Part shown: one piece after another, positions 1 through 64,000 of the stretch
Position numbering within the stretch: the stretch's first letter is position 1
Layout: every line of letters starts with the position of its first letter
Source of the DNA: Cupriavidus malaysiensis
Lineage (GTDB): Bacteria; Pseudomonadota; Gammaproteobacteria; Burkholderiales; Burkholderiaceae
Length of the DNA: 64,000 nucleotides
NCBI RefSeq assembly: GCF_001854325.1
Contig: NZ_CP017755.1
Span: 2,170,001-2,234,000, forward strand
Reading direction: 5' to 3'
The notes under the pieces: generated by a model
Seen by the model: the letters and a program-made list of their open reading frames with translations, nothing else
Told to the model about the DNA's origin: nothing
Database searches by the model: none
Program-made: the position numbers and the translations under genes

Positions 1-116
1 CGCCGCGCGCCCCATATGGCCGGCGCGCCTGCCACGAACCTGCCCGACCGAGCGCGCCGCTCGCCTGACCGATCCGCCGAGCGACGCCGGGTCCGGGCCC
101 CGACAGGAGAATCCAC

Positions 117-260
117 ATGAAATACGCTGTCCTGCTGCCCGACTTCCGTCACCCCGAAATGGCCACCCACGACGCCGACCGCCTGCGCGCCATGCGCCAG
201 GCCGGCGCGCGGCGCGCAGCCGCCTGGCTGCGCCGCCTGCTGAGCGGCTGGCGCGGCTGA
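117..260 (+). CDS. Small basic protein of unknown function (47 aa)
   Basis: This is a 47-residue ORF starting at an ATG with a good AGGAGA ribosome-binding site at 105-110, six bases upstream. The protein begins MKYAVLLPDF and ends in an Arg/Leu/Trp-rich stretch (WLRRLLSGWRG), which could form an amphipathic helix. I recognise no family and assign no function. A perfect 12-bp-stem hairpin begins seven bases after the stop, so the ORF, its ribosome-binding site and the hairpin look like a complete small transcription unit. The nearest downstream gene, mgtC-like, lies about 190 bases away with its own ribosome-binding site. That it is a real gene is inference from the translation signals. Confidence 0.55.
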   Translation: MKYAVLLPDFRHPEMATHDADRLRAMRQAGARRAAAWLRRLLSGWRG

Positions 261-267
261 ACGCCGC

Positions 268-297
268 GGCGGCCCCGGCGCCCGTGCCGGGGCCGCC
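268..297 (+). terminator. Strong GC hairpin after the 47-aa ORF
   Basis: Positions 268-279 and 286-297 form a perfect 12-bp stem (GGCGGCCCCGGC and its complement) closed by a 6-base loop. There is no T-run, so it may be a processing or weak intrinsic terminator. It begins seven bases after the stop codon of the small ORF. Confidence 0.5.
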
Positions 298-449
298 CCC
301 TCCGACTTCCCGACTCATCGACCGCACCGCTGGCGCGCCCGCGCGCGCCGGCGGATGCGTCACGCGCCTGCCACGGGCGCCGGCTAGCCTTGCGGGCGGA
401 TGCCCGCGACCGCGCCCGCCGACCGGTGGCGGCAAAGGAGAACGTTTCT

Positions 450-1166
450 GTGCGCATGATCAACAACTTCCAGTGGCTGCCGCTGCTGGACACCCTGACC
501 TGCCTCGCCCTCGCATTCGTGCTCGGCTCCGCGATCGGGCTGGAACGCCAGTTCCGGCAACGTACCGCGGGGCTGCGCACCAATGCGTTGGTGGCGGTCG
601 GCGCCGCCGTCTTCGTCGACCTGGCCTGCCGCCTGGGCGGCGGCGACGGTGCCGTGCGGGTGATCGCCTACGTGGTATCCGGCGTCGGCTTCCTCGGCGC
701 CGGCGCCATCATGAAGGAAGGCATCAATGTGCGCGGGCTGAACACGGCCGCCACGCTGTGGGGCTCCGCCGCGGTGGGCGCCTGCGCCGGCGCCGGCTTT
801 GCCGCCGAAGCCCTGCTCGCCTCGCTGTTCGTGCTGGCCGCCAACACGCTGCTGCGCCCGGTGGTCAACACCATCAACCGCGCACCGATCGACGACGCCT
901 CGACCGAAGTCACCTACCAGATGCGCGTGATCGCCCCGCGCGAGCACGGCAAGCAGGCGCTGGCCGCGCTGGAGGACAGCCTCGAGCATGCCAACTACCC
1001 GGTGGGCGACCTCGATGTGGAGACTTTCGGCGAGGACGACGTGGAAATCGTCGCCACCCTGCTGAGCACCTCGGTGGACTCGGACGAACTCGACCGCGTG
1101 GTCGAGGGACTGGTGCTCAAACCCTTCGTCTCGCAGGCCTACTGGAGCCCCAGCACCACCGACTGA
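450..1166 (+). CDS. MgtC/SapB family inner-membrane protein
   Basis: The protein has 238 residues from a GTG start at 450; AGGAG at 436-440 sits nine bases upstream, and an ATG at 456 is the alternative. The N-terminal half carries the MgtC/SapB hallmarks: a hydrophobic segment, then AIGLERQFRQRTAGLRTNALV, and later GVGFLGAGAIMKEG and NVRGLNTAATLW, with about four or five membrane segments. The C-terminal 90 residues are soluble and ACT-like (STEVTYQMRVIAP onward). MgtC proteins are linked to growth at low magnesium and to modulation of the F-type ATPase; the exact role here is not known. It is monocistronic and convergent with the Bug gene, with a shared hairpin between them. Confidence 0.9.
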   Translation: MRMINNFQWLPLLDTLTCLALAFVLGSAIGLERQFRQRTAGLRTNALVAVGAAVFVDLACRLGGGDGAVRVIAYVVSGVGFLGAGAIMKEGINVRGLNTAATLWGSAAVGACAGAGFAAEALLASLFVLAANTLLRPVVNTINRAPIDDASTEVTYQMRVIAPREHGKQALAALEDSLEHANYPVGDLDVETFGEDDVEIVATLLSTSVDSDELDRVVEGLVLKPFVSQAYWSPSTTD

Positions 1167-1196
1167 CGATGGCCGGCGCCGGCCGGCCGGTCAAAG

Positions 1197-1219
1197 GGGC
1201 CGCCGACGGCCGGCGGCCC
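1197..1219. terminator. Bidirectional hairpin between mgtC-like and Bug genes
   Basis: A 9-bp perfect stem (GGGCCGCCG at 1197-1205, CGGCGGCCC at 1211-1219) with a 5-base loop lies between two convergent stop codons (1166 and 1223). Read on the minus strand it is followed by CCTTTG, so it probably serves both genes. Confidence 0.55.
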
Positions 1220-1222
1220 GCC

Positions 1223-2197
1223 TCACTCCTGGATATTGGCCTCGCTGACGATCTTGCGGTAGGCCTCGGTCTCCTTGGCGATGAAGGCGCGGAAGGCCGC
1301 CCCATCCTTGGCGTCGATGTCGACGCCCGCCTCGGACAGCCTGCCCTTGACCTCGGGATCGTTGATGGCGTGCGCGAGCGCTTCCGACAGCCGGTCGGTG
1401 ACCGCCTTGGGCGTCGCCGCCGGCGCGAACACGCCGAACCAGAGCCGCATGTCGATGCCCGCCAGGGCCTTGTTCTCGGCCAGCGCCGGGATGTTGGGCG
1501 CCGCGTGCGAGCGCGCCGCCGAGGTCACGCCGATGGCCTGCAGCTTGCCCGACTTGATCTGCGGCAGCGCGGTGGACAGCACCAGCACGCCCAGCTCGAT
1601 CTGGTTGGCCATCAGGTCGGCAATGGCCGGCGCTCCCCCCTTGTAGGGCACGTGGGCCATATTGACCTTGCTGGCGCTGCGGATCAGCTCGCCCGACAGG
1701 TGCAGCGGCGTACCGATGCCCGAGGTGCCGTAGTTGACCGGCTTGTGGCTCTTGGCCAGCGCCAGGAAGCCGTCGATGCCGCGGATGCCCGACTGCGCGC
1801 CCGACACCAGCACCATCGGCTGGGACCCGACCATGCGCAGCGGCACCAGGTCGCGCTGGCCGTCGTAGCGGATACGCGGGTTGGTCAAGCGCGCGATCGA
1901 GATCTCGCTGTTCGACCCCAGCAGCAGCGTATAACCGTCCGGCGCGGCATTGACGGTCTTGACAGCACCGATGGTGCCGCTGGCGCCGGGCGCATTGTCC
2001 ACCACCACCGAGACGCCCAGTTCGCGCGACAGGCGCTGGCCAAGCACGCGCGCCACCAGGTCATTGCTGCCGCCGGCCGCATAGGGCACCACGAGCGTGA
2101 CGGGATGGTCGGGATAGGCGGCCAGCGCCGGCGCGGCGGCGAACGAAGCCGACAGCGCGGCGGTCAGCGCCAGCGCGGCGGCAAGAGACTGTTTCAT
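1223..2197 (-). CDS. Bug-family periplasmic solute-binding protein (TTT system)
   Basis: The protein has 324 residues. It begins with a Sec signal peptide (MKQSLAAALALTAALSAS, cleavage near ALAA|YPDHP) and continues with the Bug/TctC landmarks VTLVVPYAAGGSNDLVAR, VVVDNAPGASGTIG and HVPYKGGAPAIADLMANQIE. Members bind small carboxylates and normally deliver them to a TctAB membrane pair. No tctA or tctB lies nearby, so this is an orphan receptor, as is common in Burkholderiales. The start was chosen at the ATG with AAGGAA just upstream; longer in-frame extension lacks signal-peptide sense. Ligand unknown. Confidence 0.9.
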   Translation of the reverse strand: MKQSLAAALALTAALSASFAAAPALAAYPDHPVTLVVPYAAGGSNDLVARVLGQRLSRELGVSVVVDNAPGASGTIGAVKTVNAAPDGYTLLLGSNSEISIARLTNPRIRYDGQRDLVPLRMVGSQPMVLVSGAQSGIRGIDGFLALAKSHKPVNYGTSGIGTPLHLSGELIRSASKVNMAHVPYKGGAPAIADLMANQIELGVLVLSTALPQIKSGKLQAIGVTSAARSHAAPNIPALAENKALAGIDMRLWFGVFAPAATPKAVTDRLSEALAHAINDPEVKGRLSEAGVDIDAKDGAAFRAFIAKETEAYRKIVSEANIQE

Positions 2198-2631
2198 CGG
2201 ATTCCTTGTTCTGTGATCCCCGGGGGACCTGTGCCGGACCAGGGGCGCGCCGTCCTGCCCGCCGTTGCGGCTCTTACGGCTCGCGCGCGACGCGGATTGT
2301 AGGGCGGACGAATGCGGATTGGGAAGCCGGCAAACCGCCCCGCCAGACCCGCGCGGCGGCGGCACGTGGATGCGCTCAGGCAAAGTTTGCGCCACTTCGC
2401 GGATCGATGAAAACCTACCGTGAAACGGCGCCACCCTCCGATCATTCGAAGAAAACTTCCACTATATGAGTCGAAAATCTTCAAATTTCGCGGAACCATA
2501 GGCCATCTTCCCTGCCTTACCCCTGGTCCAAGACAGACGCCACGCGGATCTATCGAATCCATCACATGGCGCTGGACAGACATCCGAGAACAACACAAAG
2601 ATCACTCGACACAGGAAAGGAAATCAACGGG
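2198..2631. other. Divergent intergenic region between Bug gene and chaA
   Basis: This 434-base gap separates two divergent genes and must hold both promoters. About 2430-2510 is clearly AT-richer than its surroundings (runs such as GAAAACTTCC and TCTTCAAATTTC), which fits a promoter or a curved regulatory segment. I could not assign convincing -35/-10 pairs, and no small gene with a ribosome-binding site was seen. Confidence 0.4.
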
Positions 2632-3717
2632 ATGGCATTGGCTTCGAACAAACTGCCGGCATGGACGATCTGGGCGCCGCTGGGCGCCTGGGCCGTGCTC
2701 GGCGCCCACACCGCCCTGCCCGGCCAGGCCTGGCTGCTCTGGATCGCGGCGCTGGCGCTGGCCGGCGCGGTCTTCTCCGCGGTGCACCACGCCGAGGTGG
2801 TGGCCCACCGCGTCGGCGAACCCTTCGGCACGCTGGTATTGGCGATCGCCGTGACCGTCATCGAGGTCTCGCTGATCGTCTCGGTGATGCTGTCGTCCGG
2901 CCCCGAGAAGGCGGCCCTGGCGCGCGATACGGTGTTCGCCGCCGTGATGATCCTGTGCAACGGCATCGTCGGCCTGTGCCTGTTCGTGGGCGGCCTGCGC
3001 CACCGCGAGCAGGCCTTCAAGGCGCCGGGCGCGACCGCGGCGCTGGCCGTGCTGGCCGCCTTGATGACCCTGACCATGGTGCTGCCCAACTACACCAGCA
3101 CGGTGCCGGGCCCGGTACTGTCGCCGCCCCAGCTCGCCTTCTCGGGCATCATCGCGCTGGTGCTGTACTGCGTCTTCGTCTTCGTGCAGACGCTGCGCCA
3201 CCGCGACTACTTCCTGATTGCCGGGGTCTCCGACGAAACCGTGCATGCGCCGCCACCGCCGGTGCGCGTCGCGCTGTCCAGCCTGGCGCTGCTGATGGTG
3301 TGCCTGGTGGCCGTGGTCGGCCTGGCCAAGGTGCTGTCGCCGGTGGTCGAATCGGCGGTGGCGCGGGCCGGCGCTCCCGCCGCGGTGGTCGGTATCATCA
3401 TCGCGGCCATGGTGCTGCTGCCGGAAGGCCTGGCAGCGCTGCGCGCGGCGCAGGCGGACCGCCTGCAGACCAGCATGAACCTGGCGCTGGGCTCGGCGCT
3501 GGCCAGCATCGGGCTGACCATTCCCACCGTCGCCGCTGTCTTCATCGTGGTGGGCCAGCCGCTGACGCTGGGCCTCGGTCCGAAGGAGATGGTGCTGCTG
3601 GCGCTGACCGTGGTCGTGTCGACGTTGACACTGGGGCTGGGCCGGACCACCATCCTGCAAGGCGTGGTGCACCTGGCCATCTTCGCCGCCTACCTGTTCC
3701 TGTCCATCGTCCCCTGA
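2632..3717 (+). CDS. chaA: Calcium/proton (sodium-potassium/proton) antiporter ChaA
   Basis: This is a 361-residue polytopic membrane protein of the CaCA superfamily. The diagnostic first repeat HHAEVVAHRVGEPFGTLVLA followed by TVIEVSLIVSVML closely matches E. coli ChaA (366 aa) as I recall it. The second acidic repeat (VLLPEGLAALRAAQADRLQT, then NLALGSALASIGLTIPTVAA) is in the C-terminal half. About eleven membrane helices are evident. It should exchange cytoplasmic Ca2+, Na+ or K+ for protons at alkaline pH. The start is the ATG preceded by AGGAAAGGA at 2613-2621; an upstream in-frame ATG at 2566 lacks a good ribosome-binding site. Confidence 0.93.
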   Translation: MALASNKLPAWTIWAPLGAWAVLGAHTALPGQAWLLWIAALALAGAVFSAVHHAEVVAHRVGEPFGTLVLAIAVTVIEVSLIVSVMLSSGPEKAALARDTVFAAVMILCNGIVGLCLFVGGLRHREQAFKAPGATAALAVLAALMTLTMVLPNYTSTVPGPVLSPPQLAFSGIIALVLYCVFVFVQTLRHRDYFLIAGVSDETVHAPPPPVRVALSSLALLMVCLVAVVGLAKVLSPVVESAVARAGAPAAVVGIIIAAMVLLPEGLAALRAAQADRLQTSMNLALGSALASIGLTIPTVAAVFIVVGQPLTLGLGPKEMVLLALTVVVSTLTLGLGRTTILQGVVHLAIFAAYLFLSIVP

Positions 3718-3770
3718 GCCCGCTGAGCCCCCCCCCGACTCCCCCGAGCCGCCGCGCGCGGCACGCGCCC

Positions 3771-4460
3771 ATGCCCCGCCGACCCGACCTGCCCGCCGCG
3801 CCCGCGTGCGGCGACCTCGACAGCCTGCTTGCCGAGATCCGCGCCTGCCGCGCCTGCGCCGACGCCCTGCCGCTGGGCCCGCGCCCCGTGCTGCAGGCGG
3901 GCGCCGGCGCAAGCATCCTGGTGGTCGGGCAGGCGCCGGGCGCGCGCGTGCATGCCAGCGGCATCCCCTGGGACGACGCCAGCGGCGCGCGCCTGCGGCA
4001 GTGGATGGGGGTGGACGACAGCGTCTTCTACGACGCCTCGCGCATCGCGCTGGTACCGATGGGCTTCTGCTACCCGGGCCGCGGCAAGAGCGGCGACCTG
4101 CCGCCGCGCAGCGAGTGCGCGCCGCTGTGGCTGGATACGCTGCTGGCCAGGCTGCCCGGGATCCGGCTCACGCTGCTGCTCGGGCAATACGCGCAACGCC
4201 GCTTCCTCGGCCGCGCCGCGCGCGCCAGCCTGACCGAGACCGTGGCCGCCTGCGCGGACTACGGACCCGGCTGCATGCCGCTGCCCCATCCCTCGCCGCG
4301 CAACCAGGGCTGGTTCCAGCACCATCCCTGGTTCGCGCGCGACCTGCTGCCGGTGCTGCGCGAGCGCGTGCAGGCGGCCCTGGCGGCGCACGGCGCGCCG
4401 GCGCCGCAGGGAATTCAGGCAGTACGGGAGGCGAAGGCGTCCATCACGCGCGCCGAGTAG
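3771..4460 (+). CDS. Uracil-DNA glycosylase superfamily protein
   Basis: The protein has 229 residues. Motif 1 is LVVGQAPGARVHASGIPWDD followed by SGARLRQWMG, and motif 2 is LPHPSPRN near residue 170, both in the positions typical of the UDG superfamily (COG1573-like). An N-terminal CRAC pair (RACRACAD) is present, but the four-cysteine 4Fe-4S set of family 4 is not obvious. It may excise uracil from DNA, though several members of this branch are uncharacterised. No strong ribosome-binding site precedes the ATG; it follows chaA by 53 bases and could be co-transcribed. Its last 46 bases overlap the convergent gene at 4415. Confidence 0.75.
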   Translation: MPRRPDLPAAPACGDLDSLLAEIRACRACADALPLGPRPVLQAGAGASILVVGQAPGARVHASGIPWDDASGARLRQWMGVDDSVFYDASRIALVPMGFCYPGRGKSGDLPPRSECAPLWLDTLLARLPGIRLTLLLGQYAQRRFLGRAARASLTETVAACADYGPGCMPLPHPSPRNQGWFQHHPWFARDLLPVLRERVQAALAAHGAPAPQGIQAVREAKASITRAE

Positions 4461-4756
4461 ACCAGCGCGGCGCCGGTGTTCACGGCGATCGCCACGCCGA
4501 GCGCTTCCATCACCTCTTCGCGCGTGGCACCGCGCTTGGCGGCGGCCTCCGCATGCACGGCGATGCAGCCGTCGCACTGCCGCGTGACCGCCACGGCAAG
4601 CGCGATCAGTTCGCGCGTCTTGGCATCCAGGTGGCCGGTCTTGGCGCCGGCCTCGCTGAGATGGCCGTAGCCCTGCACGGTCTGCGGGCTGAGCTTGGCC
4701 ATGTCGGCGATGGTGGCCAGCAACTGCTTGCGGTAGGCATCCCACTCGAGCATCAT
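4415..4756 (-). CDS. Carboxymuconolactone decarboxylase/AhpD-like protein
   Basis: This 113-residue all-helical protein carries the AhpD-type motif RQCDGCIAVHAEAA (CxxCxxxH), which marks the alkylhydroperoxidase-like branch rather than true carboxymuconolactone decarboxylases. Such proteins act as small thiol peroxidases or as redox partners; the substrate is unknown. The start is the first of two adjacent ATGs (MMLEW), with AGGGAG six bases upstream. It is convergent with the UDG-like gene and the two coding ends overlap by 46 bases. Confidence 0.85.
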   Translation of the reverse strand: MMLEWDAYRKQLLATIADMAKLSPQTVQGYGHLSEAGAKTGHLDAKTRELIALAVAVTRQCDGCIAVHAEAAAKRGATREEVMEALGVAIAVNTGAALVYSARVMDAFASRTA

Positions 4757-4881
4757 GATCGGCTCCCTGCGGACGCGGCCAGGCGCGCCGGCCGCGGTGG
4801 CAATGCGCGGCCCGGCAGGGCCGCAGTCACCAAGGAGTCTAGACCATGCGGCGGCGGCCGCTCGGGCCGCTCGCGCCGTGT

Positions 4882-6018
4882 TCAGGCCGCCTGGCTGCGC
4901 GCGGCGAGGCGGCGCGCTTCCTTGCGGCGCCCCCACCAGCCACCGATCCCCAGCAGCAGCGCCACGGCGATCAGGTCGCCGGTGAGCGCGACCGGGCGCG
5001 GCGGCCTGCCACCGGCCACGCCGTAGGTGAAGCCTTCGATCACTACCGACAGCGAAGCGCCGAAGACGAAGCAGAACAGGCTGTGCCGGCCGATCTGCAC
5101 CACCGGCCCCATCCACTGCGCCAGCCGCGCCACCCAGCCGGCGCGGGCCGCCAGGTAGACCAGCCAGGCGATCCCGAGGAAACTGACCAGCCGCAGCGCG
5201 GCCAGGCTCTGCTTGGGCAGCGGGAACGCCAGCACCGGCACCCAGGCCGGCAGCCAGGGCTCGTAGACGTGCGGCCGCATCCACAGGTAGGCCAGCAGCA
5301 CGCTGCACAAGGTGATGCCGATGGCGACGGCCGTCAGCAGCGAACGGCCCAGCACCCGCTGCGGCAGCATCACGTCGGGACGCAGCCGCGACAGCAGGCC
5401 CAGGCCGAACATCAACTGCCAGGCAAAGGGATTGAAGGACCAGCCAGTGCCCTCGCTGCTGGGCAGCAGCGGCGTCAGCACCGGCGCCATCAGCCACAAG
5501 GCCACGCTGCAGCCGACGAAGGCCAGCGGCCGCGCGCGCGCGGCCCGCACCGCCAGCGGCGCCAGCCCGATGAAGACCGCGTACATCGGCAGCACGTCCG
5601 AGACGAAGGGCTGGCGCGACAAGCTGACCAGCTCCAGCAGCGTGGTGACGGGGTGGGCCTGGAACACCAGCGCCTCGGTCGAGCGGATCGCCGGCGCCGG
5701 GATGCGGCAGGCCGCCAGCAGCAGGCCGAACACCAGCATCAGCACGGCCGTCAGCAGGAAAGCCTGGTAGATCACCCAGCTGCGCCGGCGCAGGCGGCTG
5801 CCGGCGATGCCCGCGCCGTGGCGGGCTTCCATCGCCAGGTAGGCCGAGGCGGCCGAGTAGCCCGCCAGGAAGACGAAGATCTCGGCGGCGTCGAACAAGA
5901 CGAAGTTGCGGATGGTGTAGTCGCCCAGCACGCTGCCGTTGACGTGGTCCACCACGATGAAGATCAGCGCGATGCCGCGGATCAGGTCGATCTCGGTACG
6001 GCGCTGGGACAAGCTCAT
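4882..6018 (-). CDS. OpgC-like acyltransferase-type membrane protein
   Basis: About 378 residues with ten or so membrane helices. The N-terminus RRTEIDLIRGIALIFIVVDH, followed by VLFDAAEIFVFLAGYSAASAY, is the OpgC_C (PF10129) signature; the Asp-Arg-Gly and His pattern is shared with the wider acyltransferase-3 family. OpgC succinylates periplasmic glucans in E. coli, but many proteobacterial members lack an opgGH neighbour, as here, and their substrate is unknown. The start is uncertain: ATG 6018 has AGGAA 12 bases upstream, GTG 6021 is better spaced, and TTG 6030 is too close. Confidence 0.8.
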   Translation of the reverse strand: MSLSQRRTEIDLIRGIALIFIVVDHVNGSVLGDYTIRNFVLFDAAEIFVFLAGYSAASAYLAMEARHGAGIAGSRLRRRSWVIYQAFLLTAVLMLVFGLLLAACRIPAPAIRSTEALVFQAHPVTTLLELVSLSRQPFVSDVLPMYAVFIGLAPLAVRAARARPLAFVGCSVALWLMAPVLTPLLPSSEGTGWSFNPFAWQLMFGLGLLSRLRPDVMLPQRVLGRSLLTAVAIGITLCSVLLAYLWMRPHVYEPWLPAWVPVLAFPLPKQSLAALRLVSFLGIAWLVYLAARAGWVARLAQWMGPVVQIGRHSLFCFVFGASLSVVIEGFTYGVAGGRPPRPVALTGDLIAVALLLGIGGWWGRRKEARRLAARSQAA

Positions 6019-6234
6019 CACTGCGTTCAATTCCTGTGGTTGGTAGCGGCCGTGCGCCGCTGCTTTCTTCTGAGTTTTTGTTCTACGCCATACCGGGGAG
6101 TTCCCGATAGTTGGATTCCGTTTCGGCGGGTTTCAAGCTGTTTCAAAGCCTGGCACGGAGCACATCCGGAGCGTCGCCGGCGCGGCCGGAATCCAGCGGC
6201 ACCCACCCTCTGCCGCCGAGGCGGGCGGCACGTC

Positions 6235-7164
6235 TCAGCCGGGCTCGCCGATCACCTGCGCCGCCAGTTCGGCTTCGACCCATTGGCGGAAGCGCGCCAC
6301 GGCGGGACGCGCCTGCGCCTGCGGGGCCACCACGAAGCGATAGCCGATGCCGTCGGCCGCGTGCTCCGGCAGCACCACGCGCAGGCGTCCCTGGGCCAGC
6401 AGCGGCAGCGCCAGCGGCGTGCGGCCGATGGCCACCCCGGCCCCCTGGGCGGCGGCCCGCAGCACGTGCTCGTACTCCGAGAAGTACAGGCAGGGCTGGC
6501 CGGGCGAATGCGCCAGGCCCAGGCGCGGGTACCAGTCCGTCCACGACATCCACGGAAAGCGTCCGGCCGGATCGTGGTAGACCAGCAGCGGCGTGCGCAG
6601 CAGGTCGGCCGCCGTGCGGATGCGCGCCGCCACCTCGGGCGCCGCCATCAGCATCACACGCTCACGCAGCAGCGGCGCTTCGGAGCCGTCCACGGCGCAC
6701 AGCCGGATGCCCAGGTCGAAGCCCTCGCGCTCCAGGTTGGCATTGGCCTCCGAGGCATCGACGCGCACGTCGATATCCGGCGCCAGCACCTGGAAGCGCG
6801 CCAGCTTGGGCACCAGCCACAGCGCGGCGAACGACGGCGTGGTGGTGACCGTGACCGTGCTGCGCTCGGCGGCCAGCAGGCGCACACAGGCCTCGGCGAG
6901 GCCCTCCACGGCGGCCCGCGCCGCCGCGTAGAACTCCCGCCCCTGCGGCGTCAGGCTCAAGCCCTTGCCGCCGCGCACGAACAGCGCCGTGCCCAGCACG
7001 TCTTCCAGGCTCTTGACCTGCTTGCTGATGGCGGACTGGGTCAGGCACAGCTCGTCGGCCGCCGCGGTGAAGGACAGCAGGCGGGCGGCGCATTCGAAGC
7101 CGCGGATGGCTTCGAGCGACATGGCGCGCAGCGCGGCCGCCGCGACAGGACTCGGCTTGGACAT
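6235..7164 (-). CDS. LysR-type transcriptional regulator
   Basis: This is a 309-residue regulator. The N-terminal winged helix-turn-helix spans roughly residues 15-75 (SLEAIRGFECAARLLSFTAA, then LTQSAISKQVKSLEDVLG) and the rest is a periplasmic-binding-protein-like effector domain. The overall look (FECAARLLSFTAAADEL, RTPLLVYHD, EYEHVLRAAAQGAGVAIGR) is of the GcvA/AmpR branch. It is divergent from the enoyl-CoA hydratase at 7431 and probably controls it. An inverted repeat, GTTCC-N9-GGAAC, lies in the shared 266-base gap. The start was set at MSKPSPVAA, the first Met giving normal family length. Confidence 0.9.
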   Translation of the reverse strand: MSKPSPVAAAALRAMSLEAIRGFECAARLLSFTAAADELCLTQSAISKQVKSLEDVLGTALFVRGGKGLSLTPQGREFYAAARAAVEGLAEACVRLLAAERSTVTVTTTPSFAALWLVPKLARFQVLAPDIDVRVDASEANANLEREGFDLGIRLCAVDGSEAPLLRERVMLMAAPEVAARIRTAADLLRTPLLVYHDPAGRFPWMSWTDWYPRLGLAHSPGQPCLYFSEYEHVLRAAAQGAGVAIGRTPLALPLLAQGRLRVVLPEHAADGIGYRFVVAPQAQARPAVARFRQWVEAELAAQVIGEPG

Positions 7165-7193
7165 GAGCGGCTGGAATAGCGGAGATGACGACA

Positions 7194-7212
7194 GTTCCGG
7201 GCAGAACGGAAC
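7194..7212. promoter_or_regulatory. Inverted repeat in the LysR/enoyl-CoA hydratase gap
   Basis: GTTCC (7194-7198) and GGAAC (7208-7212) form a 5-bp inverted repeat with a 9-base centre, 30 bases upstream of the LysR start and inside the divergent gap. A T/A-anchored inverted repeat in this place is usual for LysR regulators. The assignment as an operator is inference. Confidence 0.3.
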
Positions 7213-7430
7213 GATCGCGCCAACAATGGCACCACGGCCTGCAGATGACAGCGGAGATATCGCGATGGCGGACGCGCCCGGAAAGCGGGATTCTACCCGA
7301 CACCGGCGCGTGATGCAGGCCGCACACGTGACGCCAGACGCTCGCCTGCCGGGCCGCTGACAAAGTTTGACTTTCGCCCGTACCGGCCCCAGGGCCAGCC
7401 TGCGGACCTTTCCTTCCAGGAGACACCAGC

Positions 7431-8222
7431 ATGACTTCCTACGTCGACACCCGGCAGCACGGCCAGCACGTGCTGCTGACACTGAACCGGCCCGCCAAGC
7501 TCAACGCGCTCAGCTATGGCCTGATCGACGAGCTGATGGGACATCTCGATGCGCTCGAAACCGATCCGGCCGTGCGCACCGTGATCCTGACCGGCCAGGG
7601 CGAGCGCGCCTTCAGCGCCGGCGCCGACATCGCCGGCTTCGCGCCGGACATCGCCATCTCGCCGGAGCAGGCCCATCGCGAGTTCCTGCTGCGCGGGCAG
7701 GCCTTGACGCGGCGCCTGGAGACCTATCCGAAGCCCGTCATCGCCGCCGTCAACGGCCTCGCCTTCGGCGGCGGCTGCGAGGTGGTCGAGGCGTGCAGCC
7801 TGGCCGTGGCCGCCACCCACGCCACCTTCTCCAAACCCGAGATCCGTCTCGGCTTCCCTCCGACATTCGGCGGCACGCAACGGCTGCCGCGCCACGTCGG
7901 CCGCAAGCGCGCCATCGAGATGATCCTCACCGGCGACGCCATCGATGCCGACACCGCCCGCCGTATCGGCCTGATCAACCAGGTGGTGCCGGCCGCCGAA
8001 CTGCTGCCGGCCTGCCTGGCGCTGGCCGACCGCATCGCCCGCCATGCGCCGCGCGCGGTGACGGCTGCGCTGCGCGCCGTGACGCGCGGCATCAACGTGA
8101 CGATCGATGAAGGGCTGGCGATCGAGGGGATGCAGTTCATGATCGCCGCGGCCTCGGCCGATGCGCGCGAGGGCACGCGGGCTTTCCTGGAGAAGCGGGA
8201 ACCGCGCCTGTCAGGGCTCTGA
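7431..8222 (+). CDS. Enoyl-CoA hydratase/isomerase
   Basis: This is a 263-residue crotonase-fold enzyme with the normal family length. The oxyanion-hole segment GERAFSAGADIAGF and both catalytic glutamate regions are present (AFGGGCEVVEACSL and FSKPEIRLGFPPTFGGTQRL), so hydration of a 2-enoyl-CoA is likely. AGGAG lies upstream of the ATG. The gene stands alone, divergent from a LysR regulator that probably responds to its substrate or product. The specific acyl chain cannot be read from sequence. Its stop codon is directly followed by an 11-bp tandem repeat. Confidence 0.9.
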   Translation: MTSYVDTRQHGQHVLLTLNRPAKLNALSYGLIDELMGHLDALETDPAVRTVILTGQGERAFSAGADIAGFAPDIAISPEQAHREFLLRGQALTRRLETYPKPVIAAVNGLAFGGGCEVVEACSLAVAATHATFSKPEIRLGFPPTFGGTQRLPRHVGRKRAIEMILTGDAIDADTARRIGLINQVVPAAELLPACLALADRIARHAPRAVTAALRAVTRGINVTIDEGLAIEGMQFMIAAASADAREGTRAFLEKREPRLSGL

Positions 8223-8264
8223 TCCTGGCGATGTCCTGGCGATGTCCTGACGATGTCCTGGCGA
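8223..8264 (+). repeat. 11-bp tandem repeat directly after a stop codon
   Basis: Units TCCTGGCGATG at 8223-8233 and 8234-8244, one variant (8245-8255, one change) and a partial copy to 8264. The array begins at the base after the hydratase TGA and fills most of the gap to the convergent HxlR gene. Confidence 0.9.
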
Positions 8265-8282
8265 CGCTGCGGGCGCAGTGGA

Positions 8283-8849
8283 CTAGCTCCCCGACGCCTC
8301 CATGACCGGCGCGGCCTCCCCTTGCGCTGCAGGCGCCGCGCCCTCCGAAGCCTGCGCAGCCAGGTGGGAGGCCGCCGCCGCCAGCCGCCGCCGCATGCCC
8401 TCGCTGGCCGCCGGCCCTGGCACCAGCGCATGGCGGGCGAAGCCGATCGGCTCGCCGCTGGCGGCATCGACCAGGCGCGGCTCGACCGGGCGGCCGCTGG
8501 CCTTGTCGACCAATTGCACGCTGGCGCCCTCGGGCGCGAAGTGCCGGTTGCCCCAGGCCAGCAAGGCGAGCAGCACCGGCTGGAAGTCGTGGCCGCGCTC
8601 GGTCAGCACATATTCGAAGCGCGGCGGCCGTGCGGAATACTGGCGCCGCTCCAGCAGGCCCGCCTCGACCAGCCCGGCCAGGCGGCGCGTCAGCATATTG
8701 GGCGCGATGTCGAGGTTGCGCTGGAAATCGTCGAAGCGGGTCGAGCCGTACAAGGCCTCGCGCAGGATCAGGATGCTCCACCATTCGCCCACGCGCTCCA
8801 GGCTGCGGGCGATCGGGCATTGCATGTCCTTGAAGGTCTTTCGTTGCAT
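8283..8849 (-). CDS. HxlR-family winged-helix transcriptional regulator
   Basis: The protein has 188 residues; the HxlR domain spans about 8-105. Landmarks are CPIARSLERVGEWWSILILR, APNMLTRRLAGLVEAGLLER and ARPPRFEYVLTERG, and the single Cys near the N-terminus (residue 11) is the redox-sensing position of HypR/YodB-type members. The C-terminal 80 residues (VQLVDKASGRPVEPRLVDA and an Ala-rich tail) are a common extension of unknown role. AAGGAG precedes the ATG. It is divergent from the alpha/beta hydrolase at 9058, a plausible target. Confidence 0.92.
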   Translation of the reverse strand: MQRKTFKDMQCPIARSLERVGEWWSILILREALYGSTRFDDFQRNLDIAPNMLTRRLAGLVEAGLLERRQYSARPPRFEYVLTERGHDFQPVLLALLAWGNRHFAPEGASVQLVDKASGRPVEPRLVDAASGEPIGFARHALVPGPAASEGMRRRLAAAASHLAAQASEGAAPAAQGEAAPVMEASGS

Positions 8850-9057
8850 GGTCGTGGCTCCTTGGACGGCATCTTAGCAGTCTTCGCGCCAGTGGAATCC
8901 ATTGCCATTCAAGGGCTTACCGCAGCGTCGCCCCAGCGCGCCGGGCATGGCCGGGCATGCCGGCCGCGCGGCCGGCGCCACGCCCCCGCGCCGGCAAAGG
9001 CGGATCTCGGGCAGAATGCCCGCGTGTGCCTTACGCTGCGCCGACACCGGCCAAGAC

Positions 9058-9912
9058 ATGACTTCGATCCGCCACATCGCCTCCGGGCGCGCCGAGCTCG
9101 CGACTGAAATCGCCGGCAGCGGCGCCCCCGTCGTCTTTCTCCATGCCAATGTATGCGACCGGCGCATGTGGCGTACCGAGCAGGACGCCATCGGCGCCAC
9201 TCATAAGGCAATCGCCTATGACCGCCGCGGCTTCGGCGGCAGCCGCGCCGAGCCGGAGGATTTCTCGGCCCTGGACGACCTGCTGGCGGTGCTGGATGCC
9301 ACCGCGGATGGCGCCCCGGCGGTCCTGGTCGGCTGCTCCCTGGGCGGCCGCATCGCGCTCGATGCCGCGCTGCGGCACCCGGCGCGGGTGCGGGCCCTGG
9401 TGCTGATCGCCCCGAGCATCGCCGGCGCTCCCGAGCCGGTCCATGCCCCCGTGGTGGCGGAACTGCTGGCCCAGGCCCGCGACGCCGAAGCGTCCGGCGA
9501 CATCGATCGCCGGAATGCCTCGCAGGCGCGCCTGTGGCTGGACGGGCCGCTGGCCGCGGAAGGCCGCGTGGCCGGGCCCGCGCGCGATCTGTTTCTCGCC
9601 ATGAACGGCATCGCACTGCGCGCGCGGCCGTTCGGCGCGGACCAGGATATCCAGCCGATGTTCCACCGCCTCGGCGAGATCGCCGTGCCGACCCTGGTGC
9701 TGTGCGGCGACCTCGACTTTCCCCACATCCAGCAGCGCTGCCACCACCTGGCGGCGACGGTGCCGGGCGCGGAACACCAGACCCTGGCGGGCATGGGCCA
9801 CCTGCCCAGCCTGGAAGACCCGGCGCGCATCAGCGCATGCATCGCCGGCTTCCTGGCGCGCCGCGTCGACGGCGGCGGCGGTGGCGACCGCCACGCCGGG
9901 CCCGCGCGCTGA
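9058..9912 (+). CDS. Alpha/beta-fold hydrolase
   Basis: This is a 284-residue alpha/beta hydrolase. The nucleophile elbow is VGCSLGG (Ser94), the acid is in LCGDLDFPHI, and the catalytic His is in GMGHLPSLEDP; the oxyanion-hole motif after strand 3 is FLHANVCDRRMW. It resembles esterases and lactonases of the 3-oxoadipate enol-lactonase type, but the substrate is not readable. It is not placed as a DmpD substitute: it lies 11 kb from the meta-cleavage genes and on the other strand. The ATG at 9058 gives the usual length; an ATG at 9016 is an alternative. Confidence 0.85.
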   Translation: MTSIRHIASGRAELATEIAGSGAPVVFLHANVCDRRMWRTEQDAIGATHKAIAYDRRGFGGSRAEPEDFSALDDLLAVLDATADGAPAVLVGCSLGGRIALDAALRHPARVRALVLIAPSIAGAPEPVHAPVVAELLAQARDAEASGDIDRRNASQARLWLDGPLAAEGRVAGPARDLFLAMNGIALRARPFGADQDIQPMFHRLGEIAVPTLVLCGDLDFPHIQQRCHHLAATVPGAEHQTLAGMGHLPSLEDPARISACIAGFLARRVDGGGGGDRHAGPAR

Positions 9913-9935
9913 GCGCGGCGGCGTTCGTCGCCAGG

Positions 9936-9967
9936 CCCTCACGCCCTCACGCCCTCAAGCCCTCACG
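9936..9967. repeat. 8-bp tandem repeat overlapping a stop codon
   Basis: Four units of CCCTCACG (third unit with one change) run from 9936 to 9967 and include the stop codon (9963-9965) of the minus-strand flavoprotein gene. Confidence 0.85.
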
Positions 9968-11357
9968 CCGCCTGCAGCTTCGCCGCGGCGTCGCGCAGCG
10001 CGGTGCGCAGGCCCTCTTCCACCACCGGGTGGTAGAAGGGCATGGCCAGCATCTGCTCGATGGTCAGGCCCTGCTGGTACGACCAGGCCAGCAGGTGCGC
10101 GATGTTCTCCGCGCGCGGGCCGCTCCACTCGGCGCCGAGGAAGCGTCCATCGGCGCGGTCGGCGTAGACGTGCATCAGGCCACGGTTCTTCAGCATGACG
10201 CGGCTGCGGCCCTGGTCCTCGAAGCTGACCTCGCCGGTGACGAAGCTGCCCTCGGCCAGGTCGGCGAAGCGCCGGCCCACCATGGCGATCTGCGGATCGG
10301 AAAACACCACCGCCAGCGGCGCGCGGCGTGCCAGCGGCTTGAGCGCGGGCCAGGCAGCGGCGTTCTCGCCGGCCGCCTTGCCTTCGTCGGCGGCCTCGTG
10401 CAGCAGCGGCAGCACGTCGTTGACGTCGCCGGCCAGGAAGACCGGCGCGCTGCCGCATTGCAGGGTGGCCGCATCGAACACCGGCACGCCGCGCGCATCG
10501 AGCGCCAGCCCGGTGTTCTCCAGGCCCAGCCCGCGCACGTTGGGAGCGCGGCCGGTGGCGGCCAGCACGTAGTCGAAGCGCTCCGTGACCTCGCGCCCTG
10601 CCGTATCCGTATAGCGGATCACCGCCTCGTCGCCCTCGCGCCGCATCTCGCTGACGCGGGCGTCCGGATCGAGGTAGAAGTCCTCGCGGAAGACCTGCAG
10701 GGCCGCCGCCTTGACCGCCGGGTCGGTGAGCGGGCCGACGCCGCCGCGCACGCCGAACACGCGCACCCGCACCCCCAGGCGCGACAGTGCCTGGCCCAGC
10801 TCCAGGCCAATCACACCGGGGCCGAAGACCGCCACGCTGCGCGGCAGGTCATCCCAGGAAAACACATCGTCATTGACCACCAGGCGGTCGCCGAACACGC
10901 GGAAAGGCTCGGGCACCACCGGGCTGGAGCCGGTGGCGATCACTACGCGGCTGGCCCGCACGGTGACGCTGTCACCGACCTGCAGCACGGTGTTGTCGAT
11001 GAAGCGCGCATAGCCGCGCAGGCGGTCCGCCTCGTCGAACCCTTCCACGCCGCGCACGACGAAGCCGACGAAACGGTCGCGCTCGCGCTTGACGCGCGCC
11101 ATCACCTCGCGCCCGTCGATGCGCACCGCGCCGTCCACATGCACGCCGAAGGGCGCGGCATGGCGGATCTCGTGCGCGGCCTCCGCGGCCGCGATCAGCA
11201 GCTTGGAGGGCATGCAGCCGACGCGGGCGCAGGTGGTACCGTAGGGACCGCCCTCGATGATCACGGCGCGCTTGCCGGCGGCCTTGGCGGCCCGGTAAGC
11301 GGCGAGGCCGGCGGTGCCGGCACCGATCACGGCGACGTCGGTGACGATGGTTTGCAT
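9963..11357 (-). CDS. Dihydrolipoamide dehydrogenase-like pyridine nucleotide-disulfide oxidoreductase
   Basis: The protein has 464 residues. FAD is bound at VIGAGTAGLAAYRAA (residues 10-23). The redox-active disulfide is C43-ARVG-C48 in the class I CxxxxC arrangement. NAD(P) binds at FGPGVIGLELGQAL, the second FAD motif is APVFLAGDVND, and the C-terminal His-Glu dyad is in HPVVEEGLRTAL (His443). The GTTCARVGCMPSK form rather than GGTCLNVGCIPSK is typical of stand-alone Lpd homologues not tied to 2-oxoacid dehydrogenases; none is encoded nearby. It lies just downstream of the peroxiredoxin gene on the same strand, suggesting a thiol-redox role. Confidence 0.88.
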   Translation of the reverse strand: MQTIVTDVAVIGAGTAGLAAYRAAKAAGKRAVIIEGGPYGTTCARVGCMPSKLLIAAAEAAHEIRHAAPFGVHVDGAVRIDGREVMARVKRERDRFVGFVVRGVEGFDEADRLRGYARFIDNTVLQVGDSVTVRASRVVIATGSSPVVPEPFRVFGDRLVVNDDVFSWDDLPRSVAVFGPGVIGLELGQALSRLGVRVRVFGVRGGVGPLTDPAVKAAALQVFREDFYLDPDARVSEMRREGDEAVIRYTDTAGREVTERFDYVLAATGRAPNVRGLGLENTGLALDARGVPVFDAATLQCGSAPVFLAGDVNDVLPLLHEAADEGKAAGENAAAWPALKPLARRAPLAVVFSDPQIAMVGRRFADLAEGSFVTGEVSFEDQGRSRVMLKNRGLMHVYADRADGRFLGAEWSGPRAENIAHLLAWSYQQGLTIEQMLAMPFYHPVVEEGLRTALRDAAAKLQAA

Positions 11358-11468
11358 GGATTCTGCTCCTCGAAAGGTACGGATGCCGGGAAGGCCCGGC
11401 GGCTCCGGTGGGTTCTGGGGATGGTGCGTGACGGGGGCGATCGGACGGCGGCGCCTGGCGCGCGCGCC

Positions 11469-11561
11469 AATCGGCGAATCGGCGAATCGGCGAATCGACG
11501 GGCGGGATGGCAGCACGCTGCCATCGGGTCCGGCGACTGGGTCCGGCGACTGGGTCCGGCA
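11469..11561. repeat. Two adjacent tandem repeats (8 bp and 13 bp)
   Basis: AATCGGCG is repeated four times at 11469-11500 (last copy one change). GGGTCCGGCGACT is repeated twice, with a third partial copy, at 11526-11561. Both lie in the 245-base gap between the peroxiredoxin and flavoprotein genes; no gene is visible in this gap. Confidence 0.85.
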
Positions 11562-11602
11562 GCCTGGCCGCGCCGCCGCGGGCACGCGGCGGGCAGCGGC
11601 GC

Positions 11603-12334
11603 TCAGCGTGCCAGGTACTGCTCGAGCGCCTCGGCGCCGCCGACCAGCTTGCCGTTGATGAAGACCTGCGGCGCGGTCATCGTGCCCGACACGGCGCCCA
11701 GCACCTTGCCGCGGATCTTGTTCTCGAGCGGCACGTCGATGTAGTCGAAGCCGTTGTCGTCGAGCAATTGCTTGGCCTTGGCGCAGAACGAGCAGCCCAC
11801 CTTGGAGAACACCACCACCTGGTCGGGGCGCTTGGCGTTGGGCGCGATGTGGTTGAGCATGGTGTCGGCGTCCGACACCTTGAACGGGTCGCCCGGCTCT
11901 TCCGGTTCGATGAACATCTTCTGCACCACACCGTCCTTGACCAGCATCGCATAGCGCCAGCTGCGCTTGCCGAAGCCGAGGTCGGCCTTGTCCACCAGCA
12001 TGCCCATGCCTTCGGTGAACTCGCCGTTGCCGTCGGGGATCATGGTGATGTTTTCCGACTCCTGGTCCTTGGCCCACTCGTTCATGACGAAGGTGTCGTT
12101 GACCGAGACGCACAGGATGTCGTCCACGCCATGCCTGGCGAACACCGGCGCCAGCTCGTTGTAGCGCGGCAGATGGGTCGACGAACAGGTCGGCGTGAAG
12201 GCGCCGGGCAGCGAGAACACCACCACGGTCTTGCCGTCGAACAGCTGGGCCGTGGTCACGGTCTTCCACTCATTGTTTTCACGCACGCGGAACGAGACGG
12301 CGGGAACGCGCTGGCCTTCGCGGGATTGCAGCAT
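11603..12334 (-). CDS. Peroxiredoxin-5/glutaredoxin hybrid peroxidase
   Basis: This 243-residue fusion has a Prx5-type peroxiredoxin domain at 1-160 with peroxidatic Cys50 in [15 protein letters not shown], then a glutaredoxin domain at 170-243 with the CSFC dithiol (Cys181, Cys184) and [14 protein letters not shown]. Such hybrids reduce H2O2 and alkyl peroxides with glutathione, the glutaredoxin domain recycling the peroxiredoxin. The start is the ATG with AGGAG eight bases upstream; a GTG nine bases earlier is rejected as too close to it. An OxyR-like set of ATAG/CTAT arms lies 112-145 bases upstream. Confidence 0.95.
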
Positions 12335-12449
12335 GGATATCACTCCTGGTCGGTTGGGTTGTGGCTGCGTGATGCAGCGAAGGCCTCATTGTGTCGATCC
12401 CGCCTATATTTGTGAAATTCATTGTATCTAGCGGAGTGATTGCATAAGA

Positions 12450-12478
12450 CTATCAATGGGCGATAGGACGGGACTATC
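12450..12478. promoter_or_regulatory. OxyR-like triple-arm operator upstream of the Prx-Grx gene
   Basis: CTATC (12450-12454), GATAG (12462-12466) and CTATC (12474-12478) are spaced exactly 12 bases apart with 7-base gaps. GATAG-N7-CTATC is the spacing of an OxyR half-site, although the inner T and A of the classical site are not present. It lies 116-144 bases upstream of the peroxidase start. Binding by OxyR is inference. Confidence 0.45.
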
Positions 12479-12636
12479 CCCGCCTCGATCGAGGCTCATT
12501 CGACACATTGCTTGGTGAAATCACCGCCTGGCAGGCATCCCGCGCATCCTGGGCTTGCGCCCCGCCAGCACCGCCGAGGATGACCCGCACGCCGGCCGAG
12601 CGCGCGTCACGCCCGCCCGTGGCACTGGAAGGCGCG

Positions 12637-12720
12637 CCAGCAGACTCACCAGCTGACTCGCCAGCTGACTCGCCAGCTGACTCGCCAGCTGACTCGCCAG
12701 CTGACTCGCTAGCAGACCCG
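12637..12720. repeat. 12-bp tandem repeat (seven units) over a stop codon
   Basis: Five perfect units of CCAGCTGACTCG run from 12649 to 12708, with degenerate units on each side (12637-12648 and 12709-12720). Each perfect unit contains the palindrome CAGCTG. The stop codon of the minus-strand flavoprotein gene (12709-12711) lies at the edge of the last degenerate unit. The rest of the 374-base gap up to 12334 holds only the OxyR-like site and the promoter zone of the Prx-Grx gene. Confidence 0.93.
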
Positions 12721-14457
12721 CGCCGGACGTCCCGCCAGCCCGGCCAGATAGGCGTGGATCTGCGCCACCACCGCCGCGCCCTCGCCGACCGCCGCGGCGA
12801 CCCGCTTGGTGGAACCGGCACGCACATCGCCGATGGCGAACACGCCCGGCACGCTGGTCTGCAGCGGAGCCTCCTGCCCGGCGTCGGCACCGGTGCGCAC
12901 GAAGCCGTGCGCATCCACGCCCACCGGGCAGTCGCGCAGCCAGGCCGTGTTCGGCGCGGCGCCGACGAAGAGGAAGAGATGGCGCAGCGCGCCGTCGTGC
13001 TCGCCGTCGGCGCGGCAGCGCCAGCGGATGTGGTCGAGCCAGGCGCTGCCGTCCAGCCCGGTCACCTCGGTGCCGGTCCACAGGCGCACATTGGGCAGGC
13101 CGGCGATGCGGTCGATCAGGTAGCGCGACATGGTGGCCTCCAGACCGGGCCCGCGCACCATCAGGTGGACGCGCGCGGCGTGCGTGGCCAGGTAGACCAC
13201 GGCCTGTCCGGCCGAATTGCCGCCGCCGACCAGGATGACTTCCTCGTCCTGGCACAGCCTGGCCTCGACCGGCGAAGCCCAGTAGTAGACGCCGCTGCCC
13301 TCGAAGCGCTCCAGCCCGTCGATGGCCGGGCGCCGGTATTGCGCGCCGCTGGCGATGACCACGGTGCGCGTCGCCACCTCGCGGCCGTCGGCAAGCACCA
13401 GGCGCAAGGGGAAGCGGTCGCAGCGCAGCGCGCGCACGGACAGCGGGATGGCCAGGTGGGCACCGAACTTGAGCGCCTGCGCCAAGGCGCGGCCGGCCAG
13501 TGCCTGCCCGGAGATGCCGGTGGGAAAGCCCAGGTAGTTCTCGATGCGCGCGCTGGCGCCGGCCTGGCCGCCCGGGGCGCGCTCGTCCATCACCGCCACC
13601 GACAGGCCTTCGGAAGCGGCATAGACCGCGGTCGCCAGGCCGGCGGGCCCGGCACCGGCCACCACCACATCGTAGATGTGTTCGGGATCGAAGTCGGGCA
13701 GCAAACCCAGGCAGGAAGCCAGTTGCCCTTCATCCGGCGCGCGCAGTACATGGCCGCCCGGGCACAGTACCAGCGGCAGGTCGGCCGGCTCCAGCGCGCA
13801 GCCGCCCAGCAGCGCACGTGCCTGCGGGTCGGCTTCGACGTCGAGCACGGTATGGGGATGGCCGTTGCGGCGCAGGAAGGCCTGCAGCGCCAGCAGCCGC
13901 GGCGACGCGCCGCGCCCGACCAGCACCGGCCCGCTGCCGCGCTCGATCAGGCCCACGCGACGCAGGATCAGCGCGCGCATGATGCGCTCGCCCAGTTCGG
14001 CCTCGGCCACCAGCAGCGCGCGCAGGCGTTCGGGCGGAATCGCCAGCGCCTCGGTGTCGGCGACCGCGACTCCATCGACCAGCGCCGGCTTGCCGCTCAA
14101 CTGGCCGACCTCGGCAAGGAACTGTCCGGGCCCTTCCTCGACCACCGTGCTGGAGCGGCCGAGCCCGTCGCGCTGGACCACCGCGACGCGGCCGCTCAGG
14201 ACCACGAACATGCCGCGGCCGCGGTCGCCGATGGAGAACAGGTTTTCGCCCGCGCGCCAGCGCCGCACCTCGCCGAAACGGCGCATGCGCTCGATGTCCG
14301 CCGCCGAAAGTTGCGGGAACATCTGGTGCCGGCGCGACTCCAGCGGCGAAAACGGGGCCTCCGCCGCTTCGCCCGGTACCTCGCCGGATACTCCGCCCGC
14401 GCCCCCTTCCTGCCGCGGGGGCTCCCCGCCCGTCCCGCCTGGCCGCCCTGCTTCCAT
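12709..14457 (-). CDS. cNMP-binding domain fused to a thioredoxin-reductase-like flavoprotein
   Basis: The protein has 582 residues. Residues 45-165 are a Crp-type cyclic-nucleotide-binding domain (RWRAGENLFSIGDRGRGMFV, then FLAEVGQLSGKPALVDGVAV). About 185-260 looks like the cysteine-less thioredoxin-fold insert seen in response-regulator/thioredoxin-reductase fusions. From 265 a thioredoxin-reductase fold follows: FAD motif VVVAGAGPAGLATAVYAASE, NADPH motif VGGGNSAGQAVVYLA and second FAD motif FAIGDVRAGSTKRV. The CxxC dithiol of thioredoxin reductases is missing, replaced by VYYWASPVEARLC, so it is probably not a disulfide reductase. Function unknown; ligand control of a flavin enzyme is inference. 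Confidence 0.85.
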   Translation of the reverse strand: MEAGRPGGTGGEPPRQEGGAGGVSGEVPGEAAEAPFSPLESRRHQMFPQLSAADIERMRRFGEVRRWRAGENLFSIGDRGRGMFVVLSGRVAVVQRDGLGRSSTVVEEGPGQFLAEVGQLSGKPALVDGVAVADTEALAIPPERLRALLVAEAELGERIMRALILRRVGLIERGSGPVLVGRGASPRLLALQAFLRRNGHPHTVLDVEADPQARALLGGCALEPADLPLVLCPGGHVLRAPDEGQLASCLGLLPDFDPEHIYDVVVAGAGPAGLATAVYAASEGLSVAVMDERAPGGQAGASARIENYLGFPTGISGQALAGRALAQALKFGAHLAIPLSVRALRCDRFPLRLVLADGREVATRTVVIASGAQYRRPAIDGLERFEGSGVYYWASPVEARLCQDEEVILVGGGNSAGQAVVYLATHAARVHLMVRGPGLEATMSRYLIDRIAGLPNVRLWTGTEVTGLDGSAWLDHIRWRCRADGEHDGALRHLFLFVGAAPNTAWLRDCPVGVDAHGFVRTGADAGQEAPLQTSVPGVFAIGDVRAGSTKRVAAAVGEGAAVVAQIHAYLAGLAGRPARVC

Positions 14458-14975
14458 GCCGCCCCCTTGCCGTCCCCGGCCGCATGCCCCGGCCGCGCGG
14501 CGCGCATCGCGCGCCCGCCGGCGGGGCCGACTCTAGATACTAGGCAGCGGCGCAGCGGAATGCACGCGCCCCATCCCACCTGCCGCCTGCCAGGTGCCGG
14601 GCTCGCCCCTTGCCAGGCCTGGGGCGGGCCTGCCGTGTCCTTCCCTTCGAGTGTGGGGTCAAGTACGAGGCGCGGCGTCCGTTAAAGCATGCGATCTCGA
14701 CGCTCAGCAAGCCGGCAGGCCGCCTCTCCCGGGCACGCCGCCGCACGCACCCCGGAACCGCCCCTCGCCACCGGCCCCGCCAGGCCGGCGGCCGGCAGGG
14801 CCTCCCCCTGACCCCTGCGAGATCGGACAAGAAAGACCGAGACATTGCCATGCCTTCAAGCCGGACGACCCAGTCGCGCAGCCAGCCGTCACCACGGCGG
14901 TCGCGCGCGCGCGCCGTCTCCCCGCGCCTCCGCTGTACACGTCCGCCCGGACGTCATTCCTGACGGCGAGGCACC
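14458..14975. other. Divergent gap between flavoprotein and EAL genes
   Basis: This 518-base region lies between two divergent genes. Short ORFs on both strands lack ribosome-binding sites and read as noise. The stretch around 14645-14700 (GTGTGGGGTCAAGTACGAGG, TTAAAGCATGCGATC) is the least GC-rich part and the best place for promoters, but no convincing -35/-10 pair was found. Confidence 0.35.
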
Positions 14976-16031
14976 ATGCAGCGCATCGAACTCCTCAAAC
15001 GCGTCGCCCACGGCGCACGCCTGTATCTGTCCCTCACGCCATGGGGCGCGCCGGTCCAGGGCGCGCTGCTGCAGGACGAGTGCGCCCCGAACGGCCACCG
15101 CCTGATCCCGGGCACGCAGGTCGAGCGCCTGCTGCGCGCCGGCTTGCTGCGCCGCCGCGGCGTGGCCAACCCGAACGGCGAGACCGACCTGGACCTGACC
15201 CCGGCCGGCTACGTGACCGCGTTCGGCCGGCGCCTGGCCGCCTCCATGCTGCGCGAGGCCAATGGCGGCGACGGCGACAGCCAGGCCCCGCCGGCGACGC
15301 CGGCATCGCTGCCGGGCGACACCGACGGCCAGGCCTTGCCCGGCTACTCCTTCGCCTTCCAGCCCATCGTCGACGTCCGGCACCGCTGCGTGGTGGCCTA
15401 CGAGGCCTTCGTGCGCGGACGCCGGGACGGCAACGCGGCGCCCGTCCTGCGCGCGGTGCCGCCCAACGAGATCCATCGCTTCGACGACGAGTGCCGTACC
15501 GCCGCCATGCGTACCGCGGCCCGGCTGCGCATCGGCCAGCGCCTGCATATCAACAGCTTCGTCAGCGAGGACGCCGACGCGCAGGCCGCGCTCGCGCGCA
15601 CCCTGTCGACGGCACAGGCGCTGGGCTTCGATGGCGGCCGCCTGGTGCTGGAAAGCAAGGTCGACGAGATCGTGGAACGCCCCGAAGCCTATGCCCGGCG
15701 CATGCAGCCCTTGCGCGAGCTGGGCATGGGGCTGGCGCTCAGCGAAATCGGCGGCGGGCTGGCCGGTGCCAACCTGGTCGCCGCCATCCGCCCCGACTAC
15801 GTCAAGCTGGGCCGGCGGACTGCGCTGGGCACGCACGTCGACGCGCGCCTGCGCGAGCTGGTGCCGAAGCTGGTGCAGACCTGCCGGACGCTCGGCGTCG
15901 GTGTCATCGCCGAAGCGGTCGAGACGGTGGACGAATACCACTGGCTGCGCAACGCCGGCGTCGAGCAGTTCCAGGGCAACCTGTTCGCCCCGCCCACCTT
16001 CGAGGCGGTGCCGCCCGCGCAGCTGCCGTAG
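14976..16031 (+). CDS. Degenerate EAL-domain protein
   Basis: The protein has 351 residues. Residues 1-100 are a novel-looking N-terminal part; 120-345 is an EAL fold. The signature is altered: FQPIVDV and AYEAFVRG (EAF for EAL) are present, but the DDFG metal-site motif reads SEIGGGLAG and the EGVE motif reads EAVET. The lysine motif YVKLG is kept, and QGYLF becomes QGNLF. Loss of DDFG argues against c-di-GMP hydrolysis; binding c-di-GMP or a partner protein is more likely (inference). It is monocistronic and followed by an 11-bp-stem hairpin. Confidence 0.82.
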   Translation: MQRIELLKRVAHGARLYLSLTPWGAPVQGALLQDECAPNGHRLIPGTQVERLLRAGLLRRRGVANPNGETDLDLTPAGYVTAFGRRLAASMLREANGGDGDSQAPPATPASLPGDTDGQALPGYSFAFQPIVDVRHRCVVAYEAFVRGRRDGNAAPVLRAVPPNEIHRFDDECRTAAMRTAARLRIGQRLHINSFVSEDADAQAALARTLSTAQALGFDGGRLVLESKVDEIVERPEAYARRMQPLRELGMGLALSEIGGGLAGANLVAAIRPDYVKLGRRTALGTHVDARLRELVPKLVQTCRTLGVGVIAEAVETVDEYHWLRNAGVEQFQGNLFAPPTFEAVPPAQLP

Positions 16032-16057
16032 GCGATCATTGGCGACCGCGGTCCGCC

Positions 16058-16087
16058 GCGCGGCGCCGCCGTGGCCCGGCGCCGCGC
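16058..16087. terminator. Bidirectional hairpin after the EAL gene
   Basis: A perfect 11-bp stem (16058-16068 with 16077-16087, GCGCGGCGCCG and complement) with an 8-base loop lies between the convergent EAL and racemase genes. No T-run follows. Confidence 0.5.
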
Positions 16088-16129
16088 TGGTGCCCTGAAT
16101 CACGAACGCGTGGACTCAATACATTCTGT

Positions 16130-16846
16130 CTAGCGTGCTGCCGCGCCGGCCATCAGCTGGCGTGCCAGTGACACCAGGTCGAACACCGGCAGCCGGCAGC
16201 GCCGCGCGATCTCGGCCGCATAGGGCGGCATATTGGTGCATTCCAGCACCAGCGCCCGCAAGCGCGGATGCGCGGCGGCAAAGCGCACCGCCGTCTCCAC
16301 CACCTCCTGCCCGACACGCGCCATATCGCCCTCGGGCTGGTTGCCGAGGATCACGCGGGCGAACTCGCCGGCCTCGTCCATGCCCGCGCGCGGCGAGCGC
16401 GCCGATCCGCCGACCGCTTCCAGGTGCGCATCGCTGAGCGCGCCGGCCGAAGCCGTCAGCACGCCGACCGCCTCGGGGCCGCCGCACACCTGGTACAGCG
16501 TGGGAAGCCAGCACAGCGCCGAGCTGGCGAACGGCACCCGCAGCGCCGCCGCCATCTCGCGATGGTGCAGCGCAAGGAAGCCGCAGCTGGTGACGATGGC
16601 CTGGCAGCCCTGTGCCTGCAGTGCCAGCGCCGCCTCGACGAAGGCACCGCCCAGGCCCTCGGCCTGCCCGAACACCACGCGCCGCGGCGAAGCCGCCGGC
16701 ACCCGCTGGTAGCGCGTGGCGAAGGCAAAGGTGGCTGGGTTGCCGATATCGCCCGGCGGGCGCGGGAACACCGTGTCGAGCATCACCACGCCCAGCGCCG
16801 GCTGGCCCGGACCCGGAGCCCGGCCGTCAGCGATGTCGTCTGCCAT
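16130..16846 (-). CDS. Aspartate/glutamate racemase family protein
   Basis: The protein has 238 residues. The two catalytic cysteines of cofactor-independent racemases are visible: Cys88 in IVTSCGFLA and Cys203 in VLECTNMPPYA. The family includes Asp/Glu, hydantoin and other racemases, so the substrate cannot be fixed. It starts only three bases after the stop of the D-amino-acid dehydrogenase gene, so the two are co-transcribed. Together they suggest L/D interconversion followed by oxidation of the D-form. Length and the intact cysteine pair suggest an active enzyme. Confidence 0.87.
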   Translation of the reverse strand: MADDIADGRAPGPGQPALGVVMLDTVFPRPPGDIGNPATFAFATRYQRVPAASPRRVVFGQAEGLGGAFVEAALALQAQGCQAIVTSCGFLALHHREMAAALRVPFASSALCWLPTLYQVCGGPEAVGVLTASAGALSDAHLEAVGGSARSPRAGMDEAGEFARVILGNQPEGDMARVGQEVVETAVRFAAAHPRLRALVLECTNMPPYAAEIARRCRLPVFDLVSLARQLMAGAAAR

Positions 16847-16849
16847 GAT

Positions 16850-18130
16850 TCAGTACCTCGCCAGCGTGAGGCCGTCCAGGTCGATCTCCGGCTTGCGCCC
16901 GAGCACCAGGTCCGCCACCACGCGGCCGGATCCCATCGACATGGCCCAGCCGGTGGAGCCGTGCCCCACGTTCAGGAAGAGATTGGCGTGCGAGGTCGGG
17001 CCGAGGATGGGCGGGCCGTCCGGCGTCATCGGCCGCCGGCCCACCCAGTAACGCGCGCCGGCCATGTCGCCGGCGCCCGGGAACCAGTCCGCCATGACCT
17101 GGCGCAGCGTCTTCAGGCTGGCCTCGCGCAGGGCCAGGCGGTCGTCGCCCAGCTCGGCGGTGCCGGCCACGCGCACCTGGTTGCCCATGCGCGTGATGGC
17201 CGTCTTGAGCGACTCGTCCATGACGGCGGCGCGTGGCGCGGCCTCGGCATCGGTGATCTGCAGCGTGGCCGAATAGCCCTTGACCGGATAGAGCGGCAGG
17301 GCGATGCCCAGCGGGTCCAGCAGGGTGTGGCTGTCGACCCCGGCGGCCATCACCAGCGCATCGCAGGGCAGGCGCTGCGGCCCCGCCTCCAACGGCTCCA
17401 GCGGCTCCAGCTGCTCCAGCTGCACCGCACTGACCCGCCCGCCGGCCGCCTCGAGGCGCGCCACGCGGGCGCCGAAGCGGAAGCGCACGCCGCCCTGCTC
17501 GCACAAGGCGCGCAGTTCGCGCGTGAAGACCGCACAGTCGCCGGCCTCGTCCTCGGGCAGGTAGAGCCCGGACAGCGGGGCCACCGGCGCGCGCGCCAGC
17601 GCCGGCTCGATCTCGACGCACTGGGCGGCATCGAGCAGGCGGTGCGGGATGCCGGCCTCGGCCAGCAAGGCCAGCGCCGGCCTGGCCAGCTCCTCGTCGT
17701 AGCGCGAGCGGAACAGCTGCAGGTAGCCTTGGCTGCGGCCGTAGTCGAGGGGGTGGTCGCGCAGGAATTCGTGCAGGCAGGCGCGGCTGTAGTAGGCCAC
17801 GCGCTGCATGCGCAGCTTGTTGACGCGATAGCGCGCCAGTTCGCAGTTGCCCAGCCAGCGCCCGATCCAGCGCCACTGGCGCAGGCTCAGCTGCGGCCGG
17901 AAGATGACCGGCGCGGCCGGCTTCAGCAGGTATTTCAGGATCTTGGCCGGCATGCCCGGCGCGGCCCACGGCGTGACATAGCCGGGCGCGATCACGCCCG
18001 CGTTGCCGGCGCTGGTCTGGCGCGCCACGTCGGGCTCGCGCTCGACCAGGGTCACCTCGGCGCCCTGCCGGTTGAGCCAGTACGCCGTGGCCGTGCCGAT
18101 CACGCCGCCGCCGATCACTACGACTTTCAT
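16850..18130 (-). CDS. dadA: FAD-dependent D-amino acid dehydrogenase (DadA-like)
   Basis: The protein has 426 residues. It opens with the Rossmann motif VVVIGGGVIGTATAYWLNRQ and carries the DadA landmark TSAGNAGVIAPGYVTPWAAPG just behind it. The C-terminal FAD region is ARYWVGRRPMTPDGPPILG and NLFLNVGHGSTGWAMSMGSG. DadA oxidises D-amino acids to 2-oxoacids, feeding electrons to the respiratory chain. A small in-frame repeat (LEQLEPLEPLEAG near residue 245) comes from a 9-bp repeat in the DNA and is not a family feature. It is divergent from the amino-acid importer at 18469 and upstream of the racemase. It may be a paralogue specialised for another D-amino or imino acid. Confidence 0.85.
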   Translation of the reverse strand: MKVVVIGGGVIGTATAYWLNRQGAEVTLVEREPDVARQTSAGNAGVIAPGYVTPWAAPGMPAKILKYLLKPAAPVIFRPQLSLRQWRWIGRWLGNCELARYRVNKLRMQRVAYYSRACLHEFLRDHPLDYGRSQGYLQLFRSRYDEELARPALALLAEAGIPHRLLDAAQCVEIEPALARAPVAPLSGLYLPEDEAGDCAVFTRELRALCEQGGVRFRFGARVARLEAAGGRVSAVQLEQLEPLEPLEAGPQRLPCDALVMAAGVDSHTLLDPLGIALPLYPVKGYSATLQITDAEAAPRAAVMDESLKTAITRMGNQVRVAGTAELGDDRLALREASLKTLRQVMADWFPGAGDMAGARYWVGRRPMTPDGPPILGPTSHANLFLNVGHGSTGWAMSMGSGRVVADLVLGRKPEIDLDGLTLARY

Positions 18131-18468
18131 ATCGTCGAACCCGCGTCCGCGCGGGACGCAGCAAGGGTGGGAAGAAGAATGGGACGAAGCGGCCGGGACG
18201 CAGCGCGGACGCGGCGCGGGCCTGTGCGTGAGTCTACTGAGCTTCGCCGCCGCGCGGAAGCACCAGGCCGATGCGCGCGGCTGGCGGGCACATGGCACAG
18301 AACTCGCTTCCGTCCTTCGGCATGCCGCGCCCAGGGCTGGCAGCCATTCCGCCGGCCGCCACCTTGCTGCTACACTCGGGCCCCAGGATGGCGCCCGGGC
18401 AGCCGTACCCGGCCATCGGCACCACAACCACGGCAGCATCCACACGACAGAGAGAGAGGAAACCCGAC
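18131..18468. other. Divergent promoter region of dadA-like and importer genes
   Basis: This 338-base gap holds two opposing promoters. A TACACT hexamer at 18371-18376 could be a -10 element for the importer, but no good -35 was seen. Purine-rich AGAGAGAGAGGAAA at 18450-18462 is the ribosome-binding site of the binding protein. No small gene was recognised. Confidence 0.35.
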
Positions 18469-19305
18469 ATGGCGATCACGCGCAGGCAGTTCATCGAAGC
18501 CACCCTCGCAAGCGGCTCGGCGCTCGCCCTCCCCCCGGCCTTCGCCGACGAGCCCGAATCGACCATGGCCCGCATCAAGCGCACCGGCCGCGTGCGCCTG
18601 GGCGCCATCAACGGCGCTTCGCCCTATTTCAGCAAGGACCTCGCCACCGGCGAATGGCGCGGCTTCTGCATCGATTTCGGGCGCGACCTGGCCAGGCACC
18701 TGGGCGCGCAGGTCGAATGGGTGGAGACCACCTGGGGCAATGCCGTGCTGGACGTGCAGACCAACAAGATCGACGCCCAGTTCGCCATGGCGCCCACGCC
18801 GCAGCGGCGCGAGGCGGTCGACTTCAGCAATCCGCTGTTCCAGAACCTGCACACGGTGGTGGCGCGCAAGTCGCTGAACATCGAGCGCTGGGAGCAGCTC
18901 AACGTGCCCGAGATGCGCATCGCGGTGGACGTCGGCTCCAACCACGACCAGCTCGCCACCCAGCTGCTGCCGCGCGCCAACGTGCAGCGCTTCGAGACCT
19001 CGGCGGCCGCCACCATGGCGCTGCAGTCCGGCCGCGTCGACTGCCAGATCCTGGTGGTGCTGCTGTCCACCGCGCTGCTGGCCAAGCTGCCCAATATCGG
19101 CCACATCCTCTACCCCACGCCGCCGCAGACCGCGGTCACCAACATCGGCCTGCGCAAGCAGTCCGACCCGGCCTTCGTCAACGCGCTCAATGCCTGGCTG
19201 GACGAAGCACGCAAGGCCGGCCGCATCCGCGAGACCATCGTCGGCAATATGCAGAAGCTGGCCAACGTGCCGCCCACCGCCTTCCCGCCGCAAGTCCGCT
19301 TCTGA
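18469..19305 (+). CDS. Amino-acid ABC transporter substrate-binding protein (family 3)
   Basis: The protein has 278 residues. The N-terminus MAITRRQFIEATLASGSALA has a twin-arginine signal (TRRQF) with cleavage near AFA|DEP, unusual for this mainly Sec-exported family. The binding domain shows GRVRLGAINGASPYFSKD, GFCIDFGRDLARHLG and the VDFSNPLFQNLHTVVARK hinge region typical of polar amino-acid receptors. It begins a three-gene importer (receptor, permease, ATPase). The divergent racemase and D-amino-acid dehydrogenase suggest that an amino or imino acid is the ligand (inference). Confidence 0.9.
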   Translation: MAITRRQFIEATLASGSALALPPAFADEPESTMARIKRTGRVRLGAINGASPYFSKDLATGEWRGFCIDFGRDLARHLGAQVEWVETTWGNAVLDVQTNKIDAQFAMAPTPQRREAVDFSNPLFQNLHTVVARKSLNIERWEQLNVPEMRIAVDVGSNHDQLATQLLPRANVQRFETSAAATMALQSGRVDCQILVVLLSTALLAKLPNIGHILYPTPPQTAVTNIGLRKQSDPAFVNALNAWLDEARKAGRIRETIVGNMQKLANVPPTAFPPQVRF

Positions 19306-19314
19306 GGGCCGAGC

Positions 19315-19974
19315 ATGTATCAGTGGGATTTCGGTTCGCTGTGGGCGTACCGGGGCATCATCACGGCCGGCGTGCTGACCACGCTGGCCTACACCGCGGT
19401 GGTCATCGTCTCCGGCCTGCTGGTGGGGGTCCTGGTGGGCCTTGGGCGGGTCTCGTCGAGCCGGCTGCTGGCGGGCTCGCTGCGCGCCTTCGTGGAAGTG
19501 TTCCGCTGCACGCCGGTGCTGGTGCAGCTGATCTGGTTCTACTATGCGCTGCCGGTGCTGCTCGGCATCGAGCTGACGCCCGGCACCGCCGCGGTGCTGG
19601 CGCTGACCCTGTACGGCGGCGCCTTCTACTCGGAGATCGTGCGCGGCGGCATCATCTCCATCGATCCGGGCCAGGTCGAGGCCGGCCAGGCGCTCGGCAT
19701 GACGCGCGGGCAGGTGATGCGCCGCATCGTGCTGCCGCAGGCCTTCCGCCGCATGACCCCGCCGCTGGTCAGCCAGTCCATCATGCAGCTCAAGAACACC
19801 TCGCTGCTGTCGGTGCTGGCGGTGCCCGACCTGCTCTACCAGGGCCAGGTGATCGCGCACGACACCTATCGCCCGCTCGAGATCTACACCCTGGTGGCCG
19901 TGATCTACTTCGCCATCCTGCTGCCCGCCACCATGCTGGCCAAGCGGCTGGAAGCGAAAACCACGGGAGCCTGA
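19315..19974 (+). CDS. Amino-acid ABC transporter permease
   Basis: The protein has 219 residues with about five membrane helices and the His/Glu/polar amino-acid permease pattern. The N-terminal TAYTAVVIVSGLLVGVLVG is followed by EVFRCTPVLVQLIWFYYALP, and the EAA coupling loop reads EAGQALGMTRGQVMRRIVLP. As only one permease gene is present, it should form a homodimer with the ATPase encoded next. It starts nine bases after the receptor stop codon and ends four bases before the ATPase gene, consistent with one operon. Confidence 0.93.
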   Translation: MYQWDFGSLWAYRGIITAGVLTTLAYTAVVIVSGLLVGVLVGLGRVSSSRLLAGSLRAFVEVFRCTPVLVQLIWFYYALPVLLGIELTPGTAAVLALTLYGGAFYSEIVRGGIISIDPGQVEAGQALGMTRGQVMRRIVLPQAFRRMTPPLVSQSIMQLKNTSLLSVLAVPDLLYQGQVIAHDTYRPLEIYTLVAVIYFAILLPATMLAKRLEAKTTGA

Positions 19975-19978
19975 GCCG

Positions 19979-20746
19979 ATGCCAACCGAACCCATGATCT
20001 CGATCCGCGGCCTGAAGAAACGCTTCGGCGACGTCACCGTGCTGCGCGACATCAGCCTGGAGGTCGGCAAGGGCGAGGTGGTCGCGCTGATCGGCCCCTC
20101 GGGCTCCGGCAAGTCCACCCTGCTGCGCTGCGTCAACCTGCTGACCACGCCCTGCGGCGGCACCATCCAGGTCGGCGCGCACCGCTTCGACTTCGACCAG
20201 CCGGGCGGTCCCAGGCTCGGCGACCGCGCCCTGGCCGCCTTCCGCGCGCGCACCGGCATGGTGTTCCAGCACTTCAACCTGTTTCCCCACATGACCGCCG
20301 CGGAGAACGTCATGGAGGGCATGGTGACCGTGCTCGGACGCCCGAAGGCCGAAGCCCGCGCGCGGGCGCTGGAACTGCTGGCGCGCGTCGGCCTCGCCGA
20401 ACGCGCCGGCACCTATCCCGACAAGCTCTCCGGCGGGCAGAAGCAGCGGGTCGCCATCGCACGCGCGCTGGCCATGCAGCCCGAAGTGATGCTGTTCGAC
20501 GAAGCCACCTCGGCGCTCGACCCCGAACTGGTCGGCGAAGTGCTGGGCGTGATGCGCGCGCTGGCCGACGAGGGCATGACCATGATGCTGGTGACCCACG
20601 AGATCGCCTTCGCGCGCGAAGTGGCCGACCAGGTGGTCTTCATGCGCGACGGCGTGGTGGTCGAGGCCGGCCCGCCCGCGCAGGTCATCGACGCCCCGCG
20701 CGAGGCGTCCACGCGGGCCTTCCTGGCACGCGTCAGCGGCGGCTGA
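19979..20746 (+). CDS. Amino-acid ABC transporter ATP-binding protein
   Basis: The protein has 255 residues. Walker A is GPSGSGKST, the signature is LSGGQKQR, Walker B is VMLFDEATSALDPE and the switch His is in LVTHEI, so all catalytic elements are intact. The Q-loop region MVFQHFNLFPHMTAAENVM is typical of the GlnQ/HisP branch. It completes the importer of the 18.4-20.7 kb operon. The operon ends here, opposite the phenol-pathway tautomerase gene, with a hairpin in between. Confidence 0.95.
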   Translation: MPTEPMISIRGLKKRFGDVTVLRDISLEVGKGEVVALIGPSGSGKSTLLRCVNLLTTPCGGTIQVGAHRFDFDQPGGPRLGDRALAAFRARTGMVFQHFNLFPHMTAAENVMEGMVTVLGRPKAEARARALELLARVGLAERAGTYPDKLSGGQKQRVAIARALAMQPEVMLFDEATSALDPELVGEVLGVMRALADEGMTMMLVTHEIAFAREVADQVVFMRDGVVVEAGPPAQVIDAPREASTRAFLARVSGG

Positions 20747-20768
20747 CCGGCGCGGCGGCAGTCCGCGT

Positions 20769-20785
20769 GGCGGCGCGTCGCCGCC
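20769..20785. terminator. Short hairpin between importer and dmpI ends
   Basis: GGCGGCG (20769-20775) and CGCCGCC (20779-20785) form a 7-bp stem with a 3-base loop in the 75-base convergent gap. There is no T-run, so terminator activity is a guess. Confidence 0.35.
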
Positions 20786-20821
20786 GCCGGACCGCCGGCG
20801 TGCCGCCCTCCCGGCTTCGCT

Positions 20822-21013
20822 TCAGCGTCCCAGCTCCTTGGCTGTCTTGCCGCCGATGCCGAAGTGCTCCTTGGGCATTTCCTGCAGCATCACCCGCACC
20901 GTTTCGCGCGGCGCGCCGATCGACTCGACCGCCGCATCGGTCAGCGCGGCGATCAGGCGGGCCTTCTGTTCTTCGGTGCGGCCTTCGATCAGGAAGACTT
21001 GCATGATGGGCAT
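20822..21013 (-). CDS. dmpI: 4-oxalocrotonate tautomerase
   Basis: The protein has 63 residues, beginning MPIMQVFLIEGRTEEQKARL. After Met removal the N-terminal Pro is the catalytic base of the 4-OT family, and Arg residues 11 and 39 are in the usual places (the family numbers without Met). It converts 2-hydroxymuconate to 4-oxalocrotonate in catechol meta-cleavage. AAGGAG sits before the ATG. It is the last gene of the minus-strand phenol cluster, 184 bases after dmpH. Confidence 0.9.
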   Translation of the reverse strand: MPIMQVFLIEGRTEEQKARLIAALTDAAVESIGAPRETVRVMLQEMPKEHFGIGGKTAKELGR

Positions 21014-21197
21014 GGTGTGGGCTCCTTCAGGTTGGAATGGGTTGGATGGGTGGTCTGGCTGGCCTTGGTCTGCATGATGGGGCTTGCCGGCGCGTGGCGC
21101 CAGGGGTGAGGGCGGGACGGCTGGCGCGGGGGTACGACGAAGGCAAATAGGTCTGCGTACGCCTTGCCGCCGCGTGGCACCACCCCACCCCCAAGCC

Positions 21198-21986
21198 TCA
21201 CACAAAGCGCATCGACACCGACCCCAGCCGCTGGTAGCGCACCGTCACGTTGTCGCCGGCGGCCACCGCCACCGCCTCCGTCACGCCGCCGGTCATGATG
21301 AAGGTGCCCGCCGGCAGCTCGCGCCCGCGCGCGCCCAGCATGTTCGCCAGCATCGCCACGCTGTTGGCCGGATGGCCCAGCACGGCGGCGCCGGCGGCGG
21401 TCGCCACCACTTCGCCGTTCTTCTCCAGCACCACGCCGAGATTCTTCAGGTCCAGCCCTTCCACCCCCAGGCTGGTGCCGCCGGTGACGAAGCGCGCCGA
21501 CGAAGTGTTGTCGGCGATCACGCTCTTCAGGTCGAAGCGGAAGTTCTCATAGCGCGAATCGATCACCTCCACCGCCGGCAGCACGAAATCCGTCGCCGCC
21601 AGCACGTCGCCGATATGGCAGCCCGGGCCCTTCAACGGCCGCTTGAGCACGAAGGCGATCTCGGCTTCGACCTTGGGATGGATCAGGCCGGAAGTGTCGA
21701 TCGCCGCGCCGTCCATGCAGGCGCCGTAGTCGGTCAGGAAGCCGTAGACCGGCTCGCTCACCCCCATCTGGCGCATCTTGGCAAAGGAGGTCAGCCCCAT
21801 CTTCAGTCCGGCGATGCGCGTGCCACGCGCTTCCTTGCGCGCGCGGATGGCGTCCTGGATCGCGTAGGCGTCGTCCCAGTCCATGTCCGGATGGGCGTCG
21901 GTGATCTTGCGTACCGCCTCGCGCTGCAGCTCGGCGTTCTCCAGGTGCTCGGCGAGCTGCCGGATGGTCTCTTGTGTCAGGTTCAT
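21198..21986 (-). CDS. dmpH: 4-oxalocrotonate decarboxylase
   Basis: The protein has 262 residues. It follows the DmpH/XylI pattern: RKEARGTRIAGLKMGLTSFA, GVSEPVYGFLTDYG, IHPKVEAEIAFVLKRPL, GPGCHIGDVLAATDFVLPAV and EVIDSRYENFRFDLKSVIAD. The Glu-x-Glu and Asp positions hold a divalent metal. It decarboxylates 4-oxalocrotonate to 2-hydroxypenta-2,4-dienoate, acting in complex with the hydratase DmpE, whose gene lies just upstream. The start is the ATG of MNLTQETIRQL; an in-frame upstream extension runs into repetitive GGCTCAT sequence and is rejected. Confidence 0.93.
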   Translation of the reverse strand: MNLTQETIRQLAEHLENAELQREAVRKITDAHPDMDWDDAYAIQDAIRARKEARGTRIAGLKMGLTSFAKMRQMGVSEPVYGFLTDYGACMDGAAIDTSGLIHPKVEAEIAFVLKRPLKGPGCHIGDVLAATDFVLPAVEVIDSRYENFRFDLKSVIADNTSSARFVTGGTSLGVEGLDLKNLGVVLEKNGEVVATAAGAAVLGHPANSVAMLANMLGARGRELPAGTFIMTGGVTEAVAVAAGDNVTVRYQRLGSVSMRFV

Positions 21987-22071
21987 GGTCTTTCCTTGTA
22001 GCTTGTGGCTCATGGCTCCATGGCTCATGGCTCATGGGCGGTGGCCTGTGGCTTGCGCGGGGACGGCCCCC

Positions 22072-22878
22072 TCAGACGAAGCGCACGCCGGCCGAGCCGA
22101 CGCCGCCCAGGCTGATGCGCAGCTGGTCGCCCGCCTGCACCGGCACCATCGCCGCCAGCGAGCCCGACAGGATCACCTCGCCCGCCTTCAGCGCGATGCC
22201 CAGCCGGCCCAGCGTATTGGCCAGCCACGCCACCGCATTGGCCGGATGGCCGAGCGCGGCCGCGCCCGCTCCGGTGGCGACGATCTCGCCGTTCTTCTCC
22301 AGCGTCATGCCGACCGTGCCCAGGTCCAGCCCGCGCGGGTCCACCGCCGCGTCGCCCAGCACGAACACCCCCGAGGACGCGTTGTCGGCCACCGTGTCCT
22401 GGATGCGGATCTTCCAGTCGCGGATGCGGGAATCGACGATCTCGAAGCACGGCAGCACGAAGGCGGTGGCGCGCAGCACGTCGGCATTGGTGACGCCGGG
22501 ACCGGCCAGGTCCTCCTTGAGCACGAAGGCGATCTCGCCCTCGGCCTTGGGCGCGATCAGCGTGGCAGCCTCGATGGCCGCGCCGTCCGGATAGACCATG
22601 CCCGACAGCAGGTGGCCGAAGTCCGGCTGGCGCACGTCCAGCATGTCCATCACCACCTTGCTAGTGACACCGATCTTCTTGCCGATCACGCGCTCGCCGG
22701 CATCCAGCCGGTGCTGCACCATGGCCAGCTGGATGCGGTAGGCGTCGTCGATCGACAGCGCCGGCCAGCGCTCGGTCAGCGGCGCCACCGCCTGGCGGCG
22801 CACCAGGGCCTGGTGCAGGCTGGCGCCGATCTCGCGCAGTTGCTGCGCCGGCAGGCCTTGTTGCAGGGCTTCTTCCAT
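22072..22878 (-). CDS. dmpE: 2-hydroxypenta-2,4-dienoate (2-keto-4-pentenoate) hydratase
   Basis: The protein has 268 residues and is a paralogue of DmpH. Landmarks are RVIGKKIGVTSKVVMDML, FGHLLSGMVYPDG, IAPKAEGEIAFVLKEDL and EIVDSRIRDWKIRIQDTVAD. It adds water to 2-hydroxypentadienoate to give 4-hydroxy-2-oxovalerate. It starts eight bases after the dmpC stop codon, so it is translationally close to it. In the classic dmp order dmpF and dmpG would come next; here dmpH follows directly after 85 bases that include short GGCTCAT repeats (about 22004-22033). Confidence 0.93.
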   Translation of the reverse strand: MEEALQQGLPAQQLREIGASLHQALVRRQAVAPLTERWPALSIDDAYRIQLAMVQHRLDAGERVIGKKIGVTSKVVMDMLDVRQPDFGHLLSGMVYPDGAAIEAATLIAPKAEGEIAFVLKEDLAGPGVTNADVLRATAFVLPCFEIVDSRIRDWKIRIQDTVADNASSGVFVLGDAAVDPRGLDLGTVGMTLEKNGEIVATGAGAAALGHPANAVAWLANTLGRLGIALKAGEVILSGSLAAMVPVQAGDQLRISLGGVGSAGVRFV

Positions 22879-22886
22879 GTCTTGCC

Positions 22887-24341
22887 TCACAGTTTCACGC
22901 AGATATTGCGCAGCTCGGTGTAGAACTCCAGCGAATGCACCCCGCCCTCGCGGCCGATGCCGGATTGCTTGGCGCCGCCGAAGGCGGTGCGCAGGTCGCG
23001 CAGGAACCAGGCGTTGATCCAGCAGATGCCCACCTCCAGCGCCTTGCCCATGCGGTGCGCGGTGCCCAGGTCCGAAGTCCACACCGTGGCGGCCAGCCCG
23101 TAGGGCGTATCGTTGGCCAGCGCGATCACCTCCTCCTCGGTGTCGAACGGCGCGATATGGCAGCAGGGCCCGAAGATCTCCTCGCGGATCACCGCCGCGC
23201 TCTCGGGCAGGCCGGTCCAGATGGTCGGCTGCACCCAGGCGCCCTCGGCCAGCGCGCCCGGCATCTGCGGCACGCCGCCGCCGGTCACCACGGTGGCGCC
23301 CGCCTCGGCCGCCTTGCGGTAGTAGGACAGGACCTTCTCGCGGTGCTCCAGCGACACCAGCGGGCCCATGGTCACGCCGGCCTCGTTGGGCGGACCCAGC
23401 TTGAGCCCTTCGGCCTTGGCCTTGAGCGCGGCGACGAAGCGCTCGAAGATGGGCCGCTGCACATAGACCCGCTCGGTGCCCAGGCACACCTGGCCGCTGT
23501 TCTCGAAGGCCGAGCGCGTGATGCCGGCCACCGCCTTGTCGAAGTCCGCGTCGGCGAAGACGATGCCGGCGTTCTTGCCGCCCAGCTCGAACGACACCGG
23601 GCGCACACCGCGCGCCGCCGCGCGCATGATGGCCTCGCCGGTGCGCGTCTCGCCGGTGAAGGTGATGCCGTCCACATCCGGGTGCTCGGTGAGGAAAGCG
23701 CCCGCCGAGTCCGGGCCGAAGCCGTGCACCACGTTGTAGACGCCGGGTGGCACGCCCACCTCGTTCATCACCTCGCCCAGCAGCGTGGCGGTCGCGGGCG
23801 TCTCCTCCGAGGGCTTGACCACCACCGTGTTGCCGCAGGCCAGCGCCGGGCCGACCTTCCACGTCATCAGCAGCAGCGGCAGGTTCCACGGGCACACCAC
23901 GCCGATCACCCCGCGCGGTGTGCGCACCGCGTAGTTGACCGCTTCGCCGCCATCCGGCGTGGCCATGGCAAAGCTCTCGGTCGGCACGTTCTTGATCAGG
24001 TCGGCGAAGACCTTGAAGTTGGCCGCGCCGCGCGGGATGTCTACATGGCTGGCCAGCGACAGCGGCTTGCCGGTATCGGCGATCTCCGCCTGCAGGAAGT
24101 CATCGAAGCGGCGGTTGATGCCGTCGGCCACCGCGTGCAGCAGTTCCACGCGCTGGGCCACCGTCATGCGGCCCCAGGGGCCCGCGAGCGCGGCACGCGC
24201 GGCGGCCACCGCCGCCTCTACCTCCGCGCGGCCGGCTTCGTGCACGCGCCCGATCAGGCTGTTGTCGACCGGGTTGCGGTCATCGAATTGGCGGCCGGTG
24301 GCGACCCACTGGCCGTTGATGAAGTTCTGGAAGTCTTTCAT
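22887..24341 (-). CDS. dmpC: 2-hydroxymuconic semialdehyde dehydrogenase
   Basis: This is a 484-residue aldehyde dehydrogenase. The catalytic Cys is in ENSGQVCLGTERVYV, the general-base Glu in VSFELGGKNAGIVFAD, and the NAD site in TFTGETRTGEAI. The N-terminus MKDFQNFINGQWVATGRQFD matches DmpC/XylG. It oxidises the ring-cleavage product to 2-hydroxymuconate, opening the 4-oxalocrotonate branch. With no dmpD hydrolase in the cluster, this oxidative branch is the only route encoded here. Confidence 0.95.
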   Translation of the reverse strand: MKDFQNFINGQWVATGRQFDDRNPVDNSLIGRVHEAGRAEVEAAVAAARAALAGPWGRMTVAQRVELLHAVADGINRRFDDFLQAEIADTGKPLSLASHVDIPRGAANFKVFADLIKNVPTESFAMATPDGGEAVNYAVRTPRGVIGVVCPWNLPLLLMTWKVGPALACGNTVVVKPSEETPATATLLGEVMNEVGVPPGVYNVVHGFGPDSAGAFLTEHPDVDGITFTGETRTGEAIMRAAARGVRPVSFELGGKNAGIVFADADFDKAVAGITRSAFENSGQVCLGTERVYVQRPIFERFVAALKAKAEGLKLGPPNEAGVTMGPLVSLEHREKVLSYYRKAAEAGATVVTGGGVPQMPGALAEGAWVQPTIWTGLPESAAVIREEIFGPCCHIAPFDTEEEVIALANDTPYGLAATVWTSDLGTAHRMGKALEVGICWINAWFLRDLRTAFGGAKQSGIGREGGVHSLEFYTELRNICVKL

Positions 24342-24472
24342 GGTGCTTGTCTCGTTATGGCTTGGGGATGGCGGGGGAGGCTTGCTTCTTTCGTTCGCTC
24401 GGTTCCCGGTGCGCTTCGCTTTTCCGGGGGGCTGGGAAAACACGCAGGCCTTCGCCACGGCAATCGCCCGCG

Positions 24473-24603
24473 CTCACCCCCGGCCCCTCTCCCATTGCAT
24501 GGGAGAGGGGAACAAACCCTCGCCAGAGCGACCTTCCCCGCCCGCGATGAACCTGGCTCCCCTCTCCCGCTCGCGGGAGAGGGGTTGGGGGTGAGGGCTG
24601 GCG
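24473..24603. repeat. Inverted pair of interspersed palindromic elements (dmpB-dmpC gap)
   Basis: Two copies of the window's palindromic element face each other in the 321-base dmpB-dmpC gap. Copy 1 has a 12-bp stem at 24484-24495/24499-24510 (CCCCTCTCCCAT, loop TGC). Copy 2 has a 12-bp stem at 24559-24570/24573-24584 (CCCCTCTCCCGC, loop TC). Conserved flanks CTCACCCCCGGC and GGGGGTGAGGG are in opposite orientation. The rest of the gap shows no gene. Related copies lie near 31.2, 31.4, 36.5 and 44.0 kb. Confidence 0.9.
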
Positions 24604-24662
24604 CCCGCGTCATGCGATGGCCCGCACGATGCCGAGCACCGCCTCATTCGAAAACTCCCCCC

Positions 24663-25595
24663 TCAGGTCAACACATTCAAGAAGGCATCATTGAGCTTGC
24701 GGTCGTGATAGAAGATCGCCCGCCCCAGCTCGTTATCGGTCCAGGTGATGGTCGGCTTGTCCGGGTAATGGATATAGCCGCCGGCGAAGACCTCGTTGCG
24801 GTTGCCCGAGGGGTCGAAGAAGTAGATGGTGGCGCCGCGCGTGATGCCGTGCCGGGTCGGACCGATGTCGAGCGATACATCGCGCTTGGAGATGATGTCG
24901 GCCGCCTTCAGCACCTCGCTCCAGTTGTCGAGCTGGAACGAAGCGTGATGGAAGCGGTTCTTCTCCGGGTGGCGGATAAAGGCGATGTCGTGCGCCTTGT
25001 TCGAGCAGGTCAGGAAGGCGCCGATCACCATCCGCTCCGGCCCCGCCACCACCTCCTCGGCCAGCGAGAAACCCAGCACGTCGCGGAACAGCTTGACCGT
25101 GCCGTCGAGGTCGTCGCCGTACAACAGGCAGTGGTCGAAGCGGCTCGGCGCCATGCCGCGCAGGTCGTCCGGCCAGGGGTCCGGATTCAGGTCGCCGGTC
25201 TGGCAGCCGAGCTTGTCCTTGTCCGCGAACAGCTCGATGGCATGGCCGGTAGGGATGGTGAAGCGGAAGCGCCGGCCGGTGCGCAGGTGCTCGCCGGCGG
25301 GAATCCAGGCGCAGTCCTGCGCCAGCCCGCTGGCGGCCACTTCGCCCGCCAGCCGCTCCAGCGTGGCGTCGCTGTCGACGCGGAAACCCATGTAGTCCAT
25401 GCCCGGGCTGTCGGCCTCGCGCAGCACCACGCTGTGATGGTCGTGCTCGTCCCAGGCCTTCAGGTAGACGCGGCCCTGCGCGTCGCGGCCGGTCTCCTGC
25501 AGCCCGAGCACGTCGATATAGTGTTTCAGCGCCGGTTCCAGTTCCAGCACGCGCAATGCCACGTGCCCCGGGCGCAATACGCCAGTCAATGCCAT
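24663..25595 (-). CDS. dmpB: Catechol 2,3-dioxygenase (extradiol)
   Basis: The protein has 310 residues, two-domain vicinal-oxygen-chelate fold, very like XylE/DmpB from the start ([20 protein letters not shown]). The Fe(II) ligands are His155 in [12 protein letters not shown], one of the two His at 216-217 in RFHHASFQL and Glu268 in [10 protein letters not shown]. The C-terminal [20 protein letters not shown] also matches. It cleaves catechol to 2-hydroxymuconic semialdehyde. It is followed in the operon by dmpC after a gap carrying two palindromic elements, which could adjust expression. Confidence 0.96.
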
Positions 25596-25681
25596 GTTCG
25601 TCTCCTTGATGTCCGGATCTGCGATCCGTGTTTGTCGTCACCGCCCTCGCGGCGCTTTCGCTTGCTCGACAGTCGGCCCCG

Positions 25682-25987
25682 CTAGCGCGCCTTGTCCAGG
25701 CAACGCGCCAGCAGCGCCGCCGGCCGCAAGCGGATATCGCTGTCGGGAAATGCCTTGCAGGCCAGCACCAGCCCCTGCCCCTGCTCCGCCTCCGACAGGC
25801 AGGCGCGGCTCATCTTGCCGGTGCGGTAGCGCCCCGACTCGATGCGGACCTTGCAGACGCCGCAGCCGCCGCCGCGGCAGCCCGCGGGGATGCCGCGCTG
25901 CCCCAGCACTTCCATGGCACGCAGCAGGTTCTGCCCCGGGTCGCAGGGGTAGCGCTGCCCGCTGTCCGCAATCTCCACCGTATGCAT
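25682..25987 (-). CDS. dmpQ: Plant-type 2Fe-2S ferredoxin (DmpQ/XylT-like)
   Basis: The protein has 101 residues. The 2Fe-2S ligands are Cys37, Cys42, Cys45 (AGCRGGGCGVCKV) and Cys77 (LVLACKAF). Ferredoxins in this position (DmpQ, XylT) reduce the oxidised iron of catechol 2,3-dioxygenase and so rescue it from inactivation by substituted catechols. It lies between dmpP and dmpB, the same order as in the classic dmp operon. A 9-bp tandem repeat fills the gap upstream. Confidence 0.92.
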   Translation of the reverse strand: MHTVEIADSGQRYPCDPGQNLLRAMEVLGQRGIPAGCRGGGCGVCKVRIESGRYRTGKMSRACLSEAEQGQGLVLACKAFPDSDIRLRPAALLARCLDKAR

Positions 25988-26003
25988 GTCTGTCTCCTTT
26001 GCA

Positions 26004-26057
26004 CGCTTGGTGCGCTTTGTGTGCTTTGTGTGCTTGGTGCGCTTTGTGCGCCTTGCC
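26004..26057. repeat. 9-bp tandem repeat between dmpQ and dmpP
   Basis: Six degenerate 9-bp units (CGCTTGGTG, CGCTTTGTG, TGCTTTGTG and variants) run from 26004 to 26057, ending two bases from the stop codon of dmpP (26060-26062). They fill nearly the whole dmpP-dmpQ gap. Confidence 0.88.
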
Positions 26058-26059
26058 CG

Positions 26060-27130
26060 TCAGATCTTGAACAGCGGGCTGCGCGCGCTGTTCTGCGCAT
26101 CGCTCGCGGACAGGAACTTCTCGGTATGGATGTCCGCCTCGAACAGCCGGCCCTGCATCAGGGTGCGGATGCAGGCTTCGATCATCGGCGGCGGCCCGCA
26201 CAGGTAGGCCTTGTGGCCGCGGAAGTCCGCGCGCCCGTCGCCATCGGCATAGAGCGCGGCCAGCGCCTCGTGCGCGAAGCCGCGCGCACCCTGCCAGGCA
26301 CTGTCGGCCGGCTCGTCGGACAGCGCCGGCACGTAGCGGAAGTTCGGATGGCGTTCGGCCAGCGCACGGAACTCGTCCTCGCAGTACAGCTCGGCCCGGT
26401 TGCGCGCGCCCTGCACCAGCGTGATCGGCAAGGTCTCGCCAGCGGCCAGCAGTTCGCGGATCATCGCGCGCGGGCTCGACAGCCCGGAGCCGCCCGCCAG
26501 GAACAGCATCGGCGCCTGTGCCGAGCGGCGCACGAAGAAGCGGCCGTAGGGCGCGGAAAAGCGCAAGGCGTCGCCGACCGCCAGCCGCTCGTGCAGGTAG
26601 CCGGTGGCCTGGCCGCCCTCCACCTTGCGCACATGCAGTTCCACCAGTTCCTCATCCGGCGCATTGGCCAGCGAGAAGGCGCGCGGCTGGTCGCAGCCCG
26701 GCACCTGCAGGTTCAGGTACTGGCCCGCCTGGAATGCCACCTTCGCACCGCCCTTGACCCGCAGCCAGATGCCACGGATGGTCGGTGTAAGCGCGCGCAC
26801 GTCCACCACTTCGGCCTCGTAGTCGGCCAACGGTAGGCCCAGCGCATCGGCGTCCTCCTCGATGTCGGCCTCGATGGTCAGGTCCGACTGCGCGGTGGCG
26901 CAGCAGGCCAGGCACTGGCCGTTGTCGCGCTCGAAGTCCATCAGCGCGAAGCTCGAAGCCTCGCCCTGGTCGACCTCGCCCTCCACCACCTGCACCTTGC
27001 AGGTGGCGCACAAGCCGTGGCAACAGGCGTGCGGCAGCCATACGCCGCTGCGCAGGCAGGCATCCAGCACGGTCTGCCCGGGTGCGATCGGGATGGTCTG
27101 CCCGATCGGCTCGATGGTCAGCGAATACAT
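26060..27130 (-). CDS. dmpP: Phenol hydroxylase P5, NADH:ferredoxin-type reductase
   Basis: The protein has 356 residues. Residues 1-90 are a 2Fe-2S domain with Cys36, Cys41, Cys44 and Cys76 (HACCHGLCATCKV, CLACCATA). Residues 100-200 bind FAD (RAFSLANAP, in the RxxS pattern) and 205-340 bind NADH (LFLAGGSGLSSPRAMI, then YLCGPPPMIEACI). It passes electrons from NADH to the di-iron hydroxylase. The order after dmpO, and its length (DmpP is 353), match the multicomponent phenol hydroxylases. Confidence 0.95.
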   Translation of the reverse strand: MYSLTIEPIGQTIPIAPGQTVLDACLRSGVWLPHACCHGLCATCKVQVVEGEVDQGEASSFALMDFERDNGQCLACCATAQSDLTIEADIEEDADALGLPLADYEAEVVDVRALTPTIRGIWLRVKGGAKVAFQAGQYLNLQVPGCDQPRAFSLANAPDEELVELHVRKVEGGQATGYLHERLAVGDALRFSAPYGRFFVRRSAQAPMLFLAGGSGLSSPRAMIRELLAAGETLPITLVQGARNRAELYCEDEFRALAERHPNFRYVPALSDEPADSAWQGARGFAHEALAALYADGDGRADFRGHKAYLCGPPPMIEACIRTLMQGRLFEADIHTEKFLSASDAQNSARSPLFKI

Positions 27131-27155
27131 CTTGCGTCTCCTTGCGCGGCGGCGC

Positions 27156-27515
27156 TCAGCTCGCGCTGCCGCCGATACCGTCCAGGCCGGGCGTGCGGAA
27201 GCGGATCACTTCCTTGTGGCCGAGGCCGTTCTCCTCCAGCGTGGCGTCGAGGTCGGGCTGCCAGGGCCGGCCACCGCGCAGCCACTCGACCCGGCTCCAG
27301 TCGATGCGGCCGAAGTCGGGGTGGTAGCCATAGACGCCGGGCAGCACCTGCTCGACCACCTCGCGCAGGCGCATCGCGGGCGGGAAGGGGAAGCAGTGCG
27401 GCGCGCAGAACAGCAGGTGCTGGTCCCAGCCGACGTAGAGCAGGCGGTTGCCGTGGAACACCGCCTCGCGGTCGGCGGGTTCGAAGCGGTATTCACCGAT
27501 GGATGCGACGGACAT
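27156..27515 (-). CDS. dmpO: Phenol hydroxylase P4 subunit
   Basis: The protein has 119 residues. It is the small gamma subunit of the di-iron phenol hydroxylase core. The N-terminus MSVASIGEYRFEPADREAVF, the middle LLYVGWDQHLLFCAPHCFPF and the IDWSRVEWL segment are characteristic of DmpO. With DmpL and DmpN it forms the (alpha-beta-gamma)2 oxygenase. It sits 41 bases after dmpN and 25 before dmpP. Confidence 0.95.
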   Translation of the reverse strand: MSVASIGEYRFEPADREAVFHGNRLLYVGWDQHLLFCAPHCFPFPPAMRLREVVEQVLPGVYGYHPDFGRIDWSRVEWLRGGRPWQPDLDATLEENGLGHKEVIRFRTPGLDGIGGSAS

Positions 27516-27556
27516 GATGTGTCTCCTTATGCGTGGGGTCCGGGGTGGCGCGGCGC

Positions 27557-29071
27557 TCAGGCAGCCGGGTGCGGCACGCCCTTCCAGGCATTCCAGTTCT
27601 TCTGGTCCTGCGAGCCTTCGAAGTCGAGGTTGTCGGCGCCCAGGTTGAGCCGGTACCACTTGAGCACGTCCTCCAGCGAGGCACCGCCGCAGTTGCCCTG
27701 GTAGATCTGGTGCACCGGCAGCCAGGCCTGGGCATACTTCTCGGGCTCGCCGTCGAAGATGTCCTTGCAGCCGTCCGAGCAGAAGTGGAACTTCATGCCG
27801 TGGTAGCTGCTCTCGCGATAGCAGGTCTGCGTGGGGTCGTCCGGCTCGGAGAACACCATCGGGATCTGGCAGGTCTGGCACAGCATCGGCAGCGTGCCGT
27901 TGTAGAAGCGCTCGCCGGCCTGCTGGCGCTCCTGCCAGTAGTCCAGGCGCGGCTTGTAGTAGCGCGCGAAGGTCTGCGGATACTTCTCGTCCAGCCATGC
28001 CATCTCGTCGGGCTTCGGGATCCAGGTGTGGAAGCCGGCGGCGGCCGCATAGTTGTAGAAGGTGCCCCAGGCCTCGTGGGTGATGCGGTCCTTGGTCTTG
28101 GTGGCGACGTCGTGGTACTTGGGCAGGCGCAGGCCGTAGCGCTCCAGGTCCTTGAAGAGCGCCCCGCCGGCCTGCTCGAAGTACATCTCCCAGGCCTCGG
28201 CCCAGGACATCACGCGGCGCGGCAGCATGTAGTCCATCATCATGCCGACCAGCGTCAGCAGGCGGAAGCCGCGCCAGAACCATTTGTCGAGCCACTTCTG
28301 CAGGATCGGGATGTTGTCCGGGTCCTGCTCGCACAGGAACTTGACCACCTCCAGGCCCAGCGTCATGTGGCGCGACTCGTCCGACTGCGCGGAGAAGCCG
28401 AAGGTCACTGTGGCCATGTCGCCGTTGTAGGCGGCGCCCGACATGAAGGGCATGAACAGCAGGTTGGTCAGCACGTACTCGAAGGAGAACGAGATCGCGG
28501 TGATGAACTCGAACGGCCCCGCGCTCATCGCGTCCTCGAAGTAGGACTTGGGCACCGACAGGTACCAGACGCGGTCATGCATGTGGCGCCACTCGCCGAA
28601 GCCGTGGAAATACTTGTTGTAGACCGACAGCGTGTGCAGCTGGGTCTGCGCGTGGCGCAGCTCGTCGATCGATTGCATCTGCGCCGCGACGCGCGCGCCG
28701 GCGCCGCGGAAATGGCGCCCCAGGTGGGCATAGCCGCGGTGCGCGGCATACTCCAGCGGCGTCACGCCGGTCAGGAACAGCCGCAGCGCATTCAGGTAGC
28801 GCGCGTCCGAGACGTTGAGGTGGCCGTTGTTCTGCACGAAGGAGTCGATGATCGCGTACAGCTTGCGCTCCTTCTCCGACTGGTACTTCCAGTACGCGTC
28901 CATGGTCATGCGGAAGGGATCCTCCCACTTGTCCCAGTCGTGGATCTTGATGCCTTCGTACTTGTCGAAGGGAAAGACCTTGTCCATCGGCTCGTAGGTG
29001 GTCTCCCAGCCGAGGTCGCGCGTCATCGTCGCGTACTTCTCGCGCAGGTTGAGCTTCTTGCGTGCGTCCAT
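27557..29071 (-). CDS. dmpN: Phenol hydroxylase P3, di-iron catalytic subunit
   Basis: The protein has 504 residues and is the alpha subunit of a bacterial multicomponent monooxygenase. The di-iron ligands are all visible: Glu107 (LEYAAHRG), Glu137-x-x-His140 (DELRHAQ), Glu198 (FEYVLTN) and Glu232-x-x-His235 (DESRHM). A C-terminal cysteine cluster (MLCQTCQIP, FHFCSDGC) is the YHS-type zinc segment found in these subunits. It hydroxylates phenol to catechol, using O2 and electrons from DmpP. Confidence 0.97.
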   Translation of the reverse strand: MDARKKLNLREKYATMTRDLGWETTYEPMDKVFPFDKYEGIKIHDWDKWEDPFRMTMDAYWKYQSEKERKLYAIIDSFVQNNGHLNVSDARYLNALRLFLTGVTPLEYAAHRGYAHLGRHFRGAGARVAAQMQSIDELRHAQTQLHTLSVYNKYFHGFGEWRHMHDRVWYLSVPKSYFEDAMSAGPFEFITAISFSFEYVLTNLLFMPFMSGAAYNGDMATVTFGFSAQSDESRHMTLGLEVVKFLCEQDPDNIPILQKWLDKWFWRGFRLLTLVGMMMDYMLPRRVMSWAEAWEMYFEQAGGALFKDLERYGLRLPKYHDVATKTKDRITHEAWGTFYNYAAAAGFHTWIPKPDEMAWLDEKYPQTFARYYKPRLDYWQERQQAGERFYNGTLPMLCQTCQIPMVFSEPDDPTQTCYRESSYHGMKFHFCSDGCKDIFDGEPEKYAQAWLPVHQIYQGNCGGASLEDVLKWYRLNLGADNLDFEGSQDQKNWNAWKGVPHPAA

Positions 29072-29138
29072 GATGTCTCCGTGTGCTCTGCTATGGCGTG
29101 CGGTTGCCGTTGCTTGTGTGCGGGGCGCCGAGCCGTGC

Positions 29139-29411
29139 TCAGGCGCTCCAGTGCAGCGTGAAGGCTTCGTCGGTCTCGTCGATGTTGCCGGACAGCGAGA
29201 TCAGGTTCAGGTGGATCTCCTGCAGGTCCCAGTCGCGGCCGAGCTTGTCGGCCACCAGCTCGCGCACGATGGTCAGGCGCCCCGGGGCGTCGATCTTGAC
29301 CATGGCGGGGAACTGCGACACCACGGCGAGCGGGTTGGCCTCGGCGATGGCCTCGATGATGGGACGGGTGTCGTCGTTGTTCTGCAGGGCGATGTAGACG
29401 TTGGCGCTCAT
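29139..29411 (-). CDS. dmpM: Phenol hydroxylase P2, effector/coupling protein
   Basis: This 90-residue cofactor-free regulatory protein begins MSANVYIALQNNDDTRPIIE and contains AIAEANPLAVVSQFPAMVKI, the DmpM/MmoB-type pattern. It docks on the hydroxylase and gates electron transfer and substrate access. It starts ten bases after dmpL, so the two are probably translationally coupled. Confidence 0.95.
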   Translation of the reverse strand: MSANVYIALQNNDDTRPIIEAIAEANPLAVVSQFPAMVKIDAPGRLTIVRELVADKLGRDWDLQEIHLNLISLSGNIDETDEAFTLHWSA

Positions 29412-29421
29412 GGCATTCTCC

Positions 29422-30417
29422 TCAGGCGGCCACGCCGAGCTTGGCCAGCCGGGCGTCGAATTGTTCGAGGCACAGGGCGATCGCCTGCTCTCCTTCGCCC
29501 CCCAGCAGGATGGCCGCCACCGGCCGCAGCGCCTCGGCCGCCTGCGCGCGTGCCTCGGCGGCCCAGCGCGACAGCAGCGCGCGGTTGGCCTCGGACTCGG
29601 CGGCCGCCGTCTGCACCACCGCGTCGACCCAGCGCACGTGCTCGTCGCGCCAGTCGTTCATGAACTCGGTCACCACGGCCAGCCCGGTGCCGCAGGCGCG
29701 CACGATGGCCGCGTCGGCATGCTGGTAGACGAGCGGATAGAGCAGCCCGTCGAGCGCCAGGTTCTGCGTGACGAAGGTCTGGAACCAGTCCTCGATGACG
29801 AAGCTGTGTTCGACGAAGCGGCGCAGCGGCTGCCATGCCTCGCTCTCCAGCCAGGCCGCGCGCGCCCGCTCCAGCGCAGCACCCGTGTTGCCGTCCAGCA
29901 GCAGGCCGATGCGCGACAGGTACTGGGCGATGCCCAGCCGGTCCATCGCGCAGTAGGTGCAGGCCTGCGTGATGGCCGTGCCCCAGCCATAGTCGGCGCA
30001 GTAGAAGTTGTTCATGTTCGCCGCCCATTCCACGTGGCGCAGCGGCAGCAGGCCATCGGTGAGGCGCTCGCGCCATTCCAGCGGCAGCGCCTGCAGCAGC
30101 CCGCGCTTCTCGACGAAGGCGAAGTTCTTCTCGGCCGCTTCCTGCTGGCGCCCGCGCATACCGACGTAGGCGCCGTAGTAGTACTGGCGCGGGTCCTTCA
30201 GCGCATACCAGTCCGCCATCTCGATGGCGGTGCGGCGCTTGTCGTACAGCTCGAACTGCGGCGCCCAGGTCGGGCGGTAGTGGAAGTTGACCTCGGACTG
30301 GACGTCGTAGGTCGCCTCCTGGTAGCGCGAGGCCGGCTTGTCGCCGAAGCGCCGCGCCACGTGGCCGTAGGTCTGGCGCAGCGGCTGGATCTGCTGCGTC
30401 TTGATATCGACTTGCAT
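29422..30417 (-). CDS. dmpL: Phenol hydroxylase P1, beta subunit
   Basis: The protein has 331 residues and is the non-catalytic oxygenase beta subunit, related to the alpha subunit but without the di-iron ligands. Recognisable segments are PLRQTYGHVARRFGDKPASR, WYALKDPRQYYYGAYVGMRG and ANMNNFYCADYGWGTAITQA, as in DmpL. It lies 93 bases after dmpK. Confidence 0.95.
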   Translation of the reverse strand: MQVDIKTQQIQPLRQTYGHVARRFGDKPASRYQEATYDVQSEVNFHYRPTWAPQFELYDKRRTAIEMADWYALKDPRQYYYGAYVGMRGRQQEAAEKNFAFVEKRGLLQALPLEWRERLTDGLLPLRHVEWAANMNNFYCADYGWGTAITQACTYCAMDRLGIAQYLSRIGLLLDGNTGAALERARAAWLESEAWQPLRRFVEHSFVIEDWFQTFVTQNLALDGLLYPLVYQHADAAIVRACGTGLAVVTEFMNDWRDEHVRWVDAVVQTAAAESEANRALLSRWAAEARAQAAEALRPVAAILLGGEGEQAIALCLEQFDARLAKLGVAA

Positions 30418-30510
30418 CGCGTTGTCTCCTGGTTTGTATCGTGGTGCCGGCGCGGGTGCGCCGGCGGTGGGGGCTCTGGCGGCCCGTCGTGTGTGCCCGG
30501 TGGATGCCTG

Positions 30511-30735
30511 CTAGGCGTCCTCGCCGCTATCGACAGAGGCCGCCTCTGCCGGCAGGAAGCGCACATGGTTGGCGCTGCAGAAGGCTTCGAACATCGGCTC
30601 CGGCAGGATGAGTTCGACGTTCAGGTCGGGATCGGCGACGCTGAAGGCGAACAGCACGAAGCCCTCCGGCGTGCGGCCTTCCACGCGCACGTAGCGCGGC
30701 GTGGCTTCGAACAGCGGGACCGATTGATTGATCAT
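30511..30735 (-). CDS. dmpK: Phenol hydroxylase P0, assembly protein
   Basis: The protein has 74 residues, shorter than the roughly 92 of Pseudomonas DmpK but with the family core YVRVEGRTPEGFVLFAFSVA and NVELILPEPMFEAFCSANHV. DmpK is not needed for catalysis in vitro; it helps assemble the iron-containing oxygenase. It is the first gene of the operon, about 56 bases downstream of the start predicted from the sigma-54 promoter. Confidence 0.93.
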   Translation of the reverse strand: MINQSVPLFEATPRYVRVEGRTPEGFVLFAFSVADPDLNVELILPEPMFEAFCSANHVRFLPAEAASVDSGEDA

Positions 30736-30801
30736 GGCGTCTCCAGGTGCGTGGCATCCGCGTGCTGCCGTGCCGCATCGCGTTGTGCTTGCCCGGACTA
30801 T

Positions 30802-30817
30802 TGCGAAGACCGTGCCA
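30802..30817 (-). promoter_or_regulatory. Sigma-54 (-24/-12) promoter of the phenol operon
   Basis: On the minus strand the sequence reads TGGCACGGTCTTCGCA. The -24 GG and -12 GC are exactly ten bases apart, and all but one of the conserved positions of TGGCACG-N4-TTGCW match. The predicted start is near 30791, giving a leader of about 56 bases before dmpK. A DmpR-class activator is encoded just upstream. Confidence 0.85.
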
Positions 30818-30917
30818 GCCCGCGCAAAGGCACGCCAGATCAGCGTTTGCGGCACAGATGGCGATGCCACGCCCGGCCCATCTCCGTACAAACCCGGAGA
30901 GATCGCTGCGCCACCGC

Positions 30918-30963
30918 TCGATCAATTCATCAAGCTCCGCCGCGCACTTGATCAAATGATCAA
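30918..30963 (-). promoter_or_regulatory. Tandem DmpR/XylR-type upstream activating sites
   Basis: Two 16-bp inverted repeats lie 30 bases apart on centre, about three helical turns. The distal one (30948-30963) is TTGATCAAATGATCAA; the proximal one (30918-30933) is TCGATCAATTCATCAA. They are the TTGATC/GATCAA type bound by XylR and DmpR and lie about 135 and 165 bases upstream of the predicted transcription start, the normal enhancer position. Confidence 0.85.
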
Positions 30964-31143
30964 AAGCCGCGCCAGGCGGCCGTTTGCAGGCAGCGGCCGC
31001 TGCCGCCGCCGTACTTGCGCATCGCAACAACGAAGCCCTGCCAAAAGGGCCCGGGCGCTCAGCTGCCGGGCCGCACGGCGGAACGCGGCGCAGCATCGCC
31101 AGGCCGCGCCGCGCCGGACCCGGCGCAGCGCTGACATGCGGGA

Positions 31144-31159
31144 TGCATCAAATGATCAA
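31144..31159 (-). promoter_or_regulatory. Third, distant DmpR-type site
   Basis: TGCATCAAATGATCAA matches the best upstream site at 14 of 16 positions but lies about 360 bases from the predicted start. It could be an auxiliary enhancer or a relic of a rearranged promoter region. Confidence 0.55.
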
Positions 31160-31228
31160 ATCGGAGGAATGCGTGGGGGGCGGCTGGCTCCGGACGGAGC
31201 GATACGGGCTGCGCCGTGGCGGCTGTCT

Positions 31229-31414
31229 CCCCGCTCCCGCTTGCGGGAGCGGGGCCGGGGAGAGGGCAGGCACTGGCTATGCCGTGACGGGCGGGATCGC
31301 ACCGTCGGCTTCGTTTCCGTGCCCGCGTTCTGGATCACACCGAGGGCTTCGCTCGATGCGACGCCTCGCTAGACCACCCCTCTCCTCAACCCTCTTCGTG
31401 CGGGGAGAGGGAGC
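31229..31414. repeat. Two variant palindromic elements upstream of the phenol operon
   Basis: The first has a perfect 12-bp stem (31229-31240 with 31243-31254, CCCCGCTCCCGC, loop TT) followed by GGGGAGAGGGCAGG, the family flank in reverse. The second (31377-31414) is degenerate, keeping CCCCTCTCCTCAACCCTC and GCGGGGAGAGGG. Both belong to the family seen at 24.5, 36.5 and 44.0 kb. Confidence 0.8.
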
Positions 31415-31502
31415 CAAGACCGTGTGCTTGGCGATTGGTGTTGGCGCATCTCGCCGGCTTCGGCATGCGCGTCGGAGTTCGCGCCGCGCCGGCCGGCTCC
31501 CC

Positions 31503-33209
<1,707 letters not shown>

Positions 33210-33266
33210 CGTCTCCTCTCTTCGCGCCGCTCTGCTGGCGGGCGTACCATTTTTCCACATGGCTAT

Positions 33267-33279
33267 GCACATTATGTGC
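33267..33279. promoter_or_regulatory. Palindrome GCACAT-T-ATGTGC in the dmpR/patatin gap
   Basis: A perfect 6+1+6 palindrome lies 58 bases upstream of dmpR, inside the 178-base divergent gap with the patatin gene. Eleven bases (TGCACATTATG, from 33266) also occur in the operator-like palindrome at 45739-45759, read on the other strand. Repressor binding is inference. Confidence 0.4.
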
Positions 33280-33387
33280 CATCGCGGTGCCGGCGCCTCC
33301 GGGTGCCGGACACTGGCCGTCGGCGCGCGCACGATATACCCTAGTCGCAGACCTCTCCCACTGCGATCTGCTGCATCGCAATACGCC

Positions 33388-34290
33388 ATGGACAAGACAG
33401 CCTTCGTTTTCGCCGGCGGCGGCAGCCTCGGCGCCGTCGAGGCCGGCATGCTGCGCGAGCTGGTGGCCTCCGGCCTGATCCCCGACTTCGTCGTCGGGGC
33501 CTCGGCCGGCGCCATCAACTGCGCCTATTTCGCCTGCCATCCCCACGCCGAGGGAACGTCGCGCCTGGAAGCGCTCTGGCGCGGCGTGCGGCGCGACGAT
33601 GTGATGCCATGGTCCTGGCGCAACCTGCTGGGCATGTTCGGCGGACGGCGCGGGCACCTGGTGGAGTCCACCGCGCTGCAGCGCCTGCTGGCACTCCATT
33701 TCGGCAACGCCCGCATCGAGAACGCGGCGGTGCCGCTGCATGTGGTGGCCACCGACATGCACAGCGGCGAGGAAGTCGTGCTGTCGTCCGGCAGCCTGGT
33801 CGATGCGGTGCTGGCCAGCGCCGCCATCCCCGGCGTGTTCCCACCCGTGCGGGTGGACGGGCGCGCGCTGATCGACGGCGGCGTGGCCAACAACACCCCG
33901 GTTTCCACCGCGGTCCGGCTGGGCGCCACCCGCGTGCTGGTGCTGCCGGCCGGCTTCGCCTGCGCGCAGCGGCGCGAACCGCGCGGCGCCATCGAACACG
34001 CCTTCAACGCCCTGTCGCTGCTGGTAGCGCGCCAGCTCGTGCACGACCTCGAACGCTGGTCGGACGTGGCCCGCATCAGCGTGGTGCCGCCGCTGTGCCC
34101 GCTCGATGTCTCGCCCTACGACTACAGCCGCTGCGGCGAACTGATCGATCGCGCGGCCGAGGCCACCGCCGCCTGGCTGAGCGCCGGCGGACTCGACAGC
34201 TGCAAGGTGCCCGGCGCGCTGCATCCGCACGACCACGACGCCGAACACCCGAGCTGCAGCGCGGACCTGCCGGCCTCGGCGGTGTCCTGA
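33388..34290 (+). CDS. Patatin-like phospholipase
   Basis: The protein has 300 residues. The glycine-rich oxyanion motif FVFAGGGSLGAVEAGML opens the protein, the nucleophile is in VVGASAGAINCAYFACHP (GASAG), and the Asp of the dyad is in LIDGGVANNTPVSTAVR (DGG). It is expected to hydrolyse acyl ester bonds in lipids in the cytosol or at the membrane; the substrate is unknown. It is divergent from dmpR and convergent with the cysteine hydrolase. Shared regulation with dmpR is possible because of the palindrome in the gap. Confidence 0.9.
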   Translation: MDKTAFVFAGGGSLGAVEAGMLRELVASGLIPDFVVGASAGAINCAYFACHPHAEGTSRLEALWRGVRRDDVMPWSWRNLLGMFGGRRGHLVESTALQRLLALHFGNARIENAAVPLHVVATDMHSGEEVVLSSGSLVDAVLASAAIPGVFPPVRVDGRALIDGGVANNTPVSTAVRLGATRVLVLPAGFACAQRREPRGAIEHAFNALSLLVARQLVHDLERWSDVARISVVPPLCPLDVSPYDYSRCGELIDRAAEATAAWLSAGGLDSCKVPGALHPHDHDAEHPSCSADLPASAVS

Positions 34291-34313
34291 GCCTCGAATG
34301 GATCGATGAGAGA

Positions 34314-34853
34314 CTAGAAGCGGCACGCCTCGGCAGTGACGAGCTGCGCGAAGGCGCTGCCGAGCGTGCGGTTGTGGTGCGCGATGATGGCCGCCGCGGG
34401 CAGGTCCGGCGTGTCCATGCAGGTATGCGCGTCGGCCACCAGCACCGGCCGCAGGCCGAGATCGGCCGCGGCGCGGCAGTTGGCGTCGACACAGTACTGC
34501 GTCTTCATGCCGACGATCACCAGCTCGCCGATGCCGGCCTGCGCGAGGCGCGCCTCCAGCCCGGTGCCGACGAAGCCGCTCGGCCGGGTCTTGTCGAACA
34601 CGATGTCGTGTGCCGCATCCACGTCGAGGCGCGGCAGCAGCTGCCAGGCCGGGCTGCCCGGCGCGATCGGCGAGCCTGCGGGTCCGGTATGGCGCGCGGC
34701 GAGGACCGGCGCGCCGGCGGCACGCGCGCGCGCGGCAAGCCGGTTGATGCGGGCGAGCACGCGCTCGCCTTCGTAAGGCGGCTCGTGGCCATCGAAGAGG
34801 CCGCACTGCATGTCGAGGATCAGCAGCGCGCGGCGGGCGGAAGGTTCTGGCAT
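34314..34853 (-). CDS. Isochorismatase-like cysteine hydrolase
   Basis: The protein has 179 residues. The Asp-Lys-Cys triad of the family is visible: Asp14 in LLILDMQCGLFD, Lys in VFDKTRPSGF and Cys in GMKTQYCVDANCRAAADLG. Family members hydrolyse amides or ureides (nicotinamidase-like) or ether bonds; substrate unknown. AGGAG lies six bases before the ATG. A leader peptide ORF with seven consecutive Thr codons and an intrinsic terminator lie in its 5' region, so expression is probably attenuation-controlled (inference). Confidence 0.85.
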   Translation of the reverse strand: MPEPSARRALLILDMQCGLFDGHEPPYEGERVLARINRLAARARAAGAPVLAARHTGPAGSPIAPGSPAWQLLPRLDVDAAHDIVFDKTRPSGFVGTGLEARLAQAGIGELVIVGMKTQYCVDANCRAAADLGLRPVLVADAHTCMDTPDLPAAAIIAHHNRTLGSAFAQLVTAEACRF

Positions 34854-34917
34854 GTGTTTCTCCTGCTCATGTCGTCTGGGTGGGGGGCATGCCCCGCGTT
34901 GTCCCGGCATGGACGGA

Positions 34918-34954
34918 GAAACGAAAAGGCCCCGTCCATCGCTGGCGGGGCCTT
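34918..34954 (-). terminator. Intrinsic terminator in the leader of the cysteine hydrolase gene
   Basis: On the minus strand AAGGCCCCG (34954-34946) pairs perfectly with CGGGGCCTT (34934-34926) around an 11-base loop, and the stem is followed by TTCGTTTC, giving TTTTCGTTTC from its base: a hairpin with a U-tract. It lies about 65 bases upstream of the hydrolase ATG, so it would stop transcription before the gene. Confidence 0.75.
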
Positions 34955-34986
34955 GAAACAGTATGCCTTCCGACTCGATACCGTCC

Positions 34987-35070
34987 TCACGACCCGCCTG
35001 GCGCGGTCGTGGTGGTAGTGGTCGTGATCGGGGAAATGGCGCGCAGCGCGTCGGAATGCATGAGCGCCAT
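34987..35070 (-). CDS. Candidate threonine-rich leader peptide (attenuator)
   Basis: This is a 27-codon ORF (24 from the second ATG at 35061) reading MALMHSDALRAISPI, then seven consecutive Thr codons (35025-35005), then APGGS and a TGA. It ends 33 bases before an intrinsic terminator. GGCGGG just before the stop (34998-34993) can pair with CCCGCC in the terminator's left arm and loop (34949-34944), a possible antiterminator. This is the layout of amino-acid attenuators such as the thr leader of enterobacteria. No good ribosome-binding site is visible. A different frame is His-rich but has no stop before the terminator. Confidence 0.5.
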   Translation of the reverse strand: MALMHSDALRAISPITTTTTTTAPGGS

Positions 35071-35232
35071 GATGCGCGTGCCGGCGACCCGTCGTCAATC
35101 CCCCTGCGAAGCGCACGCCGCCTCGCCACGGCATGCTTCGCCTGCGGCTTACGCACGCTTCGGCACTGAGAAATTGCGTGAACGCGTGCCGCGCTCAATG
35201 ATGCCGTACACCGACTTCCACGAAAGACATCG

Positions 35233-36450
35233 ATGAGCGCAATCCTCCAGGGCATCAAGGTGCTCGACCTGACCCGCGTGGTCGCTGGCCCCTGGGCCAC
35301 GCAGAACCTGGCCGACATGGGTGCCACCGTCTACAAGATCGAGAAGCCGGGCGACGGCGATGACACGCGCAAGATGGGGCCCTTTCTCACCGACGCGCAA
35401 GGCAGGACCAGCAATGACTCGGCCTTCTACCTGTGCTGCAATCGCGGCAAGCAGTCGATCACGGTCGACATCTCGCGGCCCGAGGGCGCCGAGCTGGTGC
35501 GCCGGCTGGCCGCGCGCTGCGACGTGGTGGTCGAGAACTACAAGGCGGGCAGCCTGCGCAAATACGGCCTCGACTACGACGCGATCCGCGCGCTGCGGCC
35601 CGACATCATCTATTGCTCGGTGACCGGCTTCGGTCCCGACGGCCCCTACGCCGCGCGCCCGGCCTACGACTTCATCCTGCAAGGCATGGCGGGCCTGATG
35701 AGCACCTGCGGCCAGCCCGACGGCAGCGCCGGCGCCGAGCCGATGCGCACATCGATCCCCATCACCGACATCCTGACCGGCCTCAACGCCAGCGTGGCCC
35801 TGATGGGCGCGCTCTACCACCGCCTCGCCACCGGCGAGGGCCAGTACATCGATGCCGCCATGCTCGATGCCTCGGTGGCGGCCAACGGCCATCTCGGCCT
35901 CGGCTACCTGATGACGGGCAAGGTCCCGGGACGCGCAGGCAACACCAACCCGGTGGCGGCACCGTCCGAAGTATTCGCCTGCCTCGACGGCCACCTGATC
36001 GTGGCGGCCGGCAACAACGGCCAGTTCGCGGCGCTGTGCAAGGTGCTGGGCTGCGCCGAGCTGCTCGACGACGAGCGCTTCCGCGAGAACACCGGCCGCG
36101 TGGCCAACCGTGCCGCGCTGCGCGATCGCATCGGCGCCTGCGTGGCCGGCTGGCATGCGGCGGAACTGCTGTCCACGCTGGAACGTGCCTTCGTGCCGTG
36201 CGGCCCGATCAATGCGCTCGACGCTGTCTTCGCCGACCCGCAGGTGCGCCATCGCGATCTGCTGCTGAAGCTGCCGCATGGCCGCGGCGTGGATGCCCCC
36301 TCCCTGCGCAGCCCGCTGCGCTTCTCCGCCACCCCGGTGGAAATGCGCGCGCCGCCGATGCTGGGCGAGCATACCGAGGCGGCGCTGCGCGCGGAACTGG
36401 GACTTGGCGACGCCGAGCTGGCGGGGCTGCGCGAGCGGGGGGTGTTGTAG
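35233..36450 (+). CDS. Class III CoA-transferase (CaiB/BaiF family)
   Basis: The protein has 405 residues. The N-terminal GIKVLDLTRVVAGPWATQNL and YKIEKPGDGDDTRKMGP, the Asp nucleophile region GQYIDAAMLDASVAA, and the C-terminal PLRFSATPVEMRAPPMLGEH are the family landmarks. Such enzymes swap CoA between acids, for example formyl-, succinyl- or carnitine-CoA. A role in activating the acid metabolised by the neighbouring carboxylase cluster is possible, but it is encoded on the opposite strand and separately. The ribosome-binding site is weak (GAAAGAC). Confidence 0.92.
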   Translation: MSAILQGIKVLDLTRVVAGPWATQNLADMGATVYKIEKPGDGDDTRKMGPFLTDAQGRTSNDSAFYLCCNRGKQSITVDISRPEGAELVRRLAARCDVVVENYKAGSLRKYGLDYDAIRALRPDIIYCSVTGFGPDGPYAARPAYDFILQGMAGLMSTCGQPDGSAGAEPMRTSIPITDILTGLNASVALMGALYHRLATGEGQYIDAAMLDASVAANGHLGLGYLMTGKVPGRAGNTNPVAAPSEVFACLDGHLIVAAGNNGQFAALCKVLGCAELLDDERFRENTGRVANRAALRDRIGACVAGWHAAELLSTLERAFVPCGPINALDAVFADPQVRHRDLLLKLPHGRGVDAPSLRSPLRFSATPVEMRAPPMLGEHTEAALRAELGLGDAELAGLRERGVL

Positions 36451-36479
36451 GAGGATGCCGGGGAAGGCATCGCCGTGGC

Positions 36480-36535
36480 TGGCGCCTGCCCTCTCCCCCG
36501 GCCCCTCTCCCGCACGCGGGAGAGGGGAGCAAACC
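36480..36535. repeat. Interspersed palindromic element (36.5 kb copy)
   Basis: The conserved flank GGCGCCTGCCCTCTCCCCCG is followed by a 12-bp stem (36502-36513 with 36516-36527, CCCCTCTCCCGC, loop AC) and AGCAAACC. It lies between the convergent CoA-transferase and Bug genes and could act as a bidirectional terminator. It is nearly identical to the copy at 44.0 kb. Confidence 0.92.
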
Positions 36536-36618
36536 GACGGGGTGCGAAGCCCGATCGCACCCGATAGCGCCGTCGGCCTGATCGGACACGCCAGGACGCC
36601 ACCGCGTCCCGCGCCACC

Positions 36619-37632
36619 TCAATCGAGATGGATGTCCGCCTGCTTCACCACCGTGGCCCAGCGCGCCGCTTCCTCGCGGATGAAGGACTGGAACTGTTCG
36701 GGCGTGCCGCCGACCGGCTCGATGCCGTAGTCGACCAGGCGGGCATGGACATCGGCTTGCTTCAGCACGGCCGCCATTTCCGCCGAGAGCTTGTCCAGCA
36801 CCGGCCTGGGGGTCTTCGCCGGCGCCAGCAGGCCGATCCAGCTCGAGGCGGACGCGGCGGGATAGCCGGCCTCGGCGATGGTCGGCACGTCCGGCGCGGT
36901 GGGCCAGCGCGCCGGTCCGGTGATGGCCAGGGCCTTGACCTTGCCGGCGCGCACCTGCGGCATCATGGTCTGCACCGAGTCGAAGATCACGGCGATCTGG
37001 CCGGAGAACAGATCGGGGAGCGCCGGCGAGATGCCTTTGTAGGGCACGTGGGTCATCTTGACGCCGGCCGCGCGGGCGAACAGCTCTCCCGTCAGGTGCG
37101 CGCCCGAGCCGTTGCCGCTCGAGGCGAAGGTGAGGCGCTGCGGGTTGGCCTTGCCCCAGGCCACCAGCTCCTTCACGCTGTTCGGCGGCAACTGGCCGCT
37201 GGACACCATCAGCATCGGGATGCGCCCGATCTCGCTGACCCCGGTCAGGTCCTTGACGGGGTCGTAGCTCATGTGCGAGTAGAGGCTCGGATTGATGGCG
37301 TGCGCGGCCACCACCACCAGCAACGAATAGCCGTCCGGCGAGGACTTGGCGACATTGTCCGAACCGATCATGCCGTTGGCGCCGGGACGGTTCTCCACCA
37401 CCACCGGCTGGCCCAGCCGTTCAGCCAGCTTCTGCATCACCAGCCGCGTGACGGTGTCCGACACGCCGCCCGGCGTGTACGGCACGACCACGCGGATGGG
37501 CTTGCTCGGGTAAGCCGCCTGCGCCGCGGCGGCGGCCGGCAGCAGCGGCAGCGCCAGTGCCAGCGCGGCGGCGCCCAGCAGCGCGCGCAGGCGCGGTCGT
37601 TGCAGGCCTTGCCTGCCTTGGGGGTAAGCCAT
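36619..37632 (-). CDS. Bug-family periplasmic solute-binding protein
   Basis: The protein has 337 residues with a long N-terminus and signal peptide (LRALLGAAALALALPLLPAA, cleavage near AQA|AYPSKP), then the Bug landmarks IRVVVPYTPGGVSDTVTRL, VVVENRPGANGMIGSDNVA and MTHVPYKGISPALPDLFSGQ. It is the last gene of the carboxylase cluster, 73 bases after the AtuA-like gene, and probably presents the cluster's carboxylic-acid substrate to a TctAB pair encoded elsewhere (inference). GGAGGAGA precedes the ATG. Confidence 0.9.
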   Translation of the reverse strand: MAYPQGRQGLQRPRLRALLGAAALALALPLLPAAAAAQAAYPSKPIRVVVPYTPGGVSDTVTRLVMQKLAERLGQPVVVENRPGANGMIGSDNVAKSSPDGYSLLVVVAAHAINPSLYSHMSYDPVKDLTGVSEIGRIPMLMVSSGQLPPNSVKELVAWGKANPQRLTFASSGNGSGAHLTGELFARAAGVKMTHVPYKGISPALPDLFSGQIAVIFDSVQTMMPQVRAGKVKALAITGPARWPTAPDVPTIAEAGYPAASASSWIGLLAPAKTPRPVLDKLSAEMAAVLKQADVHARLVDYGIEPVGGTPEQFQSFIREEAARWATVVKQADIHLD

Positions 37633-37705
37633 GATGTCTCCTCCGGGTGTGATGGCGCACCCGTCTCTCGACCGGCGCGCGGTGGCCTGCCGTCCGCAGC
37701 CGGGT

Positions 37706-39504
37706 CTATGCCCAGCTCTGCGGGACGGACAAGGGAAAATCGAGCAGCATCTGGGCGAAGCTCTTGCCGAGCGGGTCGGAGCGCAGGCTGGCCACGCCGC
37801 CGCCGCCGAGCGCGCCGTGCAGCAGGAAGTTGAGCGCATGCAGGCCGGGCACCTCGAAGCGTTGCACCGTGCCCTCCCCTGCGTCCCTGAGCAGGTGGGC
37901 GAAATAGGCCTGCACCGCCGCCGCCGTCAGCTGCTCGCGCAACAGCGGCAGGTAACGCGGCTCGCGCGCGATCACGCCGATGTTCTCGTCGTCGCCCTTG
38001 TCGCCGCTGCGGGCATAGGCCAGCGCCACCAGCGGGCGCGCCACACGCGGCTCCTGCGGCAGCGGCGGTGCCTCCGCCGGCGCGAGCGGCACCGCCGCGA
38101 CGGCTTCGCCGCAGTGGGCCGCGCAGGCCAGCACCACGCGCGCGCCTTCCATCTCCACCGCCATCGGCACCGTGGCCTTGGGTACCAGGAAGGACGACAC
38201 CTTGACCACCGGCTGGATCTCGCTGCGCCCCGAGAACGACGAGCGTGTCCCCGCCGCCATCGAGGTGCCGGCGGAAGCCGCCTCGCGTTGCAGGAAGGCC
38301 AGGCCGCGTGCCAGCGGGTGGCGCGCGGCGACGCGCAGCACCACCTCGCGTGTCGGCAGCACGCGCGCATGCGGGCCGTACTGCGACTCGCAACCCAGCA
38401 GTTCCACCACCGTCTCCGAGTAGTCGGGCAGGCCCTGCTCGGCCAGCAGGCGCCGCGTGCGCGCCAGCAGCGCGTCGGCGGTGCGGCGTGCCTTGGCCGG
38501 GGCGTCGATGCCGCGGATGGCCATCATCAGGTTGAGCTGGAAGCCATCCTGCCAGGTCGCGTTGCCCTTGTAGTCACTGCCGGGCGCACGGCCGCGCGCG
38601 CCGCTCAGGCGGACCCGGCCGGGGCCGTCCTGCTCGGCCTTGACCAGGCGGAAATCGCAGGTCACGTCCGGCATGCGGTAGTCCGCCGGATCGCCCACTT
38701 CGTACAGCACCTGCTCGGCCGCCGCGGCCGCCTCGACCAGCCCGCCGGTGCCCTCCGGCTTGCTCAGCAGCACGCTGCCATCGGCCGCGCAGTCGATCAC
38801 CGGGTAGCCGATGCGGTCCCAGTCCGCCACGCGCTCCCAGTCGGTGAAGAGGCCGCCGGTAGCCTGCGCGCCGCACTCGATCAGGTGGCCGGCCAGCGTG
38901 CCGGCGGCCAGGCGGTCCCAGTCGTCCCAGCGCCAGCCGAATTCGTGCACCAGCGCACCCACCACCACGGCGCTGTCGACGCAGCGGCCGGCGATGACGA
39001 TCTGCGCGCCCATCTCGAGCGCACGCGCGATGCCCTGCGCGCCGGTGTAGACATTAGCCGACCAGGGCGCCTCGGGCAGGGTGCCGCCGTCGAAGGAATG
39101 CAGGCCCTGCGCGCGCCAAGGCGCGTAGTGCGGCAGCACATCGTCGCCGCTCACCACCGCGATGCGCGGCGACAGCCCCTGTTCGCGCGCCACCGCCATC
39201 AGCGCATCGCGGCAGGCATGCGGATTGAGACCGCCGGCGTTGGCCACCACGCGCACGCCGCGTGCCAGGATCTCGCGCAGGTGCGGCGCCATCGCCGCCT
39301 GCACGAAGTCGGTGGCATAGCCGAGCGCCGGGTTCCTGGCGCGCGCGCGCGCCAGGATCGACATGGTGGTCTCGGCCAGGTAGTCGTAGACGAGGTAGTC
39401 GAGGCCGGGCACGGCCAGCAACTGCGGCGTCGCCGTGGCGGAATCGCCCCAGAAGCCGGAGGCGCCGCCGATGCGGACCGCGCCGCTGCGATTCACACCG
39501 GTGC

Positions 39505-39508
<4 letters not shown>
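37706..39508 (-). CDS. AtuA-like acyclic-terpene utilisation protein (DUF1446)
   Basis: The protein has 600 residues. The N-terminal DUF1446 domain (VRIGGASGFWGDSATATPQL, DYLVYDYLAETTMSILARA, VVANAGGLNPHACRDAL, AGRCVDSAVVVGAL) is followed by a C-terminal domain (LVALAYARSGDKGDDENIGV, LNFLLHGALGGGGVASLRSD) found fused in AtuA homologues. AtuA is required for citronellol/geraniol growth in Pseudomonas; its biochemical role is unsettled. Its ATG overlaps the stop of the biotin-carboxylase gene (ATGA), so translation is coupled. Its presence is the main reason for reading the cluster as atu-like. Confidence 0.88.
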
Positions 39509-41556
<2,048 letters not shown>

Positions 41557-41614
41557 GGCTTGGATCCGGTAAGAAAGCGGTCGGGCCAGCCGGGGCCCGT
41601 TCTCGCATCAGAAC

Positions 41615-41694
41615 GTCAGTACATCGGTGCATCGGTGCATCGGTGCATCGGTGCATCGGTGCATCGGTGCGTCAGTGCATCGGTGCGTCAGTGC
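41615..41694. repeat. 8-bp tandem repeat (ten units) over the hydratase stop codon
   Basis: Ten 8-bp units run from 41615 to 41694. Seven are ATCGGTGC (six consecutive at 41623-41670, one at 41679-41686); the others are GTCAGTAC or GTCAGTGC. The stop codon of the enoyl-CoA hydratase (41688-41690) lies inside the last unit. The array fills the gap to the carboxylase gene. Confidence 0.95.
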
Positions 41695-42545
41695 GGCAGC
41701 ACGGCCGGCGCTTGCGCGGCGCGCACGGCATCGGCATCGAAGTGCGCGACCCAGGCGGCATCGCGCTTGTCGCGGAAGGCCTGCACGCCTTCGGCGCCCT
41801 CGTCGCGCATGCACTCGGCGAACACGCGCGCCGCGTCGTCCAGCAGGCCGGGCAGCGGCTCCGCGCCGCAGCGCGGCACCAGTTGCTTGAAGGCGCGGTT
41901 GGCATGGGGCGCGCAGCGGCACAGCTGCGTCAGCCAGCGTGCCAGCAGCGCGTCGAGCGCGGCGCTGTCCACGGCCAGTTCGTCGACCACGCCGAGCGCG
42001 CGCGCCGCCTCGCCGCTGACGCGCTCGCCCGTCAGGCCCAGGCGGCGCGTGACGCGCGCACCCAGCCGCGCCACCACGAAGGGGGCGATCTGGGCGGCGA
42101 TGATGCCGAGCGAGGTCTCGCTCAGCGCGAAGCGCGCGTCCTGCGTGGCCAGTACCACGTCAGCCGCACAGGCCAGGCCCATGCCACCGCCCATGGCCGC
42201 GCCCTCCACCACCGCGATCACCGGCAGCGGCAGTTCGGCCAAGGCCTGCATGAAATGGCCGAACAGGCGGTTGCGCGCGGCCACGGGGTCATCGAGCCCC
42301 GGCGCGGCCGCCAGGCGCGCCTGGAAGTTGCCCACGTTGCCGCCGGCGCAGAAGAAGCCCTGGGCGCCGCGCAGCACCAGCGCCCGCAGCGAGGTATCGC
42401 GGCGCGCCGCGTCGACCGCCGCGGCCAGCTCGTCCACCACCTCCGGCGCCAGCGCGTTGCGCGTGGCGGGGCGGTTCAGCGTGACGAAGAGCACGTCCTG
42501 GTAGCGGCGGACGATGACCGGTGCTTGTGCGGCGTCGTATGGCAT
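41688..42545 (-). CDS. Enoyl-CoA hydratase family protein (AtuE/LiuC-like)
   Basis: This is a 285-residue crotonase-fold enzyme. The oxyanion-hole segment FFCAGGNVGNFQARL is present. Of the two catalytic glutamates only the second is kept (ALSETSLGIIAAQIAPF); the first site reads AMGGGMGLACAADV, with no Glu after the glycines, so the chemistry may differ from a classical hydratase. In an atu/liu pathway it would hydrate the glutaconyl-CoA product of the carboxylase. Just upstream lie short repeats of GTGATTGGCG (42546-42590). Confidence 0.88.
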   Translation of the reverse strand: MPYDAAQAPVIVRRYQDVLFVTLNRPATRNALAPEVVDELAAAVDAARRDTSLRALVLRGAQGFFCAGGNVGNFQARLAAAPGLDDPVAARNRLFGHFMQALAELPLPVIAVVEGAAMGGGMGLACAADVVLATQDARFALSETSLGIIAAQIAPFVVARLGARVTRRLGLTGERVSGEAARALGVVDELAVDSAALDALLARWLTQLCRCAPHANRAFKQLVPRCGAEPLPGLLDDAARVFAECMRDEGAEGVQAFRDKRDAAWVAHFDADAVRAAQAPAVLPH

Positions 42546-42649
42546 GGCGATTGACGAAAGGTGATTGGCGTTTGGTGATTGGCGATCGGCAGCGGTGCTG
42601 CCTTGCCAAGGTAAGGCGATGGCCCGGCCCTGGCGGCCGTGCGGCACGC

Positions 42650-43810
<1,161 letters not shown>

Positions 43811-43950
43811 CACTTGTCTCCTGAACTGCTGTGGTCTGGTCGGATCTGGTGGGATCGGTTGTGTCGTACGGGGCGGCTCCCGGGCGTCGTGGCGGCAAGG
43901 CCGGGGGAGAGGGCTGGCATGCGCTGGAATGACCCCGCTCGCTCCATGCA

Positions 43951-44005
43951 GGCGCCTGCCCTCTCCCCCGGCCCCTCTCCCGCATGCGGGAGAGGGGAGC
44001 GAACC
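43951..44005. repeat. Interspersed palindromic element (44.0 kb copy)
   Basis: GGCGCCTGCCCTCTCCCCCG is followed by a 12-bp stem (43972-43983 with 43986-43997, CCCCTCTCCCGC, loop AT) and AGCGAACC. It lies inside the operon between the carboxyltransferase and acyl-CoA dehydrogenase genes, 41 bases after the former's stop. It is nearly identical to the copy at 36.5 kb over about 55 bases. Confidence 0.92.
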
Positions 44006-44046
44006 CGCGCCGCGCTCGCTTCGATCACGCGCCCCGGAAACTCGCC

Positions 44047-45666
44047 TCAGAAGCGCGCCACGCCGAACTGCACCGGCCGCAGCGCGCGCGCCTGCGCCTC
44101 GCGCGCCGTGGCCAGCACGAAGGCCAGCACGGCACGCGTGTCGCGCGGATCGATCACGCCGTCGTCCAGCAGCAGCCCGCTGGTGACGAAGGCACTGGCC
44201 TGGCGCTCGAAGTTGGCGACGATCTCCGCGGTTTGCTGCGCCAGGCGCGCTTCGTCGACCGCCGCGCCCTTGCGCTCGGCCTGCTGGCGCGCGACGATCT
44301 CCAGCGTCATCGCCGCCTGTTCCCCGCCCATCACCGCGGTGCGTGCATTCGGCCACGAGAAGCAGAAGCGCGGGCGGAAGCCGCGTCCGCACATGCCGAA
44401 ATTGCCGGCGCCATAGGACGCGCCGCAGTACAGCGTGATCTGCGGCACCTTGGAGTTGGACAGGGCCTGGATCATCTTCGAGCCGTGCTTGATCATGCCG
44501 GCCTCCTCCGAGGCCCGGCCGACGATGAAGCCGGTGGTGTTCTGCAGGAAGACGATGGGGGTGCCGGACTGGTTGCAGGCCTGGATGAACTGGGCGGCCT
44601 TGGTGGCGCCGGCCGGGTCGATCGGCCCGTTGTTGGTGATGAAGCCCACCGCATGGCCCTCGATACGCGCGTGGCCGCATACAGTGGCCGGACCGTAGTC
44701 CGGCTTGAAGGGCAGCCAGGCGGAATCGTCGACCAGGCGCCCGATCACTTCCACCATGTCGACCGGCCGCTTGATGTCCAGCGTCATCACGCCGAGCAGT
44801 TCGTCGGCATCGAGGCGCGGCGGCCGTGCCGGCTGCGCGGCCGGCACGCCCGCATCGGCCCAGTCCAGGCTGGCCATCACGTCGCGCGCCATGGCGATCG
44901 CATGTTCGTCGTCCTCGGCCAGGTACTCGGCGAGGCCGCTGATGCCGCCATGCATGTCGGCCCCGCCCAGCTCCTCGTCGGTGGCGATCTCGCCGGTGGC
45001 GGCCTTCAGCAGCGGCGGCCCGGCCAGGAAGGCGCGCGCGCGCTGGCGCACCATCACCACGTAGTCGGACAGGCCCGGCATGTACGCCCCGCCCGCGGTG
45101 GACGAGCCGTGCACCACGGTGATCACCGGCAGGCCGGCGGCCGACAGCCGCGCCAGGTTGTAGAAGATGGCGCCGCCGCGGATGAACTTGTCGACACGGT
45201 ACTTGCGCAGGTTGGCGCCGGCCGACTCCACCAGGTGGACGAAGGGCAGCCGGTTTTCCAGCGCGATCTCCTGGCAGCGCATCATCTTCAGGTTGCCGCC
45301 CTCGGTCATGGCGCCCGCGTCGATACCGGAGTCGGTCACCACCACCATGCAGCGCACGCCGCTGACAAAGCCGATGCCGGCCAGCAGCGAGCCGCCGGGG
45401 ATGGAGGTCGCGTGGTCGGGATCATCCATGCCGTAGCCGGCCAGCTTGGCCAGCGCGAGGTAAGGCGAGCCGGGATCGAGCAGGCGCGCCAGGCGTTCGC
45501 GCGGCAGCAGCGCCCCGCGCTTGGCGAAGGCCGGGCGGGCGCGCTCCGAGGCATCGCTGGCGCGGCGCTCGAGCACCTGCATCTGCTCGATCAGCGCGGC
45601 CATGCCGCTGCGCTGCGTGGCGAAGGCGGCGGATGCCGGGTCGAGGCGGGATTCGATGGGAGTCAT
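44047..45666 (-). CDS. Acyl-CoA carboxylase carboxyltransferase subunit (AtuC/LiuB-like)
   Basis: The protein has 539 residues, the length of geranyl-CoA carboxylase beta subunit AtuC (about 538). The two crotonase-like halves carry VVHGSSTAGGAYMPGLSDYV, FLAGPPLLKAATGEIATDEE and, in the C-terminal half, FLQNTTGFIVGR and YGAGNFGMCGRGFRPRFCFS. It transfers CO2 from biotin to the acyl-CoA. It is the first gene of the cluster and divergent from the IclR regulator. The ribosome-binding site is poor. Methylcrotonyl-CoA remains a possible substrate. Confidence 0.9.
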   Translation of the reverse strand: MTPIESRLDPASAAFATQRSGMAALIEQMQVLERRASDASERARPAFAKRGALLPRERLARLLDPGSPYLALAKLAGYGMDDPDHATSIPGGSLLAGIGFVSGVRCMVVVTDSGIDAGAMTEGGNLKMMRCQEIALENRLPFVHLVESAGANLRKYRVDKFIRGGAIFYNLARLSAAGLPVITVVHGSSTAGGAYMPGLSDYVVMVRQRARAFLAGPPLLKAATGEIATDEELGGADMHGGISGLAEYLAEDDEHAIAMARDVMASLDWADAGVPAAQPARPPRLDADELLGVMTLDIKRPVDMVEVIGRLVDDSAWLPFKPDYGPATVCGHARIEGHAVGFITNNGPIDPAGATKAAQFIQACNQSGTPIVFLQNTTGFIVGRASEEAGMIKHGSKMIQALSNSKVPQITLYCGASYGAGNFGMCGRGFRPRFCFSWPNARTAVMGGEQAAMTLEIVARQQAERKGAAVDEARLAQQTAEIVANFERQASAFVTSGLLLDDGVIDPRDTRAVLAFVLATAREAQARALRPVQFGVARF

Positions 45667-45738
45667 GGCACAGGGGGTGGTTCCGTGATGGAGCGATTGC
45701 AAACCATGGCCGTCCCGCTCACAACTGGAAAACCGGTC

Positions 45739-45759
45739 TTTGTGCATAATGTGCACAAA
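45739..45759. promoter_or_regulatory. Perfect operator-like palindrome between carboxylase cluster and iclR-type gene
   Basis: TTTGTGCA (45739-45746) and TGCACAAA (45752-45759) are perfect complements around a 5-base centre. The site lies 73 bases upstream of the carboxyltransferase start and about 97 upstream of the regulator start, the usual place of an IclR operator. That the adjacent IclR protein binds it is inference. Confidence 0.7.
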
Positions 45760-45855
45760 CGCACGAACGTGCCGGATCCGCCGGAGCACCGGATGCTCCG
45801 GCCGCCCGCCTCGCCACGGCATCACGTCGCCATTGCGTCACCATTACGCACCCCG

Positions 45856-46605
45856 ATGAGCGCCAGCCCCCTCCCCGCCCTCCCTGCCCGCCCGGGCGTG
45901 CAAAGCCTGGCGCGCGTCTTCACCTTGCTGGAGTTGCTTGCCGCGCACAACGGCACGGGCCTGGCGCTGCCCGACCTGGCGGCACTGGCCGGCATCGACC
46001 GCACCACGGCGCACCGCATGGTGCGTTTCCTCGAAAGCGCCGGCCAGGTGGAGCGCGAAGCCGCCGGCAAGCGCTACCACCTCGGCCCGGCGGCGATGGC
46101 ACTGGGCCTGCGCGCACTGAACCGCACCGCAGCCGACAGCGCCCTGGTGGTGAAGATGAAGGCTCTGGCCCGCCTGACCGGCGACACCGTATTCCTGATC
46201 GCCCGCCTGGGCGACCACGGCCACTGCCTGCACACCGAGGAAGGCAGCCACCGCATCAAGTCCTTCCACATGCTGACCGGCAGTTCGCGCCTGCTGGGCC
46301 AGGGCACCGGCAGCATGGCCTTGCTGGCCGGGCTGGACAACAGCGAGATCGCCGCGCACTTCGCCCGCCACCGCGGCGAATACGAGGCCGGCGGACTGAG
46401 CCTGCTCAAGCTGCAGCGCGGCGTCGAGCGCTGCCGCCGGCTGGGCTACGCGCTGGCCGGTGCCGAAGGCGTGGCGGGCATCGGCTACGTGCTGCCACCG
46501 CCGATGGGGCCGGATGCGGCCATCAGCATCGTCTCCGCCACCACGCGCATGCCGGCGAGCCGGCGCCATGAGATGGGCGGCGTGATCGCGGCGATGTTCG
46601 CCTGA
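45856..46605 (+). CDS. IclR-family transcriptional regulator
   Basis: The protein has 249 residues. The N-terminal winged helix spans about 12-75 (SLARVFTLLELLAAHNGTGL, LAGIDRTTAHRMVRFLESAG) and the IclR effector domain follows (MKALARLTGDTVFLIARLGD, CRRLGYALAGAEGVAGIGYV). It is divergent from the acyl-CoA carboxylase cluster, its likely target. The ATG at 45856 gives normal length but has no clear ribosome-binding site; an upstream ATG at 45793 is possible. After the stop there is a short TAGGC repeat near 46634-46650. Confidence 0.92.
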   Translation: MSASPLPALPARPGVQSLARVFTLLELLAAHNGTGLALPDLAALAGIDRTTAHRMVRFLESAGQVEREAAGKRYHLGPAAMALGLRALNRTAADSALVVKMKALARLTGDTVFLIARLGDHGHCLHTEEGSHRIKSFHMLTGSSRLLGQGTGSMALLAGLDNSEIAAHFARHRGEYEAGGLSLLKLQRGVERCRRLGYALAGAEGVAGIGYVLPPPMGPDAAISIVSATTRMPASRRHEMGGVIAAMFA

Positions 46606-46688
46606 GGCGGGCGTACGGGCCCGAGGGCCAAGCTAGGCTAGGCTAGGCTGGGCTCGGCTCAGCTCGAGCTCCGCCCGCATCGCGGATG

Positions 46689-47453
46689 TCAGTTGCCGCC
46701 GCCATCCTGCGCGCCGGCCGGCGGCTGCTGGCACCAGTGGCGCAGCGTCCGCGCGGCGGCGCCATCCACCTGTACCGGCCCGCCGCTGCTCAGGGCGAAC
46801 ACCGCGCCATGGGCGACCCAGGTGCAGGCATCGGCCTGCGCGGCGGACACGGCGCGCAGCGTGGCCTCGCGGCCGAGCATGGCGGCGAACAGGTTGCCAC
46901 CGTTGCGCTTGAGCCAGGCTTCCTTGAGGGTCCAGGCGTGCAGGAAGGCCAGCAGCCGTGCCGGCTCGTCCGCCTCCGCGCGCACCAGGTCGGGCAGCGC
47001 AGCGCGTTCGGCGGCGCTGCTGGTGGCCTCGGCCAGCGCGGCCAGGCCGCGGCGCGGCCGGATCGCTTCCAGGTCCAGGCCGACCGGCGTGGCGGCCACC
47101 GCACAGGCCACGCGGTCGGCCGAATGCGAGAGCGAAATCCAGGCCGGATACGGCCCGCTCGCCAGCGGCGGGCCCTCGCCTCCCGCCGACAGGGTCCAGT
47201 CGCCCCAGCCGCCGCCCATGGCCCGGGCCAGCGCCTGGCGCGCCAGCCAGCGGCCGGCGACGAACTGCGCGCGGCGCCGGCCGGCCGACAGGGCGGCAAA
47301 GCGGACCAGCTCGGCGGGCGACAGCCAGCCGGCCGGCGGCGGCAGCGCGCGCATGAGCCCGTCCACGGTGTCCGTCAGCACGGTCACGCGCAGGGCTGCG
47401 GGTGTGGAGGCCGGCGCCTGCCCGCTCACCTGCCCGCTCACCTGCCCGCGCAC
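46689..47453 (-). CDS. 4'-phosphopantetheinyl transferase (Sfp type)
   Basis: About 254 residues. The family motifs are present: WISLSHSADRVACAVA, GLDLEAIRPRR (the metal-binding GxD region) and FLHAWTLKEAWLKRNGGNLF (the WxxKEA motif). It should attach phosphopantetheine to the two acyl carrier proteins of this operon. It is the last gene of the polyene operon. The start is uncertain: three GTG codons (47453, 47441, 47429) lie in a 12-bp repeat encoding GQVSGQVSGQ, and a farther ATG at 47549 would overlap the previous gene. Confidence 0.88.
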   Translation of the reverse strand: MRGQVSGQVSGQAPASTPAALRVTVLTDTVDGLMRALPPPAGWLSPAELVRFAALSAGRRRAQFVAGRWLARQALARAMGGGWGDWTLSAGGEGPPLASGPYPAWISLSHSADRVACAVAATPVGLDLEAIRPRRGLAALAEATSSAAERAALPDLVRAEADEPARLLAFLHAWTLKEAWLKRNGGNLFAAMLGREATLRAVSAAQADACTWVAHGAVFALSSGGPVQVDGAAARTLRHWCQQPPAGAQDGGGN

Positions 47454-47482
47454 GCGCCCGCGCCCTGGCCGCCCGGTGCCGT

Positions 47483-47932
47483 TCAGTTGGCGACCTTGGC
47501 GTAGGTGCCCTTCAGGGCAACGCCCACCACCACCGCGCCGGCGTGGCACTCATAGTCGGTCGCGCTCGCCATCTCGTTCTTCTTGTAGTAGCTGACGATA
47601 TTGACCACGGCATTGGAGCCGTTTTCCCTGGCCTTGTCCTGGAACGCCAGCAGGGCCGACAGCGCGGCCCAGCGGCAGGCGTCCTCGTCGCTCTTGCCCA
47701 CGCCGTTGGTCTTGCGGTTGGAGACGTCGCTGTCCTTGGTCTCGAGCACCTTGGGGGTCTTCTGCCCGCTCAGGAAGAAGCGCACGGAGCCATCCAGCTT
47801 CTCCTTGGCTTCCGGCATGTCCAGCACCTCCTGCAGCGGCAGCAGATACCTGGTGTCGCGCGCGAGCGCCGGGGTCGCATGCAGCGCGGTGACGCACAGG
47901 GCGGCGGCGGCGATGGACAGCGTGAACTTCAT
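47483..47932 (-). CDS. Secreted small protein of unknown function in the polyene operon
   Basis: The protein has 149 residues with a clear signal peptide (MKFTLSIAAAALCVTALHAT, cleavage near ALA|RDTRY). The mature part contains KLDGSVRFFLSGQKTPKVLE, ACRWAALSALLAFQDKA and GSNAVVNIVSYYKKNEM. I recall similar proteins carrying the misleading name 'excinuclease ATPase subunit' near other polyene clusters; no nuclease motif is visible. It is likely periplasmic, possibly helping pigment export. AGGAGG is ideally placed before the ATG. Confidence 0.75.
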   Translation of the reverse strand: MKFTLSIAAAALCVTALHATPALARDTRYLLPLQEVLDMPEAKEKLDGSVRFFLSGQKTPKVLETKDSDVSNRKTNGVGKSDEDACRWAALSALLAFQDKARENGSNAVVNIVSYYKKNEMASATDYECHAGAVVVGVALKGTYAKVAN

Positions 47933-47997
47933 GGGAATTCCTCCTGCTCGGTAAGGATGGTGGAAAAAGGCGGCCGCCAGCGCGGCCGCCGGTGGAA

Positions 47998-49227
47998 TCA
48001 GGCCGGCCAGCGGCGGAACACCAGCGAAGTGTTGATGCCGCCGAAGGCGAAGTTGTTGCTCATGACGAATTCCGCGTCGAGGCGGCGCGGCGCGCCGATG
48101 ATGTGGTCGAGCGGCGCGCAGCGCGCATCGGGCGTGGCCAGGTTCAGCGTCGGCGCGAACCAGCCGTCGCGCTGCATCTCGATGGTCATCCATGCCTCGA
48201 GCGCGCCGCAGGCGCCCAGCGTATGCCCGATGTAGCTCTTCAGCGAGCTGACCGGCACCGCGTCGCCGAGCACCGCGTGGGTGGCCTGCGCCTCGGCGAT
48301 GTCACCGTGCTCGGTCGCGGTGCCGTGCGCATTCACGTAGCCGATGCGCGCGGGCTCCAGCCCGGCGTCCTCCAGCGCCAGCCGCATGGCCTGGGCCATG
48401 GTGTCGGCCTTGGGCTGGGTCACGTGGGCGCCGTCGCTGTTGGTGCCGAAGCCGACGATCTCGGCCAGGATGCGCGCGCCGCGCGCCTGCGCGTGTTCGA
48501 GCTCTTCCAGCAGCAGCGTGCCGGCGCCCTCGCCCAGCACCAGCCCGTCGCGCGCGCCGTCGAAGGGGCGCGGCGTGGTGTGCGGCGCATCGTTGCGCGT
48601 GCTGGTGGCGAACAGGGTGTCGAACACCGCGGCCTCGGTCGGGTCGAGTTCTTCCGCCCCGCCGGCCAGCATGGCCACCTGGCGCCCGGCGCGGATCGCC
48701 TCGTAGGCATAGCCGATGCCCTGGCTGCCCGAGGTGCAGGCGCTCGAGGTGGTGATGATGCGGCCGGTGATGCCGAAGAACACCCCCATGTTGACCGCCG
48801 TGGTGTGCGGCATCATGCGGATATAGGTGGTGGCCGTGATGTCCTCGGTCGAGCGCTCGGTCAGCATGCGGCCGAAGTCCGCCACGGCCGCCGGCGTGCC
48901 GGTCGAGGAACCATAGGCGATACCCAGCCGGCCGCTGCCGAGCAGCGGGTCGCCTTCGAGCCCGGCCTGGCGCAGGGCGGCCTCCGCCGCCAGTACCGAC
49001 ATCAGCGCCACCCGCCCCATCGCGCGCGTGCGCTTGCGCGTGTAGTGCTCCGGCAGCTCGAAGTCCGGCACCGGTGCCGCGAGCTGGGTGTTCAGGCCGC
49101 GGAAACTGGCCCAGTCCGGCATGCGCACCACGGCGCTGCGCCCTTCCTGCAGGCGCGCGCGCACCGCCGCCCAATCGTTGCCCAGCGCGCAGACCGCGCC
49201 GGCGCCGGTGACCACGACACGCTTCAT
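47998..49227 (-). CDS. apeR: Beta-ketoacyl-ACP synthase (ApeR-like)
   Basis: This is a 409-residue ketosynthase of the FabB/FabF type with an intact Cys-His-His triad: Cys164 in TTSSACTSGSQG, His301 in VNAHGTATEHGD and His335 in SYIGHTLGACG. It condenses malonyl-ACP with the growing chain in aryl-polyene synthesis. It follows the ketoreductase with a 4-base overlap, matching the O-P-Q-R gene order of described aryl-polyene clusters, which is why I call it ApeR-like. Confidence 0.88.
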   Translation of the reverse strand: MKRVVVTGAGAVCALGNDWAAVRARLQEGRSAVVRMPDWASFRGLNTQLAAPVPDFELPEHYTRKRTRAMGRVALMSVLAAEAALRQAGLEGDPLLGSGRLGIAYGSSTGTPAAVADFGRMLTERSTEDITATTYIRMMPHTTAVNMGVFFGITGRIITTSSACTSGSQGIGYAYEAIRAGRQVAMLAGGAEELDPTEAAVFDTLFATSTRNDAPHTTPRPFDGARDGLVLGEGAGTLLLEELEHAQARGARILAEIVGFGTNSDGAHVTQPKADTMAQAMRLALEDAGLEPARIGYVNAHGTATEHGDIAEAQATHAVLGDAVPVSSLKSYIGHTLGACGALEAWMTIEMQRDGWFAPTLNLATPDARCAPLDHIIGAPRRLDAEFVMSNNFAFGGINTSLVFRRWPA

Positions 49228-49955
49228 CCGATCATCCCTCCGTTGACCGAGATCACCTGGCGGGTGATGTAGGCCGCGTCCGGCGACATCAGGAAGGCCA
49301 CCGCCGCCGCGACTTCGTCGGGCGTGCCGAGGCGGCGCGCCGGGATCATCTTCAGGGCCTCCTCGCGTACGTGCGCTTCGACCATGTCGGTGTCGATCAG
49401 CCCCGGCGCCACGCAGTTGACGGTGATGGCGCGCTTGGCCAGTTCGATCGCGAGCGCCTTGGTGGCGCCGATGATGCCTGCCTTGGCCGCGCTGTAGTTG
49501 GCCTGGCCGCGATTACCCACCAGCCCCGAGACCGAGGACAGCGTGACGATGCGGCCCGGCGCGCGGCGCTGCACCATCGGCATCACGACCGGGTTCAGCA
49601 CGTTGTAGAAGGCGTCCAGGTTGGTGTGCACCACCTCGTCCCATTCCTCGCCGCTCATGGCCGGGAACGCGGCATCGCGCGCCAGCCCGGCGTTGCAGAC
49701 CACGCCGTAGTAGCAGCCGTGCGCCTCGATGTCGGCCAGCAGGGCGGCGCTGCTGGCGGCACGGTCGGCCACGTCGAAGCTCAGCACGCGCGCGCTGCGG
49801 CCAAGCGCGCGCACGGCGTCGGCGACCGACTCCGCTTCATCGCGCCGCGCGCGGCAGTGCACGACGATGTCGTAGCCGTCGCGCGCCAGGCGCAGCGCCA
49901 CCGCGCGGCCGATGCCGCGCGAGGATCCGGTGACGAGTACGTTGAGGTTGCTCAT
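49224..49955 (-). CDS. apeQ: 3-ketoacyl-ACP reductase, FabG-like (ApeQ-like)
   Basis: This is a 243-residue short-chain dehydrogenase. The NADPH motif is VTGSSRGIGRAVA, the NAG motif is VCNAGLARDAAF, the catalytic Ser and Tyr-x-x-x-Lys are in TLSSVSGLVGN and YSAAKAGIIGA, and it ends AYITRQVISVNGGMIG. It reduces the 3-keto group after each condensation. The position between the dehydratase and a ketosynthase matches ApeQ. Confidence 0.92.
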   Translation of the reverse strand: MSNLNVLVTGSSRGIGRAVALRLARDGYDIVVHCRARRDEAESVADAVRALGRSARVLSFDVADRAASSAALLADIEAHGCYYGVVCNAGLARDAAFPAMSGEEWDEVVHTNLDAFYNVLNPVVMPMVQRRAPGRIVTLSSVSGLVGNRGQANYSAAKAGIIGATKALAIELAKRAITVNCVAPGLIDTDMVEAHVREEALKMIPARRLGTPDEVAAAVAFLMSPDAAYITRQVISVNGGMIG

Positions 49956-49960
49956 GCTTG

Positions 49961-50527
49961 TTACCCTTGGAATTTCCCTGCTTGTGTCGCTTCAGGTTGT
50001 GTCGTTGGCCGCGTGCCCGCCTGCGCCTGCAGGAAAGCCTGCGCGTCGTCGGGCTGGTAGACGGAGAGGTTGGCCTGCGCCAGCATGCGGCCGTCCTGCT
50101 CGATGGTGCAGGCGAACATGCCCAGTCCGTTGTCGCCCGCCAGCTCCGAGCGCACGCGGATGGTCAGTTCGCTGCCGACCGCGAAGGAAGGCTGCGCGCA
50201 TTCGTAGCGGCGCGTGCCGAGCAGGAAGCCGATGCCCGGCGCCCGCCCGGCGCGGCGGTCGCGCATGCCGGCCCAGGCCGCGATGGTCTGCGCCATGTAC
50301 TCCACGCCGACCCAGGCCGGCATGCCGGCCTCGTCGACGAAGAGCTGGGTGGCGCGCACCGTGGCGCGCGCCACCGCGTCGTCCTCGCCGGCATGCAGCA
50401 AGGCGTCGATCAGCAGCATGGCACCGGCGTGCGGCACCACCTCGGCCACCGGCGGCAGCACCTCGGGCGCCGCCGCGACAGGGCTCGCCGCCACCCCGGC
50501 GATGCCGGCATCCTGGCTGTCAGTCAT
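49961..50527 (-). CDS. apeP: 3-hydroxyacyl-ACP dehydratase, hotdog fold (ApeP-like)
   Basis: The protein has 188 residues. The hotdog landmarks are VVPHAGAMLLIDALLHAG and VGVEYMAQTIAAWAGMRDRR, with the catalytic His in VPHAG. Two earlier ATGs (50545 and 50542) exist, but GGAGG at 50536-50540 sits eight bases before the ATG at 50527, which decides the start (MTDSQDAGIAG). It removes water to build the conjugated chain. ApeP is one of two dehydratases in such clusters; the other is fused to the ligase at 58887. Confidence 0.87.
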   Translation of the reverse strand: MTDSQDAGIAGVAASPVAAAPEVLPPVAEVVPHAGAMLLIDALLHAGEDDAVARATVRATQLFVDEAGMPAWVGVEYMAQTIAAWAGMRDRRAGRAPGIGFLLGTRRYECAQPSFAVGSELTIRVRSELAGDNGLGMFACTIEQDGRMLAQANLSVYQPDDAQAFLQAQAGTRPTTQPEATQAGKFQG

Positions 50528-50547
50528 CTGCGCTGCCTCCATCATGT

Positions 50548-51741
50548 TCAGCCCTGGTCCAGCAGCAGCACGCCGTTGCTGCCGCCGAAGGCGAAGGAAT
50601 TGCTCATCAGGTAGCGCGGCGCCCGCCCCAGCGCGTCGCCGGGCGCCACCAGCGGCTGCGGCGGCAAGGCCGGATCGGCCACGCCGTCCCACCAGTGCGG
50701 CGGCAGCCTGCCCTGAGGATTGTCCACCAGCGTCAGCCACAGCAGTGCGGCTTCGATCGCCCCGGCGGCACCGAGCGCATGGCCGGTCAGCGGCTTGGTC
50801 GAGCTGACCGGGACGTCGCTGCCCAGCAGCGCTGCCACCGCAGGCAGTTCCATGGCATCGTTCTGTGGCGTGGCGGTGCCGTGCAGGTTGACGTAGTCGA
50901 CCGCGCGCGCGTCGATGCCGGCGCGGGCCAGCGCCTGCGCCATCGCCGTGCGCGCGCCCTGCCCGCCCGGCTCGGGTGCCGAGATATGGTAGGCATCGGC
51001 GCTTTCGCCCCAGCCCGCGAGCCGCACCGGGCCCGCTTCGCGCGTCATCAGGAACAGCGCCGCGCCTTCCCCGAGGTGGATGCCGGCGCGGTTGGCCGAC
51101 AGCGGCAGGCAGCGCTGCGGGCTGACCGACTCCAGCGCGCGGAAGCCGGCGATGGTGAAGCCGCACAAGGTATCCACGCCGCCGCACAGCACCGCATCGG
51201 CGGCGCCGCAGGCGAGCAGGCGCGCGGCGGCGGCCATCGCCTTGGCGCTGGAGGAGCAGGCGGTCGACAGCACATAGGCCGGCCCGCGCGCGCCGGTGAG
51301 GCGGGCGAGAAAGTGCGCGGGCGAGCCCAGTTCCTGCTGCCCGTACACATAGCCTGCCGGCCACGTGCCGGACGCCGCGCGCGCCGCCACCGCGCGCTCG
51401 CCTTCGGCGATGCCGGAGGTACTGGTGCCCAGCACCACCGCCACGCGTGCCGGACCGTGCCGCGCCACCGCCGCGTCGACAGCGGCGCGGAGCGGTTCCA
51501 GCGCGGCCAGCAGCATGGCGTTGTTGCGCGTGCGCTGCGCCACCGGCGTGTCCGCCGGCAACGCGGCGGCGGCATCGGCGGCCAAGGGCGCCGTGCCCAG
51601 GTGCAGGCACTCGCCCGGGGTGTAGCGCTCGGTCAGCTCGCCGCCGGCGGGACCATCGCTGCGCCACAGCGCCGCGCGCACGGCCTCGGCGCCGATGCCG
51701 AGCGCGCACGCCACGCCCATCTGGTTGAGGAATACGGTCAT
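50548..51741 (-). CDS. apeO: Beta-ketoacyl-ACP synthase (ApeO-like)
   Basis: The protein has 397 residues with an intact triad: Cys162 in LSTACSSSAKAM, His287 in VNLHGTATPQND and His321 in KPLTGHALGAAG. In described systems ApeO forms a heterodimer with the chain-length factor ApeC, encoded here at 62559. The ApeO assignment rests on gene order and is inference. Its start overlaps the stop of the lipoprotein gene (ATGA), so the two are coupled. Confidence 0.87.
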   Translation of the reverse strand: MTVFLNQMGVACALGIGAEAVRAALWRSDGPAGGELTERYTPGECLHLGTAPLAADAAAALPADTPVAQRTRNNAMLLAALEPLRAAVDAAVARHGPARVAVVLGTSTSGIAEGERAVAARAASGTWPAGYVYGQQELGSPAHFLARLTGARGPAYVLSTACSSSAKAMAAAARLLACGAADAVLCGGVDTLCGFTIAGFRALESVSPQRCLPLSANRAGIHLGEGAALFLMTREAGPVRLAGWGESADAYHISAPEPGGQGARTAMAQALARAGIDARAVDYVNLHGTATPQNDAMELPAVAALLGSDVPVSSTKPLTGHALGAAGAIEAALLWLTLVDNPQGRLPPHWWDGVADPALPPQPLVAPGDALGRAPRYLMSNSFAFGGSNGVLLLDQG

Positions 51742-52376
51742 GGGCGGACTCCATCGCCGGCCGGCGCCGCAGCCAGGTTGCGGATCTCCAGCGTGAAGCC
51801 ATCGCGCCGGTGGGCCAGCGCAATGAGCCGGTCGCCGCGATTGTCCGGGTCGCCCGGATAGCCGATCGCGACCACGGCTTCGGCGCCCTGGCGCAGCTCG
51901 CGCCAGCCCGGCCCCTCGGCCAGGGTCCAGCCCGGCGGCAGCGCCGCCGCCACCGCGGCCGACGGCCACAGCGCCAGCTGCAGGTCGCTCAGGATGCGCT
52001 CCGGCATCAGCTCGGCCGGAGCCCACGGCGAACGCGACACCTGCAGGCGGGTGCCGTCCCAGGCCAGGCGCGCCAGCACCTGCCCGCCCGCCAGCGCGGC
52101 GAGCCGGGTCGTGCCGGCATCGGCCTCGAGCAGGGCCTGCAGTTCGCGCACGTGGTCGGCGCCGGCGCCATCGCGGAAGCGCACGCGGATCTGCTGCTGC
52201 CAGGCCAGGGTGCGCCCCAGCGCGGCCGGCGCAAGCCGCAGCAGCGGCGCGGCGGCGGCCGCAGCGGCCGGAGCGGGCGACGCAGCCGCCACGGCCGGGC
52301 TGGCGGCGGGCGGCGCGGACGTGCCGCACCCGGCAGAGACCCATGCCGTCACCAGGGCGGACACCAGCGCCGGCAT
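51738..52376 (-). CDS. DUF3261-type lipoprotein
   Basis: About 212 residues. The N-terminus MPALVSALVTAWVSAGCGTS has a lipobox (VSAGC), followed by an Ala/Pro-rich spacer and a domain with TLAWQQQIRVRFRDG, LARLAWDGTRLQVSRS and LMPERILSDLQLALWP, typical of DUF3261. Such lipoproteins resemble LolB and accompany the LolA-like protein in polyene clusters, suggesting transfer of the lipid-linked pigment to the outer membrane. The ribosome-binding site is weak. Confidence 0.78.
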   Translation of the reverse strand: MPALVSALVTAWVSAGCGTSAPPAASPAVAAASPAPAAAAAAAPLLRLAPAALGRTLAWQQQIRVRFRDGAGADHVRELQALLEADAGTTRLAALAGGQVLARLAWDGTRLQVSRSPWAPAELMPERILSDLQLALWPSAAVAAALPPGWTLAEGPGWRELRQGAEAVVAIGYPGDPDNRGDRLIALAHRRDGFTLEIRNLAAAPAGDGVRP

Positions 52377-52405
52377 GGCATCACGCCACGCCAGGCGGTC
52401 GGGGC

Positions 52406-53644
52406 TCAGTCGGCGCAAAACTGCTCCAGCACGTTGAGGCGGCGGCGCGACTCGGTGACGAAGGGGTTGTCGCGGTCCCAGGCGTAGCCGGCCAGGATGG
52501 CGCTGATCATGCGGCGGATCTCGTCGGTGGCGTCGGGATGGAAGATCAGCTTCTGGAAGCGCCCTTCGTACCAGGCTTCGACGAAGGTGCGGAAGCAATC
52601 CACGCCGGCCTTCAGCGGCCGGGCGAACTCGGCCTCCCAGTCGACCGCCTCGCCAGCGAAACGGCGTGCCAGGCAGTCCGCCGCCAGGCTGGCCGACTTG
52701 AAGGCGATGGTGACGCCGGAGGAGAACACCGGGTCGAGAAACTCGCCCGCGTTGCCCAGCAGCGCATAGCCGTTGCCCCACAGCGAGCTGACGTTGGCCG
52801 AGTAGCCGGCGATCTGCCGTGCCGGCGTATCCCAGCGCGCATCGGCCAGCAAGCGCGCCAGGCCCGGCTCTTCGCCGACCAGGGTGCGCAGGCGCGCCAT
52901 TTCGTCGCCGGCGTAGCCGTCGAGGAATTCCTTGCGCGCGACCACCCCTTGCGAGCAGCGGCCGTTGGAGAAGGGAATGGTCCAGTACCAGACGTCGACG
53001 TGCTCGGGGTGCACGCTGATCAGGATCTTGTTGCGGTCGAACTCGCCGCTGGGGATGCGATCCTCGACGTGGGTGAACAGCGCGCTGCGCACCGGGAAGC
53101 CGGAGGGCGACTCGAGCTGCAGCAGGCGCGGCAGCACGCGGCCGAAGCCGGAGGCATCGAGCAGGAAGCCGGCGCTCACCTGGTAGCGCGCGCCGTCCGG
53201 CGCCTGCACCGTCACCAGCGGGCGGGCACCGCTCACGTCGACGGCCAGCACCTGGTGCCGGAAGCGGACCTCGGCGCCCTGGCGCGCGGCTTCCCGGATC
53301 AGCACGTCGTCGAAGTGCGCGCGCTGGACCTGGTAGGTGGTGCCCCAGCCCGGCGAGAACTTGTCGCGGAAATCGAAGGCCGTATGGCGGCCGGCGCGCG
53401 AGAAGGCGGCGCCGTTCTTGTACTGGAAGCCCGCTTCCACCACGGCCTGCAGCATCCCTGCCGCCTCGATATAGGCCATGCTCTGCGGCAGCAGGCTCTC
53501 GCCGATCGAGAAACGCGGGAACGTCTCCTTCTCCAGCACCAGCACCTGGATGCCGCGCTGGCGCAGCAGCCCCGCGGCGACCGAGCCCGCCGGGCCCGCG
53601 CCGATGATCAGCACATCGACCTGTTCTACCTGTTCGCTTGTCAT
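52406..53644 (-). CDS. FAD-dependent oxidoreductase with flavin-halogenase signature
   Basis: The protein has 412 residues. FAD motif IIGAGPAGSVAAGLL is at 13-27, followed by FPRFSIGESLLPQSM. Lys76 lies in AGFQYKNGAAF, which corresponds to the active-site lysine segment of phenol/pyrrole-type flavin-dependent halogenases. The diagnostic WxWxIP motif is exact: W219-Y-W-T-I-P224. The C-terminal GNAGEFLDPVFSSGVTIAFK is also typical. It may halogenate the aryl head of the polyene, as brominated xanthomonadins suggest; alternatively it oxidises or desaturates the chain. The start is set by GGAG eight bases upstream; an ATG at 53684 is possible. Confidence 0.8.
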   Translation of the reverse strand: MTSEQVEQVDVLIIGAGPAGSVAAGLLRQRGIQVLVLEKETFPRFSIGESLLPQSMAYIEAAGMLQAVVEAGFQYKNGAAFSRAGRHTAFDFRDKFSPGWGTTYQVQRAHFDDVLIREAARQGAEVRFRHQVLAVDVSGARPLVTVQAPDGARYQVSAGFLLDASGFGRVLPRLLQLESPSGFPVRSALFTHVEDRIPSGEFDRNKILISVHPEHVDVWYWTIPFSNGRCSQGVVARKEFLDGYAGDEMARLRTLVGEEPGLARLLADARWDTPARQIAGYSANVSSLWGNGYALLGNAGEFLDPVFSSGVTIAFKSASLAADCLARRFAGEAVDWEAEFARPLKAGVDCFRTFVEAWYEGRFQKLIFHPDATDEIRRMISAILAGYAWDRDNPFVTESRRRLNVLEQFCAD

Positions 53645-53679
53645 GCAGCGTACTCCATCCTTCTCGAATTCCTGCCCCG

Positions 53680-56058
53680 TCATGGCGCCCCCCGCGGGTG
53701 CGCCGGCACGAAGCCTCGATCTCCTGGTGCCCCGCCCGGCGCCTGCGCCGGACGGAACCATGGCGCCAGTCCCCACACGGTGCCGACCCCGGCCAGCATG
53801 GTCAGCCCGAACACGCGCAGCGCCGGCGTCGCCGACAGCGCGAGCAGGCCGAAGGCCAGCAGCGTGCTCGCCGCGCCCAGCACCACGGCGGTCCAGGAGG
53901 CGCCGTCGCCGGGGTGCTCCAGCAGGAAAATGCCGTAGTCGACACCAACGCCGAGCAGCAAGGCCAGCGCCAGCACCGAGAACAATTGCAGCGGCATCTG
54001 CAGCCAGCCCAGCAGCGCCAGCGCGGCAAGCGCCGCCAGCAGCGTCGGCGCCAGCGCCCGCCAGCTGGCGCGGCCATAGCGCCACGCCAGCAGCAGGGCG
54101 ACGCCGGCGGCACCGGCCAGCAGCAGCCAGCTCATCAATTGGCGGTAGTGGCGCAGCAGGCGGCTCATGCCGTCCACGCGGTCCACCCACTGTACGCCAG
54201 ACAGCCCGCTCACCGCATCCGCCACCGCGCGCATCGTGCCGGGACGCTCCAGCCCCTGCAGCAGGATCACGCTCGCATACCCCTGATCGATCCGGCCCAG
54301 CCACAGCGGGCGCAGCATGGCGGACACCGGGTGCCGCAGCCAGTCTTCCAGGCGCAGCGGGCTGCCCGCCGGTGCGCGCGCCGGCACAACCGCCGCGCCG
54401 CCGAGGGCCTGCGCCACGCGCGCCCGCGCGGCCGCCTCCAGCGGCGCCGCCAGCGCAGCGTCCGCCTGCTGGCGCCGGGCCGACGGCACCCAGTCCGACA
54501 AGGCCAGCAGCCCGGCCAGTTCCTGCCGCGCCAGCAGCGGCGCCAGCGCCGCGCGCGCGGCTTCCTCGCGCTCCAGCACCTGGTCGGGCGAGCCACCCCG
54601 CACCAGCACGAACTGCGCGGGGCTGGGCGCCGCCAGCAGGCGGCCGGCGGCGCGCTGCGCCGCCACCAGCGCCGCCGGCGAACTCTGCAGCTGGCGCACA
54701 TCGTCGGCCACCTGCAGCCGCATCAGGCCGGGCACGATCCACACCGCCAGCGCAAGCGCCAGCAGCACCGTGGCACGATTGGCGCCCACGCGCGGCCAGC
54801 GCGCCAGGTTGGCGGCCAGCCGCTGCGACAGCGGGGTCGGGCGCAGGCCGCCGCGGTCCAGCCAGGGGAACCACAGCACGACCGTGAGGCAGGCCGCCAC
54901 CAGGCCGGTGGCCGAGAACAGCGCCATCTGGCGCAGGCCCGGGAACGGCGCGATGCCCAGCGCCAGGTAGGCCACCACGCTGGTCGCCAGGGCCAGCGCC
55001 ATGCCGGGCAGCAGCGCGCGCATCACGCGCCGTGGCGGCGCACCGCCCTCGGCCTGGCGCGCGACGAAGTAGTGGATGCCGTAGTCCTCGGCCACCCCGA
55101 CCAGGCTGGCGCCGAACACCAGGGTGATCAAGTGCACCCGCTCGAACACCAGCGCCGTCACCGACAACGCTGCCGCCGTGCCGATCGCCAGGGACAGCGC
55201 CACCAGCACGATCGGACGCAGCGAGCGGAAGGCCAGCCACACCAGCAGCAGCACCGCCGCCAGCGAGCCGAGTCCGATCACGTTCATCTCGCGGTTGGCC
55301 TGCGCCGCGGCGGCCTCGGCGTGCAGCGGGATGCCGGCGGCGATGACCTCGACCGCGCCGGCGGGGTCCGCCTGCGCAGCGGCGCGGGCGCGCGCCAGCA
55401 GGTCGGCATAGTCGGTCGCGCCGCTGGCGCTGAAGGCCGGCCGTGTGATGCGGTAGCTCAGCACCACCCAGTGGCGCCCGTCGGCCTCGACGGTGGCGAG
55501 GCCGTCGCGTTCCTGCACGCGCGTGGCGCCGGCGCGCGCCAGCCACCATTGCGGCCACAGGCCGAGCGGGTCCTCGCTCCATTGCGTCAGGCGGGGGCCG
55601 GCCGACAACTGGTAGAGGCGCGCCAGCGCCTGCCGCGCCAGGTCCTCGCCATCGGCGGCGCGCAGCATCTGGCGCTGCCCGTCGGTCAGCAGGCGGTCGC
55701 GCCACGGGCGGTAGAAATCCAGCGCGGCATCGAAATCGAAGGCGGCGAAGCGGTCCTGCGGCTGCAGCAGGCCGCCCCCGTCGCCGAGCGCGGCGCCGAA
55801 GCGGCGCGCGGCGGCGCGCGCCTGCTCCCAGGCCGGCGCCCCCACCAGCACGGCGACCTCGCGCGAGGCGCCGTCGGCCAACTGGCGCAGGGCCTGGTCC
55901 GCCAGCGCGCTGCGCGCGTCGGCCGGCAGCAATGCCATCACGTCGGTGTCGAGCCGGGCATCGCGCCAGAACTGCACCTGGCGCACGACCAGTGCCAGCA
56001 CCAGCAGCAGCCAGGCGAAAGCCAGCGCGCGTGCGCTCGCGGGCCCGCGGCTAGTCAA
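53680..56058 (-). CDS. MMPL/RND-type exporter (ApeM-like)
   Basis: This is a 792-residue membrane protein with two six-helix RND halves. Helix segments include LALAFAWLL-type N-terminus, FASLVGVAEDYGIHYFVAR-like GASLVGVAEDYGIHYFVA (first half) and LLLGVGVDYGIFLLEHPGDG (second half), with the GxxxDYG motif in both. It should move the lipid-anchored polyene from the inner membrane. The start is a TTG overlapping the previous gene's stop, with AGGAG seven bases upstream; no ATG lies near. The lipid-export role is inferred from the LolA-like neighbour. Confidence 0.88.
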   Translation of the reverse strand: MTSRGPASARALAFAWLLLVLALVVRQVQFWRDARLDTDVMALLPADARSALADQALRQLADGASREVAVLVGAPAWEQARAAARRFGAALGDGGGLLQPQDRFAAFDFDAALDFYRPWRDRLLTDGQRQMLRAADGEDLARQALARLYQLSAGPRLTQWSEDPLGLWPQWWLARAGATRVQERDGLATVEADGRHWVVLSYRITRPAFSASGATDYADLLARARAAAQADPAGAVEVIAAGIPLHAEAAAAQANREMNVIGLGSLAAVLLLVWLAFRSLRPIVLVALSLAIGTAAALSVTALVFERVHLITLVFGASLVGVAEDYGIHYFVARQAEGGAPPRRVMRALLPGMALALATSVVAYLALGIAPFPGLRQMALFSATGLVAACLTVVLWFPWLDRGGLRPTPLSQRLAANLARWPRVGANRATVLLALALAVWIVPGLMRLQVADDVRQLQSSPAALVAAQRAAGRLLAAPSPAQFVLVRGGSPDQVLEREEAARAALAPLLARQELAGLLALSDWVPSARRQQADAALAAPLEAAARARVAQALGGAAVVPARAPAGSPLRLEDWLRHPVSAMLRPLWLGRIDQGYASVILLQGLERPGTMRAVADAVSGLSGVQWVDRVDGMSRLLRHYRQLMSWLLLAGAAGVALLLAWRYGRASWRALAPTLLAALAALALLGWLQMPLQLFSVLALALLLGVGVDYGIFLLEHPGDGASWTAVVLGAASTLLAFGLLALSATPALRVFGLTMLAGVGTVWGLAPWFRPAQAPGGAPGDRGFVPAHPRGAP

Positions 56059-56704
56059 AGCGCCGCTCCTGCTCGGGCGTCAGGCGGGCCGCCGTGCCGG
56101 GCTCGATCATCCGCACCAGCGTGCTGTCGCCGCCCGCCTCCTCCCAGCGCACCGAGCGGACGAAGCGGTCGCCGCTCAGCTCGATGCGGCTGAACGCCCT
56201 GCGCAGACCGGCGTCGGCCGGCACCAGCGACAGCGACCAGCCGTGCGCGCCGGCCAGCTTCCCCTCCGCCTGGAAACGTGCCGCCAAGGCGCGCAGGTCG
56301 CCCTGCAGCATGGCCATCACGGTCTGCGCCACCTGCCGCATGGCGGGCTGCGCATCGGCCTGCAGCTGCTGCTGCACGGTGCCGTCGGCGCCGCGCATCA
56401 CCAGCCGCTCGGGCGTCACCAGCAGGCTGGAGACGAAGGGCTCGCGCGTCTGCCAGGACACGCCGCGCCCGCGCGCCAGCACGAAGTCGCCGCGCGCCAC
56501 GAGCGGGTTGGCGAAGCCAGCCAGGCGGCGCGTCTGCTCGAAGCGGCCGTGGACGACCGGCGCGGGATCCAGCCGCGCGGCCACGCCAGCCAGCACGTCG
56601 GCCGCCGGGGCGGACGCGCGCTGCGCCGGCGGCGGCGCAGCCAGCGCGCCGCTGCCCAGCAGCAACGCCAGCAGGCCGGCGGCGCCCGCCTGGCCCAGCC
56701 TCAT
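56051..56704 (-). CDS. LolA-like outer-membrane lipoprotein carrier protein
   Basis: The protein has 217 residues with a signal peptide (GLLALLLGSGALAA|PPPAQ). The LolA-type region is VVHGRFEQTRRLAGFANPLV, GVSWQTREPFVSSLLVTPER and RIELSGDRFVRSVRW. It should shuttle a hydrophobic product (the polyene lipid) across the periplasm between the exporter and the lipoprotein encoded in the operon. It overlaps the thioesterase gene by ATGA and the exporter start by eight bases. Confidence 0.85.
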   Translation of the reverse strand: MRLGQAGAAGLLALLLGSGALAAPPPAQRASAPAADVLAGVAARLDPAPVVHGRFEQTRRLAGFANPLVARGDFVLARGRGVSWQTREPFVSSLLVTPERLVMRGADGTVQQQLQADAQPAMRQVAQTVMAMLQGDLRALAARFQAEGKLAGAHGWSLSLVPADAGLRRAFSRIELSGDRFVRSVRWEEAGGDSTLVRMIEPGTAARLTPEQERRFD

Positions 56705-57117
56705 GGCTTGATCCCCAGGCGCTCCCACAGCACCGGCGGACAGACGAAGCAGAGTTCCCCGCTGGTCGCTTCCACCGCCACCTGGATGGTGTAGCCCTTG
56801 GTCAGGCGCCGCCCGCTGGCCGCGTCGCGCACCAGGTACTCGATCTTCAGGCGGTTCTCCCACTCGGTGATGGTGGCGCGCACCAGCACGGACTGGCCAT
56901 AGTGCAACGGCTGGACGTACTTGATGCGCAGGTCGACCACCGGCCACAGGTAGCCGGAATCGCGCATGGCGGGATAGTCGTAGCGGTAGCGCGCCAGCAG
57001 CGCGCAGCGCGCCTGCTCGAAGTAGCGCAGGTAATTGCCGTGCCAGACCACGTTCATCGGGTCGAGGTCGTGGAAGGCAGGTGTCAGGGTGATCTCGTGG
57101 CTGAGTTCGGATGTCAT
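56701..57117 (-). CDS. Acyl-CoA/acyl-ACP thioesterase, 4-hydroxybenzoyl-CoA type
   Basis: This 138-residue hotdog protein has the active-site loop FHDLDPMNVVWHGNYLRYFE, with the catalytic Asp in DLDPMNVVWH, the family hallmark. It probably releases or edits chains from the carrier proteins; thioesterases occur at this position in aryl-polyene clusters. It is linked by 4-base overlaps to genes on both sides. Confidence 0.9.
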   Translation of the reverse strand: MTSELSHEITLTPAFHDLDPMNVVWHGNYLRYFEQARCALLARYRYDYPAMRDSGYLWPVVDLRIKYVQPLHYGQSVLVRATITEWENRLKIEYLVRDAASGRRLTKGYTIQVAVEATSGELCFVCPPVLWERLGIKP

Positions 57118-58115
57118 GGGCCGTTCCGTTGCGGGCGCGTCGCGCCATCCTGTCCGGACGCGGCGGATGCCTCGCCGCCGGCCCAGAAGTCGTAGAAATT
57201 GAACCACTCGTAGGGCGAGGCCAGCAGCAGCGCCTGCAGCCACGCGGCAAAGCCGGCGGCATGCGCGGCCAGCGCGGCCTCGCGCCCGCCGCGCGGCAGG
57301 CGCACGTCGCGCGCCAGCTCGGTGAAACGCAGCAGGTGGCCGCCACGCGTGCGCACGCAGCCCAGCGCGAACAGCGGACACTCCATCAAGGCCGCCAGCA
57401 CGTACGGGCCCACGGGAAAGCGCGCGGGCGCGCCAAGGAAGGGCACGCGCACCGCGCGCCCGCCGTGCACCGGCACGCGATCGCCGGCGATGGCGACGAA
57501 CTCCCCGGCACGCACCCGCGCCGCCAGTTCCGCGGCGCTGGCCGGCGTGAGGTCGTCGACCTGGTAGAGCTGCAGGCCGGAACGCGGATCCAGGCGCGCC
57601 AGGATGCGGTTGAAGCGCTCGGCATGGGCGGTGTGCACGAGCACCGTCAGGCGCAGCCCGGCACGCTGGCCGGCCAGCGCCCGGCACAGCTCCAGGCAGC
57701 CCATGTGCGCGGTGACGATGATGCCGCCCTGCCCCGACTCGATCTGGCGCAGCAGCACCGCCTCGCCTTCGCGCCGCACCGCGCCGAAGGGATAGCGCCC
57801 GCCGATGGCCAGCAGCTTGTCCAGCAGCGTCTCGCCGAAGGACAGCAGGTGGCGCAGGCTGTGGCGCCGCCCGGGCTGCGTGCCGGCGGGCAGCCCGGTG
57901 GCACCGCCCTGTTCCTGCACGCGCCGCAGATAGTCGAGCGAGGCGTGGCGCGCCAGCGGATTGGCCAGCCAGTAGTAGGCGACCACCGGATACAGCACCA
58001 GGCGGAACAGGCCGCGGCCACACACGCGGTACAGCGCGTACAGGCACCAGATGCCCCACACCGAGGTGGTCTCGCCGATGGTGCTCCAATGGCGCGGTGC
58101 CTGCGGCGTGCTCAT
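57114..58115 (-). CDS. LpxL/HtrB-like lysophospholipid acyltransferase
   Basis: The protein has 333 residues. An N-terminal membrane anchor (WGIWCLYALYRVCGRGLFRL) precedes a lauroyl/myristoyl-transferase-like domain: IIVTAHMGCLELCRAL (the HxxxxE/D-type motif is HMGCLE), AGDRVPVHGGRAVRVPFLG and the C-terminal YEWFNFYDFW. It likely acylates the lipid that anchors the polyene. In some clusters it is fused to the glycosyltransferase encoded next; here they are separate genes overlapping by 4 bases. Confidence 0.85.
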   Translation of the reverse strand: MSTPQAPRHWSTIGETTSVWGIWCLYALYRVCGRGLFRLVLYPVVAYYWLANPLARHASLDYLRRVQEQGGATGLPAGTQPGRRHSLRHLLSFGETLLDKLLAIGGRYPFGAVRREGEAVLLRQIESGQGGIIVTAHMGCLELCRALAGQRAGLRLTVLVHTAHAERFNRILARLDPRSGLQLYQVDDLTPASAAELAARVRAGEFVAIAGDRVPVHGGRAVRVPFLGAPARFPVGPYVLAALMECPLFALGCVRTRGGHLLRFTELARDVRLPRGGREAALAAHAAGFAAWLQALLLASPYEWFNFYDFWAGGEASAASGQDGATRPQRNGP

Positions 58116-58894
58116 GGCCGGGCTCCGCCGGCCGCGCGCGGCAATCTGCGCCACAGCAGCCACGGCAGGCGCCGCAGCATGCCGGCAAACAGGCGCGCAT
58201 GCATGCAGGAAATCAGCACGTTGTCGCGCCAGACGCGGAAGTGCGACACCCCGTCGGCGGGATAGGTCACGCGCGTCGGCACATTGACGATGGCCACGCC
58301 GCGCCAGACCAGGTGCACCAGGATCTCGGTGTCGAACTCCATGCGCTTGCCCAGCGCCTGCCGCGCCAGCAGCGCCCGCACCGGCGCCAGCGGATAGACG
58401 CGCAGCCCGCACATGGAATCGCGGATGGCCAGCGACAAGGTGTTGATCCAGACCCACACATGGGTCAGGTAGCGCGCCAGCTTGCGCACGCGCGGCACCG
58501 AGTCGTCATAGAGGGGATGGCCGCAGATCATCGCCGTCGGGTGGGCACGCGCCAGCGCCAGGAACTGCGGGATGCAGCCGGCATCGTGCTGGCCGTCGGC
58601 ATCGATCTGCAGCGCGTGCGTATAGCCGCGCTGCCAGGCCGCCTCGAAGCCGGCCATGATGGCGCCGCCCTTGCCCTGGTTCTGCGCCAGGCGGATCAGG
58701 GTGACCTGCTGCGGATGGCGCGCGGCCAGCGCGCGCAGCACCTGCGCGCAGGCGGGGCCGCTGCCGTCGTCCACCAGCAGGCAATGGCACTGTTCGGCCA
58801 GGATGGCGTCGACCATGGCGCCGATGGCGCGCTCGTGGTCGTAGACCGGCACCAGCACGACCGGCCGGAAGGCCTGCGCGGCACGCTCAGTCAT
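58112..58894 (-). CDS. Family 2 glycosyltransferase
   Basis: The protein has 260 residues. The GT2 landmarks are VVLVPVYDHERAIGAMVDAI, LLVDDGSGPACAQVL, NQGKGGAIMAGFEAAWQRGY and the metal motif LQIDADGQHD. No C-terminal transmembrane helices of the DPM type stand out. It probably adds a sugar to the head of the lipid-linked polyene. The genes on both sides overlap it, by 4 and 8 bases. Confidence 0.9.
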   Translation of the reverse strand: MTERAAQAFRPVVLVPVYDHERAIGAMVDAILAEQCHCLLVDDGSGPACAQVLRALAARHPQQVTLIRLAQNQGKGGAIMAGFEAAWQRGYTHALQIDADGQHDAGCIPQFLALARAHPTAMICGHPLYDDSVPRVRKLARYLTHVWVWINTLSLAIRDSMCGLRVYPLAPVRALLARQALGKRMEFDTEILVHLVWRGVAIVNVPTRVTYPADGVSHFRVWRDNVLISCMHARLFAGMLRRLPWLLWRRLPRAAGGARP

Positions 58895-60650
58895 GTGTGG
58901 CTCCGAACACGATGCGGCCGCTGGCGTGCGTGCCGGCCGCCGAGCTCAGGCGGAACGCCAGCGTGGCGCGCTCGGCCTGCCAGGTGAGCGCCAGCGCCAC
59001 CGTGCTGCCGGGCACGATCACCGCCTGGAACTTGAGTACGTCCAGGCGCTGGAAGGCGGTGCGCGGCGGCACCGGCAGGCGCTGCGGCGCCAGCTGCATG
59101 ACCCACTCGACCTGGGCCACCCCGGGCACGATGGGCGCGCGCGGAAAGTGCCCGTCGAAGACGGCCAGCTCGCCATCGATGTACAGCTCGGCCGTCGCCG
59201 TGGCGCCGTCGCCGTCTCCGTCTCCGTCCAGCCAGCGCACCTCGGGCAGCACGCGCCGGAACAGCGCGCGCAGCATGGCATCGCTGGTCTTGCCCTGCGC
59301 ATTGCACGGCAGCGCGGCGGGAAAACGCCAGCGGCGCGGCAGCGCCAGCGTATCGACGGTATCGGCCAGGGCCTCGCGCAGCGCGGCGGCGAGGCCGGCG
59401 CGGCCCTGCGCGGCGAGCACGGCCTGCCCCGCCGCCGCGGGCACCACGACCGCTGCCAGGCGCGTTCCCACCGCCAGCTCCAGCAGCGTGACACGCGCCT
59501 CCTGCACCAGCGGCGTCGCCGCCAGCGCACGCTCCACCGCGCTCAGCGAGACCCGCTTCTCTTCGATCTTGGCGATGCGGTCGGCGCGGCCCGCCAGCAC
59601 GAAGCCGCCGTCTGCGGCCGGCTGCGCCAGATCGGCGCAGACATGCCAGCCGGCGTCCGGCAGGTGGTCCGAGCGCACCGCCAGCAGTCCGTCGCGCAGG
59701 CACCAGTCGACGCCCGGCAAGGGGCTCCAGCGTTCCTGCTGGCGCGCTTGCTGGCGCCAGGCGATGCCGCCGGTCTCGGAACTGCCGAAGACCTCGATCG
59801 GCGCCTGGCCGAGGTGGCGCAGGGCATCCGAGGCGGCCTGCGCCGGCAGCGGGCCGCCGGAGGAAAACACGGCACGCAGCGCGCGCCGCGCCGGCGCCCA
59901 GTCCAGCTCTTCGGGCAGGCGGCGCAGGTGTGCCGGGCTGCTGACCAGCAGCGCCGGGCCGTCGAGCGCGGCGGCCTGCGCCACCAGCTCTTCGTGGAAG
60001 GCCAGGCGCGCCAGGGGCATCGGGCGGCCGGCCGCGAGCGGCCACAGCACGCAGAACAGCAGCCCGTAGATATGCTGTGGCGCGACCGTGCAGAGCACCT
60101 GCGCGCCATCCGGCAGCGCGGCGCCGAAGGCCGCCTCCAGCGCAGCCACCTCCGCCTCCAGCTGGCGCAGCTGCTTGGGCACGGCCTGCGGCACGCCGCT
60201 CGAGCCCGAGGTGAACAGGGTCAGCCCGCAGTGCCGCGCGTCCAGCGGCGGCCAGGCCGCCGCCTCGCCACTGCCGGCCGCCTCCGGCAGGCCGGCGGGA
60301 GCGGGCAGCAGCCCGCCCGGCAGCTCGCCCGCCAGGCCATCCACCGCGCCGGCGCCGCCACGCAGCGCCGCCACCGTCGCCGGCAGCGCGTCGCCGGGCA
60401 GCACCACATGCTTGCCGGCATGCCAGGCGCCGAACAATGCCGCGGCGAACTCCGCATGGCCGTCCAGGTAAAGCGCCCAGCGCGTGCCGGGCCGGGCGGC
60501 AAAGGCCTGGCGCCAGGCCCGGGCACGCGCGAGGAAGGTGTCGGCATCCCACCCTGCCGCGCCCGCCCCCGCCACCGGACGCGCGCGTGCCGGCGCCGGC
60601 AGTCCTGCCAGCGCCGCCATCGTGCCGCTCACGCCGCGCCACTCACGCAT
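58887..60650 (-). CDS. Aryl acyl/AMP ligase fused to a hotdog dehydratase (ApeH-ApeI type)
   Basis: The protein has 587 residues with two domains. Residues 30-460 are an AMP-forming ligase with the P-loop TLFTSGSSGVPQAVPK (145-159), EVFGSSETGGIAWR and LAGRADRIAKIEEKRVSL; the C-terminal lysine region is CNAQGKTS. Residues 485-587 are a FabA/FabZ-like hotdog domain with the active His in DGHFPRAPIVPG (499-510). The GDGDGDG linker joins them. In E. coli these are two genes (apeH, apeI); here they are fused. The ligase should load a 4-hydroxybenzoate-like starter on an ACP. GGAGCGACC precedes the ATG. Confidence 0.87.
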   Translation of the reverse strand: MREWRGVSGTMAALAGLPAPARARPVAGAGAAGWDADTFLARARAWRQAFAARPGTRWALYLDGHAEFAAALFGAWHAGKHVVLPGDALPATVAALRGGAGAVDGLAGELPGGLLPAPAGLPEAAGSGEAAAWPPLDARHCGLTLFTSGSSGVPQAVPKQLRQLEAEVAALEAAFGAALPDGAQVLCTVAPQHIYGLLFCVLWPLAAGRPMPLARLAFHEELVAQAAALDGPALLVSSPAHLRRLPEELDWAPARRALRAVFSSGGPLPAQAASDALRHLGQAPIEVFGSSETGGIAWRQQARQQERWSPLPGVDWCLRDGLLAVRSDHLPDAGWHVCADLAQPAADGGFVLAGRADRIAKIEEKRVSLSAVERALAATPLVQEARVTLLELAVGTRLAAVVVPAAAGQAVLAAQGRAGLAAALREALADTVDTLALPRRWRFPAALPCNAQGKTSDAMLRALFRRVLPEVRWLDGDGDGDGATATAELYIDGELAVFDGHFPRAPIVPGVAQVEWVMQLAPQRLPVPPRTAFQRLDVLKFQAVIVPGSTVALALTWQAERATLAFRLSSAAGTHASGRIVFGATHD

Positions 60651-61188
60651 GGTCGCTCCTTGCCATCACGCGCCGCCGCAGCAGCCACTCGCCGCCGAAC
60701 ATGGCGCCGATCAGCACATAGGCGATGCCGCCGTTGTACAGGGCCCAGACACGGTCGCTGGCGAAGCAGGCGGTGAGCGCGGCCAGTGTGCCGTTGACGA
60801 CGAAGAACAGGCACCAGGCCTGGGTGACACGGCGCGTGTAGCGCACGCCGGCCGGCGGCAGGTCGGGCTCGCGCAGGCGTGCCATGCGCTCGACCAGGCT
60901 CTGCCGGCCGAGCAGGCTCCAGCCGAACACGGCGAGCATGACGAGATTGACCATCACGGGATAGAGCTTGAGCGGCAACGCGCGGTCGGACACCAGGCCG
61001 GCCAGCGCCGGCAGCGCTGCCGCGGCGGCCATCGGCCACCAGCCCTGGCGGCGTCCGGCGCAGGCGCGCAGCAGCGCCAGCGCCAGCAGCACCAGCGCCA
61101 TCGTGCGCGGCGACCAGTGCTGCAGGCCGAAATAGGCCAGCACCGGATAGCACAGCAGCAGGACGGCCAGCAGGGTGTTGCGCAACAT
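60643..61188 (-). CDS. Polytopic membrane protein of the polyene operon (COG4648-like)
   Basis: The protein has 181 residues with about five hydrophobic helices (MLRNTLLAVLLLCYPVLAYF, LVLLALALLRACAG, VMVNLVMLAVFGWSLLG, WCLFFVVNGTLAALTACFAS, IAYVLIGAMFGGEWLLRRRV). Similar small membrane proteins sit beside the ligase gene in known aryl-polyene clusters (ApeG position). No enzymatic motif was seen; a scaffold role for the membrane-bound synthase is a guess. Confidence 0.8.
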   Translation of the reverse strand: MLRNTLLAVLLLCYPVLAYFGLQHWSPRTMALVLLALALLRACAGRRQGWWPMAAAAALPALAGLVSDRALPLKLYPVMVNLVMLAVFGWSLLGRQSLVERMARLREPDLPPAGVRYTRRVTQAWCLFFVVNGTLAALTACFASDRVWALYNGGIAYVLIGAMFGGEWLLRRRVMARSDHA

Positions 61189-61236
61189 GGTGGTCGGGTC
61201 GGCGGGATAGCGGGATAGCGGGATGACGGACCGGCC

Positions 61237-61494
61237 TCAGGCCGGGGTCGGCGAGTCGATCAGGCGGGCCAGTGCCTCGACGATGTCCTGCACGGTGCGC
61301 ACGGACTTGAAATGCTCGGGCTTCGGCGGCGTGCTCAGGATCGGCTTGAGCTTCACCAGCAGGTCGACGGCATCGATGCTGTCGATGTCGAGATCGTCGT
61401 AGAGCAGCGCCTCGGGGCGGATGCGCGCGGCGTCGATCTCGAAGCTCTCCTGCAGCACCGCGGCGACGCGCGCGTAGATTTCCTCGTGGGTCAT
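61237..61494 (-). CDS. apeF: Acyl carrier protein (ApeF-like)
   Basis: The protein has 85 residues. The phosphopantetheine serine is Ser39 in DLDIDSIDAVDLLVKL; the DSI motif replaces the usual DSL. It is one of two ACPs in the operon; the name rests on gene order. AGGAGG is well placed before the ATG. Confidence 0.87.
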   Translation of the reverse strand: MTHEEIYARVAAVLQESFEIDAARIRPEALLYDDLDIDSIDAVDLLVKLKPILSTPPKPEHFKSVRTVQDIVEALARLIDSPTPA

Positions 61495-61533
61495 GTTCGA
61501 TTCCTCCTCAATGAGATCGGGGCGCCGGCCGGC

Positions 61534-61803
61534 TCAGGCCGCCGCCTCGCTGCGTTGCGCGGCGATGAAGGCAGCCAGCGCGGAGACGCTGGCAAAGCGT
61601 GCCCGCACCGCTTCCTTGTCGCCGTCGAGCTTGACGCCGAAGCGCTTCTGCAGGGCCAGGCCCAGCTCGAGCGCGTCGATCGAATCGAGGCCGAGCCCCT
61701 CGACGAACAGCGGCGCCTGCGCGTCGATGTCGGCCGGGCTCAGGTCTTCGAGCGACAGCGATGCAATGATCAGTTCCTTGATGTCTTCTTCAAGCGCCTT
61801 CAC
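61534..61803 (-). CDS. apeE: Acyl carrier protein (ApeE-like)
   Basis: The protein has 89 residues from a GTG start with GGAGG seven bases upstream. The phosphopantetheine serine is Ser41 in GLGLDSIDALELGLAL. Its start overlaps the end of the acyltransferase gene by 14 bases, so translation is coupled. With its neighbour it carries the growing polyene; which ACP takes the starter is not readable. Confidence 0.87.
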   Translation of the reverse strand: MKALEEDIKELIIASLSLEDLSPADIDAQAPLFVEGLGLDSIDALELGLALQKRFGVKLDGDKEAVRARFASVSALAAFIAAQRSEAAA

Positions 61804-62566
61804 GGCCCACCTCCCTGGAAAAATATTCTGATAGCGCCTGTGTCAGCTGGCGCACGGCCAGGGCATCGTCGACGCCGGCCGCCAGGCAGGCGGCGGGGTC
61901 GATATCATCCTTGACCTCGATGACAAAACGCGGCCGCCGCAGCGGCACCGCGTACCACTTCTCGCCCTTGGCCAGCGTGGGCGGCTCGCAGCGGATCACC
62001 ACCGGTGTCAGCGCGAAGCCGCCGCGCACGGCGATATTGGCCGCCCCGCGCTGCAGCCGCATGGGCGCGCCGGGCACCGTGCGCGTGCCCTCGGGAAAGA
62101 TCACGAGGTTGTTGCCCGCGCGCAGCGAGGCGATGCAATCGTCGACCATGGCCGCGCCAGCGTCGTTGCACACGTAGCCGGTGGCCAGCACCGGTCCGCG
62201 CGTGAACGGATTGCGCGCCAGCCCGGCCTTGACCACGCAGTCGGCACGGCGCGTCAGCGCGATCAGGAAGACCACGTCGATCAGCGAGGGGTGGTTGGCG
62301 ACGATCAGCAGCCCGCTGCGGCGCAGCCGCTCGGCATGCCGGATCTCGTAGCGCAGCACGCCGAGCCCGCGCATCAGCAGCAGGAACAGCCGGAAGGCAT
62401 GGTGCACCAGCTGCTTGCAGGCACGCTGGCGCCGCAGGTCCGGGCCGGGCAGCAGCGCCACCAGCGGGAACACCACGATACGCAGCAGCAGCCCGCCCAG
62501 CCCGAAGGTGGAGAAGCAGACGCCGGTGGCGCAGACGCGCCAGGCGCGGTCGATGCGGTCAACCAT
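61790..62566 (-). CDS. 1-acylglycerol-3-phosphate acyltransferase-like protein (ApeD-like)
   Basis: The protein has 258 residues. An N-terminal membrane helix (FGLGGLLLRIVVFPLVALL) precedes the PlsC motifs: IVANHPSLIDVVFL (NHxxxxD) and VIFPEGTRTVPG (FPEGTR). It probably esterifies the polyene or a fatty acyl group to the glycerol or phospholipid anchor. It overlaps the chain-length factor gene by 8 bases. Confidence 0.88.
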   Translation of the reverse strand: MVDRIDRAWRVCATGVCFSTFGLGGLLLRIVVFPLVALLPGPDLRRQRACKQLVHHAFRLFLLLMRGLGVLRYEIRHAERLRRSGLLIVANHPSLIDVVFLIALTRRADCVVKAGLARNPFTRGPVLATGYVCNDAGAAMVDDCIASLRAGNNLVIFPEGTRTVPGAPMRLQRGAANIAVRGGFALTPVVIRCEPPTLAKGEKWYAVPLRRPRFVIEVKDDIDPAACLAAGVDDALAVRQLTQALSEYFSREVGREGA

Positions 62567-63314
62567 GGCGCCGCCACTGCCAGGCGCACTGCTCGCCGTG
62601 GTGGATCAGCCCGGCCTCGCCCGACAGCATGAAGCGCAGCACCTCCAGGCCATGCGGCAGCGCGGGCGCTGGGCCGGATGCAGGTGCGGCGGGCACGGCG
62701 GAAGAGATCGGCGCCAGCGAGAACACCGGCTCGCCGGCGCGCGGCCGGCCCAGGCGCCAGGCCCAGCCGTACAGCGCGGCAGGCTCGTCGGCGAAGCCCG
62801 CATAGGCCTCGGGCAAGGGCGCCTCATAGTGGACCAGCAGGACTTCCGGCGCGCCGTCGGCCAGCAGGGCGCACGCTTCCACCACGCCCGCCTCGACCGT
62901 ATCGCGTCCGGCGGCGACAGCCTGCTGGCAGGCGACATCCTTGCGGTCGATGGCATACAGGGCGCCGATGGCGTTGTGCACCGACAGGCCGAAGGCGGTC
63001 GGCGAGACCCCGCCTTCGGCGGCAAGGTCGGAGAGCATGTCGTAGGCGCGCTGCACGTCGCCATGGCGCGAGGCGAACACGGTGGGAATGCCGCCACCCT
63101 GGGCCTGGCATTCGTAGGCCGGCGCGAGCGCGACGCGGCCGAGCGGCACGACGCGACGGCGCAGCATCGGCGCCATGGCCTCCAGCGCCAGGTCGGCCGC
63201 GGCGGCCGAGGCGGACGGCAGCCACGGCGCCGCGCACCATTCCCGCCATGCCTGCTCCGCCTGCAGTCCGCCGGCCCGGGCGGACCAGGCACGAATACCG
63301 AATTCCATTGCCAT
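62559..63314 (-). CDS. apeC: Ketosynthase-like chain-length factor (ApeC-like)
   Basis: The protein has 251 residues and is a beta-ketoacyl-synthase N-terminal-type fold without the catalytic Cys region, typical of PF13723 chain-length factors. Landmarks are PTVFASRHGDVQRAYDMLSD, SPTAFGLSVHNAIGALYAID and VLLVHYEAPLPEAYAGF. It should pair with the ApeO-like ketosynthase (50548) and set chain length. It is the first gene of the operon. Two ATGs (63314 and 63308) are possible; neither has a clear ribosome-binding site. Confidence 0.87.
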   Translation of the reverse strand: MAMEFGIRAWSARAGGLQAEQAWREWCAAPWLPSASAAAADLALEAMAPMLRRRVVPLGRVALAPAYECQAQGGGIPTVFASRHGDVQRAYDMLSDLAAEGGVSPTAFGLSVHNAIGALYAIDRKDVACQQAVAAGRDTVEAGVVEACALLADGAPEVLLVHYEAPLPEAYAGFADEPAALYGWAWRLGRPRAGEPVFSLAPISSAVPAAPASGPAPALPHGLEVLRFMLSGEAGLIHHGEQCAWQWRRHG

Positions 63315-64000
63315 GCCGTGCGCGTTGGGTGATCGTGATTCCGTATTGCACCCGCGCCGGCGCGCGCCGGCCGTTGCGGGGCGCTGTCGTGGCAGATAAG
63401 TGCGATCGATTGTCGTGGACCGGCGCCAGAGCGGCACCTTCCGAGGCCGGCGCCACACCGTGCGTGTGGCCGCCACGCCTTCCCTGTTTCTTCCTCTCCG
63501 GATGCCGTGCGACAGCCAGGACCGGCCAGGGCGCCGGCACCTACCATGCCAACGTCCCGCCTCGCCCTTAACGGCAATCCGCCGTTGTCCTTGAACCTGC
63601 GCGCGGCGCGCGCGGCCACTTCCCGGCCACTTCCCGGCCATGCCATGGCTGGCCGGAAAAGGCGGCCATAGCCGCTTTCTTCTCTTATCGGGGCGCGATT
63701 TTCTCACAATCCGGCCCGCGGGCGCCAGTTTCGGAGTGTCAGCATCGGTGTCGGCCTGCGGCCGGCCTGCCGCGCCCGACTTCCAGGCCGGCAGGGGCGC
63801 GGGGCGATGCTACAGCGCACGCTCGCGCTGCGGCCGGGCGCGCCGCCCGCATGCCCGGCCACGCTGCCAGGCGGGACGTGCCGCCAGCGGCGGTCGGCCG
63901 CATCGGCGACGATACCAGGCCGGTTCTGTCATCCGCTTCTCCCTGGGCCGGCGGGCGGGGCCGCAGGGCGCGGCGCCACCGATCTGCGCTCAGGCTAGGG
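63315..64000. other. Upstream region of the polyene operon
   Basis: No convincing gene lies in the last 686 bases; short plus-strand ORFs have no ribosome-binding sites. Features seen are direct repeats GGCCACTTCCC (63614-63624, 63625-63635) running into an inverted repeat CCGGCCA/TGGCCGG (63634-63640 with 63650-63656) around GCCATGGC, and an AT-richer stretch at 63670-63712 that, read leftward, gives TTGTGA, 15 bases, ATAAGA as a weak promoter candidate. Confidence 0.4.

Follow-up and report, generated by a model that had tools for sequence, protein, structure and literature searches.

Control of biosynthetic operons is the textbook role of amino-acid attenuators, and a locus of Cupriavidus malaysiensis raises the question of what such a device would be doing in front of a lone hydrolase gene. 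On the minus strand of the window (the whole stretch of DNA analysed here, 64,000 nucleotides, positions 2,170,001 to 2,234,000 of contig NZ_CP017755.1) a short reading frame with a run of threonine codons is followed by a terminator and by the gene of an isochorismatase-like cysteine hydrolase. A first-pass annotation, made from the letters alone, had read this arrangement as a candidate threonine attenuator, or else as the source of a stand-alone small RNA or the remnant of a moved operon. The best explanation of the whole, to which we give a probability of roughly 0.8, is a threonine attenuator with protective-looking outputs.

The leader and its hydrolase gene

The hydrolase gene (34314..34853, minus strand) encodes 179 amino acids and is solitary, with a divergent CoA-transferase gene on one side and a convergent patatin gene on the other. 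Its product is assigned by PF00857 (121.6 bits against a cut-off of 27), by a conserved triad and by its predicted fold. Asp14, Lys88 and Cys121, which we take to be the Asp-Lys-Cys triad motif of the isochorismatase-like hydrolases, are each at least 97% conserved in 120 homologues among the matches listed; at E <= 1e-20 there are 531 homologues among 4211 candidates. The structure model (pLDDT 92.7) has its best PDB matches in 2a67, 3oqp and 5ha8, and over the 50 matches listed its identity with isochorismatase-family structures is 16-32%, which indicates no substrate. The protein also misses the NCBIfam equivalog cut-offs of PRK11440 (53.5 of 195 bits), BiuH (49.6 of 370), RutB (38.1 of 377.95) and nicotinamidase (31.2 of 174).

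Upstream of this gene, a scan of 34700-35400 on either strand gave a sole promoter-like site, the sigma-70-type TTGACG-18-CATCAT on the minus strand (35069..35098). The ATG from which a 27-codon leader had been proposed (35070) overlaps the -10 element of this promoter; a second ATG (35061) lies 7 nt downstream of the -10, in the same place as the leader ATG of relatives. The frame of the first-pass annotation thus holds and its start does not: judged by promoter distance and relatives, the leader is probably MHSDALRAISPITTTTTTTAPGGS, 24 codons plus stop (34987..35061, minus strand). Since the distance from ATG to promoter is the same in the relatives, its RNA probably begins without a 5' UTR, i.e. 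is leaderless. The isoleucine codon and the seven threonine codons that had been reported are present (35028-35005, with the seven putative control codons at 35005..35025 and the stop codon at 34989-34987, all on the minus strand). Runs of at least seven threonine codons occur once in the window and in none of 150 first-order and 60 second-order Markov simulations. The antisense frame (34880-35236, plus strand) contains a valine run ending in isoleucine (VVVVVVVI), which may be a by-product of the threonine run.

The proposed terminator with its U-tract, between leader and hydrolase, is borne out by folding and covariation. This hairpin 3:4 (34924..34954, minus strand) occupies 34954-34928 and is followed by TTTTCGTTT, with four T reaching 34924 and 70 nt between these and the hydrolase ATG at 34853. 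Segment 3 (CCCGCC, 34944..34949) is common to the terminator and to the antiterminator, whose 5' side is segment 2 (GGCGGG, 34993..34998), as the first reading had suggested for these same two motifs. A third element, absent from that reading, is the hairpin 1:2 (34988..35011, minus strand), in which CACGACC (segment 1, 35011-35005) pairs with GGTCGTG (34994-34988) and which shows covariation; segment 1 lies inside the threonine codons, and the leader stop codon overlaps the end of the stem. A simple consensus scan of 34700-35400 did not find the terminator at the leader, and the 241-nt fold of the leader region alone is unremarkable (z -0.94), so the evidence for the feature is that of conservation and covariation; taken on these, the leader feature in the window is real and above chance. 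Among the 4 Rfam matches up to E 10 in 34700-35300 there is no T-box, and 14 related leader loci gave 0 gathering matches of any Rfam family, T-box included.

Conservation and the genes behind the leader

At E <= 1e-40, 14 of 200 family genomes, among them that of the window, have an orthologue of the hydrolase, and the leader stands before all 14; model match and protein match are 27-59 nt apart, their positions having been compared by eye, together with an ORF scan. As a control we used paralogous loci, at most 47% identical, being the 30 from a 40-genome search minus the window and one orthologue (in G023). Over the 400 nt preceding the match, which include coding sequence where the protein match starts inside the gene, none of these 28 has a short ATG ORF rich in threonine, and their maximum is at most 3 threonines in 8 codons versus 4-7 at the 14 orthologues.

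Conservation in relatives, which the first-pass annotation had named as a check, is seen in the window's genus, Burkholderia, Paraburkholderia, Undibacterium and Pseudomonas. A search of 60 genomes with the leader DNA gave four relatives of the window's genus, all with leader and hydrolase, the hydrolase frame being interrupted in one of them, G023; the leader also precedes the hydrolase in records of Burkholderia cenocepacia and Paraburkholderia. Among five further hydrolase loci it is present in two Pseudomonas, in Undibacterium pigrum and in one gammaproteobacterium; at the Sinosporangium locus (28% identity) it was not seen by eye. Model R1 has a match in 19 of 399 genomes of the order. 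At the 13 loci examined besides the window's, a threonine leader was found in L050-L058 and L067 and none in L059, L068 and L069; the R1 matches L060-L066, L070 and L071 gave no match on comparison with the hydrolase. In a 369-genome sample of the class, run with R1 and stricter filters, the best of 12 other genomes (L072, E 4.5e-7) does not have a leader. The range that we claim, the class-wide search being shallow, is Burkholderiales, Pseudomonas and a single plasmid of Erwiniaceae. In the genome of the window the threonine leader occurs once. The Erwiniaceae plasmid (581 kb, Duffyella gerundensis, L084) carries a hydrolase orthologue of 60% identity behind a leader that is threonine-rich by eye, with a terminator without T tract, and may be a sign of horizontal spread. 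Decayed copies also exist: the hydrolase frame is interrupted at L162 and in G023 (L002/L033/L087), and the terminator of L035 (G043) has no T tract.

The target set of the leader is wider than the single hydrolase of the first reading. At L052, L055 and L057 the leader precedes, instead of the hydrolase, a threonyl-tRNA synthetase (ThrRS) of 403-406 amino acids that consists of catalytic and anticodon domains, with no editing domain. This short ThrRS was found in 12 of 200 family genomes at E <= 1e-150, with the leader in 12 of 12 (in one, G959, the leader is at one contig end and the gene at another); at that threshold it was not found in the window's own genome. For a broader view we used model R2, whose matches, weak ones included, fall in 149 of the 349 genomes searched from the family and in 116 of 199 from the Pseudomonas genus to which L044 belongs; the loci examined, 111 from the family and 110 from Pseudomonas, are 221 and not all of the matches. 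R2 was trained on threonine leaders and its loci are therefore a biased sample, a bias from which the 200-genome searches with hydrolase and short ThrRS are free; moreover, related loci are not independent of each other. The leader ORF was picked by its promoter alone, threonine-rich was defined as at least 4 Thr in 8, and genes were assigned by one reference each, with the domains checked in examples.

By these definitions a threonine-rich leader precedes the hydrolase at 37 of 39 family and 73 of 73 Pseudomonas loci (110/112; the promoter score is below 8 in 10 of the 73), the short ThrRS at 32 of 33, MFS transporters at 3 of 3 and 2 of 2, and ABM-domain proteins, which are oxygenase-like, at 5 of 5. 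The combined figure is 152/155, and at the other three loci (L106, L151, L162) no leader ORF was obtained. In one genome (G1085) there are copies for each of MFS, hydrolase and ABM, and in another (G905) for both hydrolase and short ThrRS.

Several loci deserve separate mention. In the MFS proteins of L092 and L094 an N-terminal stretch resembles by eye the N-terminus of the short ThrRS, as if a transporter had replaced the synthetase under the same leader; taken together, L092-L094, L096 and L100 have an intact threonine leader before either an MFS gene with such a ThrRS-like N-terminus or only a remnant, and at L096 and L100 there is no intact short ThrRS or MFS gene behind the leader. Most ORFs of the 17 unclassified loci were inspected: L138, L144, L096 and L100 are orphan threonine leaders, and the rest have no recognised target. 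L138 (G897) has two leader matches about 655 bases apart on the same strand, the first without a recognised gene directly downstream.

Matches before GNAT and DUF2917 genes were rejected as threonine leaders, their leader peptides not being threonine-rich (0 of 49 leader ORFs). Those of the GNAT genes are instead Met-rich (at least 3 Met in 8, start excluded) at 8 of 9 family and 24 of 25 Pseudomonas loci, i.e. 32/34, and the 15 DUF2917 leaders are neither Thr-rich nor Met-rich. Leaderless Met-rich leaders such as MNMMCSSMTASGGP were noted before GNAT genes at L163, L165, L166, L171, L173, L174, L179, L181 and L183, at L283, L289-L291, L294, L297, L299 and L302, and at others; judged by its codons, this looks like a methionine counterpart of the threonine leader. 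The DUF2917 genes (the domain was checked in L176, the other loci being assigned by similarity) follow short leaderless ORFs in whose peptides an ...INHPMRAI-like sequence recurs (L168-L170, L172, L175, L176, L180, L182, L184, L187-L192).

Alternative pairing and the proposed switch

R2 was run on 93 sources, namely loci with a hydrolase, short ThrRS, MFS or ABM gene, without the orphan leaders and the later Pseudomonas set, and matched 92 of them, the exception being the Duffyella plasmid. In alignment A5 of 92 leaders, 94.5% of the cells are paired, against 26-51% when the partners were slid. The covariation score is 0.198 versus 0.116 for shuffled alignments, with 0 of 500 shuffles as high, a comparison to be read knowing that A5 was fitted to the modelled structure and that related sequences readily exceed such shuffles. 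Pairs changed on both sides number 9 versus 6.8, which is weak evidence, 23 of 500 shuffles reaching 9. The covariation comes from 1:2 (for example, C-G to G-C in 24 sequences) and from 3:4; the antiterminator 2:3 hardly varies and contributes almost none.

The effect of a stalled ribosome was modelled by folding 90 leaders (two of the 92 have no ORF) with an assumed footprint of 12 nt, the window's leader being entered as its 27-codon version, in the same frame. With the RNA made up to the end of segment 3, the GGCGGG-CCCGCC pairing of the first-pass annotation (34998-34993 with 34949-34944 in the window) and its equivalents exceed p = 0.5 at one or more threonine codons in 89 of 90 leaders, in 13 of 90 when ribosome-free, and in 0 of 90 with the ribosome at the stop codon. 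The mean probability of 2:3 is 0.85 at the middle threonine codon, 0.14 without a ribosome and 0.00 at the stop; it is 0.10 at the last threonine codon of segment 1, where segment 2 is already partly under the ribosome. The window's own values are 0.78-0.83 at five of the seven threonine codons, 0.15 at the first and 0.01 at the last. In the leader of Undibacterium (L045) the modelled antiterminator fails to form. Among the 822 codons where a stalled ribosome favours 2:3, 486 are threonine codons, against 175 of the 1398 others. The leaders share their promoter geometry as well: in 84 of 90 there are 6-7 nt between the best promoter-like element and the ATG, a somewhat flattering figure since spacings of 4-9 nt were admitted and the top-scoring one was kept, and 87 of 90 agree with TTGACA at 5 or all 6 positions.

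Full-length equilibrium folding mostly fails as a view of this switch. The terminator dominates there, with a mean probability of 0.97 ribosome-free, 0.98 at the stop and 0.91 over the threonine codons, and the antiterminator exceeds 0.5 at some threonine codon in just 13 of 90 leaders. The mutually exclusive hairpins for which the first-pass annotation had suggested folding are therefore seen in RNA up to segment 3 and are missing from most full-length equilibrium folds; the decision of the switch must accordingly be assumed to be kinetic.

In the mechanism that we propose, transcription would start at or beside the leader ATG, and a ribosome would be on the threonine run while the polymerase makes segments 2 and 3. 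With Thr-tRNA plentiful, the ribosome would reach the stop codon just behind segment 2 and cover that segment, so that 3:4 would form and transcription would terminate. Were the charging of Thr-tRNA to fail, the ribosome would wait on the threonine codons with segment 1 covered, 2:3 would pair, and the gene would be transcribed. The threonine attenuator first suggested for this locus is thus upheld by its conserved threonine run, hairpins and target gene and by covariation. We consider it very likely that the leader is a leaderless, ribosome-mediated attenuator responding to Thr-tRNA charging: the sequence, its conservation, the pairing and the association with these genes are shown, and the start site, translation of the leader and induction are predicted.

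What the leader may sense

A charging sensor with a spare synthetase, a transporter, a hydrolase and an ABM-domain protein as outputs is most simply read as a response to ThrRS poisoning. At about even odds we would infer that poisoning of this enzyme is the signal and that its poison, or some related compound, is what the hydrolase destroys. Natural inhibitors of ThrRS include borrelidin, from Streptomyces, and obafluorin, with the protein ObaO occurring in Pseudomonas fluorescens, Chitiniphilus shinanonensis and Burkholderia diffusa (excerpts of PMC11252418). Obafluorin was considered as the specific trigger; nothing in the analysis indicates it.

Alternatively, a plain shortage of threonine could be sensed, with the hydrolase freeing or recycling an amide that relieves it. 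Classical attenuators do sense amino-acid supply, and the isochorismatase-like family includes amide hydrolases (RutB, biuret hydrolase and N-carbamoylsarcosine hydrolase). Such nutritional control nevertheless appears unlikely: spare ThrRS, transporter and ABM outputs do not make threonine, and a threonine-biosynthesis gene (thr, ilv) was recognised downstream in none of the 221 loci, 17 of them unclassified. The same lack of a recognised biosynthetic gene, with the leader present at 14 of 14 hydrolase orthologues found, leaves the idea that it is the remnant of a moved operon unsupported.

A second possibility is that the stress sensed is not a drug but a lack of zinc, or metal damage of ThrRS, and that a second ThrRS and its partners restore charging, much as the Anabaena T2 ThrRS is induced by low zinc (excerpts of PMC4787780). 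We find this improbable. It leaves the hydrolase, MFS and ABM outputs unexplained, and all of the best 120 of 7951 short-ThrRS homologues have the motif M-x-C-P-x-H (MSCPCH in 104 of them, MNCPGH in the E. coli-type ThrRS), keeping the cysteine that binds zinc in E. coli ThrRS (residue roles from excerpts of PMC9880928 and PMC11252418).

Still less weight falls on a terminated leader RNA or Thr-rich peptide acting in trans, after the manner of rnTrpL and peTrpL of Sinorhizobium meliloti. There too the attenuator RNA starts with the leader ATG, with Trp codons and before trpE(G) in that case, and peTrpL acts in multiresistance (excerpts of PMC7298713). Here, however, the peptide N-termini differ between loci, it is the control codons and the RNA switch that are conserved, and leader and gene remain in cis. 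Action in trans would also be compatible with attenuation, and the stand-alone terminated RNA of the first reading may be a by-product of the attenuator. That we are dealing with a chance ORF and an ordinary terminator, or a decaying remnant, is hardly credible. Some copies have decayed (the terminator of L035; L096 and L100, where no short ThrRS or MFS gene is left intact), but against such a reading stand the covariation, the conservation of the leader between Cupriavidus-like genomes and Pseudomonas, the dissociation of Thr and Met leaders by target gene and the chance control for the threonine run.

If a threonine attenuator with protective-looking outputs is the right reading, attenuator logic has been attached repeatedly to unrelated genes of this kind, and a hydrolase family without assigned function gains a directly testable trigger. 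It suggests that failing tRNA charging is possibly read as a sign of chemical attack, and offers, in the leader, a means of searching for defences against inhibitors of synthetases, obafluorin and borrelidin among them. More tentatively, at somewhat less than even odds, one might see in Pseudomonas and Burkholderiales a Thr-tRNA-charging alarm, in which a spreading leaderless attenuator drives counter-measures against natural ThrRS inhibitors (isochorismatase-like hydrolysis, a spare ThrRS, transport and an ABM-domain protein, three of them in one genome), with its Met-rich sister driving GNAT acetyltransferases against failing methionine-tRNA charging. If this were true, the leaders would be beacons for inhibitors of aminoacyl-tRNA synthetases and for the enzymes that destroy them.

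In literature of which few subscription papers form part, neither an isochorismatase-like hydrolase nor a second ThrRS was seen behind a threonine leader, which is weak evidence of novelty, and the excerpted main text of a genome-wide attenuator survey (PMC2965389) has neither 'isochorismatase' nor 'threonine'. Some known systems are similar in part. The streptothricin hydrolase SttH, set beside the window's hydrolase by its isochorismatase-like class only, inactivates an antibiotic, its native substrate being doubted, and the excerpts describe no attenuator (PMC11702664). ObaO is, like the short ThrRS, a second synthetase, and protects from a ThrRS inhibitor, but it extends to residue 637 and has Ser at the place of Gly463 (excerpts of PMC11252418 and PMC10619133). 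The short ThrRS has only the catalytic and anticodon domains and retains the Tyr-Gly of the obafluorin site in 118 of the best 120 of 7951 homologues, on which the idea that the short ThrRS carries the ObaO resistance residue was rejected. This result, like the single leader of the window's genome and its lack of a short ThrRS at E <= 1e-150, weighs against our best explanation.

Among attenuators, the Rfam family RF00506 (Thr_leader) is the E. coli thrL, ahead of the thr biosynthesis genes. It shares with our leader a Thr/Ile codon run and a terminator; the window's leader precedes a hydrolase instead, is probably leaderless, and scores 19.7 bits, short of the gathering score of 55. The thrZ gene of B. 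subtilis is a second ThrRS gene under transcriptional antitermination, as the short ThrRS would be, but through a T-box RNA and not a leader peptide. The closest precedent, by analogy, would be trpRS1 of Streptomyces, an auxiliary antibiotic-resistant TrpRS that Vecchione and Sello reportedly described in 2010 as being under ribosome-mediated transcriptional attenuation. There the attenuator answers a failure of tRNA charging with an additional synthetase that is proof against the inhibitor, and a second synthetase under its cognate leader is likewise found in relatives of the window, at all 12 of the 12 short-ThrRS genes; the differences are that trpRS1 concerns tryptophan, whereas the present leader concerns threonine, belongs to Proteobacteria and has several unrelated outputs, mostly the hydrolase and not a synthetase.
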